From NCBI RefSeq assembly GCF_001956295.1, contig NZ_MRTD01000024.1, positions 1 to 64,000 of the forward strand: a stretch of DNA of 64,000 nucleotides, in the 5' to 3' direction. The position numbers were made by a program, and so were the translations under genes. Numbering within the stretch: position 1 is the first letter of the stretch; each line of letters starts with the position of its first letter. Below the pieces are notes generated by a model. That model worked only from the letters and a program-made list of their open reading frames with translations. It did no database searches and was not told the origin of the DNA. Shown one piece after another: positions 1-64,000 of this stretch. Origin of the DNA: Paenibacillus sp. FSL A5-0031 (GTDB lineage: Bacteria > Bacillota > Bacilli > Paenibacillales > Paenibacillaceae).

Positions 1-82
1 CTGTTCAGTACAGGAATCATCTCTTAAGTGTGGCTTAGTGCTCTTTTTTTCAAAGTGTCCTTGACTAAGGGGTCAGTTTAGC
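1..82 (-). mobile_element. Possible end of an IS3-like insertion sequence, extending left of the window
   Basis: Read on the minus strand, the block starting at about 80 contains TAAACTGACCCC, then GGACACTTTG and a run of A. This resembles the GACCCC...GGACAC style of IS3/IS150-group terminal repeats. No transposase coding sequence is inside the window, so the call rests on similarity from memory only. The stretch from here to the TetR gene holds no other gene. Confidence 0.3.
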
Positions 83-170
83 GTGCACCCCTCTTCTTTA
101 TTTATTCAAATATACCTTAACTTGTTTTAACTCTTTAAGCTTCTTCTAATTATTAAACAGTTCACTCCCC

Positions 171-731
171 TTACATTCTATCAATTCCAGTCCGTATATA
201 AGGAATCGCTAATTTGATAACTTCTTCCGGCGGTGTCTTGTGACTATTTCTTCTCCATTCTACAGAAACCCCATAAATTCCCCAGCTTAATAGGACAGCT
301 GTAAGTTTTAGAGCTTCATCCTTCTCCGCTTTATGTTGCTTTAACAACATTTTATAAAAAATAATTTCGAGCTGTTCCCTAATAATACGGGCAATGGTAT
401 CTTCGTAACCTCTATGGCAACGACTGGATAATGACTTTTGAAAATTTGTTACAGCTTCAAAGATGCTAACAAATACTTCTTCATTTAGTTCGTCATTTTG
501 ATAAAAGTCATAATTCAAATTGACTAACAATACTTCTGACAGTACTTTTTCCAATAAGTTGTGTATATCTTCAAAATGATAATAAAAAGTTGCACGATTA
601 ATCATCGCTTCTGTAGTTATATCTTTTATCGTAATATCTTTAAATTCCTTTTTCCCTGAAAGTTCAATGAAAGAATCCATAATTAACTTACGGGTACGTA
701 GAACTCGGGGGTCCGACTTTGATTCGGTCAT
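171..731 (-). CDS. TetR/AcrR-family transcriptional repressor
   Basis: A DNA-binding repressor of 186 residues, the usual TetR length. An N-terminal helix-turn-helix at about residues 10-60 includes the typical INRATFYYHFEDI stretch, which marks the recognition helix and its following Tyr-Phe-His segment. The C-terminal ligand-binding half is helical and not recognisable to ligand. AGGAGG lies 7 bases before the ATG. It is divergent from the SpxH-like/YdhR-like pair, and a 20-bp palindrome sits between them close to its own start, so autorepression and control of the divergent genes is the likely arrangement. The gene is AT-rich like the next two genes, consistent with a transferred module. 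The inducer is unknown. Confidence 0.88.
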   Translation of the reverse strand: MTESKSDPRVLRTRKLIMDSFIELSGKKEFKDITIKDITTEAMINRATFYYHFEDIHNLLEKVLSEVLLVNLNYDFYQNDELNEEVFVSIFEAVTNFQKSLSSRCHRGYEDTIARIIREQLEIIFYKMLLKQHKAEKDEALKLTAVLLSWGIYGVSVEWRRNSHKTPPEEVIKLAIPYIRTGIDRM

Positions 732-767
732 TTTGTTAACCTCCTACTTTTTAAACAACTTCTTAAA

Positions 768-787
768 TGTGTTGTATAAACGACACA
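768..787. promoter_or_regulatory. Putative TetR operator (20-bp inverted repeat)
   Basis: TGTGTTGT and ACGACACA form 8-bp arms (one G-T mismatch) around ATAA, in the intergenic region between the TetR gene and the divergent SpxH-like gene, 37 bp before the TetR start. Position and size fit a TetR operator; binding is inferred. Confidence 0.55.
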
Positions 788-974
788 TCCGCAGAACTAT
801 TGGTGTTGATGATTTTTATTATGATTTAAAATTTAATTGCAAGCAAATAAATATGTATTTCGCCCTTGAAAAGTAAAGGGAAGATAATACATATTGTTAA
901 AAAATTTAGCGAGGTATAAGTGTTTGCTTTTCCTCGCTTATCTTAACTTATTAACAGAGAAATGAGGAATTAAA

Positions 975-1904
975 ATGGAGAACAATAATAATATGGTTTG
1001 TGATCTACAAACAGGCGTATGCGGGGTAGCTGAAGAGGAGAAAGTAGAGATTATTGATTTTAATCAGCCCACAAAAGCAGTTAATCTTTACTATGTAACC
1101 GATCCTATTTGTTCGCATTGCTGGGCGCTTGAACCTGTGCTTCGTCGTTTTGTAGAGCAATACGGGAACTTTTTTAACTTCCATACGGTTATGGGCGGTT
1201 TGCTGGAAAAATGGCATGATGGACCAATCGATCCGGCAAACGGCATTCATAAACCAGCCGATGTGGCCCCTCACTGGAGAGAAGTTGGAGAGCATTCAAG
1301 AATGCCAATTGATGGGACTTTAATGATTGATAATCCAGTTCAATCATCCTACCCGCCTTCTCGTGTATTTAAGGTGATTCAAAAAAATCATACTGATGCA
1401 AAAGCAACAGAATATTTGCGTCGTTCAAGAGAAGCACTGTTTGCATTTAATCAAAATATATCAGATAAATCGGTTATGATTGAAATCGCAAATCATATCG
1501 GTCTTGATGGAAAAGCAATTGTAAACGAAGCTGAACAACAGGTCGGTCTTCAATTGTTGCATGAAGATTTTGATCTAGTTAGAAGGTTGGGTGTCCGAGG
1601 CTTCCCTACCATTATTATGACTAATGAGGAGAATAAGGGCGTAAAAATTGTTGGCAGCCGTCCGTTGGATAACTATGTTGACGGTTTGAGTAAGGTTCTG
1701 AATCTCGAAGATTTACAACCCAAACCAGTCCCTTCCCTTTCTGACTTGCTTGAAAAAGAAAAGCTTCTTTTCTCCAAGGAAATTGAAGTCATGTATGATG
1801 TTGAACAAGCAGACGTAAAATTTCTTATTGAACAAGAGCTTCCAACAAATCATTATCAAGTGAACGAAATTTTAGGAGAATTGTATTTTACAGCTACTAA
1901 ATAA
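975..1904 (+). CDS. SpxH (YjbH)-like DsbA-family thioredoxin-fold protein
   Basis: A 309-residue DsbA-superfamily protein. The N-terminal motif MVCDLQTGVCGVA is followed by TDPICSHCWALEP, with a CxxC-type site (Cys46 and Cys49). Both are characteristic of the SpxH/YjbH group, whose B. subtilis member is a ClpXP adaptor that delivers Spx for degradation. A conserved cis-Pro-type segment (VRGFPTIIM) is near residue 215. GAGGAA precedes the ATG. The gene is followed after 19 bp by a YdhR-like gene and is divergent from a TetR regulator, unlike the usual yjbH context. It may therefore be an accessory paralogue answering a specific stress rather than the housekeeping adaptor. Its role in Spx turnover is inferred from family only. 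Confidence 0.8.
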   Translation: MENNNNMVCDLQTGVCGVAEEEKVEIIDFNQPTKAVNLYYVTDPICSHCWALEPVLRRFVEQYGNFFNFHTVMGGLLEKWHDGPIDPANGIHKPADVAPHWREVGEHSRMPIDGTLMIDNPVQSSYPPSRVFKVIQKNHTDAKATEYLRRSREALFAFNQNISDKSVMIEIANHIGLDGKAIVNEAEQQVGLQLLHEDFDLVRRLGVRGFPTIIMTNEENKGVKIVGSRPLDNYVDGLSKVLNLEDLQPKPVPSLSDLLEKEKLLFSKEIEVMYDVEQADVKFLIEQELPTNHYQVNEILGELYFTATK

Positions 1905-1923
1905 ACAAAAGGAAGTGACTATA

Positions 1924-2265
1924 ATGTCGTACGTATTACAAGTGGATTTTAAAATGAATGGACCGTTCGGAGAAGAGATGGCAGAGGCGTTTTCTGATTT
2001 AGCAAAAAGTATCAATGAAGAAGATGGATTCATGTGGAAAATCTGGACAGAAAATGCCGAAAAAAATGAAGCCGGTGGAATTTATTTGTTTGAAACAAAA
2101 GAAACGGCTGAAAAATATAACGTTATGCACACTAGCAGATTAGCTGACTTTGGTATAACAGATATCAATGCAAAAATCTTTTCCGTCAATCACAAACTTA
2201 CTGAAATCAATAAGGGACCTGCTTATTGCAATGAGAATTCTAGTCCGGGAAATCCTACTTCCTAG
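1924..2265 (+). CDS. YdhR-like small monooxygenase-fold protein
   Basis: A short alpha/beta-barrel-type protein of about 113 residues resembling the YdhR family (dimeric ferredoxin-like fold, annotated as putative monooxygenase). The pattern MSYVLQVDFKM at the N-terminus and the GFMWKIWTENAEKNEAGGIYLFE segment halves (WKIW...GGIYLF) match that family. The ATG at 1924 is preferred over an upstream GTG because GGAAGTG lies just before it. It follows the SpxH-like gene in the same direction and is probably co-transcribed under the divergent TetR regulator. Substrate unknown. Confidence 0.72.
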   Translation: MSYVLQVDFKMNGPFGEEMAEAFSDLAKSINEEDGFMWKIWTENAEKNEAGGIYLFETKETAEKYNVMHTSRLADFGITDINAKIFSVNHKLTEINKGPAYCNENSSPGNPTS

Positions 2266-2349
2266 TTATCCCTAGCGTAGAATACGTTCGGGCTTTAAAT
2301 GGCAGGTAAATGTGGCTCTTAAAATGCTAATTACTAACGAGCGACACAA

Positions 2350-2373
2350 AGCACTCCACATGTGTGGAGTGCT
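2350..2373. terminator. Perfect 24-bp palindrome, possible bidirectional terminator
   Basis: AGCACTCCACA followed directly by TGTGGAGTGCT is a perfect dyad between the convergent YdhR-like and DNA alkylation repair genes. There is no U-run on the plus side and only a weak TTTGTGT on the minus side, so it is a poor canonical terminator. The surrounding 2266-2485 region holds no supported gene. Confidence 0.4.
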
Positions 2374-2485
2374 TAACCTAGCGATATAAACTATTTCAAA
2401 GCTATTACCATCGGCAGCTCGACTTCCATCGGAATAACCTTGTATTACTTGCTCGCTGGCGCCATAACAATCCATGAAGTAACCT

Positions 2486-3193
2486 TTAGCATCTTACATG
2501 CTTGCGTTTGAAACCAAGCCGCTGTTTATCAACTGCTTTTTGAATCTGTTCAGATGCGATCAAAAAACTGCTTTTTTTCTTGTCCCGATTAACTTCTACA
2601 GGACCTACTTCCAATGCGACCTCCATTGCCTTATCATGGAGCCGCATGTAGGATACCCCTACTGTGTAAATAAAATTATTCATTGCATATTTTGTTCGTT
2701 CGGGAGCATCATGAATCGTATTTTTCACAGTTTCAAGCAGATTGGCCAATTTGCTTTCGGAAAATTCATCATCCGGCCGACTCCCCAAAAGCCAGCAGTA
2801 ACAGCTCCAGCCTGCAGACATTTTCAGTTCATCACCGCTTGCGATCCACTTGTCAGCCACTTCTTGCGCAATATCAGCTTCTGCCAAAGTTACCGCAACA
2901 ACATAGTCGGACAGCATATAAAAATAAGCTCCATCCATCCAACGGTCATAATCCGCTTCCGTCATCGCATTGGGATCTGCAATAATTCCGGCAAAATACA
3001 TGGCGTCGTAGTTCCCTGTAGCATAAAGCTGCTCAGCCAACGGTTGATTTATTTTTGTTTTTTTGAAAATGGTCTTCATTTGGCCAGTAGCAACACCAAA
3101 AAGCGGTTCCTGTGCGCCATTGGATTGGTATATTTTTTTAGTTCGTTCCTTGCCAAGAGCTTCAAGCTCCTGCATAACCATTTCTAAATTCAT
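2486..3193 (-). CDS. DNA alkylation repair protein (AlkD-like HEAT-repeat fold)
   Basis: A 235-residue all-helical protein of the DNA alkylation repair/AlkD-like family, which wraps DNA with HEAT-like repeats and, in AlkD, excises bulky alkylated bases. The pattern of helical repeats, with segments such as WMDGAYFYMLSDYVVA, KWIASGDELKMSAGWSCY and HDAPERTKYAMNNFIYTVG, is typical of this group. GGGAGT precedes the ATG. It stands alone, convergent with the upstream module. Whether it is a glycosylase or only a DNA-binding homologue cannot be settled from the sequence. Confidence 0.78.
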   Translation of the reverse strand: MNLEMVMQELEALGKERTKKIYQSNGAQEPLFGVATGQMKTIFKKTKINQPLAEQLYATGNYDAMYFAGIIADPNAMTEADYDRWMDGAYFYMLSDYVVAVTLAEADIAQEVADKWIASGDELKMSAGWSCYCWLLGSRPDDEFSESKLANLLETVKNTIHDAPERTKYAMNNFIYTVGVSYMRLHDKAMEVALEVGPVEVNRDKKKSSFLIASEQIQKAVDKQRLGFKRKHVRC

Positions 3194-3550
3194 TGTTTTA
3201 CACTCCCTTTTGAGATTCTACCATCTTCTCCTACACCAGCCATTTGTTTCTTTTGCATTAGTAATTTTTCATCCTATTTCAATGACCTTCTATGAAAAAA
3301 CCACAGACCAGTAAGATTTTATTTATCCATAAAAATCATTTTTCGCGTCCGTTTCACATCAAAATCTCAACGAGGACAAGTATATGTTACCACTATTTGA
3401 GCATAGAGAATATGAAATGAAATTAAAAAATCATTCCTTGCTAGAGCTCAACCATATGAACCATACATGGGATTATATCTAGCTTCGGCACTTCATGCTT
3501 GAACCTACCCTCTTTGCCGCTACTTCATTTTTATGAAAAAGTGTTCAAAC
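3194..3550. other. Intergenic region without a supported gene
   Basis: AT-rich spacer between the DNA alkylation repair gene, which starts here on the minus strand, and the DUF1801 terminator. No reading frame with a credible ribosome binding site was seen. It presumably carries the promoter of the repair gene. Confidence 0.5.
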
Positions 3551-3586
3551 AAAAAAAATGCCCCAGAGAAAACTCTCTGAGGCATT
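3551..3586 (-). terminator. Rho-independent terminator of the DUF1801 gene
   Basis: On the minus strand AATGCCTCAGAGAG pairs with CTCTGGGGCATT around a short loop and is followed by a run of eight T. It lies just past the stop of the DUF1801 gene. Confidence 0.85.
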
Positions 3587-3609
3587 TGTTCAATGGAGCA
3601 TCTCTGCTC

Positions 3610-4002
3610 CTATTTCTTTTTCTTCACTTTCTTGTTCGCGGCTTTTTCAATATTCTCAGCTACTCTGTATTTTACGATCTCACCAATTAATTCGTAAGGT
3701 ATAGGCTCGTCTAAAGGGAAGCGAATCGACCCTTTTGCCCCTTTATACGGGGATAATTGCTGTTTAAAGGCCTCAATTCCGCTTGGAGCCGGATATAAGC
3801 CGATATGATTTTTGTAAGCTGCAAAATGAACCAAGTTCCCGTGGAGCACGAAGGTCGGCATTTGATAGCTGATTTTCTCTGTCGCTTCTGGTGCAGCCAC
3901 TTTAACCACGCCTCTTATCTTCTCCAAAATATCCTGAATCTCAGGAGAGTAATGGGCGATATACTGATCAATTGTCTCAAATGTGATTTTATTGCCTTCC
4001 AT
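3610..4002 (-). CDS. DUF1801 (YdhG/YjdI-like) protein
   Basis: A 130-residue protein of the DUF1801 family, sometimes called iron chaperone-like because of resemblance to frataxin folds; biochemical support is weak. Diagnostic stretches are YIAHYSPEIQDILEKIR at the N-terminus, EKISYQMPTF in the middle and HIGLYPAPSGIEAF near residue 70. The tail KKVKKKK is lysine-rich. AAGGAG precedes the ATG. It has its own terminator and lies 22 bp downstream of a small membrane protein gene in the same direction. Confidence 0.8.
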   Translation of the reverse strand: MEGNKITFETIDQYIAHYSPEIQDILEKIRGVVKVAAPEATEKISYQMPTFVLHGNLVHFAAYKNHIGLYPAPSGIEAFKQQLSPYKGAKGSIRFPLDEPIPYELIGEIVKYRVAENIEKAANKKVKKKK

Positions 4003-4024
4003 GGCTGCTCCTTTCGGGCCTTCG

Positions 4025-4213
4025 TTATTTGCGGCGCTTCTGGGCCATTCTCGAATAAATGATGAATGCTGCGACTAGCATGCTAATGAAACCAACATTT
4101 TCTGCCGGTCCCTGTTCCATCCCAAATACCATACAAAGATTCGTAATAAGGCTTTTTACAAGCAGTGCTATGACAATCAGCATTAACGGACGAATAAAAT
4201 TATATTTCTTCAT
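4025..4213 (-). CDS. Small membrane protein of unknown function
   Basis: A 62-residue protein beginning MKKYNFIRP with two hydrophobic segments (about residues 8-27 and 43-57) and a basic end MAQKRRK. The internal ATG is chosen because CAGGAG lies 11 bases upstream; a longer frame would start with an unlikely leader. It directly precedes the DUF1801 gene and may be co-transcribed with it. I do not recognise the family with certainty. Confidence 0.6.
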   Translation of the reverse strand: MKKYNFIRPLMLIVIALLVKSLITNLCMVFGMEQGPAENVGFISMLVAAFIIYSRMAQKRRK

Positions 4214-4391
4214 CTTTAGTACCACTCCTGACGACGCCCATAGTAGATCAGCTCCCGCTAAAACTAGCAATTGAAATCGCTTTAATAGGAGCAATCCCGG
4301 CAAGTATACCAGTTTCCAGCCTGATCGTCCAACCTTTCCGCATAGCTCTAGCTTCTACAAAGCCAGCGCCTGACCATGCCTTGCTAGATGT

Positions 4392-5306
4392 CTAGTTTAA
4401 TTGCCCCCACCAACTAGTATAGGTGATTTGGATATCACTGAATTCTTGCAAGTTATAAGCAACTACAAGCATAATTTCAGAATCAATTGACTTCCAATTT
4501 GCAACGAGTCCTAACTCACCGCTTACAATGAGCTGATTCCACTCTTCATCTGTATAGTCGATGCCTTCTACATCATGGTAATGTTTTATAGTTTCAACTG
4601 TTGGCTCTCCATATTGTTTTGTCAGATACGCAACTAAAGCCTTATAATCCTGTACGTACTTATCCACGCCGGAAAGTTCTACTAAATAACCTGCTGATTT
4701 CAACATTTCGTCTGGAGTGAAATAAACCGCCGTTGCTTTAAAATCAGCTACTTTCGTTTGAAACGTAAGATATGGAACCTTTGTATCGCTTCTAAATTGG
4801 AATAACGATTTTTCTGTTTTCTTTACCTGATCGACAGACATCCCCCACTTTGCATTACGAAACGAAGGAAGATCCAGCAAAGCCCAATCTATCTGCTTAC
4901 CAATCTGAATAGCTTTACGTCCACTGTCCAACAATACCTTTTCACCTGAGACGTTTGCGATAAATCGTAAAGGCACATAAGTAACACCGTTAACTATTTT
5001 CGGAGCAACTGGCAGCTTCGTTTCTTTTCCGTTCACAAGAGCCTTAGTACTACCTACCGTCAAGGATATGGAGATTCCCTTTTTGTCCGCTTTAATGGTT
5101 TTGGTTTTTGCCGAATAAGAAATTTTGTACGCTAGTTCCTGAAATATGACTTTGAATGGCACCAGTGTTGTATTTGACTGTGTTAACGTATCACCAGTAA
5201 CAACATAGCCATTAACCAATACACGGTATGTACTTGGTGCAGCAAAAGCCGCAGATGTCCCTGTCATTAACAATAAAATGAGTCCTAGCAATATCACTTT
5301 TTTCAT
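4392..5306 (-). CDS. Secreted protein with copper amine oxidase N-terminal domain
   Basis: A 304-residue exported protein. Residues 1-23 form a signal peptide ending near AFAAP. Residues 30-145 form a copper-amine-oxidase-N1-type module (VLVNGYVV..., TTLVPFKVIFQEL..., GVTYVPLRFIANVSGE), a wall-associated domain abundant in Paenibacillus that is not itself an oxidase. The C-terminal half (WGMSVDQVKKTE...) resembles domains found after such modules and has no known function. The start at MKKVIL is supported by GAGGAGAG; a start five codons earlier would overlap that site. Confidence 0.75.
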   Translation of the reverse strand: MKKVILLGLILLLMTGTSAAFAAPSTYRVLVNGYVVTGDTLTQSNTTLVPFKVIFQELAYKISYSAKTKTIKADKKGISISLTVGSTKALVNGKETKLPVAPKIVNGVTYVPLRFIANVSGEKVLLDSGRKAIQIGKQIDWALLDLPSFRNAKWGMSVDQVKKTEKSLFQFRSDTKVPYLTFQTKVADFKATAVYFTPDEMLKSAGYLVELSGVDKYVQDYKALVAYLTKQYGEPTVETIKHYHDVEGIDYTDEEWNQLIVSGELGLVANWKSIDSEIMLVVAYNLQEFSDIQITYTSWWGQLN

Positions 5307-5500
5307 TTTCTCTCTCCTCATGCTTTCTCAATCTTTTAATGTGGTCTTCTATATAAATACATGTTTATTCCAAGCAGACAATCCCTTTTCATGTCCCTAT
5401 TAATAAAGGAGTCTACTTACCATTCGACATAAAGAGACATCCACCTTCCCAATTTTATAAAATAATGGAACTAAATATATGAAGCAAGCAACACAAAAAG

Positions 5501-5520
5501 GACCACCCTTTCGGGCAGCC
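5501..5520 (-). terminator. Terminator after the siderophore-binding/reductase gene
   Basis: On the minus strand GGCTGCCC-GAAA-GGGTGGTC forms an 8-bp stem with a GNRA loop, followed by C and TTTTTGTG. Confidence 0.75.
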
Positions 5521-5548
5521 CTGCCTGCGTACAAATGCTGCAGCTATT

Positions 5549-6592
5549 TTATTCCTCTTCTTCCACAGCGCCCAGCGCACGGTTCTTCTCTTTGAAACGG
5601 TCGTTATGGGACGAGACGTAAGCCATATAAGGAGCATCCGGCTCCATGTACTTCTTCGCACTATTTAATGCTAAAATACCACTGGTAAAGGTACCCGCAA
5701 TCAGCTCAACCTTGTTCGGATAGGTAACGAAATCACCCGCTGCGTAGATACCCAGAATGTTGGTAACCATTTGGTCATCTACCTGCATGTTCCATTCATT
5801 CATATTAAGCCCCCAATGACGAATCGAACCATAATCGCAACTCATCCCGTGACTGACGACCACAGCGTCTACTTCAAGCTTTTGCTGCTCGCCTGTCAGC
5901 GTATGGGCTACGGTGACAGTGTCTATAGCCGTACCATCCTGGCTATGTAGAACTTCTACCGTATAGGGGGTAAGGATCGATACGGAAGACTGTCTCATTT
6001 GGCTAACCGTCCGTTCATGCCCGCCGAATTCGCCGCGCCGATGGACAATCGTCACGCTAGACGCAATCGGTTCCAGCTCAACAGCCCAATCCACCGCGGC
6101 ATCTCCGCCTCCGGAGATCAATACCCGCTTGCCGCGAAAGCCGTCCAACTGCTGCACCGTATAATGCAAATTGGTCACTTCGAAACGATCTGCTCCCTCA
6201 ATTTCCAGCTTTGCCGGCTTGCGAGCGCCATAGCCGATAGCTAGTATAACCGTCCGGGTGAGATGCTTCTCACCAGCATCTGTCGTCAGCAGGAAATTCC
6301 CGTCATCCTGTCGCTCACAATGCTGGATACGCTGACCAAGCACAATTGTCGGCTCAAAGGTATGGGCTTGCTGAACCAACTGATCGATCAGCCTTTCCCC
6401 GCGAACAGGGGTGATCCCCCCAACATCCCAAATCATTTTTTCCGGATAGGTCAGTATGCGTCCACCCAATTCATCCTGGGCTTCTATGAGCTTGGTTTTT
6501 AATTCTCTCATGCCGCTGTAAAATGCCGTGTACAATCCCGTTGGGCCGCCGCCAATAATCGTTACATCGAATAATTCTAGAGAATGGCTCAT
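5549..6592 (-). CDS. Ferredoxin-NADP reductase-like flavoprotein (alternative, stand-alone reading)
   Basis: A stand-alone start at ATG (MSHSLELF...) gives 347 residues, close to the ~330 of YumC, and a full N-terminal FAD-binding Rossmann motif right after the start. The G7 run ends 6 bases before the ATG and could serve as a purine-rich ribosome binding site. Likely role: NADPH-dependent reduction of ferric siderophores in the cytoplasm after import, or ferredoxin/flavodoxin reduction. I list it separately because this is the reading expected if the binding protein and reductase are really two translationally coupled genes. Confidence 0.6.
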
Positions 6593-7597
6593 TACTGTCC
6601 CCCCCAATATCACTGGAAGCTGCTTAATTAGCGCTTCTCTTGCAAGCGGATCTGTCGTAATGCCGAGCCCCCCGTTTACAAAATAAACTTTCCCCGCTTT
6701 CACAGCCGGCAAATCTCTCCAGATTGGTTCGTTGATCATTTGCTTAACCGATTCAAGCTCGGGTCCGTCAAAATAAACAATAAAGATACGGTCTCCCGCA
6801 ATATTCGGAAGCAATTCAGCCGATATGTCCGAGTATCCGTAGTTCTCAGGATCATCAATTAGCTCTTGGATACCTGCCGTCGGCTTGAATCCTTTCTTAT
6901 GATAGACAAACGTAGGCAAATAACTGGTCGTATAAACACTAAGTCTTTTTTGACCTAACATATATTGAAATACCGATGCGGTTTCGCCGCTCTGTATTGT
7001 GCCATTCTGCAGCAGAGAATCCCACATTTTATTAATGTCTGCCTCATGCTTCGCAAGAAATTCGTCCGCCTCTTTCTCAAAGCCGAGCCAATTGCCAATT
7101 CTCTTTACGCGTACAGGCATCGGGTCCCACTCGTTTGTCTGAATAACCGGCGCAACTTTTCTCATAACATCCAGCTGCTGCGCATCCGTCATCGAAGTAA
7201 TAATCAGATCAGGCTCCAGCTCAATCAATTTCTCCGTGCTCGGCGGCCAGCCCACATCAGCAACGTCTTTCACTTCATCCCGGTACACGGCATACTCAAG
7301 CCCATCCTGAATCAATCCAATTGGTTGAACGCCAAATAGCAAAATATCCCCTACTGTATTATCTGTATAAACAATACGTTTAGGCGAACTTGGAATCTCC
7401 ACCTGTTTATCGTAAGCATCCGTCACAAACTTTGTTGCGGACGTACTTACTTGTCCGTTTCCTTCGTTTGCTGCAACTGTTGCTGTATTTGTTGGTTTCG
7501 CTTCACTGCCGCCGCCATTGCTGCCACACGCACTTAATGCCATTGCGATACAAAGCACTGCTAGACCTTTCCGTATATGTTTGCTTTGAACTGCCAT
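5549..7597 (-). CDS. Iron-siderophore-binding lipoprotein fused in frame to a YumC/IruO-like flavin reductase
   Basis: As written, one frame encodes two proteins. The first ~335 residues are a FeuA/FhuD-type periplasmic-binding lipoprotein: signal peptide with lipobox LSAC (Cys24), then [22 protein letters not shown] and LEPDLIITS. The last ~347 residues are a complete ferredoxin/flavodoxin-NADP reductase of the YumC type, with FAD motif GGGPTG, NADPH site [10 protein letters not shown] and AAGD near the end. YumC-like IruO of S. aureus reduces ferric siderophores, which fits the context. An exported lipoprotein joined to a cytoplasmic reductase is topologically implausible. The junction has a G7 run; with G6 the first protein would stop at TAA overlapping the reductase ATG. 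The start at 7597 follows GGAGAG; earlier ATGs lie in the Fur box. Confidence 0.75.
6599..6605 (-). other. G7 homopolymer at the gene fusion junction
   Basis: Seven G on the minus strand inside codons TTG GGG GGG ACA GTA ATG. Removing one G gives TTG GGG GGA CAG TAA with the TAA overlapping the ATG of the reductase (TAATG). The tract may be a slippage site, a recent indel or a sequencing error. Confidence 0.9.
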
Positions 7598-7625
7598 CAT
7601 TCTCTCCGCCCATCTCTCTGTTTTA

Positions 7626-7642
7626 TTGATAATCATTATCAA
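7626..7642. promoter_or_regulatory. Fur box upstream of the siderophore-binding gene
   Basis: TTGATAATCATTATCAA is a perfect 17-bp palindrome matching the 7-1-7 Fur consensus TGATAATnATTATCA. It lies about 30 bp before the chosen start of the binding-protein gene, where it would block transcription under iron sufficiency. Confidence 0.85.
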
Positions 7643-7774
7643 CTATTGCCAGTATAGCTTGTACCCTTAACCCCGACAAGGATAGGATGGGACGATATTT
7701 TATACTATTGGGCTGCTTAATAACTAGACGGAATCGGTTGATATGTGTGCAGCTTTGCTGTATGATTTCTTTAA

Positions 7775-7791
7775 TTGATAATAATTCTCAA
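7775..7791. promoter_or_regulatory. Fur box upstream of the AraC-type regulator
   Basis: TTGATAATAATTCTCAA matches the Fur 7-1-7 consensus in 14 of 15 core positions. It lies 21 bp before the TTG start of the AraC-type regulator, so both divergent genes appear iron-repressed. Confidence 0.8.
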
Positions 7792-7811
7792 CTAAACTTG
7801 GAGGTTTTCAC

Positions 7812-9395
7812 TTGGGCAAAAATGGTTTGGATGTCAATAGGCCGGTACATACCCTATATTTTGAGTTGCACGATTTACAACACGTTGTCATCTCCCCAAC
7901 AAATGGAATTTCGCCGCTGCCACTGACCTCCAATACCCTATTGGTCATGGAGGAAGGTGAAGGCACGCTAAGGTGGGACGATGAGGATTACACACTAAAG
8001 GCCGGAAACTGCTGGATTCTTAATCATGGATCGATTATCGACATGAGCCTATTGCACGGGCAAGGCGGCTCGTTTTGGCTGCTCAACTTTTCCATCCTAG
8101 GCAACACAGCCAGACACGTCGCGACCTATTTGCAAGCCGGCGAATGCCGCATTTCCTCGACTAAAGCTCCGCTGCGCATCGTCAGGGAAATTAGCAAATA
8201 CCAGAATGATAAATCTGCTGCACGGCAAATGGACAATCACGCGAGATTCCAAAAGCTGATGCGAATCATGATAGAGAGTACGGAAGCTCAGCCTGCTGCC
8301 GAAACAACACGCCAATCCGTGCTAGCTATTATTGAACAGCTCAATGAGCATTTTACTGAAGAGATATCTGTAGAGGAGCTTGCTGCGCAAGCCCAAATTA
8401 GTAAGCGGAGATTCACCCACTGGTTTAAGCAAATTACTGGCAAGCATGTTTTAGAGTACATTACAATTTTGCGAATGGAATCAGCAAAACAGCTCTTATT
8501 AAAAGGCGAGCGCCTGCAAGAGATCTCCGTGAAGGTCGGCTATCGCGATGAATTTTATTTCAACCGCCGCTTTAAGCAGACGGAGGGAATAACGCCAGGA
8601 CAATTTGTCCGCAATTATGAGAACAAACCCGCCCATATTTGTGCACTAACCTGCCTCGGGCATTTACTCGCACTCGGTATCCGGCCCATCGCAGCCGCCA
8701 AAAATTTAACCAACAGACCCTACTTGAGAAACCTTAGTCTGGATATTCACCGGGTGAACAATATCCCTTACCAACTGGAAGAGATCGCCGAGCTGCATCC
8801 GGATTATATACTGGTATCGAATGAACAAGAATGTGAAGAGCTGTCAACCGTCGCCTCTACGATGATCTTCTCCCAAAACGACCATAAACCGATGACTTTA
8901 CTGGCGATGCTCGGCGAGGCTTTTAACAAACAGAGGATAGCGCAGCAGCTTATTTTGCAATATGAACACAAAGCTGAGCGTCATAGAAACGAACTACGGG
9001 GATTCATATCCAAGGAAGAAACGGTTTCTGTTATCGAAATACGTACCTATTCCATTTATGTTTTTGGCAACTTCTGGTGCCGTGGAGCTTATAATTTATA
9101 CGATGGGCTTGGCATGACGGCACCTCCCATTATCGCGCAAGAGATGCTGAACCGTGAGGCTTATCGCCTAATTACAGAGGAGCAGCTCTCGCTATACGCT
9201 GGCGACCGATTGTTTGTAAGCGTTCTTGATCCGGTTCGATTCCGATCGCTGGAGAAGACTTTCATCTGGAAGCAGTTAAAGGCTGTCCAACATAATCGTA
9301 TCTATTTCATAGATCCTGAGCATTTCGCTGTCAGCGACCCCATCTCCATGCACAGCCAAATGGACGTACAGATGAAGCTGTTGCTTGCGCGCTAG
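7812..9395 (+). CDS. Btr-like AraC-family regulator with C-terminal siderophore-binding domain
   Basis: A 527-residue activator with three parts: an N-terminal AraC-binding/cupin-like region (about 1-155), two AraC-type helix-turn-helices (about 170-268, with EISVEELAAQAQISKRRF and LQEISVKVGYRDEFYF), and a C-terminal periplasmic-binding-protein-like domain (about 275-525, with ICALTCLGHLLALGIRPIAA). This architecture is that of B. subtilis Btr, which senses ferri-bacillibactin in the cytoplasm and activates feuABC. The TTG start is supported by GGAGG seven bases upstream. It is divergent from the binding lipoprotein/reductase gene; Fur boxes lie on both sides. No FeuB/FeuC-like permease or ATPase gene is nearby, so the imported siderophore and its transporter are unknown. 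Confidence 0.85.
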   Translation: MGKNGLDVNRPVHTLYFELHDLQHVVISPTNGISPLPLTSNTLLVMEEGEGTLRWDDEDYTLKAGNCWILNHGSIIDMSLLHGQGGSFWLLNFSILGNTARHVATYLQAGECRISSTKAPLRIVREISKYQNDKSAARQMDNHARFQKLMRIMIESTEAQPAAETTRQSVLAIIEQLNEHFTEEISVEELAAQAQISKRRFTHWFKQITGKHVLEYITILRMESAKQLLLKGERLQEISVKVGYRDEFYFNRRFKQTEGITPGQFVRNYENKPAHICALTCLGHLLALGIRPIAAAKNLTNRPYLRNLSLDIHRVNNIPYQLEEIAELHPDYILVSNEQECEELSTVASTMIFSQNDHKPMTLLAMLGEAFNKQRIAQQLILQYEHKAERHRNELRGFISKEETVSVIEIRTYSIYVFGNFWCRGAYNLYDGLGMTAPPIIAQEMLNREAYRLITEEQLSLYAGDRLFVSVLDPVRFRSLEKTFIWKQLKAVQHNRIYFIDPEHFAVSDPISMHSQMDVQMKLLLAR

Positions 9396-9462
9396 TTTGA
9401 GTGCAGGCTGGCTAAAGAGTCTCTCTACTCTAAGGAATAAAACCAAAATCTTACGAGAAAAA

Positions 9463-9481
9463 GCCAGCTATAATAGCTGGC
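9463..9481 (-). terminator. Terminator of the beta-lactamase-family gene
   Basis: GCCAGCTA-TAA-TAGCTGGC stem; on the minus strand it is followed by TTTTTCTCG. It lies 40 bp past the stop of the serine hydrolase gene. Confidence 0.85.
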
Positions 9482-9520
9482 CAAATCTGTATATGGGTCT
9501 AATTTATACTTATCAACTCT

Positions 9521-11572
9521 CTATTTCACTAGCGTAATACCGAAAGCGGATCCGGCATTTCCAGCAAATACGATATATCCATTCGCAGGCAGTACGGCTT
9601 CATTTTTACCGCTAATAACCGTATTATTCACCAGTACTCCCGCTTCATCATATACCATAAAACCACCTTTAGCTGGCATCTCGACTACCATTTTCTTGCC
9701 AGCAGCTGTTTCGGGAACGCTGAACCATCTAGCATAACCGTCAGCTTGAATTGTAGTTATCGACGATTTCCCTTTATACAGCGGCTTCACTCCATCCTCG
9801 CTCATATACACGGTTGCAGCCGCATTAAGGTACTCTACGCCCTCTTTAGCATAAAAAAGAATACTCAGTGTATCTCGGCCTGCCGTTCCAGGAATCTGAT
9901 GCTGGCTCTCAGCCGTATTGGCACCTGTTATTTTTAAATCATTGAAATAGCCTTCGCTTGTCTTTATTGTTGGCCTAATCATGTTCATATTGGCGATGGA
10001 ACTGAATTTCTCGTTGACTGGATAGTAAGATTTGCCTTCTCTTTTTGCCCACGCATCCGCCGTTTCTTTATTCAGCACTGCACCTTCCAATTTCTCTGCT
10101 TTGTATTCAGAATATGCAAGCTGGCCTAATTCAGGTACTGAAACATACTGGCTCATCCACAAATAAGTCCGTCCGTTGCTTTCTTTTACAAAACTAACCT
10201 TCGTGCTTCCATCTTCATCGACAAAAGTTCCATCCTTGGTGTATATAAATTTTTGATCTGGAGCAACCATTCCTGACAACGACAGTTCCCCGTCTTTTAT
10301 AGCTACATTCCACTGATCGCCTTGAGTACTGTAATAACCTGCGTACTTCGCAAAATCATTTGGCATGTCAGCCTTAACCGGCTTGCCAAATGATTTATCT
10401 GGCTTGATCTCTTTAATTGCGCCCTTCTCTTTCATCGCCTGAAGGAGCAATTCACTCGCTAGCAGCTGATTTATTGAGGAGCTACCGCCTGAGGTAATGA
10501 CTGCTGCAGCCATGTTCTGCTCGGGAAGCACGATGAAGGAGGAATGATACATCTGTGTGTCTCCTCCTTTGACGAGGGCTTTTATACCATAATCATTAAA
10601 AGGATATAAGCGTACGCTATCCCAACCAAGTCCGTAGTCCATCGAGTTATCCGCTTCTTTGGGCCATAATCCCTTCCTATACTCTTCTTGCTCCATGGCC
10701 TGTGCTGATTTGATGGAGAGTACGTCCGCTCTCTTCCCAGTAAAGATTTGCGAGAATCGAACCAAATCCTCCGCAGTAGAGTAGACTCCGCCTGTACCAA
10801 TCGCATTGGTCGTCTCCGTTGGAAGCTGGCCCTCATAGGCAGGAGAGTAAAGGCCGGCGAATTTGCTCGTCTCTACCATGTCTTGTGGCGTCATGGTATG
10901 GTTCATACCCAAAGGCACAGCAATATTGTCATGAATAAATGCGGTAAATGTCTTTTTACTGACTCTTTCTACAAGAATTTCTGCGAGCGTGAATCCATCA
11001 TTACAATATACTGAAAAAGCTCCCGGTTCTGCCTTTAATTTCTGTGTAGACAAGTTCTTTAGCAGCGAATCGTGTACGTATGTATCTGGATCATTAAATA
11101 AAAATGCACTGTTTAAACTGGAACCCTGCAAACCAGATGAATGATTCAACAACATGCGCGGAGTAATCTTTTTATAACGTTCATCTTCCATCTTAAAATC
11201 CGTAATATAGTGTACGACGGGGGTATCGAGATTGATTTTACCTTCATCCACTAATTTCATGACTGCTGACGCGGTAAACATTTTGCTCGTAGAGCCAATA
11301 CCATAGATGGTTTCCTTCGTTAAAGGGATTTTTCCTTCTATGTCGTTAACTCCTGATTGTCCCGATACTTTGATCACTCCATTATCGATCAAGGCATACT
11401 GCACGCTAGGTATTCCATATTGTTCAGTTAGAAGTGCCGCTTTCTCAGAAGCAATCTTCTCTAGCGTCTTAGAAGAAACCAAAGCTACGGTGCTGGAAGC
11501 CATTGCGTTTGTAGGAATAAGCGGGGTCAGAACTAAGGCCGCTGCAAGCGTCCATATAAATCTCTTTTTCAT
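9521..11572 (-). CDS. Secreted serine hydrolase of the beta-lactamase/class C fold
   Basis: A ~683-residue exported protein. The signal peptide begins [13 protein letters not shown] and ends near AMASS. The catalytic domain (about 35-390) carries GSTSKMFTA, the SxxK nucleophile motif, and VYCNDGF, the YxN motif, so it is an AmpC/esterase/D-aminopeptidase-type fold; the KTG-like element is not obvious. The rest is a long C-terminal extension of beta-rich character. Such proteins in soil bacilli are mostly of unknown substrate (esterase or peptidase), and beta-lactam resistance should not be assumed. The start is chosen at the signal peptide, with GGGATG upstream; an extra 31 residues upstream would mask the export signal. 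Confidence 0.78.
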
Positions 11573-11784
11573 ATCATCCACATCCCTTTGTCTCTCATTT
11601 TGCACGATTACAAATTTTTCATGATTCAATCCTAGCCTGTACTGTGTCTCCTTTCTTACCGTCATTCTAGCATTCCAGTCTTACACGCTATTAAACTTAA
11701 CCTTAATTCCATCTACGATATTTTGAAGACAGTTAAGTTTCTGTTAAGACTCTCCATAATTGAGCAGTATTTTGAAAATAAAAA
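11573..11784. other. Intergenic region and likely promoter of the serine hydrolase gene
   Basis: AT-rich spacer upstream of the minus-strand hydrolase. TTAAGTTTCTGTTAAGA gives two TTAAG-type repeats 11 bases apart. No gene is supported. Confidence 0.4.
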
Positions 11785-11803
11785 AACCGCGTTAATCGCG
11801 GTT
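11785..11803 (-). terminator. Terminator downstream of tatD and its trailing ORF
   Basis: AACCGCG-TTAAT-CGCGGTT stem, followed on the minus strand by TTTTATTTTC. It indicates that transcripts through tatD and the short ORF behind it end here. Confidence 0.85.
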
Positions 11804-11893
11804 GGGATAAAACTATGTTTTATATGTCATTTCTATTAGCAAAGCTTATTTGGATCCTTATATACTTCATCATCCGTATTTAGAGATTCAATC

Positions 11894-12103
11894 TTATTTT
11901 AAGATTTGTACATGAAAAAGAATGACTCCATTCACGTCTCTGCTCATGTTTTTTAATCTCTTAAATTCACTTTCACTAACCGTCATATCAAAATAAATCA
12001 TATTGTCCTTATCCATATACCAGGCCGTTGATTTTCTTTTATGATAGACAGTGAGAAAAAGTTCAATATTAAAGTTGGTCTGGCGCCTCTTATCTCTTAA
12101 CTT
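11894..12103 (-). pseudogene. 5'-truncated or unstarted small ORF directly behind tatD, in the same frame
   Basis: Immediately after the tatD TAA the same frame stays open for 69 codons and ends at TAA before the terminator. The stretch includes NFNIELFLTVYHKRK, TAWYMDKDNMIYFDM and a C-terminal NGVILFHVQILK, which looks protein-like rather than random. There is no good start: the first in-frame ATG is at 12016 (40 residues) and has no ribosome binding site. It could be the tail of a gene that lost its 5' end when joined to tatD, or a stop-codon readthrough extension. I do not recognise the family. Confidence 0.45.
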
Positions 12104-12889
12104 TTATAAACCAAAAAATTCCTCAGAAGTTTTTCTCGTAGCCTTAGCTACCTCTTCCACTGGTTTTCCTATACACCGTGATACAGTTTGCAAAATGTGT
12201 GGTAAGAAAGCCGGCTCATTCCGTCCATCCTGCGGCTTCCCTTTCAAATCCCGTGGCGTTAAAAATGGCCCATCCGTCTCAATCATAAGCCGGTCTAGCG
12301 GAATCATTCGTACAAGCTCTTTCAGGTGTTTGCCTCTTCGCTCATCACAAATCCAGCCTGTGATTCCAATATGGAATCCCATTTCGAGATAAGCCTTAAG
12401 TTCTGGCAAAGTCCCCGTAAAACAATGGACGACCGCTTTCTGAACCGATTGTTCCTTAAGAGTGGCTATAAAATCCGAGAAAGCTTCCCGCTCATGCAAA
12501 AACAGCGGCATATCCTGCTCAAGCGCTAAATCAATTTGCTCGGCAAACCATTTGCGTTGCACATCCCGCGGAGAGAAATCTCGGTTATAATCTAGTCCGC
12601 ATTCTCCGATAGCAACCACCTGCGGCTGTGCCGCCAGTTGTTTGAGCTGCTTCATTGTCGCATCTGTGCAGCTCTTCGCATCGTGAGGATGAACACCCGC
12701 AGTAGAGTACAGCTTTCCGGGTAAACGACCTGCATAGCGAGCAGCTTCCACGCTGTTCCTCAAGCTTGTTCCCGTGATAACAAGTGGAGTAACCCCATTC
12801 GCTGCCGCCCTTTCAACCACCTGTTCACGATCTTGATTATACGATCGATGCATCAAGTTGACGCCAATATCTATAATTTTATTCTCCAT
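12104..12889 (-). CDS. tatD: TatD-family metal-dependent DNase
   Basis: A 261-residue TIM-barrel hydrolase of the TatD family (Mg-dependent 3'-5' exonuclease/DNA fragmentation and repair in known members). It starts with IIDIGVNLMH, the form seen in E. coli TatD itself, which lacks the HxH of YcfH/YjjV relatives. Other conserved elements are TGTSLRNS, STAGVHPHDA, AIGECGLDYNRDFS with metal-binding Glu and Asp, PLFLHERE, VVHCFTG and ETDGPFLTPRD. GGAG lies 10 bases before the ATG. It is a single gene followed only by a truncated ORF and a terminator. Confidence 0.9.
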   Translation of the reverse strand: MENKIIDIGVNLMHRSYNQDREQVVERAAANGVTPLVITGTSLRNSVEAARYAGRLPGKLYSTAGVHPHDAKSCTDATMKQLKQLAAQPQVVAIGECGLDYNRDFSPRDVQRKWFAEQIDLALEQDMPLFLHEREAFSDFIATLKEQSVQKAVVHCFTGTLPELKAYLEMGFHIGITGWICDERRGKHLKELVRMIPLDRLMIETDGPFLTPRDLKGKPQDGRNEPAFLPHILQTVSRCIGKPVEEVAKATRKTSEEFFGL

Positions 12890-13202
12890 CGTTTATTTGC
12901 TCCGTTCGATTTCATTTCTTGTTGCTTCTAATGTACACACATACTCTTTACGTCCAAAATCTTCTAATTGCATTATAAGCATTTCAAATCAATGGAGGGT
13001 AGGGAATGTTTGATTAAAAGCATTTTTTACAATGAAATGATATCGATTTAATGGGTACTTTCATTTTTCCCCTTAGCTATATTCCTCTGCATCCAACACA
13101 TGCATTTCACTTTGAAGCCACAGAAAAAGCTAATATAAGCGTGGAATCATCTCCTACAAGAACTGTTGCTCCACTACCCAATAATCACAATAAATTAAAA
13201 TA
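12890..13202. other. Intergenic spacer between tatD and the GntR-ABC operon
   Basis: About 310 bp, AT-rich. A 51-codon frame from 13051 has no ribosome binding site and is not accepted as a gene. The tatD promoter must lie at its left end. Confidence 0.4.
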
Positions 13203-13231
13203 TTGACGCAAAAGATAATAGTGTATATATT
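13203..13231 (+). promoter_or_regulatory. Sigma-A promoter of the GntR-ABC operon
   Basis: TTGACG (13203-13208), a 17-bp spacer and TATATT (13226-13231), 48 bp before the GntR start. Confidence 0.75.
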
Positions 13232-13241
13232 ATATATATAC
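13223..13241. promoter_or_regulatory. Putative GntR operator overlapping the -10 element
   Basis: GTATATATTATATATATAC is an imperfect inverted repeat that covers the -10 box. YtrA-subfamily regulators typically repress their own operon from such sites; binding here is inferred. Confidence 0.5.
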
Positions 13242-13278
13242 GGTAGATACTCTATCAGCGAGAACGAGGTAATGAAAC

Positions 13279-13662
13279 ATGAAAATTATTATATCCAACG
13301 CATCAAGCGATCCGATTTACATCCAAATAATGAACCAGATTAGGCAGAGCATCTTGAGCAATGAAATACGTGCAGGTGAACTCCTTCCCTCCATTAGGCA
13401 GCTTGCCAAGGATTTGCAAGTTAGTGTAATTACAACTAAGCGTGTTTATGAAGAATTAGAGAAAGAGAAGTTAATCGACTCAGTTGTAGGTAAGGGCTGT
13501 TTCGTATCGGGAGCAAATAAAGAATTTATTCGGGAGCAGCGTATGAAACTATTAGAAGAGAAAATGATAGAAATCATTCGAGAAAGCAAGGAACTAAACA
13601 TGAGTCAACAAGATCTAATCAATCATTTCACTCTCTTTTTCGAGGAGGATCAGACCCCATGA
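13279..13662 (+). CDS. GntR-family regulator, YtrA/PmtR subfamily
   Basis: A 127-residue repressor, the short YtrA-type length. A winged helix occupies about residues 5-75 (DPIYIQIMNQIRQSILSNEI, LPSIRQLAKDLQVSVITTKR, GKGCFVSG), followed by a short dimerisation tail and no effector domain. GAGG precedes the ATG. The stop overlaps the ABC ATPase start by ATGA, so the operon is translationally coupled. Family members control ABC exporters that answer cell-envelope-active peptides. An operator overlaps its promoter. Confidence 0.9.
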   Translation: MKIIISNASSDPIYIQIMNQIRQSILSNEIRAGELLPSIRQLAKDLQVSVITTKRVYEELEKEKLIDSVVGKGCFVSGANKEFIREQRMKLLEEKMIEIIRESKELNMSQQDLINHFTLFFEEDQTP

Positions 13663-14525
13663 ATGCAATAGAATTACGTAATCTTACGAAAGCATACAAT
13701 CATTTTACAGTCGATAATGTATCTTTGGATGTAAAAAAGGGCTACATAACCGGACTGATTGGTCCGAATGGTGTTGGTAAAAGCACTTTGATCAAAATGA
13801 TGCTCGGCATGATCCGTCCAGACTCCGGTAGTGTAAAAATATTAGGCCGCGCTATGCCTGAACATGAAGTTGATATTAAGCAGCGCATCGGCATCGTGTC
13901 GGATGACTGCTTCTATTATGAACATCTTACGATTCGTGATATGAAGGAGATGATCGCGCCTTTCTACAAAAAGTGGAGCAATACTAAGTTTAACGGCTTA
14001 CTTGAACAATTCGAGTTGTCTCCTAAGAAGAAGATTGATGAGTTATCAAAGGGGATGAAAATCAAGTTTTCCCTTGCAGTTGCCTTATCGCATGAGGCAG
14101 AACTCTTAATTATGGATGAGCCAACCTCTGGACTTGATCCTGTGTTTAGAAGAGAATTGCTTGATCTACTTGGGGATATGATGCAGGACGAGAGAAATAC
14201 CATTATATTTTCGACCCATATTACAACAGATTTAGATCGCATTGCTGACTACATTACTTTCATCAATCGTGGAAAGCTCGTATTTAATGAATCAAAAGAT
14301 GAAGTATTTGAGAGGTATGCAATCGTCAAAGGTGACTTGCAACTGCTTGATTCGGATATACGAAGCAATTTTATCGGGATTCGTGAGACTGATGTTGGGT
14401 TTGAGGGCTTAGTAAACAATAGGCAAGATGCCTTACAGTTGTTTGGCAATTATGTTGTTTTCGATAAACCATCCTTAGAAGACATCATCTATTACACCGC
14501 TAAGGGAGGACGAATTCATGCTTAA
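13659..14525 (+). CDS. ABC transporter ATP-binding protein (YtrB/PmtA-like)
   Basis: A 288-residue ABC ATPase. Walker A GPNGVGKST is at 35-43, signature LSKGMK near 130, Walker B LLIMDEPTSGLDP near 150 and switch STH near 185. The C-terminal 80 residues resemble the accessory tail of drug/peptide exporter ATPases. The start overlaps the GntR stop and the end overlaps the permease start by 8 bp. It likely powers export of, or resistance to, a membrane-active peptide, as YtrB and PmtA do; the substrate is unknown. Confidence 0.88.
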   Translation: MNAIELRNLTKAYNHFTVDNVSLDVKKGYITGLIGPNGVGKSTLIKMMLGMIRPDSGSVKILGRAMPEHEVDIKQRIGIVSDDCFYYEHLTIRDMKEMIAPFYKKWSNTKFNGLLEQFELSPKKKIDELSKGMKIKFSLAVALSHEAELLIMDEPTSGLDPVFRRELLDLLGDMMQDERNTIIFSTHITTDLDRIADYITFINRGKLVFNESKDEVFERYAIVKGDLQLLDSDIRSNFIGIRETDVGFEGLVNNRQDALQLFGNYVVFDKPSLEDIIYYTAKGGRIHA

Positions 14526-15144
14526 CTTGCTTCGTAAAGACTTCATCGCTTTAAAAAGCTCACTAGGGCTTATTATACTTTTTCTCGCTGTATACAGTAT
14601 TGCATTTATACCAAAACATGAATCATCTATTCACCTTGTGGCTATCTATACAGCTTGTGCATCACTTAGTCTAGGTATGATGATCGATATCAAAAAAAAT
14701 CACCATAATTTTCTGGTCACGCTGCCGATTAGCCGTAAACATATTGTAAAAGCGAAATACATAACAGCCATCATTTACACACTTTTTGGAGTCCTTGCTT
14801 CTTATGGGATACATTCTCTCGTTAAAATAGCATTCCCTCAGCTAAACAAGCCGGATTATTCGGTCATAGACATGCTAGTTCCATTAGGAATAGTGCTTGT
14901 TCTAACTTCCATCTATATGCCACTTTTTTACACACTTAGTAAAAAAGGAACCGGTATTATAAATTTCGTATTTATGATTATCCTAATTGCTCTGGCGCAG
15001 CCTACAGCTATGTTTATGAATTCGATAAACAACCAAGGCTTTAGTAATGACCAAACGCTATTTCTTATCCCAATTGCTGTCTTACTGTTATTCATTGCTT
15101 CCTATTACTTAACTGTACATCTGTTTACTAGAAAGGACTTATAG
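14518..15144 (+). CDS. ABC-2-type permease of the GntR-linked exporter
   Basis: A 208-residue membrane protein with about six hydrophobic segments (for example LGLIILFLAVYSIAFI, AIIYTLFGVLASYGI, VLLLFIASYYLTVHLF) and the NFLVTLPISRKHIVKAKY loop typical of ABC-2 exporter subunits. It overlaps the ATPase gene and has GGGAGG before its ATG. Only one permease gene is present, so it probably dimerises. It is AT-rich like the rest of the operon. Confidence 0.82.
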   Translation: MLNLLRKDFIALKSSLGLIILFLAVYSIAFIPKHESSIHLVAIYTACASLSLGMMIDIKKNHHNFLVTLPISRKHIVKAKYITAIIYTLFGVLASYGIHSLVKIAFPQLNKPDYSVIDMLVPLGIVLVLTSIYMPLFYTLSKKGTGIINFVFMIILIALAQPTAMFMNSINNQGFSNDQTLFLIPIAVLLLFIASYYLTVHLFTRKDL

Positions 15145-15196
15145 GAGGCCGCACAAGTATATAACAAGTGATGAAATAATAAGGAGAACTGGTCAA

Positions 15197-15499
15197 ATGA
15201 AAGTTACACCAAGCAAAGGTCGATCTAATCTAAAAAGAAGTTGGATGTTTCCGTTGGGGCTATTTCTTGTTTTACAATTATTCTTTATCATCTGTGATCT
15301 TTTTTCATGGGCGCCAAACTTGCAAGATGGGGCATTATTTAACCGGATCTATAACTCCATATCTCATTCGAAGCTGTTTACGGAATGGTTCGTCCCTTAT
15401 AAAACCACACAATTCAACATATTCACAGCCATCTTTTCTATTACATTACTTCCCGTTGCATTAATAAATGCAGTAAAAAGCAACGATTCCAGAAAATGA
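15197..15499 (+). CDS. Small membrane protein, YfzA-like
   Basis: A 100-residue protein with two hydrophobic segments (about 16-34 and 72-90) separated by WAPNLQDGALFNRIYNSI, resembling the uncharacterised YfzA family of bacilli. AAGGAG lies 10 bases upstream of the ATG. It starts 52 bp after the ABC permease and is probably the last gene of the exporter operon. Function unknown. Confidence 0.6.
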   Translation: MKVTPSKGRSNLKRSWMFPLGLFLVLQLFFIICDLFSWAPNLQDGALFNRIYNSISHSKLFTEWFVPYKTTQFNIFTAIFSITLLPVALINAVKSNDSRK

Positions 15500-15545
15500 A
15501 TGGTTTAGTACTTATATTGTCTGCCGTTCCTCTAAACACAAAACC

Positions 15546-15570
15546 AGCTCATGCAAATTTCGCATGAGCT
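15546..15570. terminator. Hairpin between the convergent exporter operon and rlmD
   Basis: AGCTCATGC-AAATTTC-GCATGAGCT perfect 9-bp stem. On the minus strand it is followed by GGTTTTGTGTTT, so it fits rlmD best; on the plus strand the tail is weak. Confidence 0.7.
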
Positions 15571-15615
15571 AGTTCAATATCTATTGTTTAGTAAATATGG
15601 ATCAGACTTTTCCGA

Positions 15616-17118
15616 TCAATTGTTTATACGATGTAGTAAAACTACAGCTTCCACATGAACCGTCCAAGGAAACATATCCACCGGCACAACCTCAGTCGTC
15701 CTATACCCGCCGTCCTCCAGCACACGCAAATCCCTTGCCAGCGTAGAAGGGTTGCAGCTCACATACACCACTCGCTCCGGCTTCATCGCCAGAATCGTTT
15801 CAAGCAGTGCAGGGTCGCAGCCTTTGCGCGGTGGATCAACGACGATGACATCGGCCGTTATGCCTTCCTTGCGCCAGCGAGGAATAACAACCTCCGCAGG
15901 GCCCGCCTCGAACGAGGCATTCGTAATGCCGTTAAGCGCTGCATTCCGCGCCGCATCCTCGATTGCCTCGGGTACGATTTCAACGCCATAAACGCGTCCA
16001 GCCTGCCTTGCAAGGAACAGCGATATCGTACCGATGCCGCAATAAGCGTCAATCACAGTTTCCGAGCCTGTTAAGCCGGCATACTCGACCGCTTTACGAT
16101 ATAACTCCACCGTTTGCATCGGATTGACTTGATAGAACGATCTCGCCGATATTGCGAAGCGAATGCCGTCGAGCTCATCATAGATAACCTCGCTGCCCCA
16201 GAGGACACGAGTCTCATCACCGAATATAACGTTCGTATTTCGCTCGTTCACATTTTGAACGATGCTCTTCACGCCCGGGAGCTCCTCGCGGATGCGCCTA
16301 ACCCATTCATCTGACAAAGGCAGCTTCCTACTGTTCGTGACCAAAACGACCATGATCTCGCCGGTGACAACGCCAGTCCGTGCCATTACATGGCGCAGTA
16401 CGCCGCGGCCAGTCTCCTCATCATAAGGTGTGGCGCCAAGCTCACGTCCAATTCGTTTTACGACACGAATAACCTCATCATTATGCTCATGTTCAATCAG
16501 ACAATCGTCCATATCGATAATCCGATGGCTGCCGCGGGCGTAGAAGCCTGCAATTAATTGACCATCTTTAGAACTGGTGCCGATCGGTACGGATGCTTTA
16601 TTGCGATAACGCCAAGGCTCGTCCATTCCAACAGTAGGGTGAACAACAATCCCAGCAGACGCATTCGCTCCATCCGACAGATTGCCTTCACCATCCACAT
16701 TCAGTTTGCCGATTCGCATCAAGTTATCCACAACATGCTGGCGTTTCCACTCCAGCTGCGCCGGATAATCGAAATGCTGCAGCTGGCAGCCGCCGCATTC
16801 CTTATAAATATCACAAGGCGGTTCTATTCGCGATGGGCTCTTAAGCATCAGCTCTTCAAGCTTCGCATAACCATACTGCTTCTTTACCTTCATCACCTTC
16901 GCGCGCACACGCTCACCAGGAAGTGCTCCCTGTATAAAAAGGGTAAAGCCGTCAGCGCGGCCTACCCCTTCTCCATCATGTGTCAGGCCGATAATATCGA
17001 CGGTGACTTCTTCATTTTTTTGAAAAGGCGCATCTGCTGGAATCGCCGCTGCTCGAGTACCCGTACCCGCAGCACCCCGCGATCTGCCTTTGCCGCCCCT
17101 GCTTCTACCTTTGTTCAT
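15616..17118 (-). CDS. 23S rRNA (uracil-C5)-methyltransferase, RlmCD/RlmD type
   Basis: A 500-residue SAM-dependent RNA methyltransferase of the TrmA/RumA superfamily; in bacilli RlmCD makes m5U in 23S rRNA. An N-terminal basic leader ([13 protein letters not shown]) is followed by a TRAM domain (about 35-95, [14 protein letters not shown]), a [4Fe-4S] cysteine cluster ([14 protein letters not shown]), the Rossmann core ([16 protein letters not shown]) and the catalytic region [10 protein letters not shown]...[13 protein letters not shown], whose Cys is the nucleophile. The ATG at 17118 is preferred because GGAGAG lies just upstream. It is the last gene of a yerC-cbiX-dagK-rlmD run. Confidence 0.9.
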
Positions 17119-17198
17119 AAACTCTCTCCGCTCTATCTTCAATGCTGTTGCATGCTAGTTCCTATTTATCATTCCCAGATTTCCGAATACATAAGGGC

Positions 17199-18113
17199 TT
17201 AACGGTAAGTCGATTCCCCAGTCTCATCAGCAAAAATACGCAAATGCGACGGCAGCACCGAAAAAGTACACGGCAGCACGCCGCCATATTCGCCATCGAG
17301 GTTAATTTGCACATAATCCGGTGTAGTCACCTTGAGTTCATCCGTCCGAAAATGAATCACATGAGGATCGTTCAAATGCTCACCGCGCAGCGCAAGCGTC
17401 ACAAGCTTAATAAATTCCGGCAAATTGCATTTGCGGATAAGCAGGACATCCAGAAGCCCATCATCAAGCTTGGAGTCCGGCGCGAGTCGCTCGAAACCGC
17501 CGACCGAATTGCTGTTGCATATGAGGAACATCATGAACTCGTCATGGAATTCCCCTACACCAGCTGCATGAAAAGTCAGCTCAGTTGGCCGAAGTCGGGT
17601 CATTTTCTCCATGCCCTTCATATAATATGCCAGCTGCCCAATCATCGTCTTAAGCTTGCTCGGCACATCATAGGTCAGTTCCGTTAAGGAGCCGCCCCCA
17701 GCAATATTGATAAAATAGCGATCATTCGCCTTACCGACATCAATCGGCCGGCTATATTGCTGAATAATAAGGTCGACTGCATACTCCCAATGCTTCGGAA
17801 TACCCATCGCCCGTGCGAAATCATTGGTTGTGCCTACTGGCAATATGCCAAGCGGAGGTCGATTCGCCTTATTCGTCAAGCCGTTGATAACCTCATAAAG
17901 CGTACCGTCACCGCCTGCAGCAATGATCATATCATAGCCGCGGTCCGCAGCTTCAGCCGCTGCAAGCGTAGCATCTCCCTCGCCTATCGTGGCGTGGCAG
18001 CTCGTCTCAATACCGCCCTGTTCAAGACGCTGAAGAATATCTGGCAATCTTTTTTTCATTTCTTCTCTTCCCGATGTCGGGTTATATATAAGTCTTGCTC
18101 GTTTGATTGCCAT
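17199..18113 (-). CDS. dagK: Diacylglycerol/lipid kinase (DagK, YegS/BmrU family)
   Basis: A 304-residue DAGK-catalytic-domain protein that phosphorylates diacylglycerol using ATP, recycling it into phospholipid synthesis. It shows IYNPTSG at residues 9-15, the nucleotide-binding GGDGT at 67-71, LPVGTTNDFARAMGIP near 95 and a C-terminal beta-sandwich with INLDGE. Paenibacillus genomes commonly keep it next to rlmD, as here. AGGGGTGA precedes the ATG. Confidence 0.9.
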   Translation of the reverse strand: MAIKRARLIYNPTSGREEMKKRLPDILQRLEQGGIETSCHATIGEGDATLAAAEAADRGYDMIIAAGGDGTLYEVINGLTNKANRPPLGILPVGTTNDFARAMGIPKHWEYAVDLIIQQYSRPIDVGKANDRYFINIAGGGSLTELTYDVPSKLKTMIGQLAYYMKGMEKMTRLRPTELTFHAAGVGEFHDEFMMFLICNSNSVGGFERLAPDSKLDDGLLDVLLIRKCNLPEFIKLVTLALRGEHLNDPHVIHFRTDELKVTTPDYVQINLDGEYGGVLPCTFSVLPSHLRIFADETGESTYR

Positions 18114-18148
18114 CTCGGTTCACCCCTAACAATCATTCAACCTAACAT

Positions 18149-18952
18149 TTATTCTGTAAACGTGACATGCTTCTCTTCGCGCAACCGTTGTAAACCATCG
18201 ATCATCTGATGCTCCAGCCACTGCTCAATCGCTGCATTAGGAAGCATCGCCTTGCCGTTATAGCGATATACAAAACCATTAAGCCGATTTGGAATGACAT
18301 GATTGGTAAAATATCCTTGGCTTAGAAATAGCGGCACAACAATGACCGATTCCTGTGGATTCGCAGCCTGCATCGCTGCCAGCTTTCCTGCCGCTTGATC
18401 TGGCAATAGCATGGCATACTCTGCGCGCTTATATCCTCCGAGCGCTCTAACCCGCTCGCCAAGCTTCTTCAACCCTTCCTGCCAGCGCTCATGGAATACC
18501 TTTTCCTTACTTCCGTGGCCGATAAGCAGTAACGCTTCTGACTCTGGTTTTGTGGATAAGGGTGCAATGTTTGAAGCGAGCAGCTCTGCAATTTGGGGAT
18601 CATCGTCAATGGGGAGACCATAATGAATCGTAGCTTTGACTCGAAATGTACCTAAGTCACCCTCCAGATCGGAAACCCATGGAAAACCAAATGCTTGCCC
18701 AATTTCATCCACATGTGTACTACCCGAAGAAACGAACAGCGGCACTACGAACATATCCGTAACACCTTGCCGCTCTAATTCATCAATGCCATCCTGAATA
18801 AGCCGTCCCTCCACGATCTCGAGAAAGGACGACATAATTGGAACGCCTGATAAACGGGACGAAGCCGCTGCTGCTGCAATCGCCTCATCGACTAACTGTA
18901 TCCATGCAGCTTCTCTGGAGCCGTGGCTAATGACAAGAATGCCTGGCTTCAT
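18149..18952 (-). CDS. Sirohydrochlorin chelatase (CbiX/SirB-like), two-domain
   Basis: A 267-residue protein with two similar CbiX-type halves. The first begins GILVISHGSREAAW and continues SSFLEIVEGRLIQDGIDEL; the second begins LLLIGHGSKEKVF. Each carries the catalytic-type His of class II chelatases that insert Co or Fe into sirohydrochlorin for B12 or siroheme. No other siroheme or cobalamin gene is present, so the metal and pathway are unclear. It overlaps nothing but begins 11 bp after yerC ends; the ATG of MKPGIL is chosen as it gives the family N-terminus. Confidence 0.82.
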   Translation of the reverse strand: MKPGILVISHGSREAAWIQLVDEAIAAAAASSRLSGVPIMSSFLEIVEGRLIQDGIDELERQGVTDMFVVPLFVSSGSTHVDEIGQAFGFPWVSDLEGDLGTFRVKATIHYGLPIDDDPQIAELLASNIAPLSTKPESEALLLIGHGSKEKVFHERWQEGLKKLGERVRALGGYKRAEYAMLLPDQAAGKLAAMQAANPQESVIVVPLFLSQGYFTNHVIPNRLNGFVYRYNGKAMLPNAAIEQWLEHQMIDGLQRLREEKHVTFTE

Positions 18953-18962
18953 CGCATGATTC

Positions 18963-19253
18963 CTACCTTCCAAGCCGTTCTAAAGCCATTTTATAACCGT
19001 CATTGCCATAGTTCAAGCAACGCTTCACTCTCGATATTGTTGCTGTACTTGCGCCTGTCTCGGCTTCAATCGCGTTATAAGTGCTGCCTTTTCCGAGCAT
19101 CCGTGCTACTTCAAGTCTTTGCGATAACGATTGGATCTCATTCACCGTACACAGATCATCGAAGAAAACATAACATTCCTCAACTGACTTCAATGTAAGC
19201 ACCGCTTCGAATAATTGATCTATTGCTTTATCGTTCAGCTTTTTAAGCTGCAT
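18963..19253 (-). CDS. YerC/YecD-family TrpR-like DNA-binding protein
   Basis: A 96-residue TrpR-superfamily protein matching the YerC/YecD family: DLCTVNEIQSLSQRLEVARML followed by the helix-turn-helix segment YNAIEAETGASTATISRVKRCL. AGGAG precedes the ATG. Family members are widespread in Bacillota, and the target genes are not established. It heads the yerC-cbiX-dagK-rlmD run, so it may regulate it, but this is inference. Confidence 0.88.
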   Translation of the reverse strand: MQLKKLNDKAIDQLFEAVLTLKSVEECYVFFDDLCTVNEIQSLSQRLEVARMLGKGSTYNAIEAETGASTATISRVKRCLNYGNDGYKMALERLGR

Positions 19254-19475
19254 GCGAATTCACTCCTATTAAAACTAATGTTACTATTGTAACTTTTTTA
19301 ACCGTTTTTTTCAAACATTACCGAATTAACGCAAGGAAATGCCCCACCTATTTGACGCGAACTCACATACAAGCAGCAGGCATTTATCTAGAAAAAAATC
19401 TGCACCCGAGACATTCGTCCAATCCTTATGTTCGCCTACTCCATAAACTGTTATAAAAGAAGGGTTGTGATCCGT

Positions 19476-20003
19476 GTGAACTATCGCAATAACCCCGGTA
19501 CCGGCAACCAGCAAAACGATTGGCACGGCGGCCAGCGTCTGGCACAAGAGCCGTTCAGCAAATCGTCTGGCGCAAAGTCGAGCGGTTTCAGCTTTGGCGG
19601 AAACCTGCCAACAATGCCGCCGGCTTCGCAGCAGGCGCAGGATATCCTGCCCGTCGTTGTACCGGATACAGCTGCTGAGCTTATAGAATCGACCACTAGC
19701 ACCAAAGCAAGCGGCTTCTCACTTGCCAATCTAGGCGAAATTAAAGGTTATATCGATCGTTTGGGCGGCATCGACGGTATCTTAACGACCGTGACAAAGG
19801 TCCAGAAGGTCATGTCGAGCGTTTCTCAGATGGCTCCGCTAGTCAAAGTGCTTATGGGCTCCTTCAGCAAAAAAGACAAATCTGATGACGATGATTCTGA
19901 CGAATGGAAACCAAAGCGCCGCAAACGCCGCAAGCCAAGAGCTGGTTCCGGCTCAGGCAGAAAAACTGTTCGTCGTCGCCGTACTACGCCTAAGAAACGT
20001 TAA
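19476..20003 (+). CDS. VrrA/YqfQ-like protein with basic C-terminal tail
   Basis: A ~175-residue protein. The first 75 residues are low-complexity and polar. Residues 80-140 form a conserved helical core (LANLGEIKGYIDRLGGIDGIL, VQKVMSSVSQMAPLVKVLMGSF) like that of YqfQ/VrrA proteins. The tail mixes an acidic run (DDDDSDEW) with a strongly basic end (KPKRRKRRKPR...TVRRRR). The GTG at 19476, with AAGGG about 9 bases upstream, gives the sensible start; an earlier ATG at 19428 has no ribosome binding site. Role unknown; the basic tail suggests nucleic acid or polyanion binding. Confidence 0.6.
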   Translation: MNYRNNPGTGNQQNDWHGGQRLAQEPFSKSSGAKSSGFSFGGNLPTMPPASQQAQDILPVVVPDTAAELIESTTSTKASGFSLANLGEIKGYIDRLGGIDGILTTVTKVQKVMSSVSQMAPLVKVLMGSFSKKDKSDDDDSDEWKPKRRKRRKPRAGSGSGRKTVRRRRTTPKKR

Positions 20004-20059
20004 ACACGGATTCGAAGGTTTATTCTAAACATATTTAACCTACATCTATTAAAGTGAAG

Positions 20060-20107
20060 CACCCTGATTGCCGCGAATAGCGCAGCGATCGGGGTGTATT
20101 TTATTTC
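20060..20107 (+). terminator. Terminator of the VrrA/YqfQ-like gene
   Basis: CACCCTGATTGC pairs with GCGATCGGGGTG (imperfect) around CGCGAATAGCGCA, followed by TATTTTATTT. Confidence 0.75.
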
Positions 20108-20513
20108 ATCCATTTATGCACATGATCACCCTGAAAATAAAATAGTTATCCAGCTGTGGATAACCCATTTCCCTTGTCTGTCCACATAAAAACCGTTCGA
20201 ATTCGTACATCATTGTTGTGAACTGTGTACAAGTACAACCTTCGACAGTTTTCGTCAGCTTCCATCTTGCAATCCATACACAGCTGTTCGTACAATGTGC
20301 ATATGTTTTCTGCTTATGCTGAAAATATATAAATATTCAAAAGAAAAACGAATCAATTCTGCCGCATATTATGGTAGCAACGAAGCTGAAGCGGCTGTAC
20401 AATCATCAAATGTGGAACTCATACACAGCTGTTATTAATTATGTGCATAGATGCAATTTTCGCGAATTTTCGATAAACGTTGTCCACAGTGGGTAAACGT
20501 TAGAAGAGAACAC
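20108..20513. other. Gene-free intergenic region with repeats and DnaA-box-like sites
   Basis: About 400 bp with no credible gene. It has a perfect DnaA box TTATCCACA on the minus strand (20155-20163) and near matches (TTATCCAGC at 20146, CTGTCCACA near 20178, TTGTCCACA near 20480). A direct repeat occurs twice: CATACACAGCTGTT, a 6-7 base gap, then ATGTGCATA, at about 20275-20303 and 20419-20449. A third copy of the distal part appears inverted near 20115. Confidence 0.5.
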
Positions 20514-20581
20514 AAAAAATAGTGAGGAACATCTCATTCCCCATGAGCCTAGGCTCATGGCGAGTGAGGTTTTCCTCACTA
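20514..20581 (-). terminator. Very long stem terminator of the pit operon
   Basis: TAGTGAGGAA pairs perfectly with TTCCTCACTA; inside it CTCATTC pairs with GAGTGAG; the centre is the 18-base palindrome CATGAGCCTAGGCTCATG. On the minus strand the structure ends in six T. It follows the phosphate transporter gene by about 60 bp. Confidence 0.9.
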
Positions 20582-20641
20582 TCTCATTTAAAGAGTCAGA
20601 TCACTATATTACCGAAGAGTAATCGTTTTTTCAAGCTTTTC

Positions 20642-21637
20642 TTATAGGAAGAAGAAATGAATGATCCAGTAGAAAAACATCGCCATGATGATTGTAATGG
20701 GAATCGTAATAACCCACGCAACGATGATACGACCTGCAACTCCCCATTTAACAGCGGAGAAACGTTTCGCGCTGCCGACACCAAGGATTGAAGACGTAAT
20801 AACATGTGTTGTACTTACTGGAAGATGAAGCATCGTAGCCGTCAAAATAACGGCTGCTGAACCAATGTCAGCTGCAAAGCCGTTGATTGGCTCGATTTTG
20901 AAAATTTTTGTCCCCATCGTTTTGATGATTTTCCAGCCGCCGACTGAGGTACCGAGCGCCATTGCTGTCGCCGCGGAAATTTTAACCCATAGCGGAACGT
21001 CCATCGTGGTTTGAATACCGGAAGCAACTAGAGCAAATACGATAATACCCATTGCTTTTTGAGCGTCATTCGTACCGTGAGAGAACGATTGGAAAGCAGC
21101 TGTCAGGATTTGACCGAAGCGAAATCCTTTATTCACCTGATGCGGGCTTGATTTGGCAAAGATTTTCTTGAGAATCCACATAATGATAAAACCTGCGGAG
21201 AAAGCAATGAGCGGTGAAAAAATCAACGCTTGTACAATCTTGATCAATCCGCCGCTGTTAATTGCGCTCATGCCTGCTCCGCCGATTACTGCGCCTGCGA
21301 GGGAGCCAATCAAAGCATGTGAGGATGAGGAAGGAATACCGAACCACCAAGTAATCAGGTTCCATGCGATTGCTGACAATAGAGCCGCAATAACTATGGG
21401 AACGCCGTGCTCCAGCTCTGCTGGATTGGCTACACCTTTACCAATTGTGGCCGCAACGCCTGTAAACGTAATTGCACCGACAAAGTTCATTACGGCGGCC
21501 ATTACGATTGCAACTCTAGGTTTTAACGCCCGAGTCGACACGGCAGTTGCAATCGCATTTGCCGTATCATGAAATCCATTTATAAAATCAAACGAAAGCG
21601 CTAGAAATACGACAATCCATAGAACCATTAAATCCAT
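20642..21637 (-). CDS. pit: PiT-family low-affinity phosphate transporter
   Basis: A 331-residue membrane transporter of the PiT family (proton-coupled inorganic phosphate or metal-phosphate uptake). The N-terminal repeat has DFINGFHDTANAIATAVSTRALKP halves (GFHDTANAIA), and the second repeat has AFQSFSHGTNDAQKAMGI, the two signature motifs. About ten hydrophobic segments are visible. It is downstream of a DUF47 gene by 24 bp, the usual pairing, with the DUF47 protein acting as a PhoU-like regulator of the transporter. Confidence 0.92.
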   Translation of the reverse strand: MDLMVLWIVVFLALSFDFINGFHDTANAIATAVSTRALKPRVAIVMAAVMNFVGAITFTGVAATIGKGVANPAELEHGVPIVIAALLSAIAWNLITWWFGIPSSSSHALIGSLAGAVIGGAGMSAINSGGLIKIVQALIFSPLIAFSAGFIIMWILKKIFAKSSPHQVNKGFRFGQILTAAFQSFSHGTNDAQKAMGIIVFALVASGIQTTMDVPLWVKISAATAMALGTSVGGWKIIKTMGTKIFKIEPINGFAADIGSAAVILTATMLHLPVSTTHVITSSILGVGSAKRFSAVKWGVAGRIIVAWVITIPITIIMAMFFYWIIHFFFL

Positions 21638-21661
21638 TGTAAAAGACTCCCACTCTCTAGA

Positions 21662-22273
21662 TTAGCTATTACGCATAATGATCGATTCCAGCGTATTGGC
21701 AACGTCCTCGCAGTAGTCGGTCGTTTGCTCTAGCATCTCATAAATCTCTTTGCGCTTCATCAGCTCAATTGGATCTGTGACATTTGCGAACAAGCTCTTG
21801 ATGCAAACCCGAAGCAGGTCGTCAGCTTGGTTCTCCAGCTCGTTAAGTGCAATATTTGGCTCGCGTATAGCAAGCAGCTTCCGTTCTGTAAGCAAATAAA
21901 TTGCTTTCTTAATTTGATGCGACGAACGAACGAGAATATCGCCAAACAACGTTATGTACTCGTCCTTCTCAAGAATGTTGTACATTTCAAAACGAGATGC
22001 GCAAGCTTCGATGCCATCAAGCACATCATCAAGCGAAGTCGTCAGGGCCATAATATCTTCACGTTCAATCGGAGTGATGAACGTTTTGTTCAGCTCCTTC
22101 AAAATCGTGTGTACATGCTTGTCGCATCTACTTTCGTATTCCTTCATGGTCTTGGCGAAAGCTGATACATCCGATAGGTCTGACAATCCTTTGGCAAAGT
22201 ACTCCACAGCCTCGACAATTGCGTCAGCCATTTCTTCGAACGTCTTAAAGAAAATATCCTTTTTCTTGAACAT
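21662..22273 (-). CDS. DUF47-family PhoU-like protein (Pit accessory protein)
   Basis: A 203-residue helical-bundle protein of the DUF47/TIGR00153 family. Characteristic stretches are FKKKDIFFKTFEEMA at the start, YESRCDKHVHTILKELNKTFITPIEREDI and LTTSLDDVLDGIEACA, and the end QTTDYCEDVANTLESIIM. Such proteins are adjacent to Pit transporters and thought to modulate them. AAGGGGATT precedes the ATG. It is the first gene of a two-gene operon with pit. Confidence 0.9.
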   Translation of the reverse strand: MFKKKDIFFKTFEEMADAIVEAVEYFAKGLSDLSDVSAFAKTMKEYESRCDKHVHTILKELNKTFITPIEREDIMALTTSLDDVLDGIEACASRFEMYNILEKDEYITLFGDILVRSSHQIKKAIYLLTERKLLAIREPNIALNELENQADDLLRVCIKSLFANVTDPIELMKRKEIYEMLEQTTDYCEDVANTLESIIMRNS

Positions 22274-22330
22274 CGTAATCCCCTTTACACGACTTGATGT
22301 TTAGGCGCACTGCTATGAGCCCACAATATC

Positions 22331-22369
22331 TTAACATAGTTTACATGTGAATTGTTAAGAGAATGTAAA
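22331..22369. promoter_or_regulatory. Pho-box-like repeats upstream of the DUF47-pit operon
   Basis: On the minus strand TTTACA (22369-22364) and TTAACA (22358-22353) are direct half-sites spaced 11 bp, the spacing of PhoP tandem repeats (TT[A/T/C]ACA). On the plus strand TTAACA and TTTACA occur at 22331 and 22340. This suggests PhoPR control; the second pair has non-canonical spacing. Confidence 0.4.
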
Positions 22370-22406
22370 GGTTTTATGAAAAATTTTAGATTTTCATAAA
22401 AAATAT

Positions 22407-22439
22407 AAAAAAGACGCAATCCTGTAACAAGATTGCGTC
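22407..22439 (-). terminator. Terminator of the DUF3048 gene
   Basis: GACGCAATC and GATTGCGTC form a 9-bp stem; on the minus strand it is followed by TTTTTTATATT. Confidence 0.9.
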
Positions 22440-22494
22440 CTTTTGATCCTTGGAAGCTCATCCGTCAACGTCTGTTAACAGTGTCTCCAACTTG

Positions 22495-23568
22495 CTACGT
22501 TTGTACCCATGTTACATGCCCTTCGAATGTCGGTTTGTTTGGCACGATATGAAAGAAAGTTTTTCCAGGGACAAACGGCAGCTCTGCTCCATTCTTTACA
22601 ATTCGAATCATTCCATCTGGAGCTCTTACCCATTCTGCTTCGATCGCTTTGCCTTTTTGGAACAGAATCGCCGAGCCTCCTTTTGTCAGATCGACGGCCA
22701 ATCGTCCCTCTTTATCAAGCGTCTTGTGATCCGCTCCAAGAACAACCAAATTTGTACCGGAAAGCTGTTCATTATTGTTCAAATCGATATGCGGTTTGTC
22801 GCCAATTGACCGTTTGTATAAGCCTGATACTGAATCGTACTTGTATCCAACGTTATAATTTTTGAGCAAAAAATTTATTGTAATGTCGGCTGCCGGGACA
22901 CCAACCTCTGTGGAACCCGCTTCCGCGAACGTGTAAGGCGGAACCTGCTTGTCCATGCTGTATTTCTTCTTCTCTGCGCCCGTACGCAGCTTCTCTAGAT
23001 TTGAATACAAATTATGCGGAGCCTTACGTTCCTTGCTTCTCCAGAAGTAGCTGCCTGCATTCGAGATTTCATCCAAATAAGGTTTGCCCTGCCTTTGCAG
23101 CACTGCATAACCATCATTGCTCGCTCCCGCATGGGCAAGCACCGCGCCATAACTGTCTCCAATATCAATCAGATAAGGTCTGATGCTGCGTATAGGTCCA
23201 ATCGTATCGGTTATTGCGCTCGTACTCTGAAATACGGCAATTAAACGAGTAATGCCGCCTTCCGCAAGCACTTCCCAGATTACGTCAGCGTTTGTTAAAC
23301 CAGACTGTGGACGAGCTGCTGCGAAATTATTAATCATAACGACAATCGGTCTTGCGTTTGCCGCATTTTCCAGCTTCAGTCCGCTTAGCGGAGCATCATA
23401 AGGGAGCGGCGTCGGATCCGTCACTGGCTCATCCGTACTATTAGGATCAATAATATCATTTGTCTCTGTCGGTGTATCGTTGCTGCCTTTCCCTCCACTG
23501 CAAGCTGTAATAAGGAGTATAAGCGATAATAATAGCAAAACTGCCGATTTTCGAATTCTTTTATTCAT
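22495..23568 (-). CDS. DUF3048 domain lipoprotein (YerB-like)
   Basis: A 357-residue lipoprotein: a signal peptide with LLITAC lipobox at about residue 23, then a linker rich in Asp, Pro and Thr, and the DUF3048 domain (PIVVMINNFAAARPQSGLTNADVIWEVLAEGG split across 75-110; LIAVFQS; GPIRSIRPY). The C-terminal part carries the partner domain (LIVL-type NLVVLGADHKTLD...). B. subtilis YerB is the known relative; its function is unknown. It is a single gene with its own terminator. Confidence 0.85.
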   Translation of the reverse strand: MNKRIRKSAVLLLLSLILLITACSGGKGSNDTPTETNDIIDPNSTDEPVTDPTPLPYDAPLSGLKLENAANARPIVVMINNFAAARPQSGLTNADVIWEVLAEGGITRLIAVFQSTSAITDTIGPIRSIRPYLIDIGDSYGAVLAHAGASNDGYAVLQRQGKPYLDEISNAGSYFWRSKERKAPHNLYSNLEKLRTGAEKKKYSMDKQVPPYTFAEAGSTEVGVPAADITINFLLKNYNVGYKYDSVSGLYKRSIGDKPHIDLNNNEQLSGTNLVVLGADHKTLDKEGRLAVDLTKGGSAILFQKGKAIEAEWVRAPDGMIRIVKNGAELPFVPGKTFFHIVPNKPTFEGHVTWVQT

Positions 23569-23763
23569 GCGTTTACCTGCCTTTTCCCGCTAAAACATAG
23601 CTTGTATTCGTTTTCATATTACTTCCATTTAAACACAATTGAGGGCGTATGTCTCGACAAATAAGTTGCTTTCCAGGTTAAAAAATCCAAATTTTTCATA
23701 TCATATCCCAATTTCCTGACAGAAAGCATGGTCTTAGCACCGTATGGACGTGCGACAAAAAAA

Positions 23764-23806
23764 TAGAAGGGACAAGCTCTTGGCTAACAAGAACTTGCCC
23801 CTTCTA
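23764..23806 (-). terminator. Terminator of the alpha/beta hydrolase gene
   Basis: TAGAAGGGACAAGCTCTTG pairs with CAAGAACTTGCCCCTTCTA; the minus strand continues with TTTTTTTG. Confidence 0.9.
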
Positions 23807-23821
23807 TATTTTCATTCCGCT

Positions 23822-24643
23822 TTAAATACTCCAGTGATGCCATTCTTCTTGCTGTTTATCAAGTCCTTTTAGCCAATCTGAGGTTACGCGAATCGCTTCC
23901 TCCTGATGATTGCGAGCGGAGTAGGTGTGATTCGCTTGAAAAATAATTTCCTTATCGCAAAGGCCCTCATTGCGGGTCCAGAACACCTTCTGGTATAAGA
24001 AGCTGTAATCGACAGGTATAAGCTCATCGCTAGTACCGTGAACCAGCAGCACCTCGCCGCCAAATTTAGTAGCTGCTTGGAAAGGCTGGTGTTGAAGCAG
24101 CGAATCAAAAAATACAGGTTGCAGCGTATACCCTTGATAATCGGAGCTTCCTCCAGTTACAGCATCGTCATAACTGCTGCGTCCTACGATCCGTACAATG
24201 TCATTGAACGGATATGCAACAGGCGACCAAAGCACAAGACGTTTAGCGCGCTTATCTTTAACTGCTGTCATAATCGCTACCGCCCCGCCGAGGCTGTGGC
24301 CAAGCAATACGATTCTGAGTGGATCGACACATTCCATGCTTGATAAATAATCAATCGCGCTTCTAGTCTGATCAACCATTGAATCAAAGCCGAGAGCTCC
24401 GTAGTCACCGCTGCTCTCGCCGCAGCCGCCATAATCGAAACGAAGGACATAAGAGCCTTGCGCCGCAAGCGCTCTAGCCGTTTTTACAAACAAACGGTCA
24501 ACACCTATGCGAGAGCCTATGAATCCATGGCATATAATGATGGCTTGTTTTTTTTCTGAATCGTTTTTATTTCCATCCGTAGGGTAATGCAGCGTTGCCG
24601 CAAGCTCAAGCTCGTTATGTCGCAGCGTCAAGTGCTTTTCCAT
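23822..24643 (-). CDS. Alpha/beta hydrolase (serine esterase/peptidase-like)
   Basis: A 273-residue alpha/beta-hydrolase. HGFIGSR (oxyanion loop) is near residue 36; the nucleophile elbow GHSLGG is near 110; LVHGTSDELIPVDYS supplies the acid region and ANHTYSARNHQEEA the catalytic His. AGGAGG lies 7 bases before the ATG at 24643; a start 23 codons upstream would lie inside the promoter region. It resembles YitV/acyl-transfer-type esterases; substrate unknown. Confidence 0.85.
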   Translation of the reverse strand: MEKHLTLRHNELELAATLHYPTDGNKNDSEKKQAIIICHGFIGSRIGVDRLFVKTARALAAQGSYVLRFDYGGCGESSGDYGALGFDSMVDQTRSAIDYLSSMECVDPLRIVLLGHSLGGAVAIMTAVKDKRAKRLVLWSPVAYPFNDIVRIVGRSSYDDAVTGGSSDYQGYTLQPVFFDSLLQHQPFQAATKFGGEVLLVHGTSDELIPVDYSFLYQKVFWTRNEGLCDKEIIFQANHTYSARNHQEEAIRVTSDWLKGLDKQQEEWHHWSI

Positions 24644-24839
24644 CCGATAACCTCCTGAAAGCCTATATATAATAATTCCTACCCGTATACTATGAATTAA
24701 TATTAAAACCATAATATCATCACTGCTCTGTACCTGTCAATCTCACAAAGAAAATAAAACCAGCAAACTTTATACTGCTCCTATTCGGGACATACTACCC
24801 ATATGTTTAGCAGATTCACATTTTAGGAGGTGCAAAGCT

Positions 24840-24959
24840 ATGCCTTTATGGATTGCCTTTATAAAGGATCACTGGCTGTCATTGCTGCTTATTATAGGAA
24901 TCGCAGTTGCGATATCGTTTGTATATGCGAACCGCAAGCTGCTGTTCTATAAAGAATGA
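24840..24959 (+). CDS. 39-residue single-span membrane peptide
   Basis: A short ORF beginning MPLWIAFIKDHW, with one hydrophobic helix (about residues 13-30, LSLLLIIGIAVAISFVYA) and ending NRKLLFYKE. A perfect AGGAGG (24825-24830) stands 9 bases before the ATG, which makes translation likely. It is divergent from the alpha/beta hydrolase and convergent with the histidine kinase gene that ends 35 bp downstream. Function unknown; it could be a small regulator of the kinase or an unrelated membrane peptide. Confidence 0.65.
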   Translation: MPLWIAFIKDHWLSLLLIIGIAVAISFVYANRKLLFYKE

Positions 24960-24993
24960 CGATAAGAGCACCGCGAGCAGCTGAGAGAATGGA

Positions 24994-26388
24994 TTATTCC
25001 TCATGCATGATCGGCACTCGAATCGTCACAATGGTTCCGGCTCCACGTTCGCTGTCAATGGTTAACTGACCGCCGTGGAGCTCAATGATCTCCTTGCAAA
25101 TAGCTAGTCCGAGTCCAGATCCGCCATGGCCGGTACTCGCTTTATAAAACTTTTCAGTGACATGAGGCAAGTCCTCTGCTTCAATCCCACAGCCTGTATC
25201 CGCTATCGTGAGCATCGCGCTATCTTGTTCGATGGTCGTTGCTACACGAATGGTGCCGCCAGCAGGTGTAAACTTGAGCGCATTGTCAATTAGATTAATG
25301 ATCACCTGCTTGAGCCGATTCGCATCCCCTCGAACAACGATGGGGCTTTTGCCGTAGTTAGCCAATATCCGTACCCGTGTATGCTCCTCGCGAACCCCTA
25401 GCTGGTTAACCGTTTCTTTAACCGGACCATTGAAATCAAGCACTTCACTATGCAGCTCCATCGTCCTAGCCGACAGCTTCGAGAAATCGAGCAAATCTTC
25501 GACCAGCCCCGATAAGCGCTCCGTTTCCTTGCTAATAATGGATAAGCCCAGCTTTACCTCTTCATCATCCTCGGTAGGCTCGCTTTCCTTTAAGGTTTCA
25601 CTCCAGCCCTTAATCGATGTAAGCGGGGTGCGAAGCTCATGGGATATCGAAGAAATAAAGTCATCCTTCAGCTTCTCACGTTTGCTAAGCTCTAATACCA
25701 TTGCATTAAACGTTTCTGCGAGTTGACCAATTTCATCATCATTTCGCTGAATAGCCCGATGCGTCCAATCTCCCTCGGCCATATAGCGCGCCGCTCGTGT
25801 AAGCTCTCGAATCGGCTTGACGATTCGCTGGGCGAGAAACAAGCTTAAGCCAAGAAACAAAAGGACAACTCCGATACCAACCGCTGTTGCCATCCGGATA
25901 AGCAAGCTCACCATCGCATCTACTTGATTCAAGGAAGCTGAATAACGAAGCATGGATACGACCCGTGTTTCATTCCAAAGCGGTATCGTGACCGACATGA
26001 CCCGTTCTCCATAATAAGGATCAACTCCCCGCCAGCTTCCCGTTGTCCCTGCAATCGCGGACTTCACATCAGCAGTCGTATAACGAATATCTGGTGCAAA
26101 ACCGTCGGAATCGATCCTAATTTGACCCGTGCTATCAAGAAGCTGCAGCCTAGTGCCGCTCTCAACCATGTATTGCAAAATATAATCTCCCTGATCCTTC
26201 ACTGTAAGCGAGGAAAGCGACCGGCTGTGCAGTGTTAACGCCGACTCCGCACGTTGTTTAACGGAGCTCTGCGCGCTTCCGTAATAGTAGTTCCACATTA
26301 ATGCTGCGAACACGCCACCAAGTACGCTGACGACAAGCACGATGAGCAGCAAATAGCTCCACACCATTCTCGTTTGTACGCTTTTCAT
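24994..26388 (-). CDS. Membrane sensor histidine kinase
   Basis: A 464-residue kinase: TM1 at about 8-30, an extracellular sensor domain to about 155, TM2 at about 160-185, HAMP, the HisKA box FISSISHELRTPLTSIKGW with the phospho-His, and an ATPase domain (NLIDNALKF, DTGCGIEAED, GSGLGLAI). The ATG overlaps the response regulator stop (ATGA), so translation is coupled, and the start is fixed there. It is the last gene of an operon with a polysaccharide deacetylase and a lipoprotein, which suggests a cell-envelope stimulus. The ligand is unknown. Confidence 0.9.
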   Translation of the reverse strand: MKSVQTRMVWSYLLLIVLVVSVLGGVFAALMWNYYYGSAQSSVKQRAESALTLHSRSLSSLTVKDQGDYILQYMVESGTRLQLLDSTGQIRIDSDGFAPDIRYTTADVKSAIAGTTGSWRGVDPYYGERVMSVTIPLWNETRVVSMLRYSASLNQVDAMVSLLIRMATAVGIGVVLLFLGLSLFLAQRIVKPIRELTRAARYMAEGDWTHRAIQRNDDEIGQLAETFNAMVLELSKREKLKDDFISSISHELRTPLTSIKGWSETLKESEPTEDDEEVKLGLSIISKETERLSGLVEDLLDFSKLSARTMELHSEVLDFNGPVKETVNQLGVREEHTRVRILANYGKSPIVVRGDANRLKQVIINLIDNALKFTPAGGTIRVATTIEQDSAMLTIADTGCGIEAEDLPHVTEKFYKASTGHGGSGLGLAICKEIIELHGGQLTIDSERGAGTIVTIRVPIMHEE

Positions 26389-27239
26389 TCGTCGCCGCCC
26401 CGCTTCCACCGATAACCATAACCCCAAACCGTTTCAATAAAGGCTGGATCGGATGGGTTTTTCTCGATTTTCTGGCGAATTCTTCGAATATTCACGTCCA
26501 CTACCTTAAGATCTCCAACATAATATCTGCCCCATACCTCTGTCAAAATATGATCTCGGCTGACGCTCTCGCCGACTCGTTCCATCAATAGTCGTACAAG
26601 CGTCCATTCCGTAGGCGTCAAAATAATTTCCCTGCCCTGCTTCCACAGCTTCCGCTCTGCTACAGAGAGCCGGAACGGCTGTACATGCAGCTCCTGATGA
26701 TGAAAGCCGCCGCTTCCATAAATCATCGTAGGCTGCTGTTCTTCTATCGAACGCTGAACATGAAATGCAGATGTCGGTGCCGCTATAGGCGCTGCTTCGC
26801 CACGGGACACTTCCTCACTTGCCGCAATCGATTCCGATGCAGCGCCAACCTCTTGCTCCTGATCATCCAGCTGAGGCTTCATTCTCCGATAGAGCGACTT
26901 AATGCGCGCAATAAGCTCGCCTGGACTGAACGGCTTCTGCACATAATCATCTGCACCTAGCTCCAGCCCATGAATTTTATCCTCTTCCTGCGACTTCGCC
27001 GTTAGCATAATAATACCCATGCGCGGATAGCGGGCACGCAGCTGCTCGCACACTTCAAATCCGCTAATTGTCGGCAGCATAACGTCAAGCAGCGCAATAT
27101 CGATAGGCCCTTCTGTATCTGCAAGCGCTAACGCTGATTCGCCTGTTTCCGCCTCTATCACTTCCATATCGTTGCGCTTTAGATTAATGCGGACAAAGCC
27201 GCGGATGGACTCCTCGTCCTCCAACAATAATATACGCAT
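26385..27239 (-). CDS. OmpR-family response regulator with long linker
   Basis: A 284-residue regulator. The receiver (1-118) has the acidic pocket LLLEDEES, the phospho-acceptor Asp52 in LLDVMLP, TAK near 80 and YVQKPF near 102. The DNA-binding winged helix (about 190-282) carries LTPTEWTLVRLLMER and VVDVNIRRIRQKIEKNP. The two are joined by about 65 residues rich in Glu, Ala, Ser and Gln, longer than the usual 10-20. It is coupled to the kinase behind it. The upstream lipoprotein gene ends 25 bp before it. Confidence 0.9.
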   Translation of the reverse strand: MRILLLEDEESIRGFVRINLKRNDMEVIEAETGESALALADTEGPIDIALLDVMLPTISGFEVCEQLRARYPRMGIIMLTAKSQEEDKIHGLELGADDYVQKPFSPGELIARIKSLYRRMKPQLDDQEQEVGAASESIAASEEVSRGEAAPIAAPTSAFHVQRSIEEQQPTMIYGSGGFHHQELHVQPFRLSVAERKLWKQGREIILTPTEWTLVRLLMERVGESVSRDHILTEVWGRYYVGDLKVVDVNIRRIRQKIEKNPSDPAFIETVWGYGYRWKRGGDE

Positions 27240-27264
27240 AGCTTAAAGCACCCGCTTTTCTCTC

Positions 27265-28731
27265 TTAATCGTTACGGATAGTAAGCGAAGATGCAAACTC
27301 TGCTTCTACCCCTGCCATCTCGCTAAAAGCTTGCCGGTCTGCTTCAGGCCACTCGGCTGGAGCTTCCACTACGAATGAAACCGCAAAAACATTGCCGCTG
27401 TCCGTCATTAGCTGCCGATATCGTTTAGATTGCTGCTTCCAAGTTGATTCAACGCTATCCCACTGCTTCTGCGGTACTGCATATAAGGTCGCCAGCTTGG
27501 CTGTCTTATTCAATTTTTCATTCCAGTAATCGATGGATACAAGGGCATGCGGCTCGTTCAAGCTGTGCATCGTATAACGGCCTAACCATTGTTCAGGTAT
27601 ACGAAGCTGTATACCATAACTATAATCAGAAAATTCCTCTGTTATTTTCACAAAATCAGATTTACCGTCCCATTGCATCCATTCATCCAACCATTTGGAA
27701 TCGGAATAAGGAACCTCTGAATAACCCGGAGCCTCTTTCGTCCATGGCAGTTCAAAGATGCCATCGCCATTGATATCCTTGCTCATCGTTGGCGTGCCGC
27801 TAATTCCTTCCTGCCCTATAGATCGATTCGGATAAACGAGCCTGAGCTTGTTTCGCTCCCACACGTACATAGTGGTATAAGTACTGTGCGCGCCGGTCGA
27901 TGCTTCCAAAATAATACCTCTACGAGTAGGTGAAATCCGTCCAATGAGCAAACGATCATAACTATTCACTTCTTTATACAGGTTCTCTGTATGTATTTCC
28001 CGCATGCTCCCGTTGATCCAATTGTAAAGGGTTAAATGGAATTCAGGCAGCGCCATTTCTTGATTCGTACCGATCTCCGATATAATCGCAAGCTCCATTC
28101 GTCCATCCTCATTAATGTCGCCCGTATCTCCATAAGAATAAGGCAAAGTCTCCATAGGCTTCAATGTCAATTTGCCGACATCATTGCGAACTGGCTTCGA
28201 TTTAAACGAATAAATCTCGAGCACATTCGGACTGTCAAAAGCTCCGATCCACCCGATCATGATTTCCATTTGACCATCGTTATCGAGATCCTCTATTTTC
28301 AGCCAATCAATTAATCTAGCCAGCGGCTGCTGAATGAGCACCCACGGCTTCCATACGGAATTCGTATATTTGAACACCATTAACTCAGGTGAACTGTATT
28401 CATTGTAATAAGAAACGATAGCCTCTTCCGTTCCGTCTCCGTCCACATCAATGAGGCGTATGGCTTCCATATGATCCTCTCTAAGAGGAAGTGTCAGCTT
28501 GCTGTAATCCGGTAAATTCTTTTCAATTGCCTGCACGATAGCCTGTTTCTCGGGTGAAATAGCAGGCTTCTGCAGAAGATCTGCAGGCGCGGCTGTATAA
28601 CGACAGCCAGCTGCGAGCAATAGGAGTGGAATCAAGCCGCCGAGCATTAAGCTCCATCTCATGATTGGTCCACGCCTATTTCTCACATTACTATCACTTG
28701 CGTTATCCAACGTTGCAGCCTCCTCGTGCAT
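27265..28731 (-). CDS. Lipoprotein with FG-GAP/VCBS-like repeats
   Basis: A 465-488-residue exported protein. A signal peptide MRWSLMLGGLIPLLLLAAGC (lipobox LAAGC) follows about 23 residues, so the true start may be the internal ATG at 28662; neither start has a strong ribosome binding site. Several Asp-rich repeats resemble calcium-binding FG-GAP propeller blades (VDGDGTEEAIV, LDNDGQMEIMI, INEDGRMELAI, INGDGIFELPW). It sits between the deacetylase and the two-component genes. A role in sensing or in binding surface polymer is possible but unproven. Confidence 0.72.
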   Translation of the reverse strand: MHEEAATLDNASDSNVRNRRGPIMRWSLMLGGLIPLLLLAAGCRYTAAPADLLQKPAISPEKQAIVQAIEKNLPDYSKLTLPLREDHMEAIRLIDVDGDGTEEAIVSYYNEYSSPELMVFKYTNSVWKPWVLIQQPLARLIDWLKIEDLDNDGQMEIMIGWIGAFDSPNVLEIYSFKSKPVRNDVGKLTLKPMETLPYSYGDTGDINEDGRMELAIISEIGTNQEMALPEFHLTLYNWINGSMREIHTENLYKEVNSYDRLLIGRISPTRRGIILEASTGAHSTYTTMYVWERNKLRLVYPNRSIGQEGISGTPTMSKDINGDGIFELPWTKEAPGYSEVPYSDSKWLDEWMQWDGKSDFVKITEEFSDYSYGIQLRIPEQWLGRYTMHSLNEPHALVSIDYWNEKLNKTAKLATLYAVPQKQWDSVESTWKQQSKRYRQLMTDSGNVFAVSFVVEAPAEWPEADRQAFSEMAGVEAEFASSLTIRND

Positions 28732-28739
28732 GTTCCCAG

Positions 28740-29669
28740 TTAAGCCAATTGATCGGCAGTCACTAACGTATAACCCATATTTTCCAAAAGATCAATGATA
28801 GCAGGTAAAGCGTGTACCGTATTTTTAACATGTTTGCTTCCAAAAGAATGCATTAATATCATACCATTTGGTTTGGCTTCTTTCTTAATCATTTTAATCA
28901 TATCGGAAGACGAGGTGCCCGCCCAGTCGCGCGTGTCGATATTCCAGCCAATTAGTTCACGATGATTTTCTTTCACTAATGCTTTAACCGTATCCGATAC
29001 TGCTCCATAAGGCGCGCGAACCATTGCTGGTGTAATGCCGATCGCTTCTTTAATTGCGTTATCCGCTTCTTTAAATTGTTCAATAATTCCCTGCTCGTCT
29101 AGCTTAGATAAATCCTTATGATTGTTTGTATGATTGCCAATTGCATGCCCTTCGTCTACAATACGCTGCAGCACTTCTGGATTTTTCGTAACTTGTTGCC
29201 CGACTACAAAGAAAGTGGCCTTAACTCCTTTTTCCTTCAGGATATCCAAAATATCGGTTGTATAACGCTTGTCTGGACCATCGTCGAACGTGAGCGCGAT
29301 AAGTTTTTTACCTTTGTCTGGCTTTGATGCTGCTATGACGTGATCCGGCTTGTCCAGCTTTTCCGTTACAGGAACTTCAGGTTTTCCCTTATCTGGTTCA
29401 ACTGGCTTATTATCCACATCGCCATGAATGATATCACCGTCTTTGCCTCCGTTGTTGCCGATAATAACGACATCTCCGTCACCTGTGGTTCCGCTTCCCA
29501 TTTCTGGCCCTTTCTCGTTGTTCCCATTATCTACAATGGGATTTTTCTCGCCTGTCAAAAGCGTTGATAAGCTTAATCCGCCTTTTGCCCCACAAGCACT
29601 GAGGCTCATGATTACTACAATTGATAGGACTCCTAAAAACAAAAAACGACGCTGTCTTACTTTTTTCAT
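28740..29669 (-). CDS. Polysaccharide deacetylase (NodB-homology) lipoprotein
   Basis: A 309-residue exported lipoprotein (signal peptide ending LSACG). A linker rich in Gly, Asp and Lys (about 25-105) leads to the NodB domain with all five motifs: TFDDGP, NHTNNH, RAPYG, DTRDW and LMHSFG. It therefore likely removes N-acetyl groups from peptidoglycan or another amino-sugar polymer outside the cell. The ATG at 29669 follows AAGGTGAG; the upstream GTG is inside that site. It is the first gene of the operon with the propeller lipoprotein and the two-component system. Confidence 0.9.
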   Translation of the reverse strand: MKKVRQRRFLFLGVLSIVVIMSLSACGAKGGLSLSTLLTGEKNPIVDNGNNEKGPEMGSGTTGDGDVVIIGNNGGKDGDIIHGDVDNKPVEPDKGKPEVPVTEKLDKPDHVIAASKPDKGKKLIALTFDDGPDKRYTTDILDILKEKGVKATFFVVGQQVTKNPEVLQRIVDEGHAIGNHTNNHKDLSKLDEQGIIEQFKEADNAIKEAIGITPAMVRAPYGAVSDTVKALVKENHRELIGWNIDTRDWAGTSSSDMIKMIKKEAKPNGMILMHSFGSKHVKNTVHALPAIIDLLENMGYTLVTADQLA

Positions 29670-29792
29670 TACACTCACCTTCTATTCCTCGCTGATAGAT
29701 TCATTGTAACGCTGCGGCATATTGATAGAGTTACAAATTAGTAACACCTTTCGAGTGATTTTGACACACTTGGCACAAAAATAGGCGAAAAT

Positions 29793-29822
29793 AAAAAAAA
29801 GCCAACCAGAGATTTCTGGTTG
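29793..29822 (-). terminator. Terminator of the purine operon
   Basis: CAACCAGA-GAT-TCTGGTTG stem, followed on the minus strand by a run of eight T, 45 bp past purD. Confidence 0.9.
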
Positions 29823-29867
29823 ACCAAAATAAAGGAAAGACCATATTTATATTTCGTACTAAACATC

Positions 29868-31133
29868 TTAGATTAGTGCTTTAGCTGCGATGTCCGTACG
29901 GTTTTGCTTGCCTTCAAAATCGATCACGCTAACCGCTTCATACGCGCGTGCACGAGCCTCTGCAATGTCGCGGCCGCGGCCAACGATACCTAGAACTCGG
30001 CCGCCGTTTGTAACGAATTGCCCATCCTTCTCAGCCGTTCCAGCATGGAACACAAGTGCTCCCTGCGCTTCTGCTTCTGCAAGACCGGTGATTACGCGAC
30101 CTTTTGGATAAGAAGCTGGATAACCTTCCGATGCGACAACAACACAAACGGCTGCTTCCTCGCTCCACTGAATATCAAGTTGATCCAAATTGCCATTCAG
30201 CGATGCAAGCACGATGTCGATCAGATCCGTTTGCAAACGAGGCAGTACAACCTGCGTTTCTGGATCACCCATGCGAGCGTTAAATTCGATCGTTTTTGGA
30301 CCGTCCTTCGTAATCATAAGACCAGCGAACAAAACGCCGCGGAATGGACGGCCTTCGCTGACCATCGCTTTTGCCGTTGGAATGATGATCTTCTGAATCG
30401 ATTCGTCAATGATGGCTTGATCGATATGAGGCAGCGGTGTATAGGTACCCATGCCGCCTGTATTTGGGCCTTTGTCTCCATCAAAGATGGGCTTATGATC
30501 TTGTGCTGGAACCATAGCGCGAACCGTCTCACCGTCAACGAAAGCGAGAATGGACATCTCTTGTCCAACTAGACATTCCTCGATAACAATTTGGCTTCCT
30601 GCTTGGCCGAATACTTTATCAACCATCATGTCGCGCAGCGCTTGCTCCGCTTCCTCTAGCGTAGCTGCAACCGTAACGCCTTTACCAGCTGCGAGCCCGT
30701 CAGCTTTAATAACGATAGGAGCGGATTGCTCGCGAAGGTAAGCAGACGCTGATTCATAGTCGGTGAATGTTTCATATTTCGCCGTAGGAATATCGTATTT
30801 TTTCAATAGATTTTTCATGAAAATTTTGCTACCTTCGATTTCAGCCGCATTTTTGCGAGGACCGTATGCCACGATTCCTGCTGCTTCGAATGCGTCTACG
30901 ATACCATCTGCAAGCGGATCATCCGGACCTACAAAAACAAGATCAATTGCAGCATCCTTTGCAAACTGAATAAGCTCATCAAATTGATTGACCGCGATCG
31001 GTACAATTTCAGCTAGCTGAGCAATACCTGCGTTTCCCGGTGCGCAAAAAATTTCTTTTACCTTCTCGCTTTTCTTAAGCGCCCATACGATTGCATGCTC
31101 TCGTCCGCCGCCGCCAACTACCAAAATACGCAT
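29868..31133 (-). CDS. purD: Phosphoribosylamine-glycine ligase
   Basis: A 421-residue GAR synthetase that joins phosphoribosylamine and glycine with ATP (purine step 2). It starts MRILVVGGGGREHAI, with the ATP-grasp domain including KADGLAAGKGV, GPNTGGMGTY and EFNARMGDPETQVVLP. GGGAGG precedes the ATG. It is the last gene of the pur operon, after a 119-bp gap that contains a hairpin. Confidence 0.95.
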   Translation of the reverse strand: MRILVVGGGGREHAIVWALKKSEKVKEIFCAPGNAGIAQLAEIVPIAVNQFDELIQFAKDAAIDLVFVGPDDPLADGIVDAFEAAGIVAYGPRKNAAEIEGSKIFMKNLLKKYDIPTAKYETFTDYESASAYLREQSAPIVIKADGLAAGKGVTVAATLEEAEQALRDMMVDKVFGQAGSQIVIEECLVGQEMSILAFVDGETVRAMVPAQDHKPIFDGDKGPNTGGMGTYTPLPHIDQAIIDESIQKIIIPTAKAMVSEGRPFRGVLFAGLMITKDGPKTIEFNARMGDPETQVVLPRLQTDLIDIVLASLNGNLDQLDIQWSEEAAVCVVVASEGYPASYPKGRVITGLAEAEAQGALVFHAGTAEKDGQFVTNGGRVLGIVGRGRDIAEARARAYEAVSVIDFEGKQNRTDIAAKALI

Positions 31134-31165
31134 AATCGTTAACCTCCCAAATGACTAAATACAAG

Positions 31166-31228
31166 CAAAAACGCATTAAAAATGCAGCCGCCGCCCGCGC
31201 CAGCTCTCTGTCGTTAACGTGCGGCTGC
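31166..31228 (-). terminator. Terminator-like hairpin between purH and purD
   Basis: GCAGCCGC (minus strand 31228-31221) pairs with GCGGCTGC (31191-31184) across a GC-rich loop, followed on the minus strand by ATTTTTAATGCGTTTTTG. It could reduce readthrough into purD; the T-run is broken, so it is probably leaky. Confidence 0.5.
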
Positions 31229-31252
31229 CTATTTGAATAGCTGCGCCAGGTT

Positions 31253-32800
31253 CTAGTGTTTAAAGTGACGAACGCTTGTGAACACCATCGCGATGTTGTT
31301 CGCATTAGCCGCAGCAATCGACTCTTCGTCTTTGATTGAGCCGCCTGGTTGAATGATCGCTGTGATGCCTGCTTTGGCAGCAAGCTCTACCGTATCGCCC
31401 ATTGGGAAAAATGCGTCCGATGCAAGTGCTGCTCCTTTTGCCGCTTCGCCAGCTTGTTCAATTGCAATGCGAGCTGCGCCTACGCGGTTCATTTGACCAG
31501 CGCCAACGCCAATCGTCATATCGTCCTTTGCAAGCAAAATCGCATTCGATTTTACATGTTTAACAACTTTCCAGCCGAATAGCAGCTGTTTCAGCTCTTC
31601 CGCAGTCGGTTTGCGATCTGTCACAAACTGCAAATCTGCTTCTGTAACCGAATGAACGTCGCTCTCTTGTACGAGCATACCGCCGTCTACTGAAGTTACA
31701 AGCCATTCCGGCTTGCGCTCACCAGCTGCGGAAAGCTCTCCCAGCTTCATCAAACGGATATTTTTCTTCTTCGTCAAAATCTCAAGCGCTTCAGGCGTAA
31801 AGTCAGGCGCGATGATGATTTCGAGGAAAATACCGCCAAGCAGCTCAGCTGTGTCTGCACCGATCGTACGGTTAGCAGCTACGATACCGCCGAAAATCGA
31901 CGTTGGGTCTGCTGCATAAGCTTTTTGATAAGCTTCATGGATTGTAGCGCCGATTCCTACGCCGCAAGGATTCATATGTTTGACAGCAACGACCGCTGGC
32001 TCATCGAATTCTTTTAGAATTGCGAGTGAAGCGTTGGCATCGCTAATATTGTTATAGGAAAGCTCTTTGCCGTGCAGCTGCTCAGCAGTCGTTACGTTGC
32101 CTGCTGCCGCAAGCGGCTTGCTGTAGAATGCAGCTTTCTGGTGCGGGTTCTCGCCGTAACGCAGATCCTGTACCTTCTCGTAAGTAACTGTGTACGTTTC
32201 AGGCAATGATTCGCCCACTTGCTTGGTCAAATAATCAGAGATAAGGGAATCATAAGCCGCAGTATGACGGAACACTTTGGCAGTCAGGCGTTTTCGCGTC
32301 TCAAGCGTCGTATCGCCTTGTGCTTTCAATTCCTCAATCACCGTACCGTAGTCGGCAGTATCCACTACAACCGTTACGAACGCGTGGTTTTTGGCAGCTG
32401 AACGAAGCATCGTCGGGCCGCCGATATCGATATTTTCGATCGCATCCTCATAGGAAACATCAGGTTTCGCGATCGTTTCTTTGAACGGATACAAGTTAAC
32501 GACAACGAGGTCGATGTAATCCAGGCCAAGCTCCTTCATCGTGTTCTGATGCTCTTCATTGTCACGCACCGCGAGCAAGCCGCTATGTACGGCCGGGTGA
32601 AGCGTTTTGACACGACCATCCAGAACCTCCGGGAAGCCCGTTACATCGGAAATCCCGATAACCGGAATGCCTTCCTTTTGCAGCAGGCTGAATGTACCGC
32701 CCGTCGAAATAATTTGCACACCTTGGCTAGCCAGTTCTCTAGAAAACTCCACGATTCCTGACTTATCCGAAACACTAATTAACGCTCTGCGAATTGCCAT
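31253..32800 (-). CDS. purH: Bifunctional AICAR formyltransferase/IMP cyclohydrolase
   Basis: A 515-residue bifunctional enzyme for the last two purine steps. The N-terminal cyclohydrolase domain (1-~195) has [13 protein letters not shown] and STGGT; the C-terminal transformylase (~200-515) has [12 protein letters not shown] and [11 protein letters not shown] with [15 protein letters not shown] precedes the ATG. It lies 94 bp after purN. Confidence 0.96.
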
Positions 32801-32893
32801 GCAAATCCCTCCTCATCTATTTGACCAAACAATTTCTCTTCTCCAAATACTGCATCCACACTTGCCGATATTAGATCTTATTTCAATAAACGA

Positions 32894-33505
32894 TTAGCCG
32901 TTTACCGTCACATGACGACCATTCAGTGTGACGCGACCCTTCGCGATATGCTGAATAACTGCGGGCAGCAGCGCCTGCTCGGCTGCGTGAATACGCTCCG
33001 CGAGCGAATCTTCCGTATCTCCGCCTTGCACTTCGACTGCTTGCTGCGCGATAATTGGTCCGCTGTCCATGCCGCCGTCCACGTAGTGAACGGTGACGCC
33101 AGTCAGCTTAACGCCATACGCAAGCGCCTGCCCGATGCCATTCACGCCGGGGAATGCCGGCAGCAGTGCCGGATGAATATTAATCATCCGACCATAAAAT
33201 GGCTCAACCAGCAAAGGCGTAATAATGCGCATGTAGCCTGCAAGCACGATCAGCTCAACACCGCGCCGCGCTAGCTCAGCGATAATTTCCGTCTCATAAG
33301 CTTCGCGAGACGGGTATTCCTTCGGCGTGAACAGGAACGTGTCCACACCAGCCTTACTTGCGCGCTCTACAACGGGAGCGGCAGGCTTATCACAAACAAG
33401 AAGCTCGATGGTTACATCGAGCTTCCCTTCCTGCACCGCATCTACAATCGCTTGGAAATTCGTACCTTGTCCCGAAGCGAAAACAGCGATGCGAAGTGCT
33501 CCCAT
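32894..33505 (-). CDS. purN: Phosphoribosylglycinamide formyltransferase
   Basis: A 203-residue folate-dependent GAR transformylase (purine step 3). It shows IAVFASGQGTNFQAI at the start, VLAGYMRIITP near 87, the catalytic NIHPALLPAFPG, and DGGMDSGPIIAQ. Its ATG overlaps the purM stop (TAATG), so it is translationally coupled. Confidence 0.95.
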   Translation of the reverse strand: MGALRIAVFASGQGTNFQAIVDAVQEGKLDVTIELLVCDKPAAPVVERASKAGVDTFLFTPKEYPSREAYETEIIAELARRGVELIVLAGYMRIITPLLVEPFYGRMINIHPALLPAFPGVNGIGQALAYGVKLTGVTVHYVDGGMDSGPIIAQQAVEVQGGDTEDSLAERIHAAEQALLPAVIQHIAKGRVTLNGRHVTVNG

Positions 33506-34548
33506 TATACTTCCGCTCCCGTAAACGTTACGATGCGGCTTCCTTCCGTAACCGTTCCGATACGGTAAGCCTGCTCACCAAGCTCAGAAGCGATGCGAAG
33601 AGCTTCATTTGCTTGATCAGCTGGAACAACAATAACTAGACCAATACCCATATTGAAAGTCGTGAACATATCACGATTCGTAATCGCACCTTTATTTTGC
33701 ATCAAATCGAAGATTGGCAAAATCGGCCATGAGCCGTATTCCACATCTACGTTCACGCCGTCAGGAAGTACCCGCGGAATGTTCTCGATAAAACCGCCGC
33801 CAGTAATATGCGCCATGCCCTTCACTTCCACTTGCTCAACCAGCTTAAGCGCCGATTTCACGTAGATGCGTGTTGGCTCAATCAACACATCGCCTAGCTT
33901 CGCGCCGCCAAGCTCTTCAAGCTCTTGATCAAGCGAATAACCTGCGTCTTCAAGCAGCAAGCGGCGAACGAGCGAGAAGCCGTTGCTGTGAATACCGCTG
34001 GAAGCAAAACCGATAACCGCATCGCCAGCAGCAATAGTTGATCCGTCGATCATTTTTTTCTTATCCACAATACCTACTGTAAAACCAGCGATATCGTATT
34101 CTCCGCCTTGATACATGCCAGGCATTTCAGCTGTTTCGCCGCCGATGAGTGAACAGCCAGCTTGTACGCAGCCTTCTGCAATACCTTTAACGATCGCTTC
34201 GATTTTCTCAGGAACGACCTTGTCGCATGCCAAGTAATCAAGGAAGAACAACGGCTCTGCGCCTTGTACGATTATATCGTTCACGCACATGGCTACGGCA
34301 TCAATGCCGATCGTGTCATGCTTGTCCATGGCAAAAGCAAGCTTCAGCTTCGTTCCGACGCCATCTGTCCCAGACACGAGTACAGGCTCATCGTACTTGT
34401 CCTTGTTAAGGCTGAATAGACCGCCAAAGCCGCCAAGCTCTGCCAGCACCTCTGGACGGTAAGTCCGTTTTACGTGCTTTTTCATCCGTTCAACCGCTTC
34501 GTTGCCTGCCGCGATATCGACGCCGGCTTTTTTGTACGCTTCTGACAC
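33505..34548 (-). CDS. purM: Phosphoribosylformylglycinamidine cyclo-ligase
   Basis: A 347-residue AIR synthetase (purine step 5). It shows [37 protein letters not shown] and [13 protein letters not shown]. The start is GTG ([12 protein letters not shown]), with AAGGAG 10 bases upstream. The end overlaps purN. Confidence 0.95.
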
Positions 34549-34613
34549 TCTCGGTCAACTCCTTAACTAATTTAGGAGCAGCAATCGCTCCATGAGGTTA
34601 ATCATTTATGTTA

Positions 34614-36098
34614 TTAACAGCTGCAGCTTTTGTCTGATTCTTCGTTAACTGGTGTTGGGTAGTCATTATCGAAGCAAGCTAGACACATGCCGCGATTATA
34701 AGCCCCATCATTGCCGCCAACAGACTCAACAAAACCTTCGTTGCTTATAAAAGATAATGAATCAGCATTAATTTGCTTGCGGATTTCCTCTACTGTCCTT
34801 GAAGAAGCAATGAGCTCTTTGCGGTCAGGAGTATCAATTCCGTAGTAACATGGGTTTTTGAAAGGCGGCGATGTGATGCGCACATGCACCTCAGTCGCTC
34901 CCGCTTCACGAAGCAGGTTTACGATCCGCAGCGATGTTGTGCCCCGAACGATTGAATCATCAATCATAACGACACGTTTGCCTTCCACCACTTTACGAAC
35001 GGCAGACAGCTTCATTTTTACACCCTTCTCGCGAAGCTCTTGAGAAGGCTGGATGAATGTCCGGCCGGTATATTTGTTTTTGATAAGGCCAAGCTCGTAT
35101 GGAATACCGGTTTGCTCCGCGTATCCAATTGCTGCTGAAATACTCGAATCCGGCACACCCGTTACGATATCCGCATCAACAAAAGATTCGGAAGCAAGCT
35201 GGCGACCCATCCGTTTGCGGGCCATATGAATATTAATGCCGTTGATATCACTATCAGGACGGGCAAAATAAATATACTCCATCGCACAAGTTGCGCGGCG
35301 GTCAACCTCCGCATAACGTTCCTCGCGCATGCCGTCTGCATCAAGAATGAGCAATTCCCCAGGCTGTACATCACGCTCATACACGGCACCAATTGTCTCG
35401 AATGCACAAGACTCCGACGAGAATACATAACCTTCGCCAATACGGCCCATAACAAGCGGACGAAGAGCATGCGGATCAGCTGCAACGAGCAGCTTGTCGT
35501 TCGTCATAATCAAGAAAGCAAATCCGCCAACGATGCGCTGCAGAGCTTCCTTCGCAGCCGTCTCGAAATCCTTCGATGAACGTGCAATAAGATGCGCTAT
35601 AACTTCCGTGTCGCTGGACGTTTGGAAGATCGAGCCGGACATCTCAAGCTCACGACGAATTTCCGGCGCATTCACGATATTGCCGTTTGTAGCAACCGCA
35701 AGGTCACCGTCGCGATAGCGGAAAATAAGCGGCTGTGCGTTCGCAAGCTTACTTTCTCCCGCTGTCGAATAACGTACGTGGCCGATGGAGCGGTCCCCGG
35801 CAAGCATATCGAGATTTTCCTTGTTGAATACTTCTTTTACGAGACCCATACCGCGGTGATAAGCGAACTTATTGCCATTTTTCGTATCAACCGTACAGAT
35901 TCCCGCACTTTCCTCACCGCGATGCTGAAGCGCATGAAGACCATAATAGGACAGGTTGGACGCTTCGGGGAGATTAAAAACCCCGAAAACGCCACATTCC
36001 TCACGCAATTTATCAAACATATCGTCACGGCCAATACCTTCGTTATAGTGGTCGCCCGTCCATAACAAAGGTTCCTGTCTTATTTGTTCATCAGACAT
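34614..36098 (-). CDS. purF: Amidophosphoribosyltransferase
   Basis: A 494-residue glutamine PRPP amidotransferase, the committed purine step. A propeptide of about 33 residues precedes the catalytic Cys in EECGVFGVF (Ntn glutaminase). The phosphoribosyltransferase site [13 protein letters not shown] is near residue 365. The C-terminus has spaced Cys residues of the B. subtilis-type Fe-S enzyme. The ATG lies inside the end of purL (19-bp overlap) with AAGGATG upstream. Confidence 0.95.
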
Positions 36099-38326
36099 GG
36101 AATCGCATCCTTCCAGACCTTCTCCAGTTGTGTTACCGGCGCCTGAATGCCGGATTTTCCGTTTACGCTTATGGTCAGGCTGCTGCCTTTAACGATACCA
36201 ACTTGTGCATGAACAACGCCTTGCTCTGTAAGCCATGCTTGCAATGCCGCTGCTTGATCCGGCTTAGCCGACAGCAAGATACGGGATTGCGATTCGCTGA
36301 ACAATAGGTGATCAGCACGTAGATCAGATGACAATGCCACTTCTGCGCCTAGACGACCGCTAATGCATGATTCTGCAACAGCTACCGCAATACCGCCTTC
36401 GGACAAGTCATGAGCCGATGCTACAAGACCTTTTTGAATCGCGCCAAGGACAGCATCCAGAACCTTCTTCTCTGTAGCAAGATCGATTTCTGGAGGACGG
36501 CCAGCAGCAGCGCCTTGCGTAACGTACTGGAATTCGCTTCCGCCCATTTCCGCTTTTGTTTCGCCTACGAGAATAATAACGTCGCCCTCTGCTTTGAAGC
36601 CTTGCGTTGTGATGTGATCGATGTCGTGTACAAGACCGACCATACCGATTACTGGTGTCGGGTAAATAGCACCCTTCGCGTTCTCATTGTACAAGCTTAC
36701 GTTACCGCCGATAACCGGTGTGTTAAGCACGACGCAAGCCTCGGACATCCCGTCTGCCGATTTCTCAAGCTGCCAGAATACTTCTGGCTTCTCAGGGTTA
36801 CCGAAGTTAAGGTTGTCAGTTACAGCAAGCGGCTCAGCGCCTGAGCACACGATATTACGTGCAGCTTCTGCCACCGCAATACGTCCGCCTACTTCTGGAT
36901 CTAGATATACGTAACGTCCGTTGCAATCCGTTGTCATCGCAAGCGCTTTGCGCGTGCCGCGAATCGTTACGACTGCCGCATCGGAGCCTGGCTGAACAGC
37001 TGTCGATGTACGAACCATGTAGTCATATTGATTGTAAACCCACTCTTTGCTGGCAACTGTCGGGGAGGCAAGAACCTTCTCCAACGCGCCAGTCAAATCC
37101 GTTACTTCATCATATGCCGATGTATCTACTGCGGCATTCTCGCTGTAATATGCAGGCTCTTTCGATGGTTTGTCGTATACAGGGCACTCGTCAACGAGCG
37201 CTTTAACCGGCATATCGGCAACCTCTTGGCCTTGGTGGAACAAACGAAGACGACCGTCATCCGTTACTTTACCTACTTTGGCGCAAATAATGCCCCAACG
37301 ATCAAAAATTTCCTTCGCTTGCGCTTCATGCTGCGGCTCTACGACGAAGAGCATACGCTCTTGCGACTCGGAAAGCATCATTTCATAAGGCGTCATGCCT
37401 GTTTCACGCTGCGGTACCTCATCAAGGTAAAGCTCAAGGCCGTTGCCAGCTTTCGAAGCCATCTCAGCACTGGAGCAAGTAAGACCCGCTGCGCCCATGT
37501 CTTGAATACCAAGAACGATACCGGAGTTGATCAGCTCAAGCGTTGCTTCCATAACCAGCTTCTCCATGAATGGATCGCCGACTTGAACAGCTGTACGCTT
37601 TTCTTCAGATTCCTCGGAAAGCTCAACCGATGCAAAAGTAGCACCGTGAATACCGTCGCGGCCAGTAGCAGGACCAACGTAGAATACCGGGTTGCCTACC
37701 CCTTTTGCGACACCGCGCTGAATTTTATCATGATCGATTAGACCAACGCACATCGCGTTAACGAGCGGATTGCCCTCGTAGCTCTCATCGAACATAACCT
37801 CGCCCGCAACCGTCGGAATACCGATACAGTTGCCGTAGCCAGCAATTCCGCTAACGACGTGCTCAAACAAATATTTAACGCGCTCATTTTCAAGACGGCC
37901 AAAACGCAAGCTGTTCAGCAATGCGATTGGGCGTGCGCCCATGGAGAAAATGTCGCGGATAATGCCGCCTACGCCAGTTGCAGCGCCTTGATAAGGCTCA
38001 ACCGCTGATGGATGGTTATGCGATTCGATTTTGAATACAACCGCTTGGTTGTCGCCGATATCGACGATACCCGCGCCTTCGCCCGGTCCCATGAGAACGC
38101 GAGGTCCTGTGATCGGGAATTTTTTCAAAATAGGCTTGGAGTTTTTGTAAGAGCAATGCTCTGACCACATAACGCTGAATACGCCGATCTCCGTGTAGTT
38201 TGGCTTACGGCCAAGAAAGCCGCAAATGAGCTCAAATTCATAATCGGATACACCAAACTGGCTGTAAATTTTTTGCTCGGCAATTTGCTCCGCTGTCGGT
38301 TCCTTAGCTGTTAACTGCTGCGCCAT
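36080..38326 (-). CDS. purL: FGAM synthase, large subunit
   Basis: A 748-residue small-type PurL that needs PurQ and PurS to make FGAM from FGAR, Gln and ATP (purine step 4). It shows [47 protein letters not shown]-like regions and [21 protein letters not shown] stands 6 bases before the ATG. The start lies inside the end of purQ. Confidence 0.96.
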
Positions 38327-38999
38327 GTTGTTCCCTCCATGCATTCAAAATCGATGTAAACATCCGTTTGCCGTCTTCCGAGCCAAGCAATTGATCAACT
38401 GCACGCTCTGGATGCGGCATCATGCCTACTACGTTACCTGCTTTGTTGCTAATGCCCGCAATGTTCTCAACAGAACCGTTCGGATTTGTGTCGCCCGCAT
38501 AGCGGAAAATAATTTGATCGTTCGCTTTAAGCTCAGCAAGCGTTGCGTCGTCGCAATAGTAGTTGCCTTCGCCGTGTGCGATTGGAATATTTATAATTTC
38601 ACCTTGCGAATATTGGTTGGTAAATGCTGTGTTGTTGTTTACCACTTCAAGCGGCGCTTGATGGCAGCGGAACTTCAGTCCGTTGTTGCGAATCAAGGCG
38701 CCTGGCAGAAGGCCAGCCTCCGTCAAGATTTGGAATCCATTGCAAATGCCTAGAATATATTTGCCTGCTTCAGCTGCTTTTTGAACTTCCGCCATAACAG
38801 CAGCGAATTGCGCAATTGCGCCGCAGCGCAGGTAATCGCCGTAGGAGAAGCCTCCAGGTACTAGAATCGCATCATAAGAAGACAAGTCTGTAGCTGTGTG
38901 CCATACGTAGTCAACCGACTGGCCGATCGTGTCTTCAACTGCTTTGTAGCAATCGATGTCACAGTTGGAGCCTGGAAATACAAGTACTGCAAACTTCAT
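38304..38999 (-). CDS. purQ: FGAM synthase, glutaminase subunit
   Basis: A 231-residue class I glutamine amidotransferase that feeds ammonia to PurL. It shows [30 protein letters not shown], the nucleophile in [11 protein letters not shown] and the His-Glu pair in [16 protein letters not shown] precedes the ATG. The end overlaps purL by 23 bp; the start is 4 bp after purS. Confidence 0.95.
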
Positions 39000-39003
39000 C
39001 GCC

Positions 39004-39246
39004 CTATCCCTCCAGCTCAAAACGGAAATCTTCTACAACCGTGTTCGCAAACAGCTTCTCGCACATAGCTTTAATGCGTACTTCCGCTTCTGCGCGGTCA
39101 GTCGTATCAAGCTCAAGCTCCAAATATTTGCCGATGCGTACTTTTTCGACTTCAGAGAAACCAAGTGTGTGAAGCGCTCCTTGTACAGCGGTTCCTTGTG
39201 GATCCAAAACGTTTTGCTTGATAGTGACGTAGACGGTTGCCTTCAT
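39004..39246 (-). CDS. purS: FGAM synthase, PurS subunit
   Basis: An 80-residue PurS that bridges PurQ and PurL. It shows [21 protein letters not shown] and [15 protein letters not shown] precedes the ATG. It is separated from purC by 1.09 kb of non-coding repeats, although the order purC-purS is kept. Confidence 0.93.
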
Positions 39247-39761
39247 AATAGCCTCCTGAAAATGTGGGTTTTTTCTCGCAGCAGATTTTCGTCAAAATGT
39301 AATTGCCGCTCGGGCGTGGGAGTTATTGCTTACGCCGCTTTCGAAGCCGGGAAATTCTGATTACACGCTTTGCGGTAATTTCCCGGCTTCAAGAAGCGAT
39401 CGCTGTCGCTCTCCAGCAACAACTTCCCACTCTCCGAGCTCACACATTTTGAGATAAAACCTTTGCGAGGGTGGTCGGTGAAGCGTTTGTTTGGCGGCCG
39501 CGCTATCGCTGGCCGCTTGATTCCTGTTTGACTGGCCTGTGCTTATGCTGCCTGTCAGTAATGCATTTGCAGCCCTGCGCTTTCGCGCTCAGGCTTATGG
39601 GGTGCAGCAGCGCTCTCGCTGGCTGCCTGCCTAAGCGGCATGCGCTTCAGCACCCCTATGTCAGCGTCATCGCTCTCGCTCAACGTTGTTAAAATCATTC
39701 CATCCGGCTTTCAGCGGCGGATTTTAATATAACGGGAATTTCTACCGTTAAATCAAGCCTA
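39247..39761. repeat. GC-rich repeat-bearing spacer between purS and the 113-bp array
   Basis: No gene is supported. It carries a 14-bp perfect stem, GAAGCCGGGAAATT (39343-39356) with AATTTCCCGGCTTC (39377-39390) around 20 bases. A CGCTNTCGCT-like word recurs (for example CGCTATCGCTGG, CGCTCTCGCTGG, ATCGCTCTCGCT). The pattern resembles the dispersed intergenic repeats common in Paenibacillus. Confidence 0.55.
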
Positions 39762-40313
39762 AAAGCTAATTTGCTGCGATTAGCGGGAATTTTGGGCGTT
39801 AATTTTACTAATTTCGACGTCCTAGCTCGATTTTGCAGCATTTAACGCCTGTTTTTCCCGTTAATCCAACTATTAAAGCTAATTTGCTGCGATTAGCGGG
39901 AATTTTGGGCGTTAATTTTACTAATTTCGATGTCCTAGCTCGATTTTTCAGCATTTAACGCCTGTTGTTCCCGTTAATCCAACTATTAAAGCTAATTTGC
40001 TGCTATTAGCGGGAACTTTGGGCGTTTTTTGCAGAAACTTCGACGTCCTAGCTCGATTTCGCAACATTTAACGCCTGTTTTTCCCGTTAATCCAACTCTT
40101 AAAGCTAATTTGCTGCGATTAGCAGGAATTTCAGGCGTTATTTGCATCAACTTCGGCGTCCTAGCTCGATTTTGCAGCATTTAACGCCTGTTGTTCCCGT
40201 TAATCCAACTCTTAATGCTAATTTGCTGCGATTAGCAGGGAAATCAGGCGTTATTTGCATCAATTTCGGCGTCCTAGCTCGATTTTGCAGCATTTAACGC
40301 CTGTTTTTCCCGT
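39762..40313. repeat. Five tandem 113-bp units inside the pur operon
   Basis: Units begin AAAGCTAATTTGCTGC at 39762, 39875, 39988, 40101 and 40214 (the last reads AATGCTAAT), each exactly 113 bp apart. Each contains TTAGCGGGAA...GGGCGTTA and, in inverted form, TTTAACGCCTG...TTCCCGTT, so each can fold on itself. The second and third units share features, and the fourth and fifth share others (AGCAGG, TTTGCATCAA), suggesting stepwise duplication. 113 is not divisible by 3 and no shared frame stays open. Confidence 0.93.
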
Positions 40314-40336
40314 TCCGCACTCAGCTAGCAAAGCTC

Positions 40337-41233
40337 CTACAGCTCTACGCCAGTAAGACGGCGGTAGATGTCACGGTAGCGGGACGTGGTTTCAGCTACT
40401 ACGGAATCCGGCAGCGGTGCTGGCTTACTGTCGCGATCCCAATCTGAGCCTAGCAAGTACGTGCGTACCGGCTCTTTGTCCATGCTGTCGATCTCGATAT
40501 CCAGCGCATAATTACCTTCCGCCCAGAAGCGGGAGGAGTCAGGCGTGAAGATTTCGTCGATCAAGATCACTTTGCCGTCGATGAGTCCAAACTCGAATTT
40601 GCAATCGGCAAGGATGATGCCATGCTCTGCGCAATAGCCATGAGCGTATTCATACAGCTTGATACTGCGGTCACGCAGCTCCTCGGCAAGCTCAGCACCG
40701 ACCATTTCAGCCATTTTCTCAAATGGGATGTCCTCGTCGTGGCCAACGTCGTTTTTCGCTGCCGGCGTAAAGATTGGAGCAGGAAAACGTTCGTTTTTGC
40801 GGAGGCCCGCTGGAAGCTCTATACCGTTAATCGCTGACGTTTGCTGATACTGTCTCCAGCCGCCGCCAGTGATATAGCCGCGAACCACACATTCGATATC
40901 GATGCGCTCCGCTTTGCGGGTAACCATAATCCGGTTTTTGAGCAGCTCCGGCTCGGTGACGAGACCGCCAAGCTTCTCCACATCGGTATGAACGACGTGA
41001 TTCACTTGGATGTCAGCGGTTTGCTCGAACCAGTAAGCGGACAACCGGTTCAGCACATTGCCCTTGTCCGGCACTGCTGGGTCAAGCACGTAGTCGAATG
41101 CGGAAATGCGGTCGGTTACGACGATGAGGAAATGCTCGCCCAGATCGTACAGCTCACGAACCTTTCCTTTGTAAATCAGCGGAGCTTTAATATAATCGAC
41201 AGCTGTCGATAGAGCTTGCGATGGTGCAGTCAT
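40337..41233 (-). CDS. purC: SAICAR synthetase
   Basis: A 298-residue phosphoribosylaminoimidazole-succinocarboxamide synthase (purine step 7 in this route), of the longer ~300-residue type. It shows YKGKVRELYDLGE, VTDRISAFDYVL, VRGYITGGGWRQYQ and LIDEIFTPDSSRFW. GGGGAGG precedes the ATG. It lies 15 bp after purB ends and 1.09 kb before purS. Confidence 0.95.
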   Translation of the reverse strand: MTAPSQALSTAVDYIKAPLIYKGKVRELYDLGEHFLIVVTDRISAFDYVLDPAVPDKGNVLNRLSAYWFEQTADIQVNHVVHTDVEKLGGLVTEPELLKNRIMVTRKAERIDIECVVRGYITGGGWRQYQQTSAINGIELPAGLRKNERFPAPIFTPAAKNDVGHDEDIPFEKMAEMVGAELAEELRDRSIKLYEYAHGYCAEHGIILADCKFEFGLIDGKVILIDEIFTPDSSRFWAEGNYALDIEIDSMDKEPVRTYLLGSDWDRDSKPAPLPDSVVAETTSRYRDIYRRLTGVEL

Positions 41234-41248
41234 CAGGCCAGCCTCCCC

Positions 41249-42544
41249 TTAAATCAGTCCAAGACGTGTGAAAATCGTATCAACATGCTTCAGATGCCAA
41301 GCTGGATCGAAGCAATCATCGATTTCTTCTGTCGTCAGCACGCTTGTAATTTCCTCTGTCTCGCCAATGAGTTCGCGGAATTGGCGTTTTGTTTCCCATG
41401 CCTGCATTGCACGCGGTTGAACCGTGTCATAAGCTTTCTCACGGCTGAAGCCTTTGTCGATCAGCTTCGTCAATACGCGGCCAGAGAATGGCACGCCGTA
41501 TGTCGCTTGCATGTTGCGCTTCATGTTTTCCGGGAACACGGTCAGGTTGTTGATGATGTTGCCCAAACGGTTCAGCATGTAGTTAAGCAGCATCGTTGCA
41601 TCCGGCAAAATAATACGTTCAACAGACGAGTGGCTAATATCACGTTCGTGCCAAAGGGCAATATTCTCGTAAGCTGTAACCATATGACCGCGAATAACGC
41701 GGGACAAGCCGGAAATGTTCTCGCAGCCGATTGGGTTGCGTTTGTGCGGCATTGCGGATGAACCTTTTTGACCTTTTGCGAACGCTTCTTCTACTTCACG
41801 GAACTCACTCTTCTGCAAAGCGCGAATTTCAGTTGCAAATTTATCAAGCGAAGAGGCTACGAGTGCAAGAGTCGCCATATATTCAGCGTGACGGTCACGC
41901 TGCAACGTTTGTGTTGAGATTGGAGCTGCAGTAATACCAAGCTTCTTGCATACAAATTCTTCAACAAAAGGATCGATATCTGCGAATGTACCTACCGCAC
42001 CGGACATTTTACCGAACTGCACGTTGTTCGCTGCATGGTGGAAACGCTCCAGGTTACGCTTCATTTCCTCGTACCAAAGCGCCATTTTCAGACCAAAGGT
42101 TGTTGGTTGCGCGTGTACGCCATGCGTACGGCCCATCATCGGCGTATCCTTGTATTGCAATGCTTTGTTTTTAAGAATTTCGATAAAACGTTCGATATCT
42201 TTAACAAGAATCGCGTTAGCTTGAAGAAGCAAATAACCGATAGCAGTATCTACAACGTCCGTAGAAGTAAGGCCGTAATGCACCCATTTGCCTTCAGGGC
42301 CTGCTTTCTCAGATACGGCGCGTGTAAACGCGATAACGTCATGACGAGTGTCCTGCTCAATTTCATAAATCCGGTCGATATCGAAATCAGCTGATGCGCG
42401 AAGCGCGACAACGTCTTCCTTCGGAATAACGCCTAGCTCAGACCAAGCCTCGCATGCGCAAAGCTCAACTTCCAGCCATGCTCTGAATTTATTTTCCTCT
42501 GTCCAAATAGCTCTCATTTCCGGTCTGCTGTAACGATCTAACAT
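41249..42544 (-). CDS. purB: Adenylosuccinate lyase
   Basis: A 431-residue fumarase-superfamily lyase acting on SAICAR and adenylosuccinate. It shows [14 protein letters not shown] at the start, [27 protein letters not shown] with its catalytic His and the signature [12 protein letters not shown]. The start at MLDRY is preferred; a 25-residue upstream extension covers the ribosome binding site GGAAGGTG. Confidence 0.96.
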
Positions 42545-42551
42545 GATTGCT

Positions 42552-43727
42552 TCACACCTTCCAAATAGTTGTTTCTTCGATCCAGCTAAGCGCAGCATCC
42601 GTCGTTTCTGCCAAAACATTGATATGACCCATCTTCCGCTTCACAACAGCTTCCTTTTTCCCGTACAAATGCAATTTCGGAGCGACCTTCAAGCGCTTAG
42701 CCGCTTCATCCGCGCGAGCTGTAAGCTCTAGAAGCGGTGCGATATGCTCACCCAGCACGTTCACCATAACAACAGGACTCATAAGCGTCGTATCTCCGAG
42801 CGGCAGATTACACACCGCGCGTACATGCTGCTCGAACTGTGACGTCCGGCAGGCTTCCATCGTGTAGTGACCGCTGTTATGCGGGCGTGGTGCAAGCTCA
42901 TTTACGAACAGCTCACCATCCGCTGTAACGAACAGCTCTACTGCAATTAGACCAACTACGCCTAATCCCTCAGCGATACGCTCTGCAAGCCGTTCTGCTT
43001 GCTGCTGCAAATCCTCCGTAATCCTTGCTGGTACGATAGACAAATGCAATATATTATCGACGTGTATGTTTTCCGCGACAGGGAAAACCTTGATCTCACC
43101 CTGCGGACTTCTCGCCGCTATAACTGATATTTCCTTATCAAAACGAATGAACTGCTCAAGCACCAGTTGGACGCGCGCTCGTGCTAAGGTCTCATACGCT
43201 TCTTCTATTTCGCTTTCGCTGCGAATGACCCATTGGCCTTTGCCATCGTAACCGCCCATAGCTGTTTTCAATACGCAAGGTGTTCCAAAAGCGGCAACAG
43301 CCTCGCGCAGCTCGTCTGCGCTGCGAATCTCGCGGTAAGGGGCAACGCGTACGCCAGCTGCTTCAATCGCCCGCTTCTCGCGAAGCCGATGCTGCGTTGT
43401 ATACAGCAGCTCACTTCCCTGCGGCACATAAGACTCTGCCATCAGCATCGCTGCTACATCTGCGTCCACATTCTCGAATTCGTATGTGATGACATCCGAT
43501 CGTTTTGCAAGCTCCCTCGCTGCATCGTGATTGTCGTAAGCTGCGACGATTTGCTCTGCTACTTGTCCAGTCGGAGCATCCGGCGTTGGATCAAGAGCAA
43601 TGAAGCGATAACCCATCGCGCTGCCTGCATTCGCCATCATTCGTCCAAGCTGCCCGCCGCCTAATATGCCGATCGTACTGCCCGGCAACAGCGTCTGAAT
43701 CGTTTGCTTGTCCGTTTTTTGACTCAT
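42552..43727 (-). CDS. purK: N5-CAIR synthetase, ATP-grasp subunit
   Basis: A 391-residue ATP-grasp enzyme that carboxylates AIR to N5-CAIR with bicarbonate. It shows [13 protein letters not shown], the ATP-binding region [16 protein letters not shown], and [16 protein letters not shown]. Its ATG overlaps the purE stop (ATGA). It is 7 bp upstream of purB. Confidence 0.95.
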
Positions 43728-44209
43728 AACGTCTCACTGCTTTCCAGCACTTCCTGCTTTACACGCTCGCGACGTGCGATTACACGCGCTTGCAACTCGG
43801 GATCAAACGCTCCCAGCATTTGTGCCGCGAGCAGTCCAGCATTCGTTCCGCCTGCGTTGCCAATGGCTACCGTAGCTACTGGAATGCCGCCAGGCATTTG
43901 AACGATAGAGAGCAAGGAATCAAGTCCGCTCAAATTCGAAGACTTCACGGGAACGCCAATAACCGGCAAAATCGTCTTAGCAGCGACCATGCCGGGCAAA
44001 TGTGCAGCTCCGCCGGCTCCGGCAATAATTACCTTAAGCCCTCGTTCTACTGCAGTTTCTGCATACTCGAACATTAAATCCGGTGTCCGATGCGCGGAAA
44101 CGACTTTTTTCTCATAAGGAATTTGCAATTCCTCTAGTACGTCGCAGGCTAATTTCATTGTGTCCCAATCCGATTTGCTGCCCATGATGACGCCAACCTT
44201 CGCAGACAT
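43724..44209 (-). CDS. purE: N5-CAIR mutase
   Basis: A 161-residue PurE that converts N5-CAIR to CAIR. It starts [19 protein letters not shown] and shows [24 protein letters not shown] and [24 protein letters not shown] split elements. The short start is chosen because longer in-frame starts run through the riboswitch terminator. It is the first gene of the operon, 66 bp after the terminator. Confidence 0.95.
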
Positions 44210-44274
44210 GCGTTCAAACCCACTTTCATCTATAAGATAATTAATGATCAAGCATCCTATAAAACAACACATCC

Positions 44275-44325
44275 AAAATAGAAAAGGCCCTTCAGCAGCC
44301 ATAAGAATGGGGATGCCGCAGGACC
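44275..44325 (-). terminator. Riboswitch-controlled terminator before purE
   Basis: Minus strand GGTCCTGCGGC (44325-44315) pairs with GCTGC-TGA-AGGGCC (ending 44286) around ATCCCCATTCTTATG and is followed by TTTTCTATTTT (44285-44275). It lies between the guanine aptamer and purE, as expected for a premature terminator used when guanine is bound. Confidence 0.7.
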
Positions 44326-44545
44326 GGAGCGGAAGCACAGACCGGTATTCATGCGAATCCATGGCCAATCAAGCTTCACTTCAATGAGGACGAGACAAAT
44401 CGTGCTGCAGAGCCGAAAAGACAACAGAAGGCTGCCCCGTAAAGGAGGCAACCAGTGTCCAACTAACAAGGCACTTTGCAGACTTGCATTTGCTTTATGG
44501 CGATCCGAAACCTTACGATTCGATATCGCTTATCGTCTCATTTTG

Positions 44546-44610
44546 CTCGTAGTCCGAAAATTAAGGTTCTCGGGTAGAAACATTCAGGCCTGATCCCGAA
44601 TATATACGAG
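44546..44610 (-). ncRNA. Guanine-class purine riboswitch aptamer
   Basis: On the minus strand: P1 CTCGTA/TACGAG; J1/2 TATAT; P2 TTCGGG/CCTGAA with loop ATCAGG; J2/3 TGTTTCTACC; P3 CCGAGAA/TTTTCGG with loop containing CCTTAA; J3/1 GGACTACGAG. The specificity base before TACGAG is C (GAC TAC), which pairs with guanine or hypoxanthine; adenine aptamers carry U. All core elements of the purine fold are present. Upstream of purE in the standard operon position, it should turn transcription off when guanine is abundant. Confidence 0.92.
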
Positions 44611-44756
44611 TAAACTTTAAATGAAATAGTAGGAAGATATTTGTATTCATCCATAAATTTCAGTTCTAATTTTTCACAAAACTTTTCTGTTCACTCTAAC
44701 CTTTAGAACAAACAGCAATACGTTCCAGCGGACAATTCCGCCTCAAACCTATTCTA

Positions 44757-44785
44757 GTTTATCTAATCCCCAAACCACTGTCAAT
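44757..44785 (-). promoter_or_regulatory. Likely sigma-A promoter of the pur operon
   Basis: TTGACA (44785-44780) and a -10-like TAAAAC (44762-44757), 17 bp apart, on the minus strand. The -10 is weak; the -35 is perfect and touches the proximal PurBox. The leader to purE would be about 540 nt. Confidence 0.55.
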
Positions 44786-44787
44786 GA

Positions 44788-44831
44788 AATACGAACATTA
44801 AAAGAGAATGTTTTATAAAGGTTCGTTTTTT
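44788..44831. promoter_or_regulatory. Paired PurBoxes for PurR repression
   Basis: AAATACGAACATT (44788-44800, plus strand) matches AWWWCCGAACWWT in 12 of 13 positions. AAAAACGAACCTT (44831-44819, minus strand) matches 11 of 13. The two are inverted and 18 bp apart, close to the 16-17 bp of B. subtilis PurR sites, and lie just upstream of the pur -35. Confidence 0.85.
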
Positions 44832-45142
44832 TGAACAAAATAATCGGAAATCCCGTGTGAAATAACCATATTTAGGTGTATCGCACCTGATCATTCCCTA
44901 AACTTACCTTCTTTACTATTCTGTACAACCCCCATTCGTATTGGCTGTCGTACTTTTTCTTTGGCCTCTTCCTTATCATTCCCATTTCTCCGTCTGCCTT
45001 AAGCGAGCGGATTGTCATTTCCCATTCGAATGCGAGAGCCATTTAATGAATACATTATAAAAGAGTCTTTTCTTAGCATTCAGGCAGGCACCGCAGCCGA
45101 GACCGCAATAGCTAACCATTTTAAAAAGGAGGCTCGAATAAG
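44832..45142. other. Intergenic region before the LysM-GH18 gene
   Basis: A spacer between the pur promoter region and the divergent spore hydrolase gene. No supported gene is seen. The plus-strand ribosome binding site AAGGAG (45126-45131) at the right end belongs to the hydrolase. Confidence 0.4.
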
Positions 45143-46420
45143 GTGCATATTCATGTCGTGCAAAAAGGAGATTCCATTTATAAGCTTTCTCAACTATACG
45201 ATTTGTCGATAAGCGACATCACAGATGCAAACGGCCTTAGCGATCCGAACGTACTCGTTATTGGTCAGGCGCTTATTATTCCAACTGATGCAAGCATTCA
45301 TAAAGTACATTACGGTGAATCGCTCTGGCTAATCGCCCAGCGATATGGCGTTACACTGCAGGAGCTCGCGAAAATAAACAAAATCTCTAATCCCGCCCTT
45401 ATTTACCCGGGGCAAACACTCGTTATTCCTCAAACCGCGCGGCCAACAATTGAAGTAAACGCCTATACACAGAAATTTGACGCTGCCGGTGTTCGTTTAA
45501 TTGAGGACATTGGCCAACATCTAACCTATTTAAACCCATTCAGTTACCGTGTACAGGCTGACGGTACTTTTACGCTTTTAGATGATTCAGCTATTATAAA
45601 TGCTGCCTACCAGACACAAACAACGCCTATGATGGTTCTAACTAATTTCGAAAACGGCACATTCAGTCCTGATACTGCCCATGCGGTGCTCGCAGATGCC
45701 GGGCTTCAAAAAAAGCTCATAACGAGCATTCTCGTTATGATGAAGCAGAAAGGTTATCTAGCACTCAATGTTGATTTCGAATATGTTCCGCCTGCCGATC
45801 GTGAGTTATTTCAACATTTTATTCAAAATCTCGTCGACAGCCTGCACCCGGAAAATTATCTCGTATCCGTTTGCCTCGCGCCCAAGCTGAATGCCGACCA
45901 AGCAGGCACACTATATGAAGCGCATGATTACCAGGCTCTAGGCAGCATCGCCGATTTTGTTATTCTCATGACCTATGAATGGGGCTGGTCGGGCGGGCCG
46001 CCGCGAGCCGTCGCACCACTTAACGAGGTCAACAAGGTGCTGCAATATGCCCTCAGCGTTATTCCTCCCCAAAAAATCGTAATGGGCATGCCTTTGTATG
46101 GCTACGATTGGACACTTCCCTACGTCCAAGGCGGAAAGTGGGCACCAACGATCAGTCCGCATGAAGCGGTAATTCGTGCGAATACTTACGGAGCCACCAT
46201 TCAATATGATGATGAGGGACAATCACCTTACTATAACTATTACGACAAGGAAGGCCGAGAGCATGTGGTCTGGTATGAGGATGCACGCAGCGTTCAGGCC
46301 AAATTCAATCTTGTCAAAATATATAAGCTTCGCGGCATCGGTTATTGGGTGCTCGGCGTACCGTTCCCGCAAAACTGGTATGTGCTGCAAGCCAATTTTA
46401 AAGTAAAAAAGCTCATATGA
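45143..46420 (+). CDS. LysM-GH18 spore cortex-type hydrolase (YaaH/SleL-like)
   Basis: A 425-residue protein with two N-terminal LysM repeats (about 2-46 and 50-94, each ending LIIP or LVIP) and a glycoside hydrolase family 18 barrel (about 100-420) with the catalytic region LNVDFEYVPP, Glu as acid, and FVILMTYEWGWSGGPPRAVAPL. No signal peptide is present, as in SleL/YaaH, which is placed in spore layers from the mother cell and acts as a cortical-fragment N-acetylglucosaminidase during germination. The GTG start has AAGGAG 11 bases upstream. A strong terminator follows. Confidence 0.88.
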   Translation: MHIHVVQKGDSIYKLSQLYDLSISDITDANGLSDPNVLVIGQALIIPTDASIHKVHYGESLWLIAQRYGVTLQELAKINKISNPALIYPGQTLVIPQTARPTIEVNAYTQKFDAAGVRLIEDIGQHLTYLNPFSYRVQADGTFTLLDDSAIINAAYQTQTTPMMVLTNFENGTFSPDTAHAVLADAGLQKKLITSILVMMKQKGYLALNVDFEYVPPADRELFQHFIQNLVDSLHPENYLVSVCLAPKLNADQAGTLYEAHDYQALGSIADFVILMTYEWGWSGGPPRAVAPLNEVNKVLQYALSVIPPQKIVMGMPLYGYDWTLPYVQGGKWAPTISPHEAVIRANTYGATIQYDDEGQSPYYNYYDKEGREHVVWYEDARSVQAKFNLVKIYKLRGIGYWVLGVPFPQNWYVLQANFKVKKLI

Positions 46421-46449
46421 TTAATGACTTAATACAGATAAAAAGAAGA

Positions 46450-46490
46450 CCGTATCGTTCGGCATAATCGAACGGTACGGCTTTTTTTTT
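46450..46490 (+). terminator. Terminator of the LysM-GH18 gene
   Basis: CCGTATCGTTCG-GCATAAT-CGAACGGTACGG, followed by C and nine T; nearly perfect 12-bp stem. The minus side is T-rich (CTTCTTTTTATC), so it may also serve the convergent nitroreductase gene. Confidence 0.92.
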
Positions 46491-46495
46491 ATTTA

Positions 46496-47068
46496 TTAAA
46501 CCAACCACACCGTTTTTGCAGTGGCAGGTACACGCTGCGGCTCTGGAGCCGTCATATCCGGATAACCTAGGTAAATAAAACCTACGATTTGATCTTGTTC
46601 ACGCAGGCCGAATGTTTCTCTCATAATCGGGTGGTACATTGGATCGCCTGAACGCCATATCGCCCCAAGTCCATTCGCATGTGCTGAAAGCAGCAAATTT
46701 TGCACCGCTACTTGAGCAGCAGCAAGCTCCTCTGCCAGAACAGCGCGCGGATCATCCGACGGTGAGCATACTGCCGCAATAACGACTGGAGCACGGAATG
46801 CTTTGGTACGTTCTTTAGCCAAACGATCCTCAAGCGGCTGTCCGCTCAGCTCAGGAACAGCGGCCGCGGATACGCGCGCATATCCTTCTGCAAGCCGCCC
46901 TCTGCCTTCACCCGTCATCACAATAAATGACCAAGGCTGCGTATTATGATGGCTAGGCGCCCAAACAGCTGCATCCAACAACCGTTCAATAAGTGCACGG
47001 TCAACAGGGTCCTTCTTCACTCTTCCAATCGTTCTTCTCGTGCGAATCGCTTCTTCTATGTTCATTTC
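46496..47068 (-). CDS. Nitroreductase-family FMN oxidoreductase
   Basis: A 190-residue flavoprotein of the nitroreductase superfamily (YdjA-like). FMN-binding RRTIGRV is near residue 10, WAPSHHNTQPWSF near 38, and AAAQVAVQNLLLSAHANGLGAIWRSG split elements near 115. GGAGGAG precedes the ATG. The physiological substrate is unknown; family members reduce nitroaromatics, quinones or flavins. It is downstream of msrAB by 45 bp in the same direction and may be co-transcribed. Confidence 0.85.
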   Translation of the reverse strand, partial: EMNIEEAIRTRRTIGRVKKDPVDRALIERLLDAAVWAPSHHNTQPWSFIVMTGEGRGRLAEGYARVSAAAVPELSGQPLEDRLAKERTKAFRAPVVIAAVCSPSDDPRAVLAEELAAAQVAVQNLLLSAHANGLGAIWRSGDPMYHPIMRETFGLREQDQIVGFIYLGYPDMTAPEPQRVPATAKTVWLV

Positions 47069-47112
47069 AGCTTCTCCTCCACCCAAATGTCTATAATAAG
47101 ATGCTTAAAAAC

Positions 47113-48099
47113 TTATTGCTCAAACAGATGCAAATATTCGCCGTATCCTTCTTCCTCCAGCTTATCCTTGCCGATAAAACGCAGTGAGGCGGAATTGATG
47201 CAATAACGAAGCCCCGTCGGCTGCGGTCCATCATCAAATACATGACCGAGATGAGAATCGCCCTCTTTGCTGCGAACCTCGACCCGTACCATATAATGCG
47301 AGGAGTCCGTATGCTCAGAAACAGCTGCTGCTTGCAGCGGCTTCGTGAAGCTCGGCCAACCGCAGCCAGCATCGTACTTATCGCGGGAGCTGAACAGCGG
47401 TTCTCCAGAAACGATATCTACATAAATGCCATCCTCGGTGTGATCCCAATACTCCCCTGTGAATGGGCGCTCTGTTCCACTGTTTTGTGTGACCTCATAC
47501 TGGATCGGCGTAAGACGCTGCTTCAATTCTGCAGGGTCTTTCTTAATCGCCCAGTTTTGTGAAATAAAAGCGTCGCGGCCAGAGCCTTTACGATACATTT
47601 TGTAACGATACGGATTCGATTTGTGATAGCCCTGGTGATAGTCCTCTGCCGGATAAAAAGCTTGCGCCGGTTCGATTTCCGTTACGATTGGCCGGTCGAA
47701 GCGACCGCTAGCTTCAAGCTCTTGTCTAGAAGCTTCCGCCAGCTCGCGCTGCTCTTCATCATAATAATAAATACCTGTTCGATAAGATTCACCGCGATCA
47801 TGGAACTGACCGCCTGCATCCGTAGGGTCGATTTGCTTCCAAAAAATATCAAGCAGCTTCTCATAAGGGAAGATCGCAGGATCATACGTAATTTGTACCG
47901 CTTCCGCATGACCTGTCGTCTCCGAGCATACCTCCTGATACGTTGGGTTTACCGTATGTCCACCCGTATATCCGGATACGACCGATATAATACCCGGCAT
48001 TTCCTCGAATGGCGATACCATGCACCAGAAGCAGCCTCCTGCGAACATTGCTTTTGCTTCTTTTCGGCTCGCGCCGTTATTTGTAATTGGTTGATCCAT
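47113..48099 (-). CDS. msrAB: Bifunctional methionine sulfoxide reductase MsrA-MsrB
   Basis: A 328-residue fusion repairing both Met-S- and Met-R-sulfoxides. The N-terminal MsrA domain (about 15-175) has the catalytic [10 protein letters not shown] and [18 protein letters not shown]. The C-terminal MsrB domain (about 190-325) has CGWPSF and [11 protein letters not shown], whose Cys is catalytic; the zinc CxxC pairs of many MsrB are absent. Start chosen at MDQPITN, with AGGAGG 10 bases upstream. A promoter with TATAAT lies upstream after the neighbour's terminator. Confidence 0.92.
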
Positions 48100-48141
48100 G
48101 CTGATCATCCTCCTAGTTGGTTCAAATGATAATGAATCTCT

Positions 48142-48147
48142 ATTATA
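48142..48147 (-). promoter_or_regulatory. -10 element of the msrAB promoter
   Basis: TATAAT with upstream TG on the minus strand (TGTATAAT), 43 bp before the msrAB start. A TTGTTA -35-like box lies 15 bp further up and abuts the U-run of the neighbouring terminator. Confidence 0.5.
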
Positions 48148-48167
48148 CAATACTAGGTGGGCTAACA

Positions 48168-48212
48168 ACAAAAAAAGGAGGAAACATCGCTTGACAGCGA
48201 CGTTTCCTCCTT
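48168..48212 (-). terminator. Terminator of the surface protein gene
   Basis: AAGGAGGAAAC(G)TCGC pairs with GCGA(T)GTTTCCTCCTT; the minus strand continues TTTTTTTG. Confidence 0.92.
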
Positions 48213-48219
48213 CTATTGG

Positions 48220-49977
48220 TTATTTATAGTCCGAGCCTGGAAAAAATACGAATAAGATCGGTAATGAGCTTGCGCCCGGTGATGAATATTGAATCGTTAC
48301 TTCTGGCGCAGGCTGCATGCCAGCTGCTCCAGCGGGTTGATTCGGTTGCGTATAGATCAATGCTCCTTCGCCTACCTTCACATGACCGCCTGAAGGGACG
48401 TACACCACTTTTCCATTTACACTAACTGCGCCTTGGAAAATTCCCGCTCGAGGATTAAGAATAATCCGCGTTCCCCAAGCGACATTTTTGAGCTTGACGG
48501 TCGTCACGGCACCATATTCCCCGCCGTTAATTGTCATTCCGCCTGTCAATGCATCTACACCTGCCATAGCAGGACCACGTTGACCTAAGCGCAGCTTGCT
48601 TTCTGTAACGCCAACCTTCTCATTCACTTCAATATATTGATCGGTATCGAAGAACTTGCCGCGATTTCCGACCTTCTCCAGTTCAGTAACCATAGACACT
48701 GCACTAATCGGGTCGGTGTCTACTTTAAGCGCCATCGTGGAAAATGTCAGCTTTCCGTCCATATCGACATCAAGCAAGCCCGAGAAACCTTCGTCTGGAT
48801 TCATAATAATTTTCTCAAGCTCCGGCAGCAGCACAGCGGAAGTACCAGGCTCAATAATCATCTCGCGCGGCTGTGAGCTTGCAAAATATCTAGCCACTGC
48901 AGCTGATCCAAATTGCATTGCACTGACGCTTGGTCCAGCAAGTCCGCGGTTGCCAATCGTCAGCTTTACGCTTTCGCTTTCGTTATTCGTAACCACAACC
49001 GCCAGCTTCAATCGCTCGTCAGAGCCGTTGCGATGATGAAGGAATAAACGACTTGCATCATTCAAAGTATCTTCGTACAGCAAACCTTCTCCAAAGAAAC
49101 GCTCCGGCGCATTCGACATATACAATGTGCGGCCGCCTTTGGATTCAATCGTATCCACCTCTTTGAAGGTGTTCATTAGTTTCCCGTCAACTTCAAATTT
49201 ATCGCCCGGGTTACCATAACGCATGTAGTATTCATAAGGCGTATACATAACCTCTTCTGTTACACGAATATCTTGAGACACGACTTCACTTCGTGCGCCA
49301 TCATTGTCGTAGACACTTTGAGTAACGGTATAAACACCTGGCTCAAAATATGTACTTTTACGACCGGTCCATTCTGTCTTCACGATTTTGCCATCAGGGT
49401 CGTAACTCAAATCCTTAAATTCGATAGGCTCCCCGAGCTTCACCTCATACGGAGCTTCGAAGCGGGCTACTGGCGGCACGTTTGGCTCCGGCTGAATCGT
49501 TATGCTAATTTGCTTAAGCTGTGCATTAAACACATAAGTGGCATTCCACAGCAGCTTGACTGCTGATAGAGGCACATGCATCGTTCCATTAATTTGTGTA
49601 GCTGCATTAGGCAGTACAACATAGCTTCCGTTGCGATTCGCACCGCGCATATTATTGTTCAGTGTAACTTTGTTGAAATAAGTATCGATATGAGTGCCTT
49701 TACTATCAGCATAAACGCTTGCTCCAACGGAAGCAGCAATCGTCCGAACAGGAATCATCGTAACTCCCTTTACTACCGGCAGCGGCGCCGTCATTTGCTG
49801 CGCCTTGCCGTTTATCGTCATTTTTTTCGAACCATGCACAAACTCTACCTTTATCGGCTGACGCTCAGCTGCATTAGCTTCCTCCTTCACTCCAAATCCA
49901 GTACCTGCCAGCGAAACGAGTAAGCCTGCTATGAGAACTCGCTTAGTCATTTGCTTAAACCAATTCTGTGTTTTCAT
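48220..49977 (-). CDS. Exported surface protein: copper amine oxidase N-terminal domain plus PKD domain
   Basis: A 585-residue protein. Signal peptide at 1-36 (ends EEANAA). Copper-amine-oxidase-N1-type domain at about 38-150 (KKMTINGKAQQMTAPLPVVKG, MIPVRTIAASVGASVY). PKD domain at about 165-245 (PVARFEAPYEVKLGEPIEFKD, PDGKIVKTEW, GVYTVTQSVYDNDG). A long C-terminal region of about 330 residues is unrecognised. Such proteins bind the wall or S-layer in Paenibacillus. GGAAGGAG precedes the ATG; a longer upstream frame lacks a signal sequence at its front. It is divergent from the coiled-coil gene. Confidence 0.78.
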   Translation of the reverse strand: MKTQNWFKQMTKRVLIAGLLVSLAGTGFGVKEEANAAERQPIKVEFVHGSKKMTINGKAQQMTAPLPVVKGVTMIPVRTIAASVGASVYADSKGTHIDTYFNKVTLNNNMRGANRNGSYVVLPNAATQINGTMHVPLSAVKLLWNATYVFNAQLKQISITIQPEPNVPPVARFEAPYEVKLGEPIEFKDLSYDPDGKIVKTEWTGRKSTYFEPGVYTVTQSVYDNDGARSEVVSQDIRVTEEVMYTPYEYYMRYGNPGDKFEVDGKLMNTFKEVDTIESKGGRTLYMSNAPERFFGEGLLYEDTLNDASRLFLHHRNGSDERLKLAVVVTNNESESVKLTIGNRGLAGPSVSAMQFGSAAVARYFASSQPREMIIEPGTSAVLLPELEKIIMNPDEGFSGLLDVDMDGKLTFSTMALKVDTDPISAVSMVTELEKVGNRGKFFDTDQYIEVNEKVGVTESKLRLGQRGPAMAGVDALTGGMTINGGEYGAVTTVKLKNVAWGTRIILNPRAGIFQGAVSVNGKVVYVPSGGHVKVGEGALIYTQPNQPAGAAGMQPAPEVTIQYSSPGASSLPILFVFFPGSDYK

Positions 49978-50239
49978 CTTGTTCTCCTTCCAATTTGCGG
50001 CATCGGCTGCCGCATCCCTTATGGTTAGACGCCGAAAGGAGGGAGAATGTTCCGGTCCGATTTGAAATTTACAGGTAATTCCCATATATCGCAAAGGACA
50101 TCTACGTTTGTCTTTGTTACAATAAGATGACATCCGCAACTATTTAGGAGCAATTGAAGTCTAATCTATGTACCCTTGCTAGCAGTTCGTTCATCCGATC
50201 TTTCGTGCAAGTGACTATCAAGAGAGGTGAATGAATAGA

Positions 50240-50671
50240 ATGAGTGATTTGATTTTGGAACAACGCACTGCCAGCCAATACGATAAGAAAACACGCAGAA
50301 AGAAAGGAAACCGTACCTTCCTTCTTTTTGTCTGCATATGGGTCATTATTATATGCTCCGGCATATTGGGCGCCAAATGGTATACCGAACGGATTCAGCA
50401 GACGTTATCCGCAAACTTGGAGCAGCAAACCGCTGGCCAAATTGCGGCTATGCAGCAAGCTTATGAGGCTCGCATGCTGAAGCTCGAAACCGACTACACC
50501 GCAGATCTTGCTGAGCTAAAGGCAAAAGTCGATGCGCTAAATGAACTGCTTACGTTCACAAAGGACAACGCCGCTTCCAAAACGGACAACAGCAACAAGC
50601 TGTATACGCAGTTGAATGAAGTGAAAAAACAGCTTAATGAGCTGCAAAAGAGCTTGGACGTGCTCAAATGA
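50240..50671 (+). CDS. Membrane-anchored coiled-coil protein
   Basis: A ~143-residue protein with a basic N-terminus (KKTRRKKGNR), one membrane span (about 27-46, FLLFVCIWVIIICSGILGAKW) and a long extracellular helix with heptad-like spacing (MQQAYEARMLKLETDYTADL; LNEVKKQLNELQKSLDVL). The ATG at 50240 is preferred over one at 50231 because of its distance from GAGAGG. Its stop overlaps the next start (ATGA), so it is coupled to the phosphodiester glycosidase gene and may present it at the membrane. Function unknown. Confidence 0.7.
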   Translation: MSDLILEQRTASQYDKKTRRKKGNRTFLLFVCIWVIIICSGILGAKWYTERIQQTLSANLEQQTAGQIAAMQQAYEARMLKLETDYTADLAELKAKVDALNELLTFTKDNAASKTDNSNKLYTQLNEVKKQLNELQKSLDVLK

Positions 50672-51744
50672 ATATAACCGTCAAAGCGTTAAATCGAACT
50701 GCACTGCTTGCCTGTGCACCTTTTCTAGGCATTATGATCTGGCTGTTATTGTCCGATATCGTTATTCAATTATCTGCTGAAGCCTTTCCAAAGCCCATTA
50801 CCGAGCAAACAAGGCTTCCCGAATCCGATATTAAGCATGCCGCTGCCGGCCTTGACCTCGCACAGGAGACCGCATCACAAACACGAGAGTCCATTCAAAG
50901 ACAGCTGAAGCTGTACAAAGAAACAAATGCCGATATGGCAAAGATATCTTCTATGGCTGCATCGCAGGCAATGAGACCTTTGCAAATTTATGACCGCAAT
51001 ATTACGAGCAAGCTTGGCAAGGTCGCCGGTACAATTGAATCGGACAAGCTAAGAGCACAGCTTTTCTACATAAAAGCAGAAAACTTCTCGGCGTACGCGC
51101 TCAAGGTAAAGCTTAAGAGCAAAGATGCGATGACGATGTCGCTCGGCGGTGAAGAGCTTGGACAAGCGGAGTCTACGCTCGCTGCAGTCAACCGGCATGG
51201 AGCTGTTGCCGGCATTAATGCAGGCGGCTTTGCAGATGGACGAGGCAAAAGATATCCGCTAAGCACAACCATTGTGGACGGAGATTACGTGACAAGCTTC
51301 GAACCGCCGCGTGCGGATTTGTTTTTTGTAGGCTTAAACGAACAAAATGAGCTCATCGGAGGAAAATTCGCAAGCAAACAACAGCTGGATGCCAAAAACC
51401 CGAAATTCGGTGCATCCTTTGTTCCTGTACTGCTGCGCGGCGGATCTCCACAACCGATCCCATCCAAATGGCAGACGAGTCCAAAACGCGCGCCACGAAC
51501 CGTCATTGCTAATTTCAAGGATGATCAGCTGCTATTTCTTGTAGCTGACGGCTATAACGAATCTGGCAGCTCAGGGGCTACGCTTGGTGAAATGCAGCTA
51601 TTGCTGCAGCGCTATGGCGCCGTTGACGGCTACAACCTGGATGGCGGCGGCTCGTCCTCGCTCATTTTTAACGGAAGAGTCATTAATAAGCCTTCCGACG
51701 GACAGCTTCGCAAGCTGCCGACGCACTTTTTGTTATTTAAATAA
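50668..51744 (+). CDS. Phosphodiester glycosidase (NAGPA-like) membrane protein
   Basis: A 358-residue protein with an N-terminal signal-anchor (about 10-33) and a phosphodiester-glycosidase domain (about 150-357) of the family named for N-acetylglucosamine-1-phosphodiester glycosidase: INAGGFADGRGKRYPLSTTIVDG split, LFLVADGYNESGSSGATLGEMQ split, YNLDGGGSSSLIFNG. In bacteria these proteins act on sugar-phosphodiester bonds of surface polymers; the substrate is unknown. The start overlaps the coiled-coil gene. Confidence 0.85.
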   Translation: MNITVKALNRTALLACAPFLGIMIWLLLSDIVIQLSAEAFPKPITEQTRLPESDIKHAAAGLDLAQETASQTRESIQRQLKLYKETNADMAKISSMAASQAMRPLQIYDRNITSKLGKVAGTIESDKLRAQLFYIKAENFSAYALKVKLKSKDAMTMSLGGEELGQAESTLAAVNRHGAVAGINAGGFADGRGKRYPLSTTIVDGDYVTSFEPPRADLFFVGLNEQNELIGGKFASKQQLDAKNPKFGASFVPVLLRGGSPQPIPSKWQTSPKRAPRTVIANFKDDQLLFLVADGYNESGSSGATLGEMQLLLQRYGAVDGYNLDGGGSSSLIFNGRVINKPSDGQLRKLPTHFLLFK

Positions 51745-51844
51745 TTAGGCCTGCATAGCGCGATGAAGATGATTTCTGAATATACTATTATCGAACTCCT
51801 AAGTTTTGACCCCTACTACTGTTCTTCGGAAAGGAGCAGCACGA

Positions 51845-52789
51845 ATGGGCATTGGATCGAAATGGTACCGCAAATCATTATTGACGATTACAGGCATTCC
51901 GCTCGTAGAAAAGCTTTCAACTACGTATGGAAAAAAACTCGCGAGCCGATTTATTGCGGGGGAGACGCTTGAAGAGGCTTTGCTTGAGCTCGAAAAGCTG
52001 GGCAAGCTAGGCATTATGGCAACGCTCGACCATCTTGGCGAAGGTATACAGGACTTAAGCGAGGCATCAGCATACAGAGATCAATATTTGAAGCTGATCG
52101 AAGGCATAGCTGATCGAAAAGCTAATTCTCATGTATCGCTGAAGCCTACTCAAATGGGTCTCGCTCTTGACCAGGTGGCTTGTTACGCCAACATTCGAGA
52201 CGTAGTCAAGCATGCAAGGCGCCATCGAAACTTCGTTCGAATTGACATGGAGAATACGCCTTACACGCAAGCTACAATCGATATCGTTAAAAGGCTCCAC
52301 AAAGAAGGCTTAACCAATGTCGGCACCGTGCTGCAGGCTTACCTATTCCGAACGGAGCAGGATGTTAACGATATGCTTCAAGCACGCATAAGCTTGCGAC
52401 TCGTTAAAGGCGCCTACAAAGAATCGAGTGAGGTTGCCTATCAAGATAAAAACGAGGTCATCGACAATTTCAAAAGCATGATCAAGGCTCATTTGGACAA
52501 AGGCATCTATACCGCCATTGCCTCACATGATGATGCGATCATTAGCTGGGTAAAAGCTTATGCGCGTACGAACCGTATTGGCAAAAGCGCCTTCGAGTTC
52601 CAAATGCTCTACGGTCTCCGCATGAATGAACAGGCGAAGCTCGCAAAGGAAGGCTACCGCATCCGCTGTTATGTCCCTTATGGCGCCATGTGGTACCCCT
52701 ACTTCACCCGCCGACTTGCCGAGAAACCAGCTAACCTAATGCTCGTTCTTAAAAACATGTCCGGTCTAAAGAAGGAATCCCCTAAGTAA
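51845..52789 (+). CDS. Proline dehydrogenase (PutB/FadM-like)
   Basis: A 314-residue FAD enzyme that oxidises proline to pyrroline-5-carboxylate, of the short monofunctional Bacillus type. It shows VSLKPTQMGLALD, VRIDMENTPYT, VLQAYLFRTEQDVNDM, LRLVKGAYKE, ASHDDAIISW, and EFQMLYGLR with YVPYGAMWYPYFTRRLAEKP at the FAD/proline site. AAGGAG stands 9 bases before the ATG; upstream TTG-initiated residues are not needed. No P5C dehydrogenase gene is nearby. Confidence 0.9.
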   Translation: MGIGSKWYRKSLLTITGIPLVEKLSTTYGKKLASRFIAGETLEEALLELEKLGKLGIMATLDHLGEGIQDLSEASAYRDQYLKLIEGIADRKANSHVSLKPTQMGLALDQVACYANIRDVVKHARRHRNFVRIDMENTPYTQATIDIVKRLHKEGLTNVGTVLQAYLFRTEQDVNDMLQARISLRLVKGAYKESSEVAYQDKNEVIDNFKSMIKAHLDKGIYTAIASHDDAIISWVKAYARTNRIGKSAFEFQMLYGLRMNEQAKLAKEGYRIRCYVPYGAMWYPYFTRRLAEKPANLMLVLKNMSGLKKESPK

Positions 52790-52790
52790 A

Positions 52791-52827
52791 AACAGTCGAG
52801 CAGGATAGCTTTACCTGCTCGACTGTT
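52791..52827. terminator. Bidirectional terminator between proline dehydrogenase and GH88 genes
   Basis: AACAGTCGAGCAGG and CCTGCTCGACTGTT form a perfect 14-bp stem with TTTTATT on the plus strand and TTTTTACTT on the minus strand. Confidence 0.9.
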
Positions 52828-52832
52828 TTATT

Positions 52833-53972
52833 CTATCGATCTTCGTACCAATACCCTTTGATCCCCTTCTCTAGGCGAAGCAAAGCTTCCAAATAATAAT
52901 AATCGCCCCAAATCATAAAATCGTCCGGAGACGACCCGCCTCGAACATGGTAAGAGCCTCTTTTGATCAGGCCTTCCACATTCGGCTCATTGATGGTCGA
53001 ATAATTGAGTACAAGCGACTCCATCGCAAGCCGTATTCTGCGTTCGAAATACGCGCGCTCCGGGTCACTCTCATCCATCAGATCGAGCAGCTCCAACAAA
53101 CCGGCGCAAAAGATGGCAGAAGCCGAGCTGTCACGAGGCGTTCCAGCCTCGATAGGCGCATTAAAGTCCCAATAAGCAACTTCATCCTCTGGCAGATGGC
53201 TCAAGAAAAACCGCGCCAGCCTTTTTGACGTCTCTAGGTAAAGCCGATCCTCCGTATACCGGTACGACAGCGCGAATCCATATACACCCCATGCTTGTCC
53301 CCGTGTCCACGTCGACCCGTTCGTATAGCCTTGAGCTGTATCGCCGCCGATCGGTTCGCCATTTTTTTGATCAAAATGAAAGGTATGATAGGACGAGTCA
53401 TCCCCGCGGACCAGATAACGTCGGCTCTTGTCAGCATGGAGCACCGCAGCCTGGCGGTACCGTTCATCGCCTGTCTGCTCGAAGGCCCAGTAAAGCAAAG
53501 GCAGATTCATCATGCAGTCGATAATAATGCGGCCGCCGTTTACAGAGTCGCCAGCAGGTCCCCACGCTTGAAAATATTGCCCCGGCTCGCGCCACCTTGC
53601 CATTAGTTTGTCGGCGGCCCTTAAAGCAAGCTGCCTCGCAGCTTCATCCTTTTCTATGATCCACTGTGCTTTAGCCGACAGCGAGTACAAAAATCCGATA
53701 TCATGATGATCCAGCACCCGGTCCGCTTCATAACGCTCCCGGAAGCTTTCAACGGTTCGGGCTGCCGCTTGCCGAAATGCGTCATCGCCGCTGTGCTCGT
53801 AACAAAGCCATAACATGCCGGACCAAAAGCCGTCGGTCCAATCCTCATTAGCGTTCAACTCATACGAGCGGCCACCGTCCGTGCTGACATGTGGAAATTG
53901 ATCGCCAAATTTGCCGATATTCCGTCTCGTCTTCTGTAAAGCGTCCTCAATAGCTGTTTGCCATACGCTCAT
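52833..53972 (-). CDS. Glycoside hydrolase family 88 unsaturated glucuronyl hydrolase
   Basis: A 379-residue (alpha/alpha)6-barrel enzyme that hydrates and releases the unsaturated 4,5-uronic acid made by polysaccharide lyases. It shows ANEDWTDGFWSGMLW and HHDIGFLYSLSAKAQW, the two catalytic Asp regions, plus NGSTWTRGQAWGVYGFA and WDFNAPIEAGTPRDSSASAI split. AAGGGTG precedes the ATG. It lies 57 bp after the AraC regulator in the same direction. No polysaccharide lyase is in the window, so the polymer (pectin, glycosaminoglycan, xanthan or another) cannot be named. Confidence 0.9.
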   Translation of the reverse strand: MSVWQTAIEDALQKTRRNIGKFGDQFPHVSTDGGRSYELNANEDWTDGFWSGMLWLCYEHSGDDAFRQAAARTVESFRERYEADRVLDHHDIGFLYSLSAKAQWIIEKDEAARQLALRAADKLMARWREPGQYFQAWGPAGDSVNGGRIIIDCMMNLPLLYWAFEQTGDERYRQAAVLHADKSRRYLVRGDDSSYHTFHFDQKNGEPIGGDTAQGYTNGSTWTRGQAWGVYGFALSYRYTEDRLYLETSKRLARFFLSHLPEDEVAYWDFNAPIEAGTPRDSSASAIFCAGLLELLDLMDESDPERAYFERRIRLAMESLVLNYSTINEPNVEGLIKRGSYHVRGGSSPDDFMIWGDYYYLEALLRLEKGIKGYWYEDR

Positions 53973-54029
53973 CGGATTCACCCTTCCCATATATCGGCAT
54001 CATTCAAAAATAAAAGACGGCTCTCAGCC

Positions 54030-56345
54030 TCACCGCTCTAGAGCTTCTCTTCCATCCCAACTCTGCCTATACTGTCCCGGCGTTATGCCTTCGTACTTTT
54101 TAAACACCCTTAGCAAAGATTGGCTGCTTGCAAAGCCGCATTGCTCGGCAATATCTTGAATGGCGTGGTTGGTCTCAGCAAGCAGTGATTTCACTTTTTC
54201 GACACGCCGCTTATTAACAAAATCGACGAGATTCTCTCCGGTTTGCTCTTTGAAAAATCGAGATAAGTAAGTCGGATTAATATCGAAAGCAAGCGAAATG
54301 CTCGTCAGGCTAATATTCATATCATTCAAGTTATGAAGGACATGCTCGACAACTTGGCTCTTCAAATCGGTATTATGGCTTTTCTTCTTTTGCTGCAAAT
54401 AATCACAGGCTTTCTTTAGGAAGTCCAAAATTTCTTCTTCCATCTCTGCGAAGGTTTCGCATTCTGTAATCTGCTTAATTAAATCCGTTTTCTCTACCAT
54501 AATTTCTTTCGTGCTAAGTTGAAGCTGCTCTACCGCTTTCAGCATCGTGCCGACGAGTTCGAACATCAGCAATTTTCCCATTTGAATGGACAGCGTTCCC
54601 TCGGAAAAATTCGTAATGAGGATACGCTGCAGGACAGCCGCCGCCTCATCGTAATTGCCTGCCGCCATCAAGTTAATTAATTGACGTTCGGTATCGAGCG
54701 GATAATACAAATCATTTTTGGGACGCTTAATCGATTCATAGGAAATGATTTGGTTGGAGCCAAGAACAAGCTTATATTCCAGAGACTCGACCGCTTCCTC
54801 GTAACATTTTGGCAGCGTCGACCAAAACGTATGGATATCACTGACACCCACGGAAAAACGAACGAAAAATTTATCTTGAATAAAACGTTTAGCGTCATTT
54901 GCCACTTTGAGCAGCTCTTTCTTTGCTTCCTTCTCTTTCCCTAGGACGTTTACAACGCAAGCAATCATGCCGTCAACTTCCGTGAAATAAGAGCGATGGC
55001 CTGCGGATAACAGCTCCTCAAAAATGTTCGTAACGATCAGGTAAACGAATTGAAGCTTCCTCTCCGCATCCATTTCTTGATTCGCCTGAAACAGCCGTTC
55101 ATAGTCTTCGATCTGCAGCAGCAAGACGGCAAACCGGTCTGTCTCGAACCGAAAATCAAACGATTCAATGGCTTGCGGCAGTGCGGAGCTCATATCCACC
55201 CGGCCTTTCAGCAGACGGGCCAAAAATTGGTTGCGCAGCACTTGATGCTGCTCGAGCAGCTTTCTACTTGCTTCATCTTGGATGGCTGCGCTGTCGGTCA
55301 TAAACGATTGCAGAACCGCAAATTCGTTCGGCATATTCATCATGTTTGTTTTGACCTTTGTTGAAACAAAATTCATCATATTTTGAATAGGGGCATAATT
55401 TCTTCGCGTAAGCCAAAAGGCGCTAAGTCCGCCCAGTCCGATGCAAAGCAGCATCGCAATATAAATCAAATTTTTCAGCAGCTTCACTTTAGCGGAATAC
55501 ACTTGCTCCGGCAAAACCGAAATATAGGTCCAATTCGTCGTATCCGACTTCACATAAGATATGGCCGCATCGTTGCCGTCCACTAGTTCCGTAAGAAAAC
55601 CGCGTTGATTGCTCATTTTCGGTATCGGTAGCTCAGCCAGTCCAGTCTGAGGGCCAGTAATCATGATGGGATGGCCCTCGCCATCGAGGATATAAACCGA
55701 ACTCTCGGTTGCTAGACCGACTTTCGAAATCGCTTGCTTGAGCCGATCCTGATTGAGCAGCACAACAAGAGTCGCAGGGGCAGCTTTAATCTCTTGAATA
55801 GGCAAGGATTGTACGTAAACGAGCGAGTTTTCCGTTTGTTTGGCGCCTTCATTTAATGTAACGAAAAGACCAGCATGGCTCGCCCGGAGCCACTCTGTCC
55901 ATTCCGCAAAGCTTTTTCCCGATGCCTTATGGAGCACGGAATACAAATTGTCTGCCGGCATAAACGTCGTTGTCGTTATCCCATAGTCTTTGTTCTTGAG
56001 ATAAATATAGGCATCAGTTATATTGCCGTTGGCAATCGTATAAGACTGAAGGCTCGAGATCATTTCCATCGTGCCGAACCTGGCTTCCGCCGTATCCAAC
56101 GTTTCACGGTTTAAATACGTCATGACTTTCGGGTCAAACGATAATTGCGTGCCTAACCTGCGAATGTCAGTGATCTGATTGTCCACTAATTGCCGAACCT
56201 GATCGAGGAGCGTGTCGTTAGCTCTGCGCACTTCCTTGACCAGCATTTCTTGTGATTGCAGCAGGACGATCAAGGTAATAAGGATTGGAATAAATAAGAC
56301 AAATAAATACGAGTACAGCCAAAACTTATAAACCTTGCGTTTCAT
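54030..56345 (-). CDS. Membrane-sensor AraC-family regulator
   Basis: A 771-residue regulator of the Paenibacillus/YesN-like type: TM1 at about 8-30, extracellular dCACHE-like sensor (about 35-285), TM2 at about 290-312, a cytoplasmic linker, and a C-terminal double helix-turn-helix (about 665-765; ISLAFDINPTYLSRFFKEQTGENL, IQDIAEQCGFASSQSLLRVFKKYEGITPGQYR split). GGTGG precedes the ATG at 56345. It is upstream of the GH88 gene and downstream of lplC/lplB/lplA-like genes, so it probably activates this uptake and degradation locus in answer to an extracellular oligosaccharide, directly or through the binding protein. Confidence 0.88.
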   Translation of the reverse strand: MKRKVYKFWLYSYLFVLFIPILITLIVLLQSQEMLVKEVRRANDTLLDQVRQLVDNQITDIRRLGTQLSFDPKVMTYLNRETLDTAEARFGTMEMISSLQSYTIANGNITDAYIYLKNKDYGITTTTFMPADNLYSVLHKASGKSFAEWTEWLRASHAGLFVTLNEGAKQTENSLVYVQSLPIQEIKAAPATLVVLLNQDRLKQAISKVGLATESSVYILDGEGHPIMITGPQTGLAELPIPKMSNQRGFLTELVDGNDAAISYVKSDTTNWTYISVLPEQVYSAKVKLLKNLIYIAMLLCIGLGGLSAFWLTRRNYAPIQNMMNFVSTKVKTNMMNMPNEFAVLQSFMTDSAAIQDEASRKLLEQHQVLRNQFLARLLKGRVDMSSALPQAIESFDFRFETDRFAVLLLQIEDYERLFQANQEMDAERKLQFVYLIVTNIFEELLSAGHRSYFTEVDGMIACVVNVLGKEKEAKKELLKVANDAKRFIQDKFFVRFSVGVSDIHTFWSTLPKCYEEAVESLEYKLVLGSNQIISYESIKRPKNDLYYPLDTERQLINLMAAGNYDEAAAVLQRILITNFSEGTLSIQMGKLLMFELVGTMLKAVEQLQLSTKEIMVEKTDLIKQITECETFAEMEEEILDFLKKACDYLQQKKKSHNTDLKSQVVEHVLHNLNDMNISLTSISLAFDINPTYLSRFFKEQTGENLVDFVNKRRVEKVKSLLAETNHAIQDIAEQCGFASSQSLLRVFKKYEGITPGQYRQSWDGREALER

Positions 56346-56389
56346 ATGAGCATCCACCACCAGAGAAATATACTCCGAGTATATACCAA

Positions 56390-57268
56390 CTACTCTTTTA
56401 CCGCACCGATCATAACGCCCTTCGCGAAAAACTTTTGCAGAAACGGATACACAAGCAATATAGGAAGCGTCGCAACCATAATCGTGGCATATTTGATGCT
56501 TTCCCTGATTCCTTCTTGATCCGCCATCGCGTCTCCCAGCTGCATGGAGCTCGTATCGTTAATGACCAATATTTCTCGTAAAATGATCTGCAGCGGAAAT
56601 AATTCACGGTCACGGATAAACAACATCGCATTGAACCAAGAGTTCCAGTGGGCAACGCCGTAGTAAAGAATCATAACCGCGATAATCGGCATGGAAAGCG
56701 GGACGACGATTTTGAACAAAATGCCGAACTCCCCGGAGCCATCTATTTTGGCAGATTCGATCAAGCTCTCGGGAATCGCCTCGAAGGAGGTGCGCATGAT
56801 GATCAGATTCCATGTGCTGATTGCAACCGGCACGATTAACGCCAGCAAGCTGTTGCCCATATGCAGCCAGTTGTTGATCAATAAATAAGTGGGAATCAGT
56901 CCGCCGCTAAAATACATCGTAAATATGATAGCGATCATAATCGGTTTGCGCAGCATGAACTTACGGGACAAGCCGTAGGCGCCAAGCGCCGTGAAAAACA
57001 AGTTAAACAGCGTTCCAGAGAAGAGGATCAGGAGCGTATTCCGGTATCCGCTGAATATATTCGGATTGTCGAGCACGCGGGAGTAAGCCTCCCAGCTAAA
57101 TCCAAGCGGACCTAGGAGCATGCCTTGATGTGCAATCAATCGATTAGAGTCGCTTAAGGAAGCCATTACGACATGATAAAAAGGATAAATGGTGACGACG
57201 ATAAGCAAAAGCATGAGAATGGCGTTCAATATATCAAATGTGCGGTCTGTCATCGTATTATTTTTCAA
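56390..57268 (-). CDS. Carbohydrate ABC transporter permease, LplC/YtcP-like
   Basis: A ~292-residue inner-membrane permease with six spans and the EAA loop FEAIPESLIESAKIDGSGEFGILFKIVVPLS split. It belongs to the MalG/LplC-type group of Paenibacillus oligosaccharide importers. A TTG at 57268 with AAGGGGG upstream is preferred; an ATG at 57289 would overlap the previous stop. Works with the next permease and binding protein; the ATPase is not encoded here and is likely a shared MsmX-type subunit. Confidence 0.88.
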   Translation of the reverse strand: MKNNTMTDRTFDILNAILMLLLIVVTIYPFYHVVMASLSDSNRLIAHQGMLLGPLGFSWEAYSRVLDNPNIFSGYRNTLLILFSGTLFNLFFTALGAYGLSRKFMLRKPIMIAIIFTMYFSGGLIPTYLLINNWLHMGNSLLALIVPVAISTWNLIIMRTSFEAIPESLIESAKIDGSGEFGILFKIVVPLSMPIIAVMILYYGVAHWNSWFNAMLFIRDRELFPLQIILREILVINDTSSMQLGDAMADQEGIRESIKYATIMVATLPILLVYPFLQKFFAKGVMIGAVKE

Positions 57269-57282
57269 GTTCCCATTCCCCC

Positions 57283-58191
57283 TTACCATAATCGGTTCCC
57301 GGATACCCGGCGGGAAAACCAGTTGGCGCTGATGAGCAAAATAAAGTTGATGCCTGCTTGAAACAAGCCGACAGCAGAAGTAAAGCTGTAGTCCTGGCCT
57401 TCCGCAAGCCCTTTCCTGTACACAAAGGAGGAGATAATATCCGCAGTCTCATAGGTATTCGGATTGTAGAGCAATATAATCTTCTCAAATCCGATATCCA
57501 TCAGTCCCCCGATTCTAAGAATGAGCAAAATCATTATGATTGGAATCAATCCCGGAAGCGTAATGCTCCACATTTGCCTAAACCTCCCGGCACCATCGAC
57601 TCTAGCCGCTTCGTAGAGCTCGGGATTAATGCCGCTGAGCGCCGCCAAGAAGATGATGGACGACCAGCCAAGCTCCTGCCATATGCTGGAGAATACATAA
57701 ATGAACCGAAAGTTAGCGGCATCGCCAAGCAAAGTAGTGCGTTCACCCCCGAAAAATTCGATCATCGTACTGATAATCCCATCACGGTTCGTAAAATCGA
57801 GAATGAGTCCGCAAATGACAATGAGCGATACAAAGTGAGGCAGATAGACGACCGTTTGAACGACGTTTTTGAACAGCTTCAAACGGATTTCATTAAGCAA
57901 AATAGCAAGAATAATCGGCGCTGGAAAACCAAACAAGAGCTGATAGAAGCTTAGCAGCAGCGTATTGCGCAGCACCCGCCAAAAGTAGATGCTGTCAAAA
58001 AAGTCCTTGAAGTTGTCAAGGCCAACCCATGGGCTTCCCCATACACCCTTGGCAATACTGAAATCCTTAAAGGCAATAATCGAACCGTACATCGGAAGAT
58101 ATTTGAAAATAAAATAATACAAAACAACTGGCAGCACCATAAAATAGATGGCTTTATTTCTCACAAGATCGTTAGCTAGTTTTCTCATCAT
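57283..58191 (-). CDS. Carbohydrate ABC transporter permease, LplB-like
   Basis: A 302-residue permease (LplB/UgpA-like) with six spans. It shows YLPMYGSIIAFKDF at the N-terminal side and the EAA motif NPELYEAARVDGAGRFRQMWSITLPGL split. It pairs with the downstream LplC-like protein. The start has MMRK with a weak GAGAG upstream. Confidence 0.9.
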   Translation of the reverse strand: MMRKLANDLVRNKAIYFMVLPVVLYYFIFKYLPMYGSIIAFKDFSIAKGVWGSPWVGLDNFKDFFDSIYFWRVLRNTLLLSFYQLLFGFPAPIILAILLNEIRLKLFKNVVQTVVYLPHFVSLIVICGLILDFTNRDGIISTMIEFFGGERTTLLGDAANFRFIYVFSSIWQELGWSSIIFLAALSGINPELYEAARVDGAGRFRQMWSITLPGLIPIIMILLILRIGGLMDIGFEKIILLYNPNTYETADIISSFVYRKGLAEGQDYSFTSAVGLFQAGINFILLISANWFSRRVSGNRLW

Positions 58192-58266
58192 CGCAGGTGC
58201 ACTCTCTTTCCACCGAAATTGATTTTTAAAGGAAGGGGAGTGTGTTCCCCCCTTCCTTCAATCGGT

Positions 58267-59916
58267 TTAACGTTTGTTGAAACGGTCGAAAGCGGCTTGC
58301 TGAATTTCTATCGCGCGCTCGATTCCCATTTTCTTAAACTGCTCGATCGCTTTATCGAAGCTGTCCAAACTAGAGGTGCCCATAATCAGTTTCGTGACAA
58401 TCTCTGAACGATACGTATCCACATCCGTCATAATTTTGCTGAATTCGCTTGCTTCCTCCGGCGTTAAAGAAACAGGAGGAATGAGAACGGAGGCAGAGTT
58501 TTTCGCGAATTTAGCATACGCTTTTACTGCTTCCTTCTGGGCGTCGAGCGAATAGTATTGGTCATTATAACGGTCATCGTCCGGACCCGGGAACGGATAG
58601 TTCGCAATGAAGTTTTTCGCCATCGCTTGGCCGATCGGCAGTCCGTCCGGATTTTTCATGATCAAATCCGTAAATTTAGGCTGGCCATCCACCAGCGTAT
58701 ACGTTGTGCCGTCAATACCGAAGTTTTTCAGCATAGCGCCTTCTTCGCTGAACAAATAATCAAGCGCCTTAATCGTAGCTTCCGGATTTTTGTTTGCGCT
58801 TGTGATGACGGCTCCCGTATTGCTGTAATCCCAGCCGGTTTCCGTAAATTTAGGCTCATCTCCTTTATTCATTACCGGATATTGAACGGCGGAAAGCATC
58901 GCCTTCGGATCCGCCTGCTGCAAGGAAGGAAGCCATGCGCCCATGCTGCCACCAATGTAACCGAAGGTAGCGGCTGCCTTGCCTGAAGTGATTTTCGCTT
59001 CCTTCGCTTTGTTGTCGTTGGAAGCATAGTCCGGATCAATCAAACCCTCTTTATACCATTTTTGCATACGCGCTAAGTAGTCCTTAAATGCAGGCTGAAG
59101 CGGCCCATACTCAATTTTGTCGCCATTCAGATAAAAATCTTTGCCGATGCCGTATGCCCCGATAAAGTCCATCGAGCTTTTTGATCCTAGAAGCATGTCT
59201 TTCTCGGACGTATATGGAATGACGCCTTTTTTCTCTTTAATCGTTTTTAGAACAATCTCCCATTCGTCGATCGTTTCGGGCAGCTGCAAGCCCAGCTCAT
59301 CGAGCCAATCCTTCCGTATCATCTGGCCGGAGAACGTTTTGTATTTGCCGTGATCGCCAACCTTCAGGTTAGGGAATACGTAAATATCGCCGTTATCCGC
59401 TTTAATTTGCTTGGCGATAAGCGGATATTCCTCGAGAATTTTTTTCAAATTCGGTGCGTGCTGATCAATAAGATCGTTTAATTTAATAATCGTTCCATCC
59501 TGAAACAGCTTGGCTGGACCGCCTTGGAAGTTGGACATGTTCCACACAATCAAATCCGGAAGCACATTGGAAGCTACCATCACGCCGAATTGCTGCTGGG
59601 CATCGGCACCCGTGCCCGTCGGATGTTCAAAGTCGAATTTCACATTCGTCTTTTTCTCCCATTCCTGCACCATCGCTACATCGCTTAAGCTTTGAACGAC
59701 GGCTTGCGCATTAGGGTTTAAAGGATGCCAGAGCTTTAGCTTTACAGGTCCAGCCGATTTATCGCCTTTCCCCGCATTCTCTTTCGCTCCGTTGCCGGAT
59801 GCCGCGTTATTAGCGGGTTGTTCTGACTTGCCGCTGGAGCAAGCCGTTGCAATTCCTCCGAACATCAATACGATGGCAAGCAGCAGAGCAATTCTAGTAA
59901 AAATACTTCTTTTCAT
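58267..59916 (-). CDS. Oligosaccharide-binding lipoprotein of the ABC transporter, LplA-like
   Basis: A 549-residue extracellular solute-binding lipoprotein. Signal peptide with lipobox IATAC at about residue 26, a Gly/Lys/Asn-rich linker, then the large two-lobed binding domain (about 55-540): KLWHPLNPNAQAVVQSLSDV, KDWLDELGLQLPETIDEWE split. It is upstream of the permeases in the usual lplA-lplB-lplC order. GGGGAG precedes the ATG. It probably binds unsaturated uronic acid oligosaccharides, given the GH88 neighbour. Confidence 0.9.
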   Translation of the reverse strand: MKRSIFTRIALLLAIVLMFGGIATACSSGKSEQPANNAASGNGAKENAGKGDKSAGPVKLKLWHPLNPNAQAVVQSLSDVAMVQEWEKKTNVKFDFEHPTGTGADAQQQFGVMVASNVLPDLIVWNMSNFQGGPAKLFQDGTIIKLNDLIDQHAPNLKKILEEYPLIAKQIKADNGDIYVFPNLKVGDHGKYKTFSGQMIRKDWLDELGLQLPETIDEWEIVLKTIKEKKGVIPYTSEKDMLLGSKSSMDFIGAYGIGKDFYLNGDKIEYGPLQPAFKDYLARMQKWYKEGLIDPDYASNDNKAKEAKITSGKAAATFGYIGGSMGAWLPSLQQADPKAMLSAVQYPVMNKGDEPKFTETGWDYSNTGAVITSANKNPEATIKALDYLFSEEGAMLKNFGIDGTTYTLVDGQPKFTDLIMKNPDGLPIGQAMAKNFIANYPFPGPDDDRYNDQYYSLDAQKEAVKAYAKFAKNSASVLIPPVSLTPEEASEFSKIMTDVDTYRSEIVTKLIMGTSSLDSFDKAIEQFKKMGIERAIEIQQAAFDRFNKR

Positions 59917-60191
59917 GCGTGACTCCCCTTTACGAATTTATTTATGAGACGCCTGCCGGTTGCCGGCTCGCCTTAATCCCAATCTAATGGATATTAGCAG
60001 CCCCGTACATTTTCAATTGCTATAACGGTATTCATTTTTGTACAAACAGCGATTTACGATTCTTTACACGATATCCTTTTTTGTAGAAAACCTTTAAACA
60101 ATGCTGTTGCGACGCCGTATTTCAACCTCATCGGGTTCGGCCCGAGACCCGGGAATTCCTCTACCTGAACAAGAATAGAAATGATTTCCGC
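59917..60191. other. Promoter region of the sugar-uptake operon
   Basis: About 275 bp with no gene, upstream of the binding-protein gene. It holds two direct repeats with TTTTTGTACAAAC (60033-60045) and TTTTTTGTAGAAAAC (60078-60092), about 46 bp apart, possible AraC-type sites. Confidence 0.4.
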
Positions 60192-60236
60192 AAAAAAAAG
60201 ATGTCCCGGATTCCTAAGAATATTCGGGACATCTTT
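60191..60236 (-). terminator. Terminator of the phosphoesterase gene
   Basis: AAAGATGTCCCG and CGGGACATCTTT perfect 12-bp stem; the minus strand continues with TTTTTTTTG. Confidence 0.92.
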
Positions 60237-60270
60237 GCTTCTTCGGGCTATTTAATTATAAGTGCTCGTA

Positions 60271-61239
60271 TTATCCGATTTCCGGCTGATGCTCCGGCTG
60301 ATGCAGGGCGACCGTGCCGTCATCAAGACGCAGCCATGATTCCACTTTCCGTTCGTTTTCGGTCAAGCGGATCACGCGGGCACCCCGTGGGAAGCCTTCC
60401 TTGCCGTAAGTGTTGTATCCTGTTGCTCGTCCGTAATAAAGGCGAATCCCGTAAAGCTCTCCCCAATAGTCGTTCGTGTGGTCATGGCCGCAAAAAGTTG
60501 CAATCACGTCTCCCTGTGCCAACATCGCTGAGAAGAAACCTGCTTGCGTATGCGCGGCGCATACCCCCTCATGTTTATGGCCATAGCACACTTCCCGGTC
60601 CCACACTTCTTGGTATTCAGGCAGAGGGATGTGAAAGAATGCGAGTGCCGGCAATGCAGCGCCCTGATGACGAGCTTTCCACGCCTTGGATTGCTCCATG
60701 TACCACTGCACTTGATCATGCTGAATCCAATCGTAGCCGGGTACGCCAGGCAGCTTGGAATAATCGCCAGAATCCAGGCAATAGAGCATAGCAGCCTCTT
60801 GATCGTTGTCAGACCCATGTACAGGCAACGCGTAGTTGCCTGTGCCATGGATATCCCGCGGTCCCGATTCGGCAAAGGTGTGAGCGTACTTTAGCACCTC
60901 GCCCATCAGGTCGTCGCGGGTAATATCGTTCTCCGTATCGTGGTTGCCGAATACGATTCCCCACGGAATGCCTCGCTGCTCGGCAGCGGCAACCGCGTCC
61001 CGAAACGCTTGAAGCGGATCTTGGCATAAGACTGCCCCGTCTGAACCTCTGCCCGTGTAAATGACATCTCCTGTAAACATAACAAAATCCGGTTGTTCAG
61101 CCTCAAGTACAAGCTCCATCGCAGCCTTGGAACGCAAATCTAAGTCCGCTCCGTCCTGCCAATGAATATCTGTGAACTGGACAATTGTAAAAGTGCCGTC
61201 TTTGCGAAAACGAAGCTCTTTGGCTTTTTCCATCTTCAT
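60271..61239 (-). CDS. Calcineurin-like metallophosphoesterase (Dcr2-like)
   Basis: A 322-residue metallophosphoesterase with the full metal-binding set: VQFTDIHW (Asp, His), FTGDVIYTG, VFGNHDTEN, FFHIPLPE and CGHDHTND. The closest type I know is the purple acid phosphatase/Dcr2 group, often found with sugar-uptake genes in Paenibacillus. GAGGGAG precedes the ATG. No signal peptide is visible, so it is probably cytoplasmic; substrate unknown. Confidence 0.85.
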   Translation of the reverse strand: MKMEKAKELRFRKDGTFTIVQFTDIHWQDGADLDLRSKAAMELVLEAEQPDFVMFTGDVIYTGRGSDGAVLCQDPLQAFRDAVAAAEQRGIPWGIVFGNHDTENDITRDDLMGEVLKYAHTFAESGPRDIHGTGNYALPVHGSDNDQEAAMLYCLDSGDYSKLPGVPGYDWIQHDQVQWYMEQSKAWKARHQGAALPALAFFHIPLPEYQEVWDREVCYGHKHEGVCAAHTQAGFFSAMLAQGDVIATFCGHDHTNDYWGELYGIRLYYGRATGYNTYGKEGFPRGARVIRLTENERKVESWLRLDDGTVALHQPEHQPEIG

Positions 61240-61277
61240 TCTAACTCCCTCTCCATTAGGTATTCACGTACTATTGT

Positions 61278-62132
61278 TTAATGCCCTGATGACGCAATCA
61301 TAATGATACCCATAACTACAGCGATCGAAGCCGTAATTCTGCGAGTCCCTTGCGACTCTTTTAATACAAATAGACCAAGGAGCGTGCCAAACACGATTCC
61401 CACCTCGCGCATAGGCGCAACTGTGGAAATATTGGCATTTCTAGCTGCAAACAAAAACAGCAAGTACGAGCCCGGAGACAAGATAGCGCCAATCCAAATA
61501 ATATTAATATGAGTGCGAATAACATGCTTAAGCCGTTTAGAACGAAGAACAGCAGGTGTCAGTCCGAGTACAAACCCAATATTCGTCACCTCAAGCAGCG
61601 CAAGCGGAGAGAGATGCTGCAAATTCACTTTATCGATAAGCGTGTAAGTGGTAATGCATAGCCCAACGCTCATCGCCAGCAGTACAGGCTTATAGAAAGA
61701 CTGCTGATGCCCTTTGCCCGAAGATCTTCCGATCATGACGATGAACCCGATCAGCATAAAGCTGAGTCCGATCCACCCCCACAAAGGCAATGTCTCTTTT
61801 AATAGCAATACGCCGATGGCTGGGATAAGCAAGGTTGGTGTCCCCCGCATGATCGGATACACTTGCGATAAATCTCCAGCATTATAGGTGTAAGCGAGCA
61901 ACAGCGAATAAACGCTTTGCATAATTAGCGATGCCCCGATTAACAGCCACTGTGTCTGAGATAGTGACGCACTCGAAAGTTCATTAATGAGTGTCGGCAG
62001 CAAAACAATAGTTGCAGGCATATAAATCACCCATAAGAACAACGCTTTATCCGTACTTTGCTTTGCTAGCATATTCCACACCGCATGCGCCAAACCGGAA
62101 CACAAGACAAGAATAAGAGAAATAACAATCAA
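61278..62132 (-). CDS. EamA/DMT-superfamily transporter
   Basis: A 284-residue integral membrane protein with about ten hydrophobic segments and two EamA-like halves. Landmarks are LVLCSGLAHAVWNMLAKQS near the start, QVYPIMRGTPTLLIPAIGVLLLKE at the end of the first half and SPGSYLLFLFAARNANISTVAPMREVGIVFG split at the second. The start is TTG, with GGAGGTG about 10 bases upstream. Substrate unknown (metabolite or drug export). It is downstream of the DeoR regulator gene, which has its own terminator. Confidence 0.85.
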   Translation of the reverse strand: MIVISLILVLCSGLAHAVWNMLAKQSTDKALFLWVIYMPATIVLLPTLINELSSASLSQTQWLLIGASLIMQSVYSLLLAYTYNAGDLSQVYPIMRGTPTLLIPAIGVLLLKETLPLWGWIGLSFMLIGFIVMIGRSSGKGHQQSFYKPVLLAMSVGLCITTYTLIDKVNLQHLSPLALLEVTNIGFVLGLTPAVLRSKRLKHVIRTHINIIWIGAILSPGSYLLFLFAARNANISTVAPMREVGIVFGTLLGLFVLKESQGTRRITASIAVVMGIIMIASSGH

Positions 62133-62257
62133 TTAAGAAACACCTCCATCGATCCTCATTTAGATTCAACTATCAGTTCCACATATTCCAACACAATATC
62201 ACACAAACACACACATTTACAATATCTTAATATTTACTTTTCATTAGAAAGCAAAAA

Positions 62258-62286
62258 AAGACCCTTGGTATATAACCAAGAGTCTT
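62258..62286 (-). terminator. Terminator of the DeoR regulator gene
   Basis: AAGAC(C)CTTGG-TATATAA-CCAAG(A)GTCTT, followed on the minus strand by TTTTTG. Confidence 0.88.
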
Positions 62287-62319
62287 AAGGACAGTCAAAG
62301 TCCCCTTTATTATTCATCT

Positions 62320-63087
62320 CTACTCATAAACAATCTCAATGCCGCTCCGTTTATATTTATCGACTAGATCAAGGCTGATCTTCGAATCTGTAACGAAACG
62401 TTCTACATCCGCGCAACCGCACACCTTGAGCAGGGAGACTTGATCAAATTTGCTGCTGTCTGCAAGCGCGATCGTGCTTTTTGCGTTTGCTTGCATAATC
62501 TTCTTCACCTGTACTTCACCAATCGCGTTGTCGGTAATGCCTTCGTCCAATGTAACTCCGCTCATGCTCATAAAAAACAAGTCTGCATGAAAGCGGGAAG
62601 CGAATTCTTCAGCCAAGTCTCCGATAATGCTCTGTTCTGCTTGACGGATAATACCTCCGATCATGATCAGCGTAAAACCGGGGACATCGATTAATTCATT
62701 TACGATTGGCAAGGAATTCGTAATAATCGTCAATCGCTCGAACTTTGTCTTGAGCATCTTCGCAATCTGAGTATTGGTTGTGCTTACATCAAGTGCGATG
62801 GACATTCCTTCCGTTACATATCGAATGGCGAGCTGTGACAATTCCGTTTTCTCCGTCAAGTAAATCGATTCACGAATCGGCAGCGGGATTTCCCGGCTGT
62901 AATCCGGCTCTTTTAAAATCGCACCGCCATGAACCCTCTGCAATAAGCCTAGGTTCTCCAAATGCTCTAGATCGCGCCTTATCGTTTCAAAAGAAACGCC
63001 AAACGATTCCATAAGTTCCGACGCTCGAATCGATTTGTCGCTATTTATTTTTTGGATAATTAATTGATGCCGCTGCTGTGCGAACAA
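62320..63087 (-). CDS. DeoR-family sugar-responsive regulator
   Basis: A 255-residue regulator. N-terminal DeoR helix-turn-helix at about 1-58 (ASELMESFGVSFETIRRDLEHLENLGLLQRVHGGA split) and a C-terminal sugar-phosphate sensor domain (about 75-250; ALDVSTTNTQIAKML, MIGGIIRQAEQSIIGD, IALADSSKFDQ). The start is TTG with GAGGAG 10 bases upstream. It precedes an EamA transporter gene, and its targets are unknown. Confidence 0.9.
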   Translation of the reverse strand: MFAQQRHQLIIQKINSDKSIRASELMESFGVSFETIRRDLEHLENLGLLQRVHGGAILKEPDYSREIPLPIRESIYLTEKTELSQLAIRYVTEGMSIALDVSTTNTQIAKMLKTKFERLTIITNSLPIVNELIDVPGFTLIMIGGIIRQAEQSIIGDLAEEFASRFHADLFFMSMSGVTLDEGITDNAIGEVQVKKIMQANAKSTIALADSSKFDQVSLLKVCGCADVERFVTDSKISLDLVDKYKRSGIEIVYE

Positions 63088-63188
63088 TTGCTATCACTCC
63101 TCTATGCCGTGCCTTTCGGTAATTCCTGCTTCTTGATTAGTAGTCTACCATAAATCAAGGAAAGAGGCTCAGCCGCTAAGAGCAGTGT

Positions 63189-64000
63189 TCATCTTGTATC
63201 CCTTTCATTCGCGGCATTAAATTTTAGTGCTATAGCGGCTTTCAGCATTCTCATATCACGCTCGCTGTCCAAATAAAGCTGTTCCGCTTCTTGCTGCGTG
63301 ATCCTCTCGAACCGAAAACGGTCGCCGGGCTTTAGCTGTGCAAAAACAGGAATATCGACCGTTGCAACTTGCGCAATACGTAGATAACCGCCCGTTGTCT
63401 GTCTGTCCGCCAGCAGCACGATCGGCTCTCCGCCAGCCGGCACTTGGACCGTTCCGTTTGCGACAGCCTCCGAAAGCAGCTCAAGCGGCTTCGCGAGCGT
63501 CATCTTCTCCGTTCCTTCGAGCCGATATCCCATCCGATCGGACTGTGCGGAAATCTGGAAGCTCTGGCTAAATAAGCTAGCCCGGCTTGTCTCTGTAAAC
63601 AGCTCGTAATGCGTGCCCGTCATCGCGCGAATGATCGGGTCCGCTAGATTGTCCGCTATCGCAAAATGACTCGCATGCCAGAGCGGCACCGCAACGCTGC
63701 CATTCCATCCCAGGCGCAAAGCATGCTCCATTCGCTCTGACAGCAAGCTCGGCGCCTTAGCTGCCAGTACATCTCCTGACTTTAATGCCCTTCCGAAGTA
63801 ACCTCCGATTGCGCCGCGCAGATACGTACTTTTGCTTCCCATTACCTCCGGTACATCAAGTCCGCCCGCAACGGCGAGATAGGAGCGGCAGCCCGATTGG
63901 CAAGCTCCGAATTTCACGCTCATTCCCGCGCGAACGAGCACTGGTCTCCATAAGGGCAGCGTCTCACCTCCTGCGGTAACAGACATACGCGCGCCGCAAA
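63189..64000 (-). CDS. PxpC/KipA-like 5-oxoprolinase subunit, partial at window edge
   Basis: At least 270 residues of a biotin-dependent-carboxylase-type (AHS2) protein. It shows [30 protein letters not shown] and [20 protein letters not shown] split, [36 protein letters not shown] split. PxpC, with PxpA and PxpB, hydrolyses 5-oxoproline; KipA is the B. subtilis homologue. The family's first residues (about 30-60) are missing because the frame runs open to the window edge; the ATG at 63986 is internal. The partner genes would lie to the right. Confidence 0.88.
   Translation of the reverse strand, partial: [269 protein letters not shown]

Follow-up and report, generated by a model that had tools for sequence, protein, structure and literature searches.

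In the genome of Paenibacillus sp. FSL A5-0031, an otherwise tight pur operon is interrupted between purC (40337–41233, minus strand) and purS, the downstream gene (39004–39246, minus strand), by a gap of 1090 bp that contains a tandem repeat. This raises the question of what the repeat is, how it came to lie there and whether it matters for purS. The window analyzed here is a 64-kb stretch (64,000 nucleotides), in which Tandem Repeats Finder reports a single tandem array, at 39762–40314 (period 113 bp, 4.9 copies, 91% matches and 0% indels, for a score of 852). Its units, read on the minus strand, occupy 39762–39874, 39875–39987, 39988–40100, 40101–40213 and, closest to purC, the partial unit 40214–40314. 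The first-pass annotation, made from the letters alone, had described head-to-tail 113-bp units, each with an inverted repeat, that split the operon, and all of this stands. Its grouping of units 2–3 versus 4–5 holds for the latter pair (94% identity); the other close pair is 1–2 (97%), while unit 3 shares 85–89% identity with each other unit. Because the gap measures 1090 bp, the array fills only the half next to purC, and the remainder carries other conserved hairpins. The stretch 39480–39730 (minus strand), which lies between array and purS leader (described below), has a number of short hairpins whose loops are of the GCGNNAGC type and which are common to relatives. A coding repeat was considered for the 62-aa open reading frame inside the array (39992–40180) and discarded, since 113 bp is not a multiple of three.

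The 113-bp period is composite. Eleven inverted-repeat blocks of about 21 bp follow one another across the array, starting at 39730, 39781, 39843, 39894, 39956, 40007, 40069, 40120, 40182, 40233 and 40295, with steps that alternate between 51 and 62 bp and add up to the period. The series is opened by an extra inverted-repeat block (39730–39750), 51 bp ahead of the block of the first unit. Then follow in alternation blocks of type P2 (39781–39801; also 39894, 40007, 40120 and 40233) and of type P1 (39843–39863; also 39956, 40069, 40182 and 40295), 62 bp from P2 to P1 and 51 bp from P1 to P2. The two types are nearly reverse complements of each other, which in sequence is the BIME arrangement. 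The blocks are partly imperfect (e.g., 40007 and 40295) and are weak palindromes, most of which did not pass automated palindrome scans. Each of the five units folds as a long hairpin; as transcript they reach −31.8 to −41.6 kcal/mol, with z from −2.9 to −5.8 against dinucleotide shuffles, and in a second fold survey the 113-bp unit of the window gave z −4.0 on one strand and −5.9 on the other. Array units of other species do not all fold strongly, their RNA folds ranging in z from −5.7 to +1.6. A known RNA family was rejected as the identity of the array, which has no Rfam covariance-model match at either cut-off used: with Rfam 15 at the gathering cut-off, the window yields only a purine riboswitch (RF00167, 69.1 bits; 44530–44629, minus strand) upstream of the pur operon, and at E ≤ 1 only three microRNA families, far below their own cut-offs.

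At BLAST level, the unit itself is confined to this locus. In the own genome (G000), BLAST with unit 1 returned the five array units, and the other 13 among the matches listed were 15–22 bp long with E ≥ 0.03. Across the genus, 8 of 51 genomes, including the own one, have a BLAST match to the units and 43 have none; in the seven other genomes the matches fall inside the same purC–purS gap, and the core motif of the unit is absent from the gap in 45 of the 51. There are five units here, one in the same-species genome G033 and two in FJAT-28004 (G029), which bears out the recent expansion proposed in the first-pass annotation. The gap lengths of the own genome and G033 differ by 445 bp, and four units are 452 bp. 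Two arrays at other loci also differ between these strains when both flanks are matched: the array of locus L123 is shorter in the own genome by 1119 bp, equal to ten 112-bp units, and that of L127 is shorter in G033 by 585 bp, about 4.7 units and not a whole number. In the sense of tandem units whose copy number varies between close strains, the array is a minisatellite or VNTR. At L123, a stretch of about 200 bp (4000–4225) has some 20 further matches in the own genome at 72–80% identity.

What seems to recur in the genus is the spacing. The purC–purS gap, extracted from all 51 genus genomes, ranges from 37 to 1376 bp, and several gaps contain arrays whose sequences are different ones but whose period is 51 bp. 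After addition of 80 named loci (79 with purS downstream), the 93 distinct gaps comprise 20 arrays with at least 2.4 copies and a period of at least 30 bp. The period is 51 or 52 bp in 9 of the 15 arrays of period 30–80, the others being 30, 35, 36, 38, 40 and 64 bp; against a uniform null over periods 30–80, which is crude, the binomial p is 3e-8, and with related units merged (7 of 13) it is 3e-6 under the same crude null. Five gap arrays have longer periods (102, 113, 205, 237 and 327 bp), of which 102, 113, 205 (4 × 51 + 1) and 327 (2 × 164 − 1) are readable as multiples or sums, the 164 having been read by eye as 51 + 62 + 51, while the 237-bp period, in G004, is a repeated purS leader. 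The pairwise identity of the nine 51/52-bp units is mostly 0.37–0.49, compared with a mean of 0.41 and a maximum of 0.49 for shuffled sequences. The exceptions are P. pinisoli and G035 (0.86), both of these against the P. pasadenensis unit L288_33 (0.63), and G035 against the P. humicus unit (L278; 0.51). In G035 and P. pasadenensis, one gap each holds two adjacent arrays that are unrelated to each other, one with a period of 51 bp and the other with a period of 51 or 52 bp.

The first-pass annotation had also suggested looking for other 113-bp-type arrays in the genome, and these exist in architecture, with no second BLAST-level copy of the unit. Eighty stretches of 20 kb were sampled from seven genomes (40 from G000, 20 from G033, and four each from G182, G134, G217, G088 and G028), which together with the window amount to 1.66 Mb and contain 24 arrays with a period of at least 35 bp, mostly outside open reading frames. 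Among the 17 intergenic arrays with a period of at least 45 bp (window included), 12 resolve into steps of 51, 61–62, 72–73 and once 30 bp, readings that were partly counted by hand. The fitting arrays have periods of 113 bp (window), 213 bp (L116), 112 bp (L118, L122, L123 and L160), 124 bp (L127 and L182), 123 bp (L130 and L156), 194 bp (L153) and 51 bp (L176). L182 is 62 + 62 with no 51-bp step, and in L153 one 113-bp stretch is assumed to be 51 + 62; in L127 (17650–18050) the automated steps are 51 + 62, and the spacers look unrelated. L162 (49 bp) is borderline, and the misses have periods of 92 (a tRNA duplication), 82, 98 and 77 bp. Seven shorter arrays (35–42 bp) are outside the step class. 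A dispersed family with units of 38–41 bp (L112, 2267–2644; L134, 4223–4371; L128; L158) also lies outside the 51-bp class.

By genome, the twelve fitting arrays comprise six in G000, four in G033, one in G028 and one in G217, with none of the class in G182, G134 and G088 (0.08 Mb sampled each). In a follow-up of 0.8 Mb from eleven other genomes, two of six intergenic arrays with a period of at least 45 bp fit: L186–L205 (20 stretches, six genomes) gave one of three intergenic arrays, and likewise one of three at that period, and L206–L225 (20 stretches, five genomes) gave one of seven, or one of three at that period, the fitting array being from P. luteus (G018) with steps of 51 + 72. In these samples, the class is therefore concentrated in this species, with few arrays in the others. 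Searches with nhmmer group the loci into several families: L118, L122, L123, L147, L150 and L160; L125, L127, L130 and L156; L116, L162 and L164; and the second array of L127, L134, L144 and L153 together with the P. paridis and G046 gaps, a family that also matches the purC unit. One array family has matches at about seven places in the own genome (G000) and in four other genomes of the 51. The 51-bp unit of P. pinisoli has 57 matches in its own genome, 61 in G035 and a few in three more genomes, the matches forming, as grouped by eye, about 15 loci each in P. pinisoli and G035. Similar arrays also lie between convergent genes and once between divergent genes.

Taken together, we consider it probable that these palindrome arrays are REP/BIME-like, that they expand where they lie and keep a conserved 51-bp step, and that the purC array is one of them. 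The 113-bp units would have arisen locally, where they now lie, by expansion of a double palindrome of BIME-like build: two inverted-repeat blocks of about 21–23 bp that face opposite ways, at distances of 62 and 51 bp. The array would belong to a Paenibacillus intergenic class whose block sequences vary by family while the 51-bp step recurs. Copy number changes as units are gained and lost, probably when copies recombine or slip against each other at sequences prone to form hairpins. It seems to be the spacing rather than the sequence that is kept, and the conserved step suggests recognition of hairpins at a fixed distance, by either a bound protein or the array-making process. Uneven density, the weak palindromes of the purC-unit blocks and the absence of the unit from most genus genomes count against this reading. 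Furthermore, an ancestral 51-bp array with drifting sequence could leave a shared period without present constraint. The locus would then be a plain minisatellite, founded by accidental tandem duplication, grown by slippage and still carrying the period of the ancestral array. Copy number does change by units, and the homogenization expected of tandem arrays would preserve the period; we nevertheless hold this explanation to be rather unlikely in view of the two adjacent, unrelated arrays in the same gap of G035 and P. pasadenensis and of the 51-bp steps seen elsewhere in dispersed families. One may also speculate, with little confidence, that a Paenibacillus process copies or keeps hairpins of any sequence at a fixed 51-bp step and so gives rise to rapidly turning-over arrays at many intergenic sites; such a process would also cover larger steps, extended by roughly one or two turns of the helix.

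For the operon, a growing REP/BIME-like array would presumably mean a string of A-loop hairpins in the transcript. The array itself is expected to be tolerated as spacer DNA, influencing mRNA stability or polarity mildly at most. An internal promoter or terminator was considered and rejected: the scan of 39200–40400 found no sigma-70-type promoter (shuffle mean 1.0) and no terminator-like site (shuffle mean 2.0). The gap is only 37–121 bp long in nine of the 51 genomes, and the array is therefore not needed for purS expression genus-wide; its effect on purS is probably mild. Uncoupling of purC from purS, protection of the mRNA and binding of a protein, as put forward in the first-pass annotation, would be hypothetical roles of the array. 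In E. coli, REP hairpins between malE and malF stabilize the upstream mRNA or lower downstream expression. A transcribed hairpin string acting in the same manner on the upstream pur mRNA or on purS would fit the strong folds of the purC units and the position inside an operon behind a purine riboswitch. It would also fit a bias on the purC-to-purS strand, where the longest run of A is longer than that of T in 14 of 14 units, compared with 21 of the 52 array-free gaps that measure 150 bp or more, although this comparison pits short units against whole gaps and an excess of A over T is general in these gaps (46 of the 52). Such an RNA-level role appears unlikely, given that unit number varies from zero to many among relatives and that similar arrays also lie between convergent and, once, divergent genes. 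Strong RNA covariation of the palindrome arms was likewise rejected, as the effects are small: 0.836 versus 0.803 in within-array shuffles for set F1, 0.849 versus 0.817 for F2 (without the L195 palindromes, whose patterns were unmatched), p 0.06 for F4 (without those of L134, for the same reason) and a value below its own shuffle for F3.

A role at the DNA level, with palindromes on one face of the helix that would bind a dimeric or wrapping protein such as gyrase or a nucleoid protein, appears very unlikely. REP/BIME elements are marked by binding of gyrase, IHF or Pol I, and BIME-2 binds gyrase; the steps of 51, 61–62 and 72–73 bp are spaced by about one helical turn, and half-sites are common to both arms yet not strictly complementary. 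Against this, block sequences differ between families, which makes one sequence-specific protein unlikely, and steps or periods of 38, 53 and 82 bp are also present. With the 50–52 class included, the automated steps fall 25 on and 19 off a helical grid whose share is 0.31; without that class, 12 of 31 steps fall on it, compared with an expected fraction of 0.27 (p 0.116). The grid is not significant, and therefore only the 51-bp step is treated as supported.

The second part of the gap, the purS leader (39247–39506, minus strand), is a separate element, a conserved and covarying hairpin that directly precedes the ribosome-binding site of purS. These 260 nt are conserved in 19 aligned genomes of the 51, which were chosen for element sharing or long gaps and of which G037 aligns poorly. 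RNAalifold gives a structure of 50 pairs, 18 of them with changes on both sides, a number that stands out from 500 shuffles (mean 5.8) and from slid partners (1 to 6). In one predicted helix, GCUUC pairs with the Shine-Dalgarno region, where there is no two-sided change. The 116-nt leader core (39315–39430, minus strand) is a dispersed, genus-wide structured repeat: its model R1, built from 21 sequences of which 17 are purS leaders of the genus, has matches in at least 46 of 51 genomes, from one to at least 48 per genome and at least two in the own genome, with at most 72 candidates per genome scored. The Rfam search of the window returned no match at the leader, which we regard as a candidate RNA element of Paenibacillus, either cis-regulatory or dispersed. 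Pairs of cores in opposite orientation occur about 215 bp apart (G036:C7:285351/285564, G028:C1:6140817/6141031, G009:C16:105891/106108 and G017:C4:300050/300267), as if they were the ends of a mobile element of about 330 bp. The leader is itself tandem-repeated in L070, L054, L055 (G004, P. arenilitoris) and L063 (G046), with 3 × 237 bp in G004, and the core model matches twice in the G046 gap. The range of gap lengths, 37 to 1376 bp, also shows that a core biosynthetic operon can accommodate a zone of insertion between purC and purS.

Among known repeat systems, VNTR/MLVA loci share with the purC array the head-to-tail units and the differences in copy number between close strains, whereas internal palindrome pairs and a step common to unrelated units are particular to the arrays described here. 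CRISPR arrays also present short palindromes at regular intervals, but in the purC array the spacers repeat together with the palindromes, whereas CRISPR spacers are unique. The small repeats of Bacilli, such as the ~150-bp element bcr1, are likewise intergenic, structured and dispersed, according to the consulted portion of their description (PMC2267715); by that description alone, they are set apart from hairpins arrayed at a fixed step.

The nearest kind are the REP/BIME elements, such as E. coli BIME-2 and the REP arrays of Xanthomonas. In the sections consulted, these are extragenic, imperfect palindromes of 20–40 bp, clustered in alternating orientation with regular spacing (PMC2817692, PMC3733652). 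Short extragenic palindromes, clustering and alternating orientation are all found here, while the differences are what look, by nhmmer, like several palindrome families in place of the single genome-wide sequence with a GTAG or CGTC tag that marks REP elements, and a 51-bp step common to unrelated families. A RAYT-driven REP family was rejected, since the own genome has no match to the Y1/RAYT transposase (PF01797) at E ≤ 0.001, in a search whose control recovered it from 5 of 14 named genomes, E. coli included; according to the part of PMC3733652 consulted, some REP families lack a dedicated transposase. The literature searched, as far as its accessible portions extend, contains no description of Paenibacillus palindrome arrays with a 51-bp step, and relative to these portions the class would be new. 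Repeats are normally defined by sequence, and unrelated sequences that share a step point instead to a constraint of geometry. If this is true, sequence clustering will miss such a class; and if it is true in complete genomes, these arrays would offer a direct way into the question of how palindrome arrays are made and maintained in bacteria, which for REP elements is still open.
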